The notes under the pieces: generated by a model
Database searches by the model: none
Told to the model about the DNA's origin: nothing
Seen by the model: only the letters and a program-made list of their open reading frames with translations
Origin: a virus
Reading direction: 5' to 3' (one strand)
Length of the DNA: 28,486 bases
Virus record (IMG/VR): IMGVR_UViG_3300025759_000511
Coordinates: 1 to 28,486 of that record
Shown: positions 1 to 28,486 of the stretch, piece after piece
Layout of the letters: every line of letters begins with the position of its first letter
Position numbering within the stretch: the first letter of the stretch is position 1
Position numbers and translations under genes: made by a program

Positions 1-2257
1 AATTTTCATAATTAAGACTTATGTTTCTAATCTGGTATCTACTAGAAGTAATTGCAACTAACCCTCTGCCAGAAGTTTCTCTAACATATTGTTGTGACAT
101 TCTATATTGAGATGCAAAAGGAACACCTATGTAAACACTGGTATGATTACCTTCTAATGTATAATTAGAACCTGTTGTATTTGTCAGTGAATAGTTGTTA
201 CCATTAGTAGCATCAACTGCTATTAAACCTGTTTTAACTCCATAAGGAGAAGTAACTGTTGTTAAATTAGTTCCAGCATCATACGTGCCTGTTACTAATT
301 TTTTTAAATCTAAATAAACAGAAAATCCAATTGTAGTATCTTTTAAATTTCTTAAATCAATTTTAAATAATTTAAGGTCTGTATTTTCATTTGCTAATAC
401 ATAAACAAAACTATCAGTTGACATGGCTCCTAATATTTTTAAACCAGTAAATGACCATTTAGACCAAGCTGTTTGAACTTTTTCACCTCTATCAAAAAAG
501 TATTTATAAATATACATTGTGTTTGCATTAACAGATGTAACAGCACTTCCTGAAACATATGGTGCAACTTGTGTATCTGTAGTGTCAGCAGCTAATGCTA
601 TTAATGTATCTTCCGTTGTATTACTAATTAATTGATAAACATTGGTAGGTAATAAATCTTGTACTGAAACTGTAATATCTAAACCATCATTTGTTAATGT
701 ATTATCATCAGCAAAATATTCTCTAATTGCTGTGTTGTTATTTCTTGATTGTGCAAAATATGCAAACTTACCAGCAGACACAGGCCTCACATTATCATCA
801 TGTTCAAAACTTGATACTTCATTAAGTATTGCTGTAGTAGGTGTAATTGCATCACTACCTGCTGCTCCTAATTTATATTGAGCTGTATCAGAAAATAATA
901 ATAAAGATTCATTAAAAGACACTGAATTTTTTAATGTGTTAACTTGTGTTCCTGAAGCTGCAATATCAATAGGGTCTGTATCTAAAGTCTGTGTAACTGT
1001 TGTTGCAAACAAATTAAAGAAGTCAGCATTTTCAGTAAAAATTAAATTTTCTCCAGACAAAAATCCTAATCTATTTTTGTAAAATGTTAAATTATTAATT
1101 TTTCTATTGACAAAAGTAGGGTCAGCATTTGAATCACTATCACCACATTTTCTATCTGTCCAATCTAATTCTTTAAAAGTAAATGTGCCATCATTATTAT
1201 TAATTAATGCATGTGGCATTGTTGAATTATTTAAACCTAAACTTGTTGCTGGTGCAATCGTTTCTTCCCAAACACCATCTGTTTTAAATTCAACCCAATA
1301 ATCACTTATAACATCACCTTCAGCACCAATAACTTTTATTTTACTGCCAGATAAACCGTGATAAGGTAATTTTGTAAAATCTGATATTTCATCTTTAATA
1401 GAATAAAAAGTGGAATTACCTGCTCCATCTCCAGTTTCTATTGTATATAATGGGTCATTATCTTTAGGTTCACCATAGATAACAGAGTTCATTAATTGAA
1501 AATCAAAATAAGTTGTAAATCCTGAATATGTATTTATACCAGCTGTAGTAGATAAAACAGCGTTTGTATCTGTTCTAACTATTTTAATTTCAGCAGAAGA
1601 TGAAGCATCCCAATATTGACTTGCAGTACCATTAAATATAATATCTGCAACGTGTTTGGTATCTCTAAAAGTTGTATCATGGTTTGCATCAGAACCATCA
1701 GGCATTTGCAATCTAATTTCTAAACCATATCCCAATGCTGCCTGCATATCTGGGTGTGTTAATTTGATAGTGTATTCATTACCATAATTAGTAGCAACAC
1801 AATTAACATAAAATTCTTCATTTCTTGCAGCACTTGTATTTGTATCTGCTAACACTGTTATAGATTTATTAACTATAAAAGAATAATCTGCAATATTAAC
1901 TAATTTAAAATCTGTTCTAGGATTTGTAGAAGTCAAATAACTTGCTCCACTTGCAATAGTAACTGTTTTTGAATTACCTTGTAAATCCCAAACTTTAACA
2001 CCACCATTATAAAATGTTACAATATATTGATTGTTTTCATCTCTTTGAATAGACCAAAATTTAGTTGTGTTAGGAAACACATTTGTAGCGTCTAATGTAG
2101 AAATGTAATCTAATGAAGGTCTTTTTGACAAACCATCTACAATATTGTTTTGTAAATTAAGTTGTAATTCACCTTGATTTATTCCTCTTTGTGTAGGTGT
2201 TTGTTGAGAGATACCATTCAGAAAATTAGGAATACTCTGAGATACTACTCTACCCAT
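1..2257 (-). CDS. Tail tubular protein B (T7 gp12-like), 3' end cut by window edge
   Basis: The frame is open from an ATG at 2257 to the window edge, about 752 codons without a stop that I could see. T7 gp12 has 794 residues, so only the last few dozen are probably missing. The N-terminus reads MGRVVSQSIPNFLNG and continues with QQTPTQRG and a DGLSKRPS stretch, which is the typical start of this nozzle protein family. The last visible residues include SGRGLV. The product forms the distal tail nozzle of short-tailed T7-like virions, attached to tail tubular protein A. The ATG overlaps the stop of the tail tubular A gene by one base (TAATG), suggesting translational coupling. The assignment rests on the N-terminal sequence, size and gene order. 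Confidence 0.9.
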   Translation of the reverse strand, partial: MGRVVSQSIPNFLNGISQQTPTQRGINQGELQLNLQNNIVDGLSKRPSLDYISTLDATNVFPNTTKFWSIQRDENNQYIVTFYNGGVKVWDLQGNSKTVTIASGASYLTSTNPRTDFKLVNIADYSFIVNKSITVLADTNTSAARNEEFYVNCVATNYGNEYTIKLTHPDMQAALGYGLEIRLQMPDGSDANHDTTFRDTKHVADIIFNGTASQYWDASSSAEIKIVRTDTNAVLSTTAGINTYSGFTTYFDFQLMNSVIYGEPKDNDPLYTIETGDGAGNSTFYSIKDEISDFTKLPYHGLSGSKIKVIGAEGDVISDYWVEFKTDGVWEETIAPATSLGLNNSTMPHALINNNDGTFTFKELDWTDRKCGDSDSNADPTFVNRKINNLTFYKNRLGFLSGENLIFTENADFFNLFATTVTQTLDTDPIDIAASGTQVNTLKNSVSFNESLLLFSDTAQYKLGAAGSDAITPTTAILNEVSSFEHDDNVRPVSAGKFAYFAQSRNNNTAIREYFADDNTLTNDGLDITVSVQDLLPTNVYQLISNTTEDTLIALAADTTDTQVAPYVSGSAVTSVNANTMYIYKYFFDRGEKVQTAWSKWSFTGLKILGAMSTDSFVYVLANENTDLKLFKIDLRNLKDTTIGFSVYLDLKKLVTGTYDAGTNLTTVTSPYGVKTGLIAVDATNGNNYSLTNTTGSNYTLEGNHTSVYIGVPFASQYRMSQQYVRETSGRGLVAITSSRYQIRNISLNYEN

Positions 2258-2865
2258 TAGTAAGTCCTTCTAGTTGGTCTGTTTATAATTGAGTATGTAT
2301 TGTAGTCACCTTCTAAAATATTAACATCTGCTTCTTGGCTATCAGCTTGATGAAATGCCATTAAAGCTTCTTGTTCATCATTTGCAATTAATTCAACAAT
2401 ACTTTTATCACCTAAAAATCTTGACGCAAATCTTCTTGCTGCTTTAGCTGTAATGTATTGTCTAGCATATTCTGGAAGTTGTTCAAATTGTTGTACTAAA
2501 ACTAAGTCAACAGAGGCAGGAGCACTTGTAAAAACATCTGTGTGTCTTTCTAAATCGTATAAATATCCATTTCTAAGTGTGTAATTTAAATGTCTATAAT
2601 CTTTACTTGCATCAGCTTTAACACAGTTAGACGGTAGTGGTATTCTATTGTCTTGGTCAAGAGCTAATGAAGTCCATTTTTCATGTGTATTAAAATGCCA
2701 TCCAATACTTTGGACAGACATTGAAGTTTCATCTAAAATATTTTTTGCTGTAGATACATCAACAGTTGTTGTTCCTGTAATAGAGTTAACAGGTGCTTCT
2801 CCAATAACAGACAACATAATGTTTATCGCTTGTAACTCAGTTGTAGGTATAATTTGTGTACTCAT
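2257..2865 (-). CDS. Tail tubular protein A (T7 gp11-like)
   Basis: 202 residues, against 196 in T7 gp11. The N-terminus TELQAINIMLSVIGEAPVNS is the family signature (an AVN.ML..IGE.PVNS pattern). A C-terminal RRFASRF stretch also fits gatekeeper/adaptor proteins that join the portal to the tail. It lies between the capsid/Hsp20 genes and tail tubular B, the T7 order apart from the Hsp20 insertion. The start ATG at 2865 follows a GGAG 7-10 bases upstream, and a strong terminator (2891-2921) lies just before it. Transcripts for this gene must therefore read through that terminator or start between the two; I see no promoter there. Confidence 0.93.
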   Translation of the reverse strand: MSTQIIPTTELQAINIMLSVIGEAPVNSITGTTTVDVSTAKNILDETSMSVQSIGWHFNTHEKWTSLALDQDNRIPLPSNCVKADASKDYRHLNYTLRNGYLYDLERHTDVFTSAPASVDLVLVQQFEQLPEYARQYITAKAARRFASRFLGDKSIVELIANDEQEALMAFHQADSQEADVNILEGDYNTYSIINRPTRRTY

Positions 2866-2890
2866 AATCTCCTATAAATATATTTTAGAT

Positions 2891-2921
2891 AAAACTAGGG
2901 GACAGATAATCCATCCCCTAG
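2891..2921 (-). terminator. Factor-independent terminator after Hsp20
   Basis: On the minus strand a perfect 8-bp stem, CTAGGGGA (2921-2914) and TCCCCTAG (2902-2895), closes an 11-base loop and is followed by TTTTATC. It stands 9 bases past the Hsp20 stop and 26 bases before the tail tubular A start. It is the second of two terminators around Hsp20. Confidence 0.85.
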
Positions 2922-2930
2922 ACTTGTTAA

Positions 2931-3329
2931 TTAAGATATTTTAACTTTCTTTTCTTGTTTTTCTTCTGGAAGTTTTTGTTCCAAAGATACTTCAAGAATA
3001 CCATCTTTGTAATCTGCTTTTACAACGTTTGTGTACTCAGCCAATTTGAACGCTTGTTCAAAAGACCTTTCTCCAATACCTTTGTATAAGAAATCACCAA
3101 CAGATGATTTATCTTTTTTACCTTTTACTTTTAAAACATTTTCTTTAACACTAACATCAATTTCAGATTTACCGAAACCAGCTAATGCCATAGAAATTTT
3201 GTACTCACCATCTTTTACTTTTTCAATATTGTATGGTGGGTAACCTACTGTTTTAATTTTAGACAGTTCATTAAATAGGTCATCAAAACCTACTGAGAAC
3301 GCCTTAAACGGTGTAAAGTCTAGTGTCAT
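2931..3329 (-). CDS. Small heat-shock protein, Hsp20/alpha-crystallin family
   Basis: 132 residues from the ATG at 3329. That start is preferred because AAAGGAG lies just upstream; the frame stays open further to a TTG, but this would place the Shine-Dalgarno inside the gene. Residues around 30-115 form an alpha-crystallin domain: PPYNIEK, then KISMALAGFGKSEIDVSV, a KGKK strand turn, and ADYKDGILEVSL, which matches the conserved A..(D/N)G.L.(V/I) motif. The Lys/Glu-rich tail ends with KVKIS. The family holds unfolding proteins in a foldable state without ATP. Hsp20 genes are known in several marine phages, and this position between capsid and tail genes suggests help with virion protein folding (inference). 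Its leader can form a hairpin (TTAAAGC/GCTTTAA, 3357-3385), and terminators flank the gene. Confidence 0.92.
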   Translation of the reverse strand: MTLDFTPFKAFSVGFDDLFNELSKIKTVGYPPYNIEKVKDGEYKISMALAGFGKSEIDVSVKENVLKVKGKKDKSSVGDFLYKGIGERSFEQAFKLAEYTNVVKADYKDGILEVSLEQKLPEEKQEKKVKIS

Positions 3330-3400
3330 TTTTTCTCCTTTGTTAAGCAAGTTTAATTAAAGCACCCACTAGAGGCATGCTTTAAAGTTTATTATTAATA

Positions 3401-3423
3401 GAAAAGGGGAACCTAAGTCCCCC
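3401..3423 (-). terminator. Terminator downstream of the capsid gene (T7 T-phi-like position)
   Basis: On the minus strand GGGGA (3422-3418) and TCCCC (3410-3406) form a 5-bp GC-rich stem with a 7-base loop, followed by TTTTCT. It lies 26 bases after the capsid stop. T7 has its main late terminator in the same place, just after gene 10. The short stem suggests partial termination, enough to make capsid mRNA more abundant than tail mRNA. Confidence 0.75.
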
Positions 3424-3448
3424 TAATCTATTTAGTAGTTATTAAAGA

Positions 3449-4432
3449 TTAAGCTTCTTTAATACCAACTGCCGCTTCAGGTCTCAGAACTCCGTGACCC
3501 ATAGCGTATTTAGCAACCATTAATGTTCCTTGTCTTCTGATATCGTATTCAGATTCAACAGCCAAGTCCATTAATTTTACAGTTCCAACCGCAGAAGGAT
3601 GTGATACTAAACAAACATAGTTTGTTAAAGTCACAGCTTGTGGGTTTGAACCACCAGCAGTTGCAGAACCAGCCGCAGGGGCAGCAGAAATGGCAGCTGC
3701 AATCTCATCAAAATGAGCAGTAGGAACTAATTCAATTCCTGCAACTTTCATAACTTTACCGTCTGCAATTGAACCTTGACCACTAAAGTCAACATTCACT
3801 ACATTAGTTCCGTTTGCTAGTTTGTAGTATTCTTCCAATTTAATGAAAGCTTTTCTACCTTCTTTTGGTACATAGTTAGCATCTAAAGCTTTAGCTGCAT
3901 CAAACAATGAATCAATCATTGCATTTGCTGCTGTAGAAGCTGTAGCACTAGCGATACCAGTGTTAGTTATTACAGTTCCTGCTCCATAGCCTGAATCAGC
4001 TACGTTTGCAGAAGCTTGTGCTGCTTGACCAATAGTTTGTAAGATATGCTTATCTTTTTGGAAAGCAAGTGCTCTACCGATTTCAGTAGAATATGCACTT
4101 CTTACATCCCAGTGGTTTTTAGCTTCTTCAATATTTGATAAAAATACCGAAGATAAAAGTAGGTCATTAATAGTAATAACCTTTTCGTTGTGGTTTACAT
4201 CAGAACCGAGTATTTCGGCACCAGCAGTGTGGTAAGATGCTCCGACCCTTCCCATTACTGGGAAAGTTGCAGATTTGCCAGAAGCGATACTTCTAACCAT
4301 TTCTGCACCAGCTGTTACTGAAGCTCTATCAAATGAAGTAAGTACCTCACCTGCAAAAACTTTCAGAAACAATGCATCTTCACTACCAGAAGCGTTAACT
4401 CGACCTAATGATACAGGCGTTGCTGCTGTCAT
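3449..4432 (-). CDS. Major capsid protein (T7 gp10-like, HK97 fold)
   Basis: 327 residues, against 345 for T7 gp10A. The N-terminal part contains LFLKVFAGEVLTSFDRASV, MVRSIASGKSATFPVMGRVGA and YHTAGAEILG, the usual capsid pattern of T7-like phages. The C-terminus has YDIRRQGTLMVAKYAMGHGVLRPEAAVGI, also a family signature. It is Ala/Gly-rich and its codons are less AT-biased than those of neighbours, as expected for the most abundant virion protein. The ATG at 4432 is preceded by AAGGAGAAAAAAC. A 184-base leader separates it from the preceding small basic ORF and contains a candidate phage promoter. A terminator follows the stop. Confidence 0.96.
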   Translation of the reverse strand: MTAATPVSLGRVNASGSEDALFLKVFAGEVLTSFDRASVTAGAEMVRSIASGKSATFPVMGRVGASYHTAGAEILGSDVNHNEKVITINDLLLSSVFLSNIEEAKNHWDVRSAYSTEIGRALAFQKDKHILQTIGQAAQASANVADSGYGAGTVITNTGIASATASTAANAMIDSLFDAAKALDANYVPKEGRKAFIKLEEYYKLANGTNVVNVDFSGQGSIADGKVMKVAGIELVPTAHFDEIAAAISAAPAAGSATAGGSNPQAVTLTNYVCLVSHPSAVGTVKLMDLAVESEYDIRRQGTLMVAKYAMGHGVLRPEAAVGIKEA

Positions 4433-4559
4433 GTTTTTTCTCCTTGTTGTGTTGTTATTGTTAAATAAAAGTCTCTACATTATCCTCAGCTTTTACCCAG
4501 ATTGTCGCCCTCAAGCGGTCAAGTTATTACACTTACTTTTATGTATTGACAGTTGCCCT

Positions 4560-4577
4560 CTAAAAAGAGTGCACAAC
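4560..4577 (-). promoter_or_regulatory. Weak candidate phage RNAP promoter upstream of capsid
   Basis: The minus strand reads GTTGTGCACTCTTTTTAG followed by AGGG. It shares CTTTTTAG and other positions (11 of 18) with the better site at 7651-7668, and it ends in TAG plus purines like T7 promoters. It would give a 5' leader of about 128 bases. T7 has its strongest promoter, phi10, at this position. The match to the consensus is poor in the central CCC, so this is the least secure member of the set. The leader downstream also holds a GC-rich imperfect stem near 4500-4520. Confidence 0.4.
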
Positions 4578-4616
4578 TATAATGCCATGTGGGTTTTACC
4601 CCACAAGACAAATTCT

Positions 4617-4763
4617 TTATTTTTTCTTAGCTGTCTTAGCAGCTCTTTTAAATTGTTTAGCAGTCGGTGCACCTTTGCTTCCAACTTTACGCATTTTCTC
4701 ACCACTACCAGCTGCTATTCTTTTACGTTTAGCATGTATATTAGCGTATAAACCTTTTTTCAT
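4617..4763 (-). CDS. Small basic protein of unknown function (48 aa)
   Basis: 48 residues, about one third Lys or Arg, starting MKKGLYANIHAKRKRIAAGS and continuing with GEKMRK.GSKGAPTA. I recognise this as a small protein recurrent in marine phage genomes, usually found near structural genes, with no known function. Its start overlaps the stop of the preceding small ORF (TAATG), so translation is probably coupled. The charge suggests binding of nucleic acid or of the acidic scaffold, but that is inference. It is the last gene before the capsid leader. Confidence 0.8.
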   Translation of the reverse strand: MKKGLYANIHAKRKRIAAGSGEKMRKVGSKGAPTAKQFKRAAKTAKKK

Positions 4764-4879
4764 TATGCTTTCATTCCTCTTTTTTTAGCAGTTGCATAAA
4801 ATACTTTAGTACCTTTTTTCTTACCATAACTTTTAGTCATAGCTTTTTTCATCTTACTTGCTTTTTTAGTTAATGGCAT
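4763..4879 (-). CDS. Very small Lys-rich protein of unknown function (38 aa)
   Basis: 38 residues, starting MPLTKKASKMKKAMTKSYGK and ending AKKRGMKA; 13 of 38 are Lys or Arg. It begins 2 bases after the scaffold stop and overlaps the next small basic ORF by one base, forming the tightly packed series scaffold, 38 aa, 48 aa, capsid. The ORF is compact, has no spare intergenic space and keeps the phage's codon style, which supports a real gene despite its size. Function unknown; similar basic miniproteins sit beside scaffold or portal genes in marine phages. Confidence 0.72.
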   Translation of the reverse strand: MPLTKKASKMKKAMTKSYGKKKGTKVFYATAKKRGMKA

Positions 4880-4881
4880 AA

Positions 4882-5655
4882 TTATAAATTACTGTTTTGA
4901 AGTTTTTGTTTAACTTCATTTTGATACGCAATATCTTTAGCATATTTAGGATTTGACATTGCTTCAGTAACTTGTGCCCAAGATTGAAAACCTTGTTCAA
5001 CACTAGGTGTAGCTTTGCCAGACATTAATTTAGGTTCAGTTCCGTTAGCTCTTTCGTATTGACCTTTAAGAGCATTAACAGCAAGTTTAACTGTTTCCAT
5101 ATCTGAACTATTTACCGCTTTGTTATATGCTTGTTTCTCACCATCCGTCATATTTTCAGCAGCCCAATCAACCATTTCTTTATACGCAGTATCACCACCA
5201 ACAGTATTTTTAATATCTGTGGAATATTTTTCAGCCAATGCTTGTTGACCAGAAATATAGTTATCAACATATTCTTTTGTTATCCCAACTTTTTCTAATG
5301 CTTCGTATGATTTAGCATCTAATTCACCTTTTTCTGCATATTCATTCTGCAATGAAGTCATATCTAAACCAGCAGATTCAACTGCTTTTTCAGCTACTTC
5401 TAAAGTGTTCTTATTTGCTTCTTGTTCTTTTAAAGTAGTTTTCCCAATTGGGTCAACTTCTTCTTTTTGAGATTGTCCACCAAGTTTCTTTTCTAACTCA
5501 GCATATGATTTAGCCAGTTCCTCAACAGAATTAAATTTTTCTGGTAAGCCTTCTGGTTTACTTTGTGTTGACTGTGTCTCGTTTGTTTGTTCTTGTGTTT
5601 CTACAGGCTTTTCTGAATTAGTTTCAGCTGCTTGTATTTCTACTTTTTCTACCAT
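4882..5655 (-). CDS. Capsid assembly scaffolding protein (T7 gp9-like)
   Basis: 257 residues, against 307 in T7 gp9. The sequence is strongly acidic and rich in Glu, Gln, Thr and Ser in its first 80 residues, with LPEKFNSVEELAKSYAELEKKLG around 38-60, a motif typical of T7-like scaffolds. The C-terminal region is predicted helical with a QSWAQVTEAMSNPKYA segment before a short basic end (KQKLQNSNL); in this family the C-terminus contacts the capsid protein. It lies between portal and capsid genes as in T7 and starts 3 bases after the portal stop. It is expected in procapsids and absent from mature virions. Confidence 0.92.
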   Translation of the reverse strand: MVEKVEIQAAETNSEKPVETQEQTNETQSTQSKPEGLPEKFNSVEELAKSYAELEKKLGGQSQKEEVDPIGKTTLKEQEANKNTLEVAEKAVESAGLDMTSLQNEYAEKGELDAKSYEALEKVGITKEYVDNYISGQQALAEKYSTDIKNTVGGDTAYKEMVDWAAENMTDGEKQAYNKAVNSSDMETVKLAVNALKGQYERANGTEPKLMSGKATPSVEQGFQSWAQVTEAMSNPKYAKDIAYQNEVKQKLQNSNL

Positions 5656-5658
5656 TTA

Positions 5659-7227
5659 TTATTGTCCTTGTTGTTGTTTCATTACGTTGTTTACAGCAGG
5701 TGCAATACCCTTTTCAACCATTTGCATCATCTGTTGATTTTGCATTTGTTCTTCCATGGCTGCTTGTTCCTGTTGCATTTGCTCTGGAGATTTAACTAAT
5801 CCCTCAGTGTCTATACCTAGACCAGTAGCAATACGTTTGACTAAATCGTCAGTGTTCAATGATTGAGCAATCTGAGGATTTACTTGTGCTAAGTTTCCTA
5901 TCTCAGCAACAAATTCTCTTAATTTTTGTAAATCATTTCCTCTACCTAACGCTTCTATTCCTGTAATAATAGTAGGTCTAACTGAATCTTTTGGTAATGA
6001 AGGAATTTCTTTTGATTGTGACATTCTTTTCATTAGTATTTTAACTAATGGTAATTGAAATTCTTGAGACAGTAATGAATAAATACCACCCATAGAAGTT
6101 TCTAATTGTTCTGCCATATATCTAATTTCTTGTGCTGTAACTCTTTCAGCATCTCTTTGTATTGCAGTGTGTAATAAGAAAGCATATGACATACGCTCTT
6201 CTAATTTACCAATACTTCTTTCAACTACTTGTAAATCATATTGTTTTTGAGCTTGCAGTACAGACACATCATCTTGGGTACCTGTAATAATATCACCATT
6301 TCTTGTATTAGCTAAATCTTTTTTTCTAGTAACAGAGTTAGGTCTAACCATGAATACTACTTTAGAAGATGCAGCAGCACTTTCAACAAGTGCTTGAGAC
6401 AAACCTTCTAATGATTTTAAATCACCAATAAATTCTTCAACATAACTTCTACCGTAATCTTCATTATCAACTCTAACCATTCTCAATGCTTGGTAAGGAA
6501 AATTATCAACTGTGTATGAACCAATTGAAGAAGGTATTTTTATACCTTTAACTTCTTGACATACGTAAAATTTATCTTTTGCTGTTTTGTAAATATGTGT
6601 AAATAAATCTATGTCTTCATCATCTTTATAATCAGAATCTTTTGCAACCATCATTTTAACATCTTCATCTAAAGACATTGGACTGATACATTCTTTAATA
6701 ACAATTTCTAATAACTCACCTGATTCATCTCTTCTACACACATAATTTGTAATAGGATAAACTCTCATATTACCTTGTTTAGGTAAATAAGTAAGTACGT
6801 TTCCAGCTACAATCAAATGTTTCAACGCTTCAAATACAGAAACTCTTAAAGCAAGTTGTTCTATTTTATTTGATACTTCTCTTTCAATTGTTGCTAATGA
6901 TTTTTCAATTTCTGATTTTAATTCTTTTTGTTGTTCTAAATCTTTTTTAGCGTTACCTGAAATTGATAATCTAAAAAATGGGGAATTAGGGGGAAGTAAT
7001 AATAGTAGTAATTTAGAAGCTAAGTTATTAACGCCTCTTGCTCCTACTGATTGAAAAGGATTGTATAAGTCTGTTGAGACATGAAAGCCATCTGGTGGCA
7101 ATAAGGAAGGTATTGTTAGCTCACTACATTCTTGAGCTCTATCTAAAAAGTGTTCTCTGTTCTCTTTTAATTTTTCGTATCGTTGTTTAGCGGTCTCTTG
7201 TAATAATCTGCTGTTGCTGTAGTCCAT
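5659..7227 (-). CDS. Portal protein (head-tail connector, T7 gp8-like)
   Basis: 522 residues, against 536 in T7 gp8. The N-terminus contains RYEKLKENREHFLDRAQECSELTIP, then SVGARGVNNLASKLLLLLLPP, the hallmark of podoviral connectors. Later segments such as IGDLKSLEGLSQALVESAAASSK and RDAERVTAQEIRYMAEQLE fit the stem and wing regions. The C-terminus is Gln/Met-rich (MEEQMQNQQMMQMV). It forms the dodecameric ring through which DNA is packaged by the terminase and to which tail tubular A attaches. The gene starts 3 bases after the upstream small virion gene, in the same operon as scaffold and capsid. Confidence 0.96.
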   Translation of the reverse strand: MDYSNSRLLQETAKQRYEKLKENREHFLDRAQECSELTIPSLLPPDGFHVSTDLYNPFQSVGARGVNNLASKLLLLLLPPNSPFFRLSISGNAKKDLEQQKELKSEIEKSLATIEREVSNKIEQLALRVSVFEALKHLIVAGNVLTYLPKQGNMRVYPITNYVCRRDESGELLEIVIKECISPMSLDEDVKMMVAKDSDYKDDEDIDLFTHIYKTAKDKFYVCQEVKGIKIPSSIGSYTVDNFPYQALRMVRVDNEDYGRSYVEEFIGDLKSLEGLSQALVESAAASSKVVFMVRPNSVTRKKDLANTRNGDIITGTQDDVSVLQAQKQYDLQVVERSIGKLEERMSYAFLLHTAIQRDAERVTAQEIRYMAEQLETSMGGIYSLLSQEFQLPLVKILMKRMSQSKEIPSLPKDSVRPTIITGIEALGRGNDLQKLREFVAEIGNLAQVNPQIAQSLNTDDLVKRIATGLGIDTEGLVKSPEQMQQEQAAMEEQMQNQQMMQMVEKGIAPAVNNVMKQQQGQ

Positions 7228-7230
7228 ATA

Positions 7231-7452
7231 TTACTGTATATTTAAACCTGAACTTGTAGGTATATTCAAACCAGATGAAGTCTGTAAAGAAGATGTTCCT
7301 CTTCTTCTAGCTTTTTTAGCAGTCATTTCTGCTTTCTCCGTAGTCGCAGCTGTTTTAACTGTAGGTGCCACTTGCTCTCCTATTGGAGATGGTGGTGGAG
7401 CTGGTGGTGGAGCTGGTTGAACTTCAGGTACTTTGGGTGCTGATAGACACAT
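7231..7452 (-). CDS. Small Pro-rich virion/tail assembly protein (T7 gp6.7/7.3-like)
   Basis: 73 residues. The N-terminus MCLSAPKVPEV followed by a proline run (PAPPPAPPPSP), then a middle Lys/Ala section and KKARRRGTSSLQ, is the layout of the small proteins encoded just before the portal gene in T7-like phages (T7 gp6.7 also begins MCxSPK). These minor virion or tail-assembly proteins are needed for infectivity. A short direct repeat, TSSGLNI, occurs twice at the C-terminus. The family link is by pattern, not by strong similarity. Confidence 0.65.
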   Translation of the reverse strand: MCLSAPKVPEVQPAPPPAPPPSPIGEQVAPTVKTAATTEKAEMTAKKARRRGTSSLQTSSGLNIPTSSGLNIQ

Positions 7453-7453
7453 A

Positions 7454-7639
7454 TTATTTATTTTCTGACCTCTCTTTTAAAGTGTTGATGAATCTTACTA
7501 CATCTCGTTGGCCTGCTTTAAAGTACACTGTTTTAGTGTCATCAGCTAAACTAGGTGATTTCTCAGGAAATACTTCATTTAACATCTTAACTAAATCAAC
7601 TGCCAGTACAGGCATAACTAAATCTTCAGATTCATTCAT
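7454..7639 (-). CDS. Hypothetical protein, first gene of the structural operon (61 aa)
   Basis: 61 residues with no motif I recognise. The sequence includes MLNEVFPEKSPSLADDTKTV and ends FINTLKERSENK; it is soluble, with mixed charge. It is the first ORF after a phage-type promoter (7651-7668). If transcription starts at the final G of that motif, the leader is only about 12 bases and there is no clear Shine-Dalgarno. Its neighbours suggest a minor virion or morphogenesis role. Confidence 0.7.
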   Translation of the reverse strand: MNESEDLVMPVLAVDLVKMLNEVFPEKSPSLADDTKTVYFKAGQRDVVRFINTLKERSENK

Positions 7640-7650
7640 ATTTTATTCTT

Positions 7651-7668
7651 CTAAAAAGGGCACTTTAG
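7651..7668 (-). promoter_or_regulatory. Phage RNAP promoter for the structural operon
   Basis: The minus strand reads CTAAAGTGCCCTTTTTAG, matching 14 of 18 positions of the site before the SSB cluster (17728-17745). It overlaps the NrdB stop codon and sits directly before the 61-aa ORF and portal operon, where a class III (late) promoter would be expected. Confidence 0.68.
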
Positions 7669-8615
7669 TCAAACAGTGACCCTGTGATAGTACCTTTGTT
7701 ATACTCAGTTGCTCTATTTTCAAAGAAATTAGCATGTTCTACGCCATTTAATACCCAGTCCAACCATGGTAATGGGTTATCTTTTACATTGTAATTAGGT
7801 TTTAAAGACAATTGTAATAGTCTTCTATCAGCAATATATCTAATGTATTGTTTAACTTCTTCAGGTTTCAAGCCTCTAATACCACCCATCTCAAAAGCTA
7901 AATCAATAAACTTATCTTCAAGGTCAACCATATCACGACATGTCTGATAGATATTCGCCTTAAATTTTTCTGTCCAAATATTTGGGTTTTCTTTGACTAA
8001 AGAATGAAACAATTTAATCATGTTTTCTACATGGTGTGTCTCATCTCTAATAGACCAAGTAACAATTTGGCACATACCTTTCATTCTTCCATATCTTTGA
8101 AAGTTTAATAACATAACAAAAGAAGCAAACAATTGAAGTCCTTCTCCAAACGCAGAAAAACAAGCCATGTCTAAAGCTAATCCTTCTATGCCTTTACCTT
8201 TTGATTTAAATAGATAAGTATGTTTATCAGCCATTTCTTTATACTGTTGAAATGCTTTGTATTCACTGTCTGGTAATCCAATCGTATCATTAAGTAATGA
8301 ATAAGAATGTGCGTGGTTTGCTTCGCTAGTTGCAATAGCAGACAACATCATTCTAATTTCAGGTGGTTTAAATTTAGGAATGTATTTATCAAGATATGCT
8401 TGTGCAATATCAACATCACCTTGAGTAAAGAATTTTAATATTTGATTAATTAAATTCTTTTCTTCTACTGTTAATCTTTCATTCCAATCTCTGATGTCTT
8501 CATGCAAAGGTACTTCACTTGGTAACCAATGCATTTTTTGTTGCATGTCATAAGCTTCAAAAGCCCAGTCATATTCAAATGGTTTATAATGTACTCGTTC
8601 TTCAAATAGCGGCAT
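7665..8615 (-). CDS. nrdB: Class Ia ribonucleotide reductase, beta subunit (NrdB)
   Basis: 316 residues. It holds the di-iron/tyrosyl radical site of aerobic ribonucleotide reductase. Visible ligands: E98 and H101 in SEANHAHSY, with the radical Tyr at 105 at the same spacing as E. coli E115/H118/Y122; E158 in FGEGLQLF; E192 and H195 in RDETHHVE; and an Asp near 67-69. The C-terminal tail that docks on the alpha subunit ends in GSLFD. With NrdA it converts host ribonucleotides into deoxyribonucleotides for phage DNA synthesis. The gene begins 3 bases after the NrdA stop. All catalytic residues I looked for are present, so it should be active. Confidence 0.97.
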   Translation of the reverse strand: MPLFEERVHYKPFEYDWAFEAYDMQQKMHWLPSEVPLHEDIRDWNERLTVEEKNLINQILKFFTQGDVDIAQAYLDKYIPKFKPPEIRMMLSAIATSEANHAHSYSLLNDTIGLPDSEYKAFQQYKEMADKHTYLFKSKGKGIEGLALDMACFSAFGEGLQLFASFVMLLNFQRYGRMKGMCQIVTWSIRDETHHVENMIKLFHSLVKENPNIWTEKFKANIYQTCRDMVDLEDKFIDLAFEMGGIRGLKPEEVKQYIRYIADRRLLQLSLKPNYNVKDNPLPWLDWVLNGVEHANFFENRATEYNKGTITGSLFD

Positions 8616-8618
8616 AGT

Positions 8619-10379
8619 TTATCCTTCGCATGCCAGACAGCTATCAGCACTAGCTTCTGGTATTATTGTTCTTGCAATTTTACTTGATACTAACTCGGCT
8701 CTTTTAATAGCTTCTGAGCGAGTGTAATAAAGTGTTTTTAATTTTTTCTTCCAAGCCAACATATGTAGATTATGTAAATCTTTAATGTGTACGTCAGCTG
8801 GAATAAAAATGTTTAAGCTTTGACTTTGACAAATGTATTGTTGTCTGTCAGCAGCGTGTTCAATTACCCATTGTTGGTTAATCTCGATAGCAGTTTTGAA
8901 AACATCTTTCTCATATTCTGACAAATCTTCGAGATGAGCAACCGAGCCTCTTTGCGAGACAATGGATGTCCATATATTATCATTGTTTATCCCTTTCTTT
9001 TCTAATAATTTTTCTAAATGTTTATTCTTAACTAAGAAAGAACCAGACATTGTTTTTTGTACATAAGCATTTGCTCTGAATGGTTCTATTGATGGTGAAG
9101 TTGTTCCACAAATAATAGAGCTAGATGCATTAGGTGCAATAGCTAATAGATGTGCATTACGCATCCCTGTGCCTTCCATGTCAGGAGCCTCACCTCTCTT
9201 GACAGCAAGTCTTTGTGATTCAGCAACAGCTTGTTCTTTAATACTTTTAAATATTTTCATATTAATAGATTTAGCTAAAGCTGATTCAAAAGGTATTGAT
9301 TTAGATTGTAAATATGAATGAAATCCCATAGCACCTAAGCCAAGACTTCTCTCGGCAGCAGCACTAAACCTAGCTCTAAATAAATTTTCAGGAGCATTGT
9401 CAATAAAATATTGTAATACATTATCTAAGAATCTAATTAAATCAGGTATGAATAATGTATCATTTTTCCATTCATCATACTTTTCTAAGTTAACACTTGA
9501 TAGACAACAAACAGCTGTTCTGTTTTCATTTGTCGGTAAAGTTATTTCAGAACACAAATTAGAATGGTGTACTTTTAATCCTAAATCTTTTTGTGTTTGG
9601 GGTAATCCATCATTGATAGTATCAATAAAAGATATATAAGGCTCACCAGTATTAACTCTAACCTCTAATATTTTTAACCACAAATCTCTAGCTGATACTG
9701 TGCGTACAACTTTTTTTGTGTGTGGGTCAATAAGATTCCAACTGTCATCATAAGTAGGTTCTTTAATACACTTGTCTATTAACTCCATGAAATCATTTGT
9801 TATATTAATTCCATGATGTAAATTTAAATTCTTTCTATGTGCATCACCGCCAGTAGGTTTACGCATCTCAATAAATTCTATAATTTCTGGATGTGATATG
9901 TCCATGTAAGAAGCATAACTTCCTCTTCTAGTTTTACCTTGAGAAAACGCTAGTATCTCACTGTCAACTACATGCATGAATGGTATAGTTCCTGAACTAG
10001 CACTGCCGCCTGAAGTGGCCACACCATCAGAACGCACATGTCCCCAGTAACCACCTATGCCACCACCAACAGAAGCAAGCCAAGCGTTCTCTGTGTAATG
10101 ACCAGTTAATCCTTCTCTACTATCACCTACATAATTTAAAAAACATGAAATAGGCATGCCTCTTTTAGTACCACCATTAGACAAAATAGGCGTTGAATAC
10201 ATAAACCATAACTTAGATGCGTAGTCATATATTCTTTGTGCCATTTCATCATTATCTGAAAAAGCTTTTGCAGCTCTCATAAATGCATCTTGTGGTGATT
10301 TTTCTTCTGGCAATAAATATCTATCTTGTAATGTTTTCTTACCAAAGTGTGTTAATAAATCGTCTCTACTATACTCCAT
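8619..10379 (-). CDS. nrdA: Class Ia ribonucleotide reductase, alpha subunit (NrdA), no ATP cone
   Basis: 586 residues, against about 760 for E. coli NrdA. Active-site elements: C79 in ISCFLN (thiol partner); N274, C276 and E278 in SNLCSEI (radical cysteine); C291/C292 in AVCCLSSVNL; the radical-transfer Tyr pair at 551-552 in LYYTRSEA; and a C-terminal redox pair CLAC (C581, C584). A GGGIGGYWGHVRSDG loop follows C79. The N-terminal ATP-cone domain that carries the overall activity site is absent, so dATP feedback through it is not expected. The 3' end of speD overlaps its start by 11 bases. The gene supplies dNTPs during replication. Confidence 0.97.
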   Translation of the reverse strand: MEYSRDDLLTHFGKKTLQDRYLLPEEKSPQDAFMRAAKAFSDNDEMAQRIYDYASKLWFMYSTPILSNGGTKRGMPISCFLNYVGDSREGLTGHYTENAWLASVGGGIGGYWGHVRSDGVATSGGSASSGTIPFMHVVDSEILAFSQGKTRRGSYASYMDISHPEIIEFIEMRKPTGGDAHRKNLNLHHGINITNDFMELIDKCIKEPTYDDSWNLIDPHTKKVVRTVSARDLWLKILEVRVNTGEPYISFIDTINDGLPQTQKDLGLKVHHSNLCSEITLPTNENRTAVCCLSSVNLEKYDEWKNDTLFIPDLIRFLDNVLQYFIDNAPENLFRARFSAAAERSLGLGAMGFHSYLQSKSIPFESALAKSINMKIFKSIKEQAVAESQRLAVKRGEAPDMEGTGMRNAHLLAIAPNASSSIICGTTSPSIEPFRANAYVQKTMSGSFLVKNKHLEKLLEKKGINNDNIWTSIVSQRGSVAHLEDLSEYEKDVFKTAIEINQQWVIEHAADRQQYICQSQSLNIFIPADVHIKDLHNLHMLAWKKKLKTLYYTRSEAIKRAELVSSKIARTIIPEASADSCLACEG

Positions 10380-10794
10380 GTAAATTTGCTAATGCTCCTG
10401 ATGTTGAATAAGCTACGTCTTTTATTGAAGGCACAGTTATTAAACTATTGTTTCTATCTAATAATTTGTATTGAATTTTTGTTGGTTTAAATTGTTCAAG
10501 ATGTTTGAATACAATTTCTTCATGTAATGTAGAACAAGTATAAACATCTAATTGTATTAAAGATGGATTGTCTTCATCCCATACATGTAATGCTATGTGT
10601 GATGTTTCAATCACAGCAACACAAGTAGCTCCTTTGTTTCCTTTTTTGTCACAATAAAAAGCTTGTGGTTCTCCCATCAATTTCATTTTAATTTGTGGGA
10701 CTAAATCTTTAACCCATGTTTTAACTTCTTCAATGCTTTTAGGTGGCTGTGTTACCACAGCTCTAACAATTAAATGTTCGTGTGTAAGTATCAT
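10369..10794 (-). CDS. speD: S-adenosylmethionine decarboxylase-like proenzyme (SpeD family)
   Basis: 141 residues, the size of the bacterial class 1b proenzyme. The family self-cleaves at a Ser that becomes a pyruvoyl cofactor, then makes decarboxylated AdoMet for spermidine synthesis. Here S65, H70 and C87 (in ETSHIALHVWDED and QLDVYTCS) match the Ser/His/Cys set of the T. maritima enzyme. The usual SES before the His becomes ETS, so Thr replaces the Glu just before the cleaved Ser. The gene overlaps nrdA (11 bases) and abuts the DUF3310 gene. Related phage proteins may have altered decarboxylase specificity, so 'SpeD-like' is safer than a firm substrate. Confidence 0.85.
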   Translation of the reverse strand: MILTHEHLIVRAVVTQPPKSIEEVKTWVKDLVPQIKMKLMGEPQAFYCDKKGNKGATCVAVIETSHIALHVWDEDNPSLIQLDVYTCSTLHEEIVFKHLEQFKPTKIQYKLLDRNNSLITVPSIKDVAYSTSGALANLHGV

Positions 10795-11069
10795 TATATT
10801 TTTGTTCCAAATACAGAGTATTCTTTTTCTGGTTCGTAGTTAAGTGTTACGCCAACTGGCTCTGGAAATTCTTTAGCAATAATCATATCAATATATTGTT
10901 TTGCTTTTTTTAAATCTTCCAATTGTTTCTCAGCTGACAAATGTTTTTTATTCCAACGGCAAATGTATTTAATTACATTGCCTTCTGCATATGGAATATT
11001 ATTTTGCATGATAAAAGTAGCAGGCTCAATAACCATTGAATAATGTTTTGGTTTTTTTATTGCATCCAT
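10794..11069 (-). CDS. DUF3310 family protein (91 aa)
   Basis: 91 residues. The core KPKHYSMVIEPATFIMQNNI, AEGNVIKYICRWNKK and the LEDLKKAKQYIDMII helix are the signature of DUF3310, a domain found in many phages, alone or fused to the T7 gp1.7 nucleotide kinase. Its biochemical role is unsettled; co-location with nucleotide genes suggests nucleotide metabolism. It overlaps the exonuclease gene by 13 bases and shares a base with speD. Confidence 0.88.
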   Translation of the reverse strand: MDAIKKPKHYSMVIEPATFIMQNNIPYAEGNVIKYICRWNKKHLSAEKQLEDLKKAKQYIDMIIAKEFPEPVGVTLNYEPEKEYSVFGTKI

Positions 11070-11806
11070 AATTTTACTTCTCCTGTTTCTTTATTATATT
11101 CACCATGTCTAAGTATGCGTGCAACCCTTGCTTGTTGTAAAGCTTCACCTTCGGTGTAACCTTTTTCTTCATACAACTTAATAACTATTTTCCATAGGTC
11201 TAAAACGGGTACCATAGTATATTTACTTATAAGTTTTTCAGCTGTTTTAATACCAACGCTAGGTAAACCAGTGTAACCATCAACGGCATCACCAGATAAA
11301 GTTTGTATCATAAACCAGTAGTCAGCTAATTTTAATGGTGTCTCTTTAAACAACACACCATCTGTGGATAAAGTAGCAGGTATTTGTTTAAGGTCTTTAT
11401 CAATTGAGACAATAATTCTTTCTTCATCTGTTGGTTCTGTTGCCATAATACCTAAGACATCATCAGCTTCTAGGTTTTTCCATATAACACCATTATGTTT
11501 TTCCATAACATATTTACGCAAAGCATTTAAAACCATTGGTTTTCTTTTTTCTTTTCTATTTGCTTTGTATGTAGGCATAACATCTTTTCTGAAATTATGT
11601 TTATCAGTTAACGCAACAACATAATCGTCAGCTTCAAGTTGTGAACCCAAGTCTTCTATCTGTGCATCAACATCTGCTATGCATTGTTTCTCATCACAGT
11701 GTAAAGTCCAAAGTCCATCACCCCAATGAGTGTCCACTTCATTTTGAGTAGCTATTTTATAAATTAAAATATCACCATCAATTAGTAATACTCTTTTCTT
11801 AGCCAT
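11057..11806 (-). CDS. 5'-3' exonuclease (T7 gp6-like, FEN family)
   Basis: 249 residues, shorter than T7 gp6 (about 300 or more). Acidic metal-binding residues of the FEN fold are visible: LIDGDIL near the N-terminus, then KANRKEKRKP (the basic arch region), NLEADDVLGIMA, IVSIDKDLKQIP and LSGDAVDGYTGLPSVGIKTAEKLI, the helix-hairpin-helix segment. In T7 this enzyme degrades host DNA and removes RNA primers. It follows the nuclease-like gene and precedes the DUF3310 gene. The ATG at 11806 has AGGAAAA upstream. Confidence 0.93.
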   Translation of the reverse strand: MAKKRVLLIDGDILIYKIATQNEVDTHWGDGLWTLHCDEKQCIADVDAQIEDLGSQLEADDYVVALTDKHNFRKDVMPTYKANRKEKRKPMVLNALRKYVMEKHNGVIWKNLEADDVLGIMATEPTDEERIIVSIDKDLKQIPATLSTDGVLFKETPLKLADYWFMIQTLSGDAVDGYTGLPSVGIKTAEKLISKYTMVPVLDLWKIVIKLYEEKGYTEGEALQQARVARILRHGEYNKETGEVKLWMQ

Positions 11807-11829
11807 ATATTATTTTCCTTTCCTGTAAT

Positions 11830-12207
11830 TTACGTTAAATTTTTTGCCAAAAATATTTCGGACAATGGAATTAAAACAAACTTACTTCGCCATCCATCAC
11901 CACCATTTTTAAGTGTGCCAATATATTTTTTAGTTAGTTTCTTAATTGTCTTGGTATCAAAAATTAATCTACAATAATCTTTATCACCATTAGCAAGTAT
12001 GTGAACCCAATAATCAGATTTGGTTACCATAATACCAGACGGTTTACCATTACATTCTATTTCAATTGCAATGTTACCAGTTTTAAACCACCAATCACGT
12101 TCTGTTTTTACTTCTAACTTTCCTTCTTTTAATATTTTTTCAATACGTTCTTCTCTATCTTGTCCGTATCTTAAATCAATATCAAATTTATTATTTGCTT
12201 TAGTCAT
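11830..12207 (-). CDS. Putative PD-(D/E)XK nuclease-like protein (125 aa)
   Basis: 125 residues. The stretch KLEVKTERDWWFKTGNIAIE followed by CNGKPSGIMVTKSDYWVHI has an E-x-K element and a TGN..IE...PSGI..T..DYW block that I have seen in small phage proteins with a predicted restriction-endonuclease-like fold. Its start shares a base with the DNA polymerase stop, so it is probably co-translated with replication genes. Recombination or host DNA breakdown is plausible, but no activity can be claimed from sequence alone. Confidence 0.7.
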   Translation of the reverse strand: MTKANNKFDIDLRYGQDREERIEKILKEGKLEVKTERDWWFKTGNIAIEIECNGKPSGIMVTKSDYWVHILANGDKDYCRLIFDTKTIKKLTKKYIGTLKNGGDGWRSKFVLIPLSEIFLAKNLT

Positions 12208-13937
12208 TAATGTGTATCACTCCAATTGTCTCCTATTTTATACTCACCTGTTAATGGAACTCTTAAATTAAAATGTTTGCCAGTACGTTCTATGGCCTCA
12301 ACAGCTAATTTACCTATTTCATCAGCATCTTTTTCAAGACACTCTATTTGTATTTCATCATGCACCCAAACAACTTGTTGTGCATCATGGTATTTTAATA
12401 ATTTATCAAATTCAACAAGCCATTGTTTACATACAATAGCACCGCCAGATTGTAATAAAGTATTCAGTGCAGCGTGTGATGAACGAACTTTAATTTTTCT
12501 TTTGTCAAGACCAATTAAATAACCTCTTTCAGCTGCTGCTTGAACTTCTGTTATTAATCTATTTAAAGCTGGTAAATTATTTAAGAAACGTTTTTTAATT
12601 TTGGATGCTTCTGCCATAGTTTTACCAGTTACTAACCCTATCTTTTTCACACCACCGCCATAAAGAAAACAGTAGTAGAATCTTTTGGCTAAGTCTCGGC
12701 TGTCTAAACCTGCTAATTTTTGTGTCTCAGAATGTATGTCACCCTCAAGAACAACTTTAGCATAGTCACCGTTATCGTACTTAGCCATATAGTGAGCCAA
12801 CATCCTCACCTCTAAACCAGAGACATCAACGCCTACAAGTTTTTTACCTGCTGGAACCGTAAATAAGGCTCTACATTCTTTACCGTAAGGCACATTGACA
12901 CTTGGTATTTGTGCCATGTTTGGGTACGAATGTGTTGCTCTAGCTGTAACAGTTGAATTGGTATTACACACTCCATGTATTTTCCAATTCTTTTCATGCT
13001 TTAACCAAGCTTGTGCTCCTGTAGCTAGTTGCCCAATTCTTTTATCTAATAAAAAATGTTCACACAATATTTTAGCTTCTGGATATGGTAATGAAGCTAA
13101 TACTGTTTCATCTAATTTAGGTTTACCGTCTTCAGTAAATTCTTTTGGTTTCCAATTATGAATAGATATTAATTTTTCTGCAATATCTTGTCTGCTTGAT
13201 GGATTAAATGTTTTTGTAGATTCTTTATAAAACACTTGACCTTTAACATATCCTCTAGCTTTGTTATTTACTTTAGGAAAAAATGGTGTTTTAATTGTTT
13301 CAGGTGGAAACATTTCTTGAAATTTATCTTCAAGTTCTAATCTTCTTGTATTTAATTTTGTGTATAATTCTCTTGCAGCTTCTAAATTAAAAGTAAATCC
13401 ATGCTGCTCTTGTTTGTAAATTAACTTAGCAACTTCATGTTCTAATTCCATTGCTTGAATTGAATATCCTTTTTCAATTATCATGTTGTATAATTTGTGT
13501 GTTACTTCAACATCTTGAATACAGTATTCTAACATTTCAGGTGTAAATGTTTTCCAATCAGTTTCAATAGCTGTCTTGTAAGTTCCAATTCTATTACCCC
13601 AAGCTTTTAAACTGTGTCTTCCAATGCAATCTCTAGGAAAATCTTTTCTTTGAAAATCTTTTTCTTTTACATCTGGGTATAACAATCTTGTTGCTACCAA
13701 AGTGTCAAAAATTTTTGCGTTAGTTTCAAAACGAAGATAAAGTTTTTTAAGAACAGGTAAATCATATTTAATTATATTATGACCTATTAATAATTCTGCT
13801 TTTCTTAATTTGTTAACAGCTTCATCTGTTGTCAATTTTAAAATCTCATTTGTTTCAATATTTTTTAAAACAATACAATGAATTTTAGTGACATTTTCTA
13901 ATAAGCCGTCAGTTTCTAAATCAAATATATATTTCAT
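12207..13937 (-). CDS. DNA polymerase, family A with 3'-5' exonuclease (T7 gp5-like)
   Basis: 576 residues, against 704 in T7 gp5. Exonuclease domain: D6 and E8 in FDLETDG, GHNIIKYDL near 52-60, and Y138/D142 in YCIQDVEVTH. Polymerase domain: NPSSRQ at 245, TARATHSYPNMAQIPS at 331-346, motif A D371 in GVDVSGLEVR, motif B R414, K418, Y422 and Y426 in RDLAKRFYYCFLYGGG, and motif C H526-D527-E528 in WVHDEIQ. Y422 corresponds to T7 Y526 and E. coli F762. The region matching the T7 thioredoxin-binding insert is much shorter (about 35 residues before NPSS, versus about 75). It replicates phage DNA with the primase-helicase and SSB. Confidence 0.97.
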   Translation of the reverse strand: MKYIFDLETDGLLENVTKIHCIVLKNIETNEILKLTTDEAVNKLRKAELLIGHNIIKYDLPVLKKLYLRFETNAKIFDTLVATRLLYPDVKEKDFQRKDFPRDCIGRHSLKAWGNRIGTYKTAIETDWKTFTPEMLEYCIQDVEVTHKLYNMIIEKGYSIQAMELEHEVAKLIYKQEQHGFTFNLEAARELYTKLNTRRLELEDKFQEMFPPETIKTPFFPKVNNKARGYVKGQVFYKESTKTFNPSSRQDIAEKLISIHNWKPKEFTEDGKPKLDETVLASLPYPEAKILCEHFLLDKRIGQLATGAQAWLKHEKNWKIHGVCNTNSTVTARATHSYPNMAQIPSVNVPYGKECRALFTVPAGKKLVGVDVSGLEVRMLAHYMAKYDNGDYAKVVLEGDIHSETQKLAGLDSRDLAKRFYYCFLYGGGVKKIGLVTGKTMAEASKIKKRFLNNLPALNRLITEVQAAAERGYLIGLDKRKIKVRSSHAALNTLLQSGGAIVCKQWLVEFDKLLKYHDAQQVVWVHDEIQIECLEKDADEIGKLAVEAIERTGKHFNLRVPLTGEYKIGDNWSDTH

Positions 13938-14227
13938 AGTTTTATTTTTACAATTTTAATTACATTGCTAGTTGGAATTGTTGTTACATTGCCTACATCA
14001 GCAACAAGATTATCATCATCAAAATTTAAATCAGCTGCAATTATATGTATGCCACCAGAAGATTTAATAAGCCATCCAGTTGAAACACAAATAGTTGGTT
14101 TTGATTTTTCTGCTGCATTTAGGTGCTGCCACCCAGCATCTGAATTTATATCAGACCACCAGAGCTGAACAAAATCAGCATCCAATGTTTTTTTATTCAG
14201 TGTTGGAAGGTTTATTTTCTTTTTCAT
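13934..14227 (-). CDS. Hypothetical small phage protein (97 aa)
   Basis: 97 residues from the ATG at 14227; the frame is also open back to a TTG at 14266, which would add 13 Lys-rich residues, but the ATG looks more natural. The body has QLWWSDINSDAGWQHLNAA, CVSTGWLIKSSGGIHIIAADL and VGNVTTIP, ending KIVKIKL. The pattern W.D..S..GW ... S.G.L......I.IA ... IP resembles unnamed small proteins found beside replication genes in many phages. It overlaps DNA polymerase by 4 bases and the preceding 48-aa ORF by 35 bases. Confidence 0.72.
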   Translation of the reverse strand: MKKKINLPTLNKKTLDADFVQLWWSDINSDAGWQHLNAAEKSKPTICVSTGWLIKSSGGIHIIAADLNFDDDNLVADVGNVTTIPTSNVIKIVKIKL

Positions 14228-14339
14228 CAGTTTGTTTTTCTTTTTTGTTTTCTTTTTTATCCCCAAATATTTCTAACCAGCCTTGTTTATAGGCTTCATC
14301 AGGTATCATTTTACCGTCTCTCATTTTTTTATCTACCAT
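14193..14339 (-). CDS. Small charged protein of unknown function (48 aa)
   Basis: 48 residues from the ATG at 14339. It begins MVDKKMRDGKMIPDEAYKQG, then WLEIFGDKKEN, and ends in a Lys/Glu-rich tail that looks disordered. It fills the space between the 76-aa and 97-aa ORFs and overlaps the latter in another frame. The ordered N-terminal half with Trp and aromatic residues argues against chance, but the ORF is short and I know no family for it. Confidence 0.55.
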   Translation of the reverse strand: MVDKKMRDGKMIPDEAYKQGWLEIFGDKKENKKEKQTDEKENKPSNTE

Positions 14340-14342
14340 ATA

Positions 14343-14573
14343 TTAATGTACTGTTGTTGTTTTTGTTTTTAATTGCCATGCATGATAAGTTTGTTCACAC
14401 AATTCAGATATTGCATTGTCAATAAATTTTTTAACTTTATCACTTGGAACTAATACTATTATTTCTTTTTCTGGATTTAATTGTGCTTTAATTAAATGTG
14501 CCATAACATATTCTGTCCAACTGTAAGCTATATTTTTATTAGAAATCTTTTTGAGTTTCTGCTTGGACTTCAT
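14343..14573 (-). CDS. Hypothetical protein (76 aa)
   Basis: 76 residues. The middle reads YSWTEYVMAHLIKAQLNPEK, then EIIVLVPSDKVKKFIDNAISE; no motif is recognised. It overlaps the 3' end of the primase-helicase gene by 35 bases and lies 3 bases before the 48-aa ORF, so it belongs to the replication operon. Length and overlap pattern suggest a real gene. Confidence 0.7.
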   Translation of the reverse strand: MKSKQKLKKISNKNIAYSWTEYVMAHLIKAQLNPEKEIIVLVPSDKVKKFIDNAISELCEQTYHAWQLKTKTTTVH

Positions 14574-16134
14574 TTAATGTTCCTGTTTCTAAATCATAAC
14601 GTAATGTGCAAGCTGTGCCTGTCTCACCACTAAAACGATTTTTAAGTATGTTAAGTTTTGCAAGATTATCACTTGATTGTAAATCTCTATTCATAGAAAT
14701 AATCATGTCAGCTAATTGTCCAATGCTGGCGGAGCCCCTAAGACTATTCATAGATACTTCAACACCATCTTCATAACCTTTGTTTCCTTCTGGTCTTTTT
14801 AAATGTGAAACAAGTATTAATCCGATACCAGTTTCTTCAACTAATGTTCTTAATTTAGAAACAAAATAATCAATTAATTTACGTTCATCATTTGTGTGTT
14901 CATCACCTAAAGCTGACAAAGCCATATGTAAATGGTCAAGCACAACAAAATCTACTGCACAAGCTTTTGCCAAGTATCTTATTTTAGACAATAAGTTATC
15001 AGCAACGGTACTACCAAAGTGGTTATATAAATAAAACTTCCCATTACCAACAGTATGTTTAAAAGTCTCTTGTAATTCGGCATCTGTTATTCCCTCTCTA
15101 GTTAAGTGTAAAGGTTTTTTTAATTTAACTCCCATAATTCCTAAAGCACTTCTTTTAATGCTTTCTTCTAATGCTATGTAACCAACAGTAAAATCTTGGT
15201 TTATTAAATCTAATGCAACATGTCTGCAAAAACTAGATTTACCAACTCCAGTACCAGCAGTTAAAACTACAAGCTCACCTTTTCTTAAACCATAAGTTTT
15301 TTTGTTTAAGCAATTAAAAGGATATTTAGCGGTAACATGTTTTTCTTCTTTTTGTATTTCTTCCCAAAGGTCAGCACCTAAAATAATTCCATCAGGTCTA
15401 TACGCTTTACTTCCCCAAACACAATTAGTTAATTCAGCTGCTTTACCTGCAACTAACATTTCATTTGCATCTTTTAAAGGTATCGTACAAATCTTTGCTT
15501 TGTTAGGTGAAAATAATTTAGCACATTCTACTGCTGCTTCTTGACCATACTTATCTTGGTCAAACATAAGTACAACAGATTCAAAACCTTCAAGCCATTC
15601 AAGTTCTTTTTGAATATCTTTTTTAGCTCCTGCTGCACCTGTTTTAATACTTACTACTGGGAATTTATTTTGATTAATTTTAGAAACAGACAAGGCATCT
15701 ATTTCACCTTCTGTTATAATAACCATTTTACCTTTGTCACGCCATAAGTGTTGTCCAAACAATGTTGCTTGTTTAGGGTCACCTAGCCATTGAAAAGTTT
15801 TATCTGGGTATCTTAATTTTTGAGCTACTAATGTTTTGTTTTTGTCATAGTAGTTGGCAATGTGGCAAGGTCTTCCAAACCAAGAGCCAATTTGATAATT
15901 AAATTTTTGTGCGGTGTCATAATCTATTTTTCTTTTAGTTAATTCTTTTACGTCACCTGTTATAAAAGTTACATCTTCATTTGTTTGTTTTGGTTTCAAA
16001 TCGTTTAATCCTTCTTTTCTTGTGTTGCATGAAAAACAAAAAGTATGTCCATCATCATAAACTGAATTAGCATCACTTGAGCCACATTCATCACAATGTG
16101 TGTGATATAAAAAAATACTCTCTGTTTTATTCAT
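14539..16134 (-). CDS. DNA primase-helicase (T7 gp4-like)
   Basis: 531 residues from the ATG at 16134 (T7 gp4: 566). This start has AAGGA upstream; an upstream in-frame start at 16185 would put 17 residues through a strong RNA hairpin and is rejected. Zinc ribbon C14, C17, C33, C36 (CDEC...CFSC); primase TOPRIM E142 in TEGEID and D192/D194 in FDQD; helicase Walker A AGTGVGKSS at 293-301 (K299), Walker B VVLDH at 397-401, and SHLKRP near 443. The acidic Gln/Lys C-terminus ends in Phe, as in T7, where the C-terminal Phe contacts DNA polymerase. It unwinds DNA and lays down RNA primers. Confidence 0.97.
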   Translation of the reverse strand: MNKTESIFLYHTHCDECGSSDANSVYDDGHTFCFSCNTRKEGLNDLKPKQTNEDVTFITGDVKELTKRKIDYDTAQKFNYQIGSWFGRPCHIANYYDKNKTLVAQKLRYPDKTFQWLGDPKQATLFGQHLWRDKGKMVIITEGEIDALSVSKINQNKFPVVSIKTGAAGAKKDIQKELEWLEGFESVVLMFDQDKYGQEAAVECAKLFSPNKAKICTIPLKDANEMLVAGKAAELTNCVWGSKAYRPDGIILGADLWEEIQKEEKHVTAKYPFNCLNKKTYGLRKGELVVLTAGTGVGKSSFCRHVALDLINQDFTVGYIALEESIKRSALGIMGVKLKKPLHLTREGITDAELQETFKHTVGNGKFYLYNHFGSTVADNLLSKIRYLAKACAVDFVVLDHLHMALSALGDEHTNDERKLIDYFVSKLRTLVEETGIGLILVSHLKRPEGNKGYEDGVEVSMNSLRGSASIGQLADMIISMNRDLQSSDNLAKLNILKNRFSGETGTACTLRYDLETGTLNEVQAETQKDF

Positions 16135-16155
16135 AAAATCCTTAGTTAAAGTTAA

Positions 16156-16180
16156 CCTACTGGGTATTACACCCAGCAGG
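16156..16180 (-). other. Strong intergenic RNA hairpin before primase-helicase
   Basis: On the minus strand CCTGCTGGGT and ACCCAGTAGG form a 10-bp stem (one G-U pair) around the loop GTAAT. There is no U-run after it, so it is not a classical terminator. It could be an RNase III-type processing site or mRNA stabiliser between the amidase-like gene and the primase-helicase gene. Confidence 0.65.
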
Positions 16181-16190
16181 CACAAACAAA

Positions 16191-16616
16191 CTATCGCAAC
16201 AATTCTTTTACATTGAAATGCGGCGATAAAGAGCTAGTCACATCTCTGTGACCAACAATCTCAACATCATTGTATTCTATTTTTAATTTAGCAATCAGTT
16301 CTATAAGGGAACTATATTGTTTAAAAGTATAATTACAATCAGGTTGTCCATCAGTTGATTTACCACCAATTAGGCAAATACCAATAGAATTTTTATTAGA
16401 CAAAGTAATTGTAGTATCAATATGTGCACCAGCAATTTGAATGTCTCTACCATCTTGCACATCACCGTCTCTGGTTATTACTTTGTGAAAAGCACAAGAA
16501 AACAATCCTTCTTTTCTGTGTTTTGTGTCTAAATCTTTTACATTAACATTTTCTTCAGGAGTGGTATCAGAAGAATGTATAACAATATATTTAGTTTCTT
16601 TTCTTACACTGTTCAT
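16191..16616 (-). CDS. T7 lysozyme (gp3.5)-like amidase homologue, probably inactive as amidase
   Basis: 141 residues from the ATG at 16616, which is well placed after AAAGGAG and overlaps the endonuclease stop (ATGA); a GTG two codons earlier is too close to that site. The fold of N-acetylmuramoyl-L-alanine amidase 2 is clear: YIVIHSSDT (zinc His at 14), then RDGDVQDGRD, NSIGICLIGG, and VGHRDV (zinc His at 123). Compared with T7 gp3.5, the catalytic Tyr46 position is Phe43, Lys128 is Ser129, and zinc ligand Cys130 is Ser131. In T7 the protein cuts peptidoglycan and inhibits the phage RNA polymerase; here only the regulatory role may remain. A separate GH24 endolysin is encoded at 23583-24095. 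Confidence 0.88.
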   Translation of the reverse strand: MNSVRKETKYIVIHSSDTTPEENVNVKDLDTKHRKEGLFSCAFHKVITRDGDVQDGRDIQIAGAHIDTTITLSNKNSIGICLIGGKSTDGQPDCNYTFKQYSSLIELIAKLKIEYNDVEIVGHRDVTSSLSPHFNVKELLR

Positions 16617-17035
16617 AGCCACTCCTTTGGAATGTGTTTGTCAGAATATTTAAAACCATATTTATCACACCACATACCGTATGTTGTAGTAGATTTTTTA
16701 CTTATTCTACTTTTTGAATTACTAAAGACAAATCTAATATCTAAATCAGGATGTTGTTCTTTAATCAATCTCATTTTTTGTCTGTCTTGTGTGGTAAACA
16801 AACCTTTAGTTTCAATAAATATTTTTTTATCAATCAAATAAAAATCAGGTGTGTAGGTATGAGCTTTTTGTGGCTTAGTATATTTCAACTTAGTCTTTTC
16901 AAACTCATACACAACACCTTGATTATTTAACTCAGAAGCAATAGCTTCTTCTAATCCAGACCTAAATCCGTAAGTTAAGCCTACAGTTTTAGAAGTCTGT
17001 GTTTTCTTGTACAGTCGTCTCTGCTGCCACTTCAT
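16613..17035 (-). CDS. Endonuclease I, Holliday junction resolvase (T7 gp3-like)
   Basis: 140 residues, against 149 in T7 gp3. Motifs: YGFRSGLEEAIASEL (acidic residue at 29-30), HTYTPDFYL with D64, and IFIETKG with E75 and K77, matching the T7 catalytic set E20, D55, E65 and K67. The enzyme resolves branched DNA and helps degrade host DNA before packaging. The gene overlaps the SSB 3' end by 47 bases and the amidase-like gene by 4. Confidence 0.94.
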   Translation of the reverse strand: MKWQQRRLYKKTQTSKTVGLTYGFRSGLEEAIASELNNQGVVYEFEKTKLKYTKPQKAHTYTPDFYLIDKKIFIETKGLFTTQDRQKMRLIKEQHPDLDIRFVFSNSKSRISKKSTTTYGMWCDKYGFKYSDKHIPKEWL

Positions 17036-17615
17036 TTTCTATTTCTTTTTCTGCGGCTACAAAACCACCTTCAACTTTATCAAAGCCGTAACCTTCAGCA
17101 CTTCCAGCTCCGCCTTCAACAAGTTCAGTTATTTGTACTGCACGTAATCTTAAAGATACGCCAGCTCCTGCCATAGCAGTGTACCACGGCATAAGTTCAG
17201 CACTTACTTTCATCTTACTACCAGACCAAACATTAGTATCAATCATTGGTTTGCCAGAACTATCAAAGATAGCAACTTTAAATGGAATTACTTTTCCATC
17301 AGAAGATACTATTTGTGCTTTTCTTTTAAATTTGAACTCAATGTTTCCAGTCTCTTTACCTTCAACAACTTCGTTCTCATATGGTGAATTAGCTTGTTTA
17401 ATAGCTTTGCCTTTATTTTTTTCTTTAGCAAGCTCCAAGCTTTTCTTCATCTCATCATCAATTTGTTTAATTAATGGTTGAGCTTCTTCTGCACTAACAA
17501 CAAGATTGACTTTGTAATGTCCATCTTTATCAAACTTAGTGTCAGGTTGAGTAAGCCAAGCGTATTTAGATACACCTTCTGGACTTACTATTTTGACGTA
17601 ACTATTCTTCGCCAT
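16989..17615 (-). CDS. Single-stranded DNA-binding protein (T7 gp2.5-like)
   Basis: 208 residues, against 232 in T7 gp2.5. N-terminal SYVKIVSPEGVSKYAWLTQP and HYKVNLVVS fit the gp2.5 OB fold; a Lys-rich middle helix and GVSLRLRAVQITELVEGG follow. The last 35 residues are acidic and end in a terminal Phe (ENTDF), the feature of gp2.5 that contacts DNA polymerase and primase-helicase. It coats ssDNA during replication and recombination. It is the second gene after a phage promoter (17728-17745), overlapping a 36-aa ORF. Confidence 0.93.
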   Translation of the reverse strand: MAKNSYVKIVSPEGVSKYAWLTQPDTKFDKDGHYKVNLVVSAEEAQPLIKQIDDEMKKSLELAKEKNKGKAIKQANSPYENEVVEGKETGNIEFKFKRKAQIVSSDGKVIPFKVAIFDSSGKPMIDTNVWSGSKMKVSAELMPWYTAMAGAGVSLRLRAVQITELVEGGAGSAEGYGFDKVEGGFVAAEKEIENEVAAETTVQENTDF

Positions 17616-17712
17616 TGTCTTTGTACTCCTCTATTATAAAACCTTTTTGCATATCAGCCACTGCTGAATCAATAGGTCTTGTTCTATACTCTTCAAAGTA
17701 TTCTTCGTTCAT
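17602..17712 (-). CDS. Very small acidic protein upstream of SSB (36 aa)
   Basis: 36 residues from the ATG at 17712, beginning MNEEYFEEYRTRPIDSAVAD and ending EEYKDNGEE. It starts about 16 bases after the presumed transcription start of a phage promoter, with AAGG upstream, and its stop lies inside the start of the SSB gene in another frame. The position, the overlap and the promoter argue that it is translated, either as a product or as a leader that couples SSB translation. Function unknown. Confidence 0.55.
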   Translation of the reverse strand: MNEEYFEEYRTRPIDSAVADMQKGFIIEEYKDNGEE

Positions 17713-17727
17713 ATAAGTTACCTTATT

Positions 17728-17745
17728 CTATAATGGGTACTTTAA
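17728..17745 (-). promoter_or_regulatory. Phage RNAP promoter for the SSB/DNA replication operon
   Basis: The minus strand reads TTAAAGTACCCATTATAG. It matches the T7 promoter core in 12 of 18 positions (ACCCATTATAG versus ACTCACTATAG) and 14 of 18 of the site at 23161-23178. It lies just after the RNA polymerase gene and before the first replication genes, the place of T7 class II promoters. Confidence 0.75.
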
Positions 17746-17748
17746 TGC

Positions 17749-20193
17749 TTATGCAAAAAAGAACTCACTTTTGGTTAATTGTTTAATATCTAAATCACCT
17801 TTTGCAGGTACTTCAGGTATTTTCTCATGCAGTTCAACAGGTAATTGTTTAAGTACATCATTTCTAAAATTAGCTAATACATCATGTTCACTGAACATAG
17901 TAACAAAAGCTTCTCTTAAAGATTTGTTTAATACTTCAACATCTGCCGCAGTTGTACCAAAGCTATCATGCACATTGCAGAAATTAGTAATACCATTTTT
18001 ATATGCGATATTAACTGTTTCCATCATTGCAGCACTATCAACACTGTGTACAACATTAGGTGCAACTCCATTGCCCATCCTAAGTTTATCAGTTTTGTCA
18101 GTCTCTGTGTTAATCCTAGGTTTAATAACTTCACCCATTAACATAGCCTTAACTCTTTTTGATTTCATTTCAGGATATGACTGATACACTGGAAAGCCAA
18201 CAGGCGTAACCCAATGCACTGGCAGCTGTTCTTTAGCAACTACTCTCGCAATAGTCTGTAAATAATTCATGCCAATTCTAGCTGACTTTAAATTATCACC
18301 AATACTATCCCAAATTACACTTGCCAAATAACTAGCAGGTCTGAACACATCTTCCGTAAAAGGATGTTCTTCGCCTTTGTCTTTTCTTTTGGTTAAATCC
18401 TCAACAACAAAGTCAGTGCATGAATATCTAGTTGAACCATAACAGATAGTCATAATACTGCGTTTAGTAGTTGAGCGTTTAATTCCATAATCAAGCCATT
18501 GCTGTGCAAATGGTTTATCTTCAAGTGCATCCATTTTTAATTTGTCAATAACTGCATTAGCAACTAATTGATAAATGTCTTGTGGTTTATCAGTAGGTGT
18601 TAAGTTAACCAACTTACCAGCTTTTTCATCTCTTAACATTAATGAATATATTTGAAGTCCATTACATGAACCATCAACATTCACTGGAATAGTAGAAATA
18701 AATCCAAAACCTTCTTCTTTGAATCTCTTCCACTCATCACAAAATGATAAAAATTGAAATGCATTAGAAGCTTCTTCCCATTGTCTGTTAACCATTGGGT
18801 CAGTAGCACAATCAATAATCATTTGCTCATTGTTTTTAACCCACTGCTCTCTGTCTTTTAAAGACACTTTATCTTCACCGTACATGTTAGCACCGTGTAC
18901 CGCTAACCAAAACGCACCTTTGTTTTCTTCGGTAATAGGTTTACCATGTGCAAAAGACAATAAAGCTTTAGCTCCAGATATACTTTGATAATTTAAAAAC
19001 GCAGGTATGCAATAAGCTCTTCCTCTAAAATCTAATTGCAAAGGAAAATATAAAGTTGCATAGTCTTTAAATTTATCAGCAAGCCACATAATTTTAGCAT
19101 ACAGTAAACGCTTAGAAAACATTCTAGCATTTTCAGTATGAGCCATAACAGCTTGTTTCTTCCAAGCTCTACGACTATCAGCATTAGTCTCAATGTCATG
19201 CGGTTTGTTTGGTATTTCATAATTAGTAATAGGCGGCATACCACCAATTGCTAATCCTTTATCCCAAGCTTCTTGCATAACTTTCAAGATAAATTTGTTT
19301 ATCTTAAATGATGTATTTTGCATAAGATTAACAGCGTTATAAACTTTTGGCATATCAAAGTTTTCAAGTTCTTTTTTAAATAACTTGTTTTTTTGTTTAA
19401 CCAAATCTAACTCTGGTAATTCTTTTGTCCAATACCCACCACCAACTACAGTTGACCACATTTTAGGTGGCATAACAGTTGGTAAGTATTCAGGATTTAA
19501 TAACTCATTAAACTCATTACGGTTATTAATCCAGTCTCTAGTTTTTTGAGTTTGTTTTATGATTTTAGCTTTTTTATGATTGATAGTCTCTGTACCAATT
19601 TCAATCATTCCAGTTGACATAATCATAAGTTCAACCAGTCTAAGACCAACATGTAATTTTACAGGTGTAGTCCATTCTTCCCAACTAACCACCCCACGCT
19701 TGGCAGTTTCTCTAAGTTTTCTACGTTTATAAGTGTAGTTAAATGACCTTTTGTCTAAGTCAGTTTTAACAGTATCATATAATTCAGGATTCAAAAATTT
19801 GAAATTCCTCAAAGCTATTTCAGTCTCAACTTTACCGCCAAGCGATATGCAAGTAGCAGTCAAAGGTTTATACTGTGTAATAGTATTAATGATATGTTTA
19901 CCAGTAATCAAAGCAAGTATTTCAGGTTCCACTTCACACATTTTAGTAAATGCAATAGATGGTTTTCCAATAGTTTGTTTTGATTGTTCTTCTACCCATT
20001 CAGCAATAGCCATTGCCAATGGTCTTATAGTGTTTGCAACCATTACTTTACCGTAACTGGTCACACTTTCCTCTTCACGCTCAACATGAGATTGAAGTCT
20101 TTTATTTGTTCTGTTTCTACCTAACGCAGCCATTTCTTTTTCATGTGCAAGCTCGTCAGAATATGTCGGCATACTCTCAATTAATTTAGCCAA
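17749..20193 (-). CDS. Single-subunit DNA-directed RNA polymerase (T7 gp1-like)
   Basis: 814 residues (T7: 883). Catalytic residues: D507 in NVDGSCNGLQIYS (motif A), K577 and Y585 in STTKRSIMTICYGS (motif B), and D743 in VHDSFGTT (motif C). PLQLDFRGRAY at 385-394 and the terminal FFFA (T7 ends in FAFA) also fit. The start codon is TTG at 20193, with TAGGAG 7 bases upstream; no ATG is better placed. The promoter-recognition loop lies around 670-700 and differs from T7, as expected for a different promoter. A copy of the phage promoter lies about 40 bases upstream, so the polymerase can transcribe its own gene after early host-driven expression. Confidence 0.97.
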   Translation of the reverse strand: MAKLIESMPTYSDELAHEKEMAALGRNRTNKRLQSHVEREEESVTSYGKVMVANTIRPLAMAIAEWVEEQSKQTIGKPSIAFTKMCEVEPEILALITGKHIINTITQYKPLTATCISLGGKVETEIALRNFKFLNPELYDTVKTDLDKRSFNYTYKRRKLRETAKRGVVSWEEWTTPVKLHVGLRLVELMIMSTGMIEIGTETINHKKAKIIKQTQKTRDWINNRNEFNELLNPEYLPTVMPPKMWSTVVGGGYWTKELPELDLVKQKNKLFKKELENFDMPKVYNAVNLMQNTSFKINKFILKVMQEAWDKGLAIGGMPPITNYEIPNKPHDIETNADSRRAWKKQAVMAHTENARMFSKRLLYAKIMWLADKFKDYATLYFPLQLDFRGRAYCIPAFLNYQSISGAKALLSFAHGKPITEENKGAFWLAVHGANMYGEDKVSLKDREQWVKNNEQMIIDCATDPMVNRQWEEASNAFQFLSFCDEWKRFKEEGFGFISTIPVNVDGSCNGLQIYSLMLRDEKAGKLVNLTPTDKPQDIYQLVANAVIDKLKMDALEDKPFAQQWLDYGIKRSTTKRSIMTICYGSTRYSCTDFVVEDLTKRKDKGEEHPFTEDVFRPASYLASVIWDSIGDNLKSARIGMNYLQTIARVVAKEQLPVHWVTPVGFPVYQSYPEMKSKRVKAMLMGEVIKPRINTETDKTDKLRMGNGVAPNVVHSVDSAAMMETVNIAYKNGITNFCNVHDSFGTTAADVEVLNKSLREAFVTMFSEHDVLANFRNDVLKQLPVELHEKIPEVPAKGDLDIKQLTKSEFFFA

Positions 20194-20233
20194 TGTTAAC
20201 TCCTATAATTATCTTGGGTTAATATTATAATAT

Positions 20234-20251
20234 CTACTATGGGAACCTTAG
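20234..20251 (-). promoter_or_regulatory. Phage RNAP promoter upstream of the RNA polymerase gene
   Basis: The minus strand reads CTAAGGTTCCCATAGTAG, differing from the 23161-23178 site at two positions. It overlaps the last codons of the 65-aa gene and gives a leader of about 41 bases to the RNA polymerase TTG. An imperfect inverted repeat (GAGAACC/GGTTCCC) overlaps it. Confidence 0.75.
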
Positions 20252-20445
20252 TCAGGTTCTCTAAAAGTAGTCTGCAATTCCTTTTCTAAGGTCATTGCTG
20301 GATGTGGTTCTTTGCTCTCAAGTATTCGCTCAATGAGCGTAGTTGCTCTGTGAGCTACTTGGTTTGGTGTTAGATTATCAGCTTCTTTAAGACTATATGT
20401 ACGCTGTAAAAATCTAATAATCTGATATTTTTTCTTCCAGTCCAT
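20248..20445 (-). CDS. Hypothetical early protein (65 aa)
   Basis: 65 residues, starting MDWKKKYQIIRFLQRTYSLK, with a second helical part (VAHRATTLIERILES) and ending FREPD. It looks helical and soluble with no known motif. It is the last early gene before RNA polymerase, 5 bases after a 36-aa membrane ORF whose 3' end carries its GGAG ribosome-binding site. Confidence 0.7.
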   Translation of the reverse strand: MDWKKKYQIIRFLQRTYSLKEADNLTPNQVAHRATTLIERILESKEPHPAMTLEKELQTTFREPD

Positions 20446-20450
20446 GTATA

Positions 20451-20561
20451 TTACTCCTTTCCTGTTTTAACTGCTATAATTAACATTACAATGCATGCAA
20501 GCATTATAAACAATTTTAATTCAACTGGCAATGCAGTCAAATACGCATTTATACTATTCAT
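20451..20561 (-). CDS. Very small single-pass membrane protein (36 aa)
   Basis: 36 residues from the ATG at 20561, with TAGGAGC upstream. After a short polar start (MNSINAYLTALPVE) there is one hydrophobic segment, LKLFIMLACIVMLIIAV, then a basic end (KTGKE). This is an N-out or N-in single-pass membrane peptide. It is packed between the 191-aa and 65-aa early genes. Possible roles include altering the host membrane or excluding superinfecting phage, but nothing specific can be shown. Confidence 0.65.
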   Translation of the reverse strand: MNSINAYLTALPVELKLFIMLACIVMLIIAVKTGKE

Positions 20562-20572
20562 GTTTTTAGCTC

Positions 20573-21148
20573 CTATTTTATAAAGTAGTTTTTAAAGTAT
20601 TGACCTTGTATTACAAAAGGTTTTGTTTTGTATTTAGTATCAATTTCTAATACACGCAATTTAAGCAAGTTATTAAGTTGTCTATTAATTGACCCTGCGT
20701 TAAGTTGTGGGTATTTGTCTCTAAGTTTTGCCAATAAAGGTTTTTTCTTAAATGGCACATTCTCAAAAACAAATCGCAATATACATTGTTGAACATCTTT
20801 TCTATCATCCTGCTTTATTATTTTAGTAGGCATAAATTGAATATCAGACAATTTATATTTCAAGTTTAATGCACTCCACCTAGTCAATGATGTTGTTTCA
20901 GTGTAGTTAGTGTAAACAAACTTAGCTTCCTGATAATCTAAAACTTTAATAACAATATTTTTATATTTGTTAAAATCAGCTTCAGACACACCAGCAGACG
21001 CATAATCACAAACGTTTACATTCCAGTGATTAGCTAACTTTTTATTTATAGTGTCATAAAAGATTATTTCTTTATCAGACACAAATCGCCGTCTAGTCTC
21101 TATATTGTCTATAAATGAACTTCTAGTATTCCAATCTGTAGAACTCAT
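20573..21148 (-). CDS. Hypothetical early protein, possible winged-helix domain (191 aa)
   Basis: 191 residues, the largest early gene before RNA polymerase. The C-terminal third (DVQQCILRFVFENVPFKKKP, then LLAKLRDKYPQLNAGSINRQLNNLLKLRVLEID) looks like a winged-helix fold with a recognition helix NAGSINRQLNNLL and a wing, suggesting DNA binding (inference). The N-terminal part has no known motif. The ATG at 21148 follows ACAAGGAGTAAAATAC, similar to the leaders of the ribozyme-linked genes, and a large RNA hairpin (21191-21236) precedes it. A host-takeover or transcription role is possible. Confidence 0.72.
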   Translation of the reverse strand: MSSTDWNTRSSFIDNIETRRRFVSDKEIIFYDTINKKLANHWNVNVCDYASAGVSEADFNKYKNIVIKVLDYQEAKFVYTNYTETTSLTRWSALNLKYKLSDIQFMPTKIIKQDDRKDVQQCILRFVFENVPFKKKPLLAKLRDKYPQLNAGSINRQLNNLLKLRVLEIDTKYKTKPFVIQGQYFKNYFIK

Positions 21149-21190
21149 GTATTTTACTCCTTGTTAAAATTAAATTGCCGTCAAGTCCTT

Positions 21191-21236
21191 AAAGCAACAG
21201 ACTAGGCACACCAATAGCGTACCTAGTTTGTGCTTT
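21191..21236 (-). other. Long RNA hairpin, possible decayed hammerhead
   Basis: On the minus strand AAAGCACAAACTAGG pairs with CCTAGTCTGTTGCTTT (one mismatch and one bulge) around a 15-base loop. Two parts correspond to hammerhead features of the neighbours: AAA-CTAGG...CCTAG-TC followed by TGTTGC looks like A15.1/stem III/U-C and the 3' strand of stem I. CUGAUGA, stem II and the first G of GAAA are missing, so it cannot cleave as a hammerhead. It may instead be a processing or stabilising hairpin. Confidence 0.7.
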
Positions 21237-21243
21237 AGTGTTG

Positions 21244-21459
21244 TTATTTGTTTTCTCTGGTGTCAATTGTCACGGTAACCATGACAGACCCACAAAAATG
21301 ATGGTGGTGGTCTTCGTTCAAATTATCCAAAAATTTGGCAAAGTCTCTGGCTGTTATGCCGTCATTGAATTTGAATTCATTTGTGGTAATTGTAAACGGC
21401 TTGTTGTTTTTGTCGTACTCATCACCTAAAACGTTAATTACTGCATTGTTTATATACAT
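21244..21459 (-). CDS. Hypothetical early protein with His tract (71 aa)
   Basis: 71 residues from the ATG at 21459, which follows CAGGAGTAATAAC. The frame is open upstream to 21543, but that extension would run through the hammerhead at 21495-21552 and the ribosome-binding site, so it is rejected. The protein reads MYINNAVINVLGDEYDKNNK at its start, then GITARDFAKFLDNLNEDHHHHFCGSV; four His in a row followed by Cys may bind metal. Function unknown. Confidence 0.7.
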   Translation of the reverse strand: MYINNAVINVLGDEYDKNNKPFTITTNEFKFNDGITARDFAKFLDNLNEDHHHHFCGSVMVTVTIDTRENK

Positions 21460-21460
21460 A

Positions 21461-21483
21461 GTTATTACTCCTGTTTGTTTGTT
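21461..21483 (-). repeat. 23-base leader repeat, copy 2 (RBS cassette)
   Basis: On the minus strand this stretch of AACAAACAAACA followed by GGAGTAATAAC is identical over 23 bases to 22598-22620. It is an unstructured A/C-rich spacer plus Shine-Dalgarno, ending one base before the ATG of the 71-aa gene. Confidence 0.9.
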
Positions 21484-21494
21484 AAGTTGCTTAT

Positions 21495-21552
21495 GCAACA
21501 GACACCGCCTTTGTGACGGTGTTTCGACTATTAAAAGTCTCATCAGTGTTGC
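21495..21552 (-). ncRNA. Hammerhead ribozyme, type I (copy 1)
   Basis: Read on the minus strand. Stem I: GCAACA (21552-21547) with TGTTGC (21500-21495), 6 bp. Core CUGAUGA at 21546-21540. Stem II: GACT/AGTC with a 6-base loop. Core GAAA at 21525-21522. Stem III: ACACCG (21522-21517) with CGGTGT (21507-21502) and a 9-base loop. The GUC cleavage site ends at C 21501, so the cut falls between 21501 and 21500. All invariant core bases are present. It starts 2 bases after the 142-aa gene's stop and lies upstream of the 71-aa gene. The 3' product can begin with a hairpin GTTGC-ATAA-GCAAC. Confidence 0.93.
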
Positions 21553-21554
21553 TA

Positions 21555-21983
21555 TTAGTGGCCAGCTTTAGAGTAACCAGCATTTAACTTAATACGCTCA
21601 GCAAGTCTGCTGTTTCTAAGCTCTTTGTCTTTGGCTTCTTTAATTATATCATTTACAGCAATAAATGCTTTACGCTGGCCTGAATACGCTTTTTGTAATT
21701 CTTTTCTAAAGTCTTCAATATACAAAATACGTTTCTCCTTTGCTTCTTTAGAACCGCCGTCAATTGCATTTAAATGTTTTCCTGTTGTATTGCCCCAAGC
21801 ATTAGCACGAACCACGAGGCCAGACAAAGTATGGTGGAAAGCAACTAAAGTTGAATAACTAAAATAATAAGTAAAACCGTTGTTTTCATCTCTAAATGCA
21901 ATTGCTGGTGTTTTACTGCCATTTTTTACATAATTGTAATAAAAAGGCAAATCATAGTCATAGCTATTGTTATTGTTTGTCAT
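21555..21983 (-). CDS. Hypothetical early protein (142 aa)
   Basis: 142 residues. Central block FTYYFSYSTLVAFHHTLSGL, VVRANAWGNTTGKHLNAIDGG, then EKRILYIEDFRKELQKAYSG. The YSTLVAF ... NxWxxTTGKHLNxIDGG pattern occurs in uncharacterised proteins of many phages; I know no activity for it. It starts after an A/C-rich leader with TAGGAG, downstream of the type I hammerhead at 22022-22078, and its own stop abuts the next hammerhead, so its mRNA would be cut out by ribozymes on both sides. Confidence 0.78.
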   Translation of the reverse strand: MTNNNNSYDYDLPFYYNYVKNGSKTPAIAFRDENNGFTYYFSYSTLVAFHHTLSGLVVRANAWGNTTGKHLNAIDGGSKEAKEKRILYIEDFRKELQKAYSGQRKAFIAVNDIIKEAKDKELRNSRLAERIKLNAGYSKAGH

Positions 21984-22021
21984 AATGTTTAACTCCTATT
22001 TGTTTGTTTGTTATTGCGTAT

Positions 22022-22078
22022 GCAATAGACACCGCATTGCAGCGGTGTTTCGACCAATAAAGGTCTCATCAGTATTGC
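22022..22078 (-). ncRNA. Hammerhead ribozyme, type I (copy 2)
   Basis: Read on the minus strand. Stem I: GCAATA (22078-22073) with TATTGC (22027-22022), 6 bp. Core CUGAUGA at 22072-22066. Stem II: GACC/GGTC with a 6-base loop. Core GAAA at 22051-22048. Stem III: ACACCGC (22048-22042) with GCGGTGT (22035-22029), loop TGCAAT. The cleavage base is C 22028; the cut falls between 22028 and 22027. Relative to copy 1, stem I changes C-G to T-A and stem II changes T-A to C-G, both compensated. The 3' product can start with TATTGC-ATAC-GCAATA, a perfect 6-bp hairpin. Confidence 0.95.
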
Positions 22079-22079
22079 T

Positions 22080-22427
22080 TTAGGGTTTTGCTGGACTTGG
22101 TCTTGATTGAACTTTGAACGGTGGTTCAATGTAATCAATAAAAACTTTGCCATCAATTGAATAATAGACGGCTACTTGCCCAGCCTCTGCTGCGTATTTT
22201 TTTGCAATGTCAGCTATGATGGAAACTTTAGCACCATTAATGGCTGTTTCATAGATTTTTACAGGCTCATCATATACTACACCGTCACTGTACCAAACAC
22301 CTTGGCCATCTGTTATTGTACAGCCTGAAAAAACTGTTACAATTTCAGTTTTAAGACGTGCATGCAATGAAGTTAGTGCAACGCCGTCATTATCATTAAC
22401 AGGCATGTTTATTTTGCATATTATCAT
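22080..22427 (-). CDS. Hypothetical early protein (115 aa)
   Basis: 115 residues. It reads INMPVNDNDGVALTSLHARL, then GCTITDGQGVWYSDGVVYDEPVKIYE and VAVYYSIDGKVFIDYIE, a compact alpha/beta pattern with no transmembrane segment. The DGxGVWY...YDEPVKIYE stretch recalls small phage proteins of unknown function. It overlaps nothing, starts 1 base before the end of the 55-aa gene (ATAATATG region) and ends 1 base before hammerhead copy 2. Confidence 0.75.
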   Translation of the reverse strand: MIICKINMPVNDNDGVALTSLHARLKTEIVTVFSGCTITDGQGVWYSDGVVYDEPVKIYETAINGAKVSIIADIAKKYAAEAGQVAVYYSIDGKVFIDYIEPPFKVQSRPSPAKP

Positions 22428-22428
22428 A

Positions 22429-22596
22429 TTATAGCCATCCTTCCTTAGATGCTTTTCTTAGCATCTCAATTTTTTTGTTTTTGTCTGTTTCTTTTTGATA
22501 AGCGTTAAAAAACTCCTGTTTTTCAACTTTATCTATGTAACGCTCTTTATGTCGTTGAGCGTGCATATTTTGCACTGCTTTGTTAATTGTGGGCAT
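22429..22596 (-). CDS. First early protein, unknown function (55 aa)
   Basis: 55 residues from the ATG at 22596, with CAGGAG 9 bases upstream. It starts MPTINKAVQNMHAQRHKERY, is strongly charged and helical, and ends SKEGWL. No family recognised. It is the first ORF after the sigma70-type promoter (22861-22889) and lies just downstream of the type III hammerhead, so its message is expected to start at the ribozyme cut (22664), giving a 68-base leader. The position suggests immediate-early expression. Confidence 0.7.
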   Translation of the reverse strand: MPTINKAVQNMHAQRHKERYIDKVEKQEFFNAYQKETDKNKKIEMLRKASKEGWL

Positions 22597-22597
22597 T

Positions 22598-22620
22598 GTT
22601 ATTACTCCTGTTTGTTTGTT
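22598..22620 (-). repeat. 23-base leader repeat, copy 1 (RBS cassette, part of ribozyme stem III)
   Basis: Identical to 21461-21483 over 23 bases. Here its ACAAACAA part doubles as the 5' strand of stem III of the type III hammerhead, directly next to the AGGAG Shine-Dalgarno (22609-22605). At the other copy the same cassette follows a type I ribozyme and is not part of the catalytic fold. Confidence 0.9.
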
Positions 22621-22675
22621 TCGCTGTTTACTGTGTCAGCTCATCAGTCATAGATATACTATAAGACAAACAAGC
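22610..22675 (-). ncRNA. Hammerhead ribozyme, type III
   Basis: Read on the minus strand. The 3' strand of stem III is TTGTTTGT (22673-22666), followed by C 22665, the cleavage base (cut between 22665 and 22664). Stem I is a closed hairpin TTATAG/CTATGA (22664-22659 with 22653-22648, one G-U) with loop TATAT. Core CUGAUGA at 22647-22641. Stem II: GCTG/CAGC with a 10-base loop. Core GAAA at 22622-22619. The 5' strand of stem III, ACAAACAA (22619-22612), pairs perfectly over 8 bp; C22610-G22675 can extend it past one mismatch. The open stem is III, a different permutation from the other two copies. Confidence 0.92.
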
Positions 22676-22860
22676 ATCCGTAACAGCTAAAAGCCCGCTG
22701 ATGCGTTTTATGTGGGTTGTCCAGTCGCTTAGAAACTATCTAGAATGCATAATGCAAACTGCGGTGGCACTAAGTTTTAATATGTGTTTAAAGTCCGTTA
22801 AAACCAACAAAAATGAGACTTAAAAGCATAATACATATTTAAAACTAATATACAACAGTT

Positions 22861-22889
22861 ATTATAAAGAAATAATCAATAGTATTCAA
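22861..22889 (-). promoter_or_regulatory. Sigma70-type early promoter
   Basis: The minus strand has TTGAAT (22889-22884), a 17-base spacer, and a perfect TATAAT (22866-22861). It faces the early genes and lies just downstream of a terminator. Transcription would start near 22854, giving a leader of about 190 bases before the type III hammerhead cut. A weaker second candidate (TTGTAT, 16 bases, TATTAT) lies further downstream near 22826-22853. This is the expected host-polymerase entry point, like T7 A1-A3. Confidence 0.72.
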
Positions 22890-22913
22890 TTACTTATTGT
22901 CTATCTAAATAAT

Positions 22914-22945
22914 AAAAAAACAGGCATATCCTAAGAATACACCTG
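22914..22945 (-). terminator. Factor-independent terminator before the early promoter
   Basis: On the minus strand CAGGTGTAT (22945-22937) pairs with ATATGCCTG (22929-22921), a 9-bp stem with two G-U pairs and a 7-base loop, followed by seven T. It separates transcripts from the right (late end, or the 23161 promoter) from the early transcription unit. Confidence 0.8.
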
Positions 22946-23029
22946 CATTAAACATACTACTAATAACAATACTATAAATAATACATCTATAATAAGTAAT
23001 GCCTCTAGTATAAGCCATAGTTTATGCAT
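22931..23029 (-). CDS. Possible 32-aa hydrophobic peptide
   Basis: An ATG at 23029 opens 32 codons, MHKLWLILEALLIIDVLFIV and on to a TAG inside the loop of the terminator. Nearly the whole peptide is hydrophobic and would span a membrane once. AAAGG lies about 10 bases upstream. It is the only ORF between the 23161 phage promoter and the terminator, which would make a neat one-gene unit. AT-rich DNA easily yields Leu/Ile-rich ORFs by chance, so this is tentative. Confidence 0.3.
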   Translation of the reverse strand: MHKLWLILEALLIIDVLFIVLLLVVCLMQVYS

Positions 23030-23160
23030 GTAGTAAATACCTTTAGTTAATAGTTAATGAGTAAGTAAATAATAGATATACCCAGATATAACCAGAGTAT
23101 AACAAGTATAATACTTATTACTAATTACTATACTATATACTTAGGTAAAGCCTGTTTATA

Positions 23161-23178
23161 CTAATATGGGAACCTTAA
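23161..23178 (-). promoter_or_regulatory. Phage RNAP promoter at the left genome end (T7 phi-OL-like place)
   Basis: The minus strand reads TTAAGGTTCCCATATTAG, sharing 17 bases (all but the first) with the opposed copy at 23535-23552 and 16 of 18 with the RNA polymerase promoter. It points to the early genes but meets a terminator after about 220 bases. T7 has phi-OL, linked to replication initiation, between its left end and the early promoters. Confidence 0.7.
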
Positions 23179-23206
23179 TGTATTTAGTATGCATATGCTT
23201 TATGTC

Positions 23207-23268
23207 ATACCATATGTAGTATGCTTATATATTGTGTGTGTGCTTGTTGTTATACCATATGTTGTATG
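23207..23268. repeat. Paired CATATG elements in a TG-rich stretch
   Basis: ATACCATATGTAGTATG (23207-23223) and ATACCATATGTTGTATG (23252-23268) match at 16 of 17 bases and begin 45 bases apart, about four helical turns. Each has partial dyad symmetry (CATAC...GTATG). They sit among TGTGTG runs and a further GCATATGC at 23191-23198. They could be protein-binding sites for replication, packaging or regulation. Confidence 0.6.
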
Positions 23269-23534
23269 TGTGTGCTGTGTGTGTGCTATGCGTATGCTAA
23301 AGGTAAAAAAACAGACAAGCTCACAAGCACGCCAAAACATTTTGACCACCTATAGCATACCAAAAGCCTACCCTACGCCTGCCTGCGTGTCCCTTTAAGC
23401 GTCTATATGTGCCTTAAAAGTATTTTTATGGGTACAGGCCTGTCCCTTTTGGCTGACTTTAGGTGATGCCTACGGGGAAAACCGCCTCGGCCAGTATCGA
23501 TATACCCCCTCATATTTTTCTACCAAATATTTGA

Positions 23535-23552
23535 GTAAGGTTCCCATATTAG
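23535..23552 (+). promoter_or_regulatory. Phage RNAP promoter motif in opposite orientation
   Basis: The plus strand reads GTAAGGTTCCCATATTAG followed by GGAAAA, the closest of all copies to the T7 start (TAGGGA). It is inverted relative to every other copy and would drive transcription into the antisense of the endolysin and terminase genes. It contains a small dyad, TTCCC-ATATTA-GGGAA. Confidence 0.6.
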
Positions 23553-23582
23553 GGAAAAGCTGGGTTAACTATGTGTATATAC

Positions 23583-24095
23583 TTATTCCATCATACCATT
23601 ATTGTCACCTTTTAAATTGACCATAATGTTGTATAATGCCATAGCTCTATCAGGGGTTTGTAAAGACCATTTACTAGGTGTACCTTCTTTTGAACCCTTT
23701 AGCATCTCATTAGCAGCTTTTGTAGTATCACCTGCTCTAAGATGTTTAAGCATTGTAGGAAACTTAGATATTCCCTGTTCTCCCATTTGAAAAACCATTT
23801 CTGTAAGTACCCCAAATGCTTCTGGTTTAACAGTAGCCCCATTAAGAAGCCTCTTTGCTCCTTGTGCAGCTGTTAAAAACGTTTCTTTAAACTTCTCCTC
23901 AACAAATGCATCATCAACATAATCATTTTCTTTTAACTCAGAATTTTTAGGAAGTTTATATCCAATTCCAACAGTTAAATAACCCTCAGTATCTTTATAA
24001 ACTTGATTCTTTTTACCCTCATGTTTCTTAATACGTTCTTTAACTTGCTCCATATGTGGGTCATTAATTATGTCTATTTTATTATTTATATCCAT
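23583..24095 (-). CDS. Endolysin, GH24 lysozyme (T4 lysozyme-like)
   Basis: 170 residues. The catalytic triad is clear: E26 in KKHEGKKN, D35 in VYKDTEGY and T41 in LTVGIGY, with the same spacing (9 and 6) as E11, D20 and T26 of T4 lysozyme. Later conserved features include GVLTEMVFQMGEQGISKFPTML and LQTPDRAMALYNIM near the C-terminus (family pattern RR...E...). No signal peptide is evident, so it needs the holin to reach the wall. It cleaves murein beta-1,4 bonds. It overlaps TerL by 10 bases and is the last late gene before the junction region. Confidence 0.94.
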   Translation of the reverse strand: MDINNKIDIINDPHMEQVKERIKKHEGKKNQVYKDTEGYLTVGIGYKLPKNSELKENDYVDDAFVEEKFKETFLTAAQGAKRLLNGATVKPEAFGVLTEMVFQMGEQGISKFPTMLKHLRAGDTTKAANEMLKGSKEGTPSKWSLQTPDRAMALYNIMVNLKGDNNGMME

Positions 24096-25726
24096 CTGTC
24101 CTCTCTAGGTTGTCTGCCAATAGCAGATTCCATAAATTGTTCTAATTCTTGGTTTATTAAATCCTCTTTGTGCTGATTATAAGACAATGTCTGGTCTCTA
24201 TCCATACGTTCTACCCAATAGTTAGCTGCAATAGCCAAAGCATCTATTTGGTCATCATGTCTTAATGCACCTTTATCTCTAGTAATCCTAGTCATTTGTC
24301 TAAATAACTGGTGGTCAGGTTCTAATTTAAAGTCTTCTTTAACAAGTAAATCATCAATAACTAACCTGTGGCTATTCATAATAGGCTCTAAAGTATCAAT
24401 AATACGCTTTTCTTTTTGTATATTATGTCTAACTTCTTCTATTTCACAGGGGTGAATCTTAGCCATTACAGGCTTTAATAAAGCTGTTGCCATACCATCA
24501 CCAAAGTTACTCTCAATAACTACATAGTTAACTTCTTGTTCTTTAGCAATATGAGATAAACGAGACATAGTCTCATCTGAATATCCACCATCTAATGAAC
24601 CTATAGCAGTCAAATATAATACACCGTGTAACATCTTTAATACACAGTAAGCTGTCTTGTCTTCCCCACGCCCAGAGGGGTCTATAGCCATCACAGAGCC
24701 CTCAAATTTAGTGAATTCAGGGCTGGTGTACATTGGAGCCACATAATAATCGCCTTTAAGCCCAACGTTAGGTAAATCAGGGTTTATAGCCTTAATTTGC
24801 TCTACTCCAGATGCCCATTGTATCTTAGCTGGTGCTTCTTTCCATGTAGAACATCCAGACATAACAATTAAATCGTTTAGCTTTAATGGGTATCTATTAG
24901 CGTCAGACATAGTAGTGTCTAACATAAACTGTAAATTAAATCCAGATTTACCGTAAGATGATTGTCTTTCTAACAAATCAACGGCATCAAATCTCTTAGG
25001 GTCTGTAGGTTGTCCCTCTTTATCTGTGATTTTAGCTATCATAGGAGCTATTTTATGACCGAAACTAATCATTTGTGTCTTAGTTGGGTATAATGCAGTC
25101 CATATTCTAGTCTTATAACCACGTTCTTCAAGGTCATTATACAATGACATCTCTGTTTGTGGTGTGCCTAAGAAGATAATCCTACCTACTTCAGGCTTAA
25201 TAATTGCATCAAATTCTTTTACTGTCTCACCTAATCTATCACGCATAAGCTGCGTTTGTGAGTTATTAGCAGATTCTACGTCATCTGCAATGATTAAATC
25301 AGCACGTGAACCTGTTAATTGACCTGTAATACCCATAGATTTCACTGATGGTGCATGAGATGCAGTCGCTGGGGCTACATCAAAGCTAACCTTAGAACTT
25401 CTTTGGTTATCTCTAGGTACTAAATGTTTTAATATTGGCATTTCACCAATAAGTCTTTGTGTAAATGTACTAAAGTCATCTGCTCTTGATTTACTAGCAG
25501 ATACCACTAAAATGTTTCTTTGTGGGTTTAATAAAAGCTGGTGACAGACAAATGCTGATGTAATCCAAGACTTACCTACGCCCCTAAAGGCCTCAATAAC
25601 AAGTCTTTTCTCAGAACTTTGTAAATAATCAGCTATATCGTACTGTATCGGTGTTGGTTCTGGTAAATTTAAGTGTTTCCAACAAAGATATAAAAAGTTT
25701 TTAAAGTTTTTTATTCTATTATCCAT
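24086..25726 (-). CDS. terL: Terminase large subunit (T7 gp19-like)
   Basis: 546 residues, against 586 in T7. ATPase: Walker A RGVGKSW at 48-54, Walker B LIIADD at 144-149 followed by E151, and a coupling motif FLGTPQTE at 185-192. RNase H-like nuclease: D349 in MAIDPSGRGED, E405 in VVIESNFGDG, and D491/D492/D495 in RHDDQIDALAIA. It drives DNA into the prohead through the portal and cuts the concatemer. TerS overlaps its start by 8 bases and endolysin its end by 10. All motor and nuclease residues I looked for are present. Confidence 0.97.
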   Translation of the reverse strand: MDNRIKNFKNFLYLCWKHLNLPEPTPIQYDIADYLQSSEKRLVIEAFRGVGKSWITSAFVCHQLLLNPQRNILVVSASKSRADDFSTFTQRLIGEMPILKHLVPRDNQRSSKVSFDVAPATASHAPSVKSMGITGQLTGSRADLIIADDVESANNSQTQLMRDRLGETVKEFDAIIKPEVGRIIFLGTPQTEMSLYNDLEERGYKTRIWTALYPTKTQMISFGHKIAPMIAKITDKEGQPTDPKRFDAVDLLERQSSYGKSGFNLQFMLDTTMSDANRYPLKLNDLIVMSGCSTWKEAPAKIQWASGVEQIKAINPDLPNVGLKGDYYVAPMYTSPEFTKFEGSVMAIDPSGRGEDKTAYCVLKMLHGVLYLTAIGSLDGGYSDETMSRLSHIAKEQEVNYVVIESNFGDGMATALLKPVMAKIHPCEIEEVRHNIQKEKRIIDTLEPIMNSHRLVIDDLLVKEDFKLEPDHQLFRQMTRITRDKGALRHDDQIDALAIAANYWVERMDRDQTLSYNQHKEDLINQELEQFMESAIGRQPREDRWI

Positions 25727-26012
25727 CTATATCAAATGGCACATCATCTAAGATGTTGTCAGGTTTCTTTTGTAAACTCTGAGAACTATAAGTTTTACAT
25801 ACATCTAAACATACTTTCATTTCTGAAGCAGTTAAATCTTGTCCTGATTTAAGCTTTGCATAAGCATGCGAAACTAATAATTCTGGTAATTCTTTAATAA
25901 TCTTATCAATGGTAGATTGATTATTACATTGACATGAGGAATATTCTTTTCCACATGAACATGATTTCATTTCTACTGGTCTATTTTCCACGACCTTGTC
26001 CTCTATAGTCAT
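25719..26012 (-). CDS. terS: Terminase small subunit (T7 gp18-like)
   Basis: 97 residues, close to T7 gp18 (89). After a Cys-rich N-terminal stretch (SCSCGKEYSSCQC), which may bind zinc, a helical core follows: IIKELPELLVSHAYAKLKSG, then QDLTASEMKVCLDVCKTY, ending DDVPFDIDG. The LKSGQDLTASEMKVCLDVC helix resembles small terminases of marine T7-like phages. Position directly before TerL and size support the call. It would recognise the packaging site. Confidence 0.8.
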   Translation of the reverse strand: MTIEDKVVENRPVEMKSCSCGKEYSSCQCNNQSTIDKIIKELPELLVSHAYAKLKSGQDLTASEMKVCLDVCKTYSSQSLQKKPDNILDDVPFDIDG

Positions 26013-26091
26013 TTTTGTCTTTCTTTGAGTGTCTTCCCTTGCGTTTAATTCTTTTTCTAGGTGAAAATACCTGTTGTGCTTTTTTGGCCAT
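25981..26091 (-). CDS. Very small basic protein upstream of terminase (36 aa)
   Basis: 36 residues from the ATG at 26091: MAKKAQQVFSPRKRIKRKGR, then HSKKDKN and a terminal YRGQGRGK. I recognise this layout (PRKR.KRKG.H.KK...YRGQGR) as a recurrent small protein next to the terminase genes of marine phages. It overlaps the TerS start by 32 bases in another frame. It is likely nucleic-acid binding because of its charge (inference). Confidence 0.75.
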   Translation of the reverse strand: MAKKAQQVFSPRKRIKRKGRHSKKDKNDYRGQGRGK

Positions 26092-26093
26092 TG

Positions 26094-26198
26094 CTATTTC
26101 TTTGGTTTCTTTAGGTCACAAACATATAGTTTTTTCCAAAGCCTATTTTCCCATCTACTTATGATGGTTAATAAAAACCTTAGAAATTTTCTATACAT
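26094..26198 (-). CDS. Very small basic/hydrophobic protein (34 aa)
   Basis: 34 residues from the ATG at 26198, preceded by GAGGTG. It starts MYRKFLRFLLTIISRWENRL and ends LKKPKK. The N-terminal part could form an amphipathic membrane-associated helix. It ends 2 bases before the 36-aa ORF. Tight packing and a good ribosome-binding site support it; function unknown. Confidence 0.55.
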   Translation of the reverse strand: MYRKFLRFLLTIISRWENRLWKKLYVCDLKKPKK

Positions 26199-26213
26199 TA
26201 ATCACCTCATTAG

Positions 26214-26333
26214 TTACATCCCAGTGTATTTAAAGGGATTACAGTTATCAATATCTTTTTTCATGTTTTTACATTTACATGATTTTAATAGACAACAAAT
26301 GCCTATCCATAATTTATATATACATTTATTCAT
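26214..26333 (-). CDS. Very small Cys-rich protein (39 aa)
   Basis: 39 residues from the ATG at 26333, overlapping the stop of the 63-aa ORF (TAATG). Six Cys occur in 39 residues (MNKC, GICC, KSCKCK, NCN). A short hydrophobic stretch IYKLWIGICCLL precedes the Cys/Lys part. It may be a membrane-anchored or metal-binding miniprotein; I know no family. Confidence 0.5.
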   Translation of the reverse strand: MNKCIYKLWIGICCLLKSCKCKNMKKDIDNCNPFKYTGM

Positions 26334-26524
26334 TATATTTCTTTTGCTTTAATGTTGATGTGTCCAACAATCTTATTTTTGTTAGTACCTTCTTTAATTT
26401 TATAACCTGAAGTACCATTAGCATTGATGTCAACTTCTTTCCTACTTTTAAGAAGAAGTTTATTACTTTGCTCTTTTTTCTTTTCTTCATGGTTTTTAAT
26501 AATTAAATCTTTTAATCTTTCCAT
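26333..26524 (-). CDS. Hypothetical charged protein (63 aa)
   Basis: 63 residues, very rich in Lys and Glu: RLKDLIIKNHEEKKKEQSNK then SRKEVDINANGTSGYKIKEG and an end IKAKEI. Likely a helix followed by a small beta or disordered part. It starts 1 base after the holin-like gene stop. No clear Shine-Dalgarno. Function unknown; it lies in the lysis/packaging cluster. Confidence 0.6.
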   Translation of the reverse strand: MERLKDLIIKNHEEKKKEQSNKLLLKSRKEVDINANGTSGYKIKEGTNKNKIVGHINIKAKEI

Positions 26525-26525
26525 A

Positions 26526-26906
26526 TTATTTCTTAAATTTATCCATTATGTTCATACCAAAAGAACCAGAAACTATAGTTAAAATAATCCACCAAAATTC
26601 TGAAGGAGCTTTTGATAATAATTCCCATCCTAAAACCATGAATGGCTGTGTGTATGGTATAAAATGGGCACCTAATAAACCTGAAAAAAACAATGTTAAC
26701 CATTCATCCTTCCAAGATTTCTCACTAGAAATAACTTGTTGTAATTGAACTGTTTTAGCAGCTTCAATTTCAGCTATTCTTTCTATTTTTTTAACTTCTA
26801 AATGATGTTGTACAGCACCAATAGTCTTGTCAACAACAAGTTTTGCTATTGGGTTTTTAAATAGGAAGCCTAATATAGGTAGCATTTTGATATTTTGATT
26901 TCTCAC
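26526..26906 (-). CDS. Holin-like membrane protein (126 aa)
   Basis: 126 residues from a GTG at 26906; an ATG seven codons in (26885) is an equally possible start. The N-terminal segment LPILGFLFKNPIAKLVVDKT is followed by a helical HLEVKKIERIAEIEAAKTVQ region, then two hydrophobic segments (LTLFFSGLLGAHFIPYTQPF and WWIILTIVSGSFG) around WELLSKAPSEF. The KDEWLT...G...P...W...I.GSFG pattern recalls the 3TM holin family found in marine phages and gene transfer agents. It would permeabilise the inner membrane so that the GH24 endolysin reaches the wall. Its start overlaps the secreted 77-aa gene by about 50 bases. Confidence 0.72.
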   Translation of the reverse strand: MRNQNIKMLPILGFLFKNPIAKLVVDKTIGAVQHHLEVKKIERIAEIEAAKTVQLQQVISSEKSWKDEWLTLFFSGLLGAHFIPYTQPFMVLGWELLSKAPSEFWWIILTIVSGSFGMNIMDKFKK

Positions 26907-27090
26907 AAGTTAATGTTAATGCAATATTTCTAGCAATTAAATCAGGATTCATGTAATCAACAATTTCTTTACCAGATTCAAAACATTCTTCATAAGTAGA
27001 ATATGTCATTGGTATTTCGCCTTTGATACATAAATCTAAATTACTTGCACCGATAGATAAAAAACATACTACAGCAGTTAATTTAAACAT
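26857..27090 (-). CDS. Small secreted protein of unknown function (77 aa)
   Basis: 77 residues. The first 16 (MFKLTAVVCFLSIGAS) look like a signal peptide with a possible cleavage after SIGAS. The mature part has four Cys counting the one at LDLC (LDLCIKGEI, EECFESG, LTLTCEKS), suited to disulfides in the periplasm. It lies between the coiled-coil/TM gene and the holin, so it may act in lysis or its timing, as an antiholin or spanin-like role (inference). Confidence 0.65.
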   Translation of the reverse strand: MFKLTAVVCFLSIGASNLDLCIKGEIPMTYSTYEECFESGKEIVDYMNPDLIARNIALTLTCEKSKYQNATYIRLPI

Positions 27091-27296
27091 TACGGTAATA
27101 ATATGTCTTTTATTATAATAATAAATTGTCCAAAAACCATAATACCCACTGTCCAGATTACTTTGCGTATGCTTGCTATATCTTGCTCAATGTGTGTTAA
27201 ATGATTTGTTTCAATGGTTTCAATTGATTGGCGAATTAATTTTATATCTCCTTTAACTCTCTCAATTTCAATATTGAGGTCATGTATTTCTTTCAT
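27090..27296 (-). CDS. Coiled-coil plus C-terminal membrane anchor, XhlA-like (68 aa)
   Basis: 68 residues. A heptad-like helix covers about residues 1-48 (IEIERVKGDIKLIRQSIETI, NHLTHIEQDIASIRK), followed by one transmembrane segment VIWTVGIMVFGQFIIII. This arrangement and the NH..HIE.DI motif resemble XhlA-type cell-lysis accessory proteins. It overlaps the next gene by one base. GGAG lies 22 bases upstream of the ATG, which is far, so translational coupling to the preceding 20-aa ORF is possible. Confidence 0.68.
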   Translation of the reverse strand: MKEIHDLNIEIERVKGDIKLIRQSIETIETNHLTHIEQDIASIRKVIWTVGIMVFGQFIIIIKDILLP

Positions 27297-27300
27297 AATT

Positions 27301-27363
27301 TTAATGCAGAATTGCTCCTTGTCTGCTTATAAATTCAAACTCGTCTTCTGTATATGGGAACAT
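27301..27363 (-). CDS. Possible 20-aa peptide
   Basis: An ATG at 27363 opens 20 codons (MFPYTEDEFEFISRQGAILH). It begins 1 base after the stop of the 29-aa ORF (TTAACATG), and GGAG near its end may serve the next gene. The acidic aromatic pattern resembles short ORFs in other marine phages, but the size makes the call uncertain. A promoter-like GTTCCCATATACAG overlaps its start. Confidence 0.35.
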   Translation of the reverse strand: MFPYTEDEFEFISRQGAILH

Positions 27364-27364
27364 G

Positions 27365-27454
27365 TTAATTTGTACCTTTTTCTATTTTTTTGTACCAGCA
27401 AACACATTTTTTGTTGTGAAAGATTTTACAAATAAGTTTTTTAATTGTTTTCAT
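27365..27454 (-). CDS. Possible 29-aa Lys/Cys-rich peptide
   Basis: An ATG at 27454, 2 bases after the chaperone-like gene stop, opens 29 codons: MKTIKKLICKIFHNKKCVCW and YKKIEKGTN. It has a KCVC pair and is strongly basic. The gap-free chain of tiny ORFs here (29 aa, 20 aa, 68 aa) favours translation, but no ribosome-binding site is evident. Confidence 0.4.
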   Translation of the reverse strand: MKTIKKLICKIFHNKKCVCWYKKIEKGTN

Positions 27455-27456
27455 AA

Positions 27457-27792
27457 TTATGGCTTTGTAGGAAATACAACAGCTTTCACTTCTTCTACTG
27501 TTAGTAATCCTTCAGTTATATCTCTCAATGCTTGTCTGTATGCAGACATTTCTGGAGATAAGGTTTGGTCAGATAAAGCATGAAAATCTGTATCTGCTAA
27601 TAGTTTATTTCTTTTGGCTCTTAATTCATCTAATGCCATTTCAAATTCTACAATAGGAAATTGTGCTTCTATGTCAGCTTTAGGAATAGGTGTTGTTCCA
27701 TTGTGCCATTTAACAGTATTTATATCATTATTATTTATAGATACTTCTGCTTTTGGATTAATTTTTTGAATTGCTTTTATAATGTCTATCAT
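27457..27792 (-). CDS. Phage tail assembly chaperone-like protein (XkdW/tail_APC type, 111 aa)
   Basis: 111 residues. N-terminal half: INPKAEVSINNNDINTVKWH and a Pro/Ile-rich link. C-terminal half: LRAKRNKLLADTDFHALSDQ, then MSAYRQALRDITEGL, ending with a short FP. The R.KRN.LL..TD ... YRQALRDI pattern is typical of tail fibre assembly/chaperone C-terminal domains found beside fibre genes. It follows the fibre-like gene by 3 bases, as expected. Confidence 0.78.
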   Translation of the reverse strand: MIDIIKAIQKINPKAEVSINNNDINTVKWHNGTTPIPKADIEAQFPIVEFEMALDELRAKRNKLLADTDFHALSDQTLSPEMSAYRQALRDITEGLLTVEEVKAVVFPTKP

Positions 27793-27795
27793 AAT

Positions 27796-28311
27796 TTATC
27801 CTTGTATTTCCATAGCTGTAATTTGTGTTCCAGCTGTGTCTCTATTTATAGAGACTTGGTTTGTGGTATCTCCATTTTTTATTTTTAATTTATATTTAAT
27901 TTCATCTGTTGAGTTTGGTGAATGTAAATAATGCAATGGTAATACAATTCCAACTTGAGAACCATTATTACCATAATCATAACTACCAAGCCAAGTGCTA
28001 GTTGTACTGTCCCCCCATATTTTACTATAACTTCCAGCACCTATTTTTGAATGAAGTGAAATACCATATCTTCCATTTGCAATAGTGTTATGGGAAGTTC
28101 TAGCAGGTACATTAGCCATAACATAAATTTTAGATGAAGTTGATGATGGAGTAATTGATAGTTCAAAAACTACACTATTAAATTCAATATCAATTTCAGA
28201 TGTTGAATTTGAAGTAAATAAATTTGTTGTGTTGGTAACAGTTACAACTTGCAAAACCTTACCACCTACACCTGTATCTAATCCATTTGAACCTATTTTT
28301 ATTAGTGCCAT
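27796..28311 (-). CDS. Tail fibre-like virion protein (171 aa)
   Basis: 171 residues, rich in Ser, Thr, Asn and Gly with alternating beta strands. It starts MALIKIGSNGLDTGVGGKVL and ends with a TQITAMEIQG motif; both ends are common in short fibre or receptor-binding modules of marine phages and occur as stand-alone ORFs. The middle (VMANVPARTSHN, RYGISLHSKIG, VGIVLPLHYLHSPN) looks like a beta sandwich. The neighbouring chaperone-like gene supports the call. Upstream is AAGAGG. Confidence 0.72.
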   Translation of the reverse strand: MALIKIGSNGLDTGVGGKVLQVVTVTNTTNLFTSNSTSEIDIEFNSVVFELSITPSSTSSKIYVMANVPARTSHNTIANGRYGISLHSKIGAGSYSKIWGDSTTSTWLGSYDYGNNGSQVGIVLPLHYLHSPNSTDEIKYKLKIKNGDTTNQVSINRDTAGTQITAMEIQG

Positions 28312-28361
28312 GATAACCTCTTATCATTTCTTTGTACGAATGTATATGAGTGCAAAGCCAT
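28302..28361 (-). CDS. Possible 19-aa ORF between fibre genes
   Basis: An ATG at 28361 (TAATG with the upstream stop, AAGGAG in front) opens 19 codons (MALHSYTFVQRNDKRLSWH) and stops inside the start of the fibre-like gene. It may be a coupling leader or chance. Confidence 0.2.
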   Translation of the reverse strand: MALHSYTFVQRNDKRLSWH

Positions 28362-28486
28362 TAGTTATTCTCCTTTGGATTATCAGCTTTGATTTGTGCT
28401 ATTCTTGCTTTCCAAGATTCAATTCCATTATCGTAAATTTCTTCTAGTTGCTTATCCCAAGAACCATATAAAGATTTTCTAGTTGC
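28361..28486 (-). CDS. 3' end of an upstream gene, cut by the window edge
   Basis: The last 41 codons of an open frame enter from the right edge, including SLYGSWDKQLEEIYDNGIES and WKARIAQIKADNP, then a TAA at 28361. The segment is a charged amphipathic helix. It lies just before the fibre-like gene, so it may be a fibre-associated or small structural gene, but too little is visible for a function. Confidence 0.7.
   Translation of the reverse strand, partial: ATRKSLYGSWDKQLEEIYDNGIESWKARIAQIKADNPKENN

Follow-up and report, generated by a model that had tools for sequence, protein, structure and literature searches.

Serially arranged hammerhead ribozymes in the early operon of a T7-like pelagiphage and their probable role in self-processing of the early message

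In phage T7, the polycistronic early message is cut by the host RNase III, and hairpins remain at the message ends. The locus described here raises the question of whether the early message of a T7-like phage of SAR11 may be cut by ribozymes encoded within the message itself. It lies on the minus strand of a 28,486-nucleotide stretch of viral DNA (IMG/VR record IMGVR_UViG_3300025759_000511, positions 1 to 28,486), hereafter called the window. The T7-like RNA polymerase, primase-helicase, DNA polymerase, terminase and head genes of the window identify it as a T7-like pelagiphage, with HTVC031P, Eistla, HTVC168P and HTVC142P as its nearest isolates (RNA polymerase identity of about 85%).

The early region is of the T7-like kind (Autographiviridae, Pelagivirus), with small early genes placed after terminase and lysozyme and upstream of a single-subunit RNA polymerase. 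All of these genes are on the minus strand. The first one encodes 55 amino acids (22429–22596; no PHROG match) and is followed by genes of 115 aa (22080–22427; phrog_3543) and 142 aa (21555–21983; phrog_5643), both of PHROG families of unknown function, and by genes of 71 aa (21244–21459) and 191 aa (20573–21148), neither with a PHROG match; the T7-like RNA polymerase gene (17749–20193), assigned from PHROG and relatives, closes the block. The best sigma-70-like promoter candidate for the early transcript (TTGAAT-17-TATAAT, 22861–22889, minus strand, 10/12 consensus matches) and, upstream of it, a terminator-like hairpin with a T-run (22920–22946, minus strand) come from a consensus scan only, and the promoter-like sites of this region show overall no excess over shuffled sequences. 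Past the lysozyme gene, three non-coding blocks on the minus strand (23450–23600, 23226–23344 and 23108–23183), which include a CACACA-rich stretch, are conserved at about 70–85% identity among pelagiphages. Elsewhere in the window, an S-adenosylmethionine decarboxylase-like gene (phrog_3125; 10369–10794, minus strand) adjoins the ribonucleotide reductase genes.

The search of both strands of the window with a hammerhead descriptor (CUGANGA, stem II, GAA, A-U-closed stem III, H17 and stem I) revealed exactly three hammerhead ribozymes (HHRs), all on the minus strand of the early block between lysozyme and RNA polymerase, and none on the plus strand. They are a type III HHR at 22612–22673 (cut at 22665/22664; 6, 4 and 8 pairs in stems I, II and III), a type I HHR at 22022–22078 (cut at 22028/22027; 6, 4 and 7 pairs) and a second type I HHR at 21495–21552 (cut at 21501/21500; 6, 4 and 8 pairs). 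The conserved core CUGANGA...GAA with the A15.1-U16.1 pair and H17 is present in each of them. Types and strand are as described in the first-pass annotation, and the descriptor reproduces the three cut sites of that annotation to the base; the annotation's division of the genes into units of 55 plus 115 aa, 142 aa, and 71 aa onward also agrees with the gene map. The minimum free energy fold of RNAs stopping at the end of stem I is the exact hammerhead shape for both type I copies (−20.9 and −20.1 kcal/mol), and the type III copy scores 71.3 bits with the family model R1, whose training set contains this very sequence.

The HHRs of the window are not chance matches, as evident from the absence of descriptor matches in 100 first-order Markov simulations with the dinucleotide make-up of the window, and from 90 sense against 0 antisense matches in 77 related loci. 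Eight of these 90 matches (stems of 5, 3 and 3 pairs) were coding sequence within the DNA polymerase gene and were dropped later. The first-pass annotation had also suggested Rfam models or a descriptor search as a check; the descriptor found all three elements, but Rfam at its gathering cut-off gave no match in the window nor in four relatives. Below the cut-off, the type I copies are found by RF03152 (RAGATH-1-hammerhead) and RF00163 (Hammerhead_1), which have the same core and type I topology and are their best Rfam matches: RF03152 gives 30.2 bits for the copy at 22022–22078 and 33.1 bits for that at 21495–21552 against a cut-off of 56.3 bits, and RF00163 gives 20.5 bits for the former against 34. 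The type III HHR of the window is missed even below the cut-off. Sub-threshold scores are likewise obtained for the type III HHR of HTVC031P with RF00008 (Hammerhead_3; 41.4 bits, cut-off 48.5) and for the type II HHR of HTVC109P with RF02276 (Hammerhead_II; 30.5 bits, cut-off 37).

Conservation of the hammerhead core was seen in 40 distinct sequences of type I and 23 of type III, and about 150 distinct sequences have it intact when all three topologies are taken together. The three stems around it carry compensatory changes, with both partners changed at 12 of 17 pairs in type I (20 diverse sequences) and at 9 of 17 in type III (10 sequences), and the signal collapses when the 3' partners are slid by 1–3 columns. 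This covariation is inflated and partly circular, as stem pairing was already required by the descriptor that selected the aligned sequences; because of this preselection, the antisense and simulated controls outweigh it. Inspection of the loop sequences for a tertiary contact between stems I and II revealed no clear conserved pseudoknot.

The placement of the HHRs between genes is equally regular. Type I elements start 4 nt (median) ahead of the end of the preceding stop codon, with UAA often inside stem I (GUAACA), and the median distance from their cut to the following ATG is 41 nt; the cut of a first-position type III element typically precedes the first ATG by about 65 nt. Of the 63 distinct type I and III HHRs, only 2 lie inside an ATG-started open reading frame of at least 40 aa. 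The order of stop codon, HHR, cut, Shine-Dalgarno and ATG is conserved across many related phages, and many leaders have AACAAACAAACA in common, followed by the purine-rich Shine-Dalgarno. That the HHRs cut the early message into separate units, as the first-pass annotation proposed, is strongly favoured by this conserved placement, the cutting itself being a prediction.

A fourth type I HHR has decayed in the window. Its relic (21194–21244, minus strand; model match of 19.4 bits, E 0.006) lies between the 71-aa and 191-aa genes, i.e. before the latter, and keeps stems I and III, but has lost stem II along with the greater part of the core. An intact orthologue occupies the same place in a related locus (L002, 223–285), and a further decayed version is seen in L003 (2321–2371) and L004. 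The relic here and the intact copy in L002 suggest that the window phage probably descends from an ancestor with four cuts, and that its own last message probably extends from the 71-aa gene through the RNA polymerase. Decay of the fourth site in the window phage and its near relatives indicates that the cuts are not all essential. The set of three in the first-pass annotation therefore stands for intact copies, but the window also holds this decayed fourth, and relatives have up to five HHRs including type II. The stems kept by the relic form a long interrupted hairpin, which could conceivably be an RNase III substrate.

HHRs were found in eight isolates, namely HTVC031P, Eistla, HTVC168P, HTVC142P, HTVC109P, HTVC019P, HTVC304P and HTVC022P, and a probable one (38.7 bits) in HTVC121P; none of the records examined carries a ribozyme annotation. 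Related arrays hold 2–5 HHRs, and type II elements occur in about 30 loci, including the isolates HTVC031P, Eistla, HTVC109P and HTVC168P. Complete arrays, from terminase or lysozyme to RNA polymerase, read III-I-II-I (10 distinct), I-I-I, III-I-I, III-II, III-II-II or III-III-I-II-I, and five-member III-I-II-I-II arrays also exist. Among 42 distinct arrays preceded by terminase or lysozyme, 35 begin with a type III element; the 94 later elements of the same arrays are type I in 60 cases, type II in 30 and type III in 4, so that type III is occasionally internal (Fisher p of about 4e-21 for type III in first against later places, a value that overstates the independence of related loci). As the loci overlap and share ancestry, such counts are descriptive. 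The ribozyme in front of one downstream gene family is of type I in some cases and of type II or III in others, and selection therefore seems to act on the cut rather than on the architecture.

The RNA polymerase groups of the HTVC120P type (12 loci) and of the CRP-125 type from Roseobacter (77 loci) were tested as further carriers, and the descriptor matched 0 of 89 loci; many of these loci are fragments, perhaps without the early region. The unrelated viral contigs L098, L112, L101, L108, L128, L159, L094 and L116 also have HHRs, either type I elements in series of at most three or one or two type III elements; for L112, a groEL match was found in a public phage record. A Neomarinimicrobiota MAG contig (L256, NZIV01000032.1) contains pelagiphage-like DNA with one HHR each of types II and III, and is probably a mis-binned phage. 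A subset of type I copies (L014, L016–L021 and others) has a long insertion in stem II (TATTATGCGTGGTAAGTGAATACCACGT), apparently before one small gene family (MIEL... protein).

The topologies differ in the ends that they would leave on the message. After a type I or II cut, the closed stem III hairpin would form the end of the upstream message, which would carry a 2',3'-cyclic phosphate, and after a type II or III cut, the downstream message would begin with a 5'-OH on the closed stem I. The upstream product of a type III cut would have an unprotected 3' end, and the counts suggest that this topology is mostly reserved for positions at which no gene lies on the upstream product. With type I alone, the downstream message would start single-stranded, but in about half of the distinct type I leaders the strand so freed could pair with a copy of its former partner further downstream, a refolding predicted to block religation and to protect the 5' end. 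As 5'-OH ends are poor substrates for the 5'-monophosphate-dependent RNase E, such ends would fit message stabilisation.

Both type I copies of the window have such a refolding hairpin on the minus strand: UAUUGC-AUAC-GCAAUA (22012–22027), which stands at the new 5' end and whose 5' arm is also part of stem I, and GUUGC-AUAA-GCAAC (21486–21499), one base from the new 5' end. In a strict test, where the hairpin had to be 5'-terminal and start at the first or second base, it is possible in 22 of 48 distinct type I leaders (1.3 expected; maximum of 6 in 500 shuffles) and absent from the other 26; an earlier run gave 18 of 36 against 1.0 expected. In non-pelagiphage contigs, it was found in 0 of 11 cases. 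A looser test (long loops, start at the first base only), with 13 of 40 against 6.0 expected, was superseded by the strict one. The refolding arm varies in step with stem I (GCAAC, GUAAC, GCAAUA, UGACA). For the first type I copy, the hairpin competes with stem I after about 10 more nucleotides are transcribed, and therefore cleavage has to be rapid if it is not to remain partial; in energy, the leader hairpin and the hammerhead fold are almost equal.

These observations make it likely that the early mRNA is serially self-processed by its HHRs into hairpin-capped products. We infer the cleavage, the single transcript and the effects on stability from sequence, structure, conservation, placement and refolding potential. 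The early region would be transcribed as one long RNA and would cut itself at three HHRs, i.e. before the first gene (type III), after the 115-aa gene (type I) and after the 142-aa gene (type I). The type III element would trim a non-coding leader, and each type I element would work at a gene junction, its stem I beginning at the upstream stop codon and its cut falling about 40 nt before the next start.

The same junctions can be read differently. With the stop codon often in stem I, a terminating ribosome would cover the core, and the HHRs could thus be translation-coupled switches rather than constitutive cutters, their cutting reporting translation of the upstream gene and the leader hairpin serving as a second off-state. 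The start of type I elements close to the stop codon and the near-equal energies of the leader hairpin and the hammerhead agree with this reading. It is nevertheless unlikely, since overlaps between signals and stop codons are frequent in compact phage genomes, the first-position type III has no gene just upstream, type II elements occupy comparable junctions, and no regulatory input was identified. The ends produced by hammerhead cleavage (5'-OH and cyclic phosphate) are open to ligation, and the defined segments that serial arrays delimit might give rise to circular or spliced RNAs by cleavage and ligation between adjacent HHRs; this is highly improbable, as adjacent ribozymes often differ in topology and the refolding hairpins of 22 of 48 leaders would block religation. 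Moreover, such products were sought in prophage arrays by Perreault et al. (PMC3088659) and none were found.

Inactive remnants, or conserved DNA or terminator signals that merely resemble hammerheads, might explain why the Rfam gathering cut-offs are not reached and why one clear relic lies in the window. That explanation is quite improbable in view of the roughly 150 distinct sequences of three topologies with intact cores and covarying stems, and of the strict sense-strand and intergenic placement; the relic itself shows what decay looks like, and the terminator scan flagged none of the three intact HHRs. It is also improbable that the arrays merely move as gene-ribozyme cassettes, with the ribozyme as a passive passenger or as a homology linker for the shuffling of early genes. 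Related early-operon genes do each have their own ribozyme and share the CAAACAAACA leader, as such cassettes would, but the topology in front of one gene family varies, and topology is set by position, with type III first, more than by gene identity. Serial self-processing remains the preferred reading.

The type III cut of the window falls next to a further candidate element, a conserved structured leader RNA (22674–22771, minus strand) ending beside stem III of the HHR. It is alignable in 30 distinct pelagiphage leaders, which form three sequence groups, and its conserved motifs are GGAAAACCC, AGCGGGC and GTTACGG. Helix P2, the 3' strand of which adjoins stem III of the ribozyme, has at least 5 pairs in 9 of 10 leaders examined, the tenth (L011) having been misparsed by the script, although the sequences are largely different (GCATC/GATGC in the window, CCCAGA/TCTGGG in L071, AAGCTGT/ACAGCTT in L081). 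With helices paired by hand, P2 has a mean of 6.0 pairs against 3.8 with swapped partners; helix P1 also covaries, in one group. Rfam gave no match to the leader RNA of the window and of four relatives, and a MAFFT and RNAalifold consensus of the divergent leaders gave little signal. Cutting by the type III HHR would release this leader RNA.

In Eistla, L034, L064, L257 and L259, the leader RNA is present and the type III HHR is replaced by a pseudoknot-like element of about 110 nt, element X (L079 ~2645–2768, corresponding to Eistla MT375521.1 8139–8279; L034 ~4930–5050; L064 ~5140–5260; also in L257 and L259). Its core, UUUUUUCURUGG(G)UUAGAAUUGUAAAAUUAA, is near-invariant. Its helices differ in sequence yet pair (AACAGC/GCUGUU and AGUGAG/CUCACU; GCACG/CGUGC and CUUCG/CGGAG), and the basal helix is followed by a strand-exchange hairpin (GAUUAAC-AUAA-GUUAAUC; GGUUAAC-AUUA-GUUAACC). 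Rfam gave no match to element X in Eistla and, in L034, two implausible ones far below the cut-off. Element X, known from two distinct lineages only, may be a self-cleaving RNA or an RNase III site. A tentative extension, which we hold to be rather doubtful, is that pelagiphage early operons are cut by interchangeable self-cleaving RNAs that are not all HHRs, with element X as a new class and the type III cut maturing the 3' end of the leader. If true, element X would be a new class of self-cleaving ribozyme, and the leader would be an early small RNA made by a ribozyme.

The first-pass annotation knew of no serial set that processes a T7-like early operon; for serial sets acting on phage messages, a precedent exists in prophages. 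Its proposal that the cutting is independent of host RNases also reaches further than the present evidence. Clustered type I, II and III HHRs flanking prophage genes were described by Perreault et al. (2011, PMC3088659), who proposed processing of long phage transcripts and reported cleavage in vitro and in E. coli. As in those clusters (Agrobacterium tumefaciens, Azorhizobium caulinodans, Clostridium scindens; PMC3088659), several HHRs flank single genes or short blocks here and lie on one phage transcript strand. Unlike those clusters, which are prophage regions of varying gene content, the present arrays lie in the early operon of a T7-like SAR11 phage and have a conserved order (type III first, then I or II), placement at stop codons, a shared leader and refolding hairpins. 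Halovirus HF1/HF2, a lytic tailed virus, similarly has an HHR in its early region, in front of an early helicase gene (PMC3088659); this HHR, however, was described as a single copy, has a core insertion and lies 13 nt before the start codon, and the host is haloarchaeal. Among the papers searched, none on hammerheads in pelagiphage or Autographiviridae genomes was found, the few co-mentions being unrelated by title and abstract. The principle is thus known from prophage clusters, and the novelty lies in its setting in a T7-like SAR11 early operon, in the conserved order and stop-codon placement of the HHRs, and in the refolding hairpins.

The intergenic cuts of the early message around the phage RNA polymerase gene resemble the RNase III processing of T7, but the predicted cutters are ribozymes acting in cis rather than a host protein, and the ends would be 5'-OH and cyclic phosphate. 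The arrays occupy the setting in which T7 uses RNase III and predict exact 5' ends in isolates that can be used for infection in the laboratory. For HTVC022P, an HHR-bearing isolate (MH598798.1; predicted cut at 2353/2354), infection RNA-seq has been published (PMC12753301), and self-processing may therefore be checkable in existing reads. The roles of bacterial and phage hammerheads are mostly unproven; here, they form a conserved and repeated design in culturable phages of the very abundant SAR11, and the rule that ties topology to position, together with the refolding hairpins, suggests why one phage would use all three hammerhead architectures.
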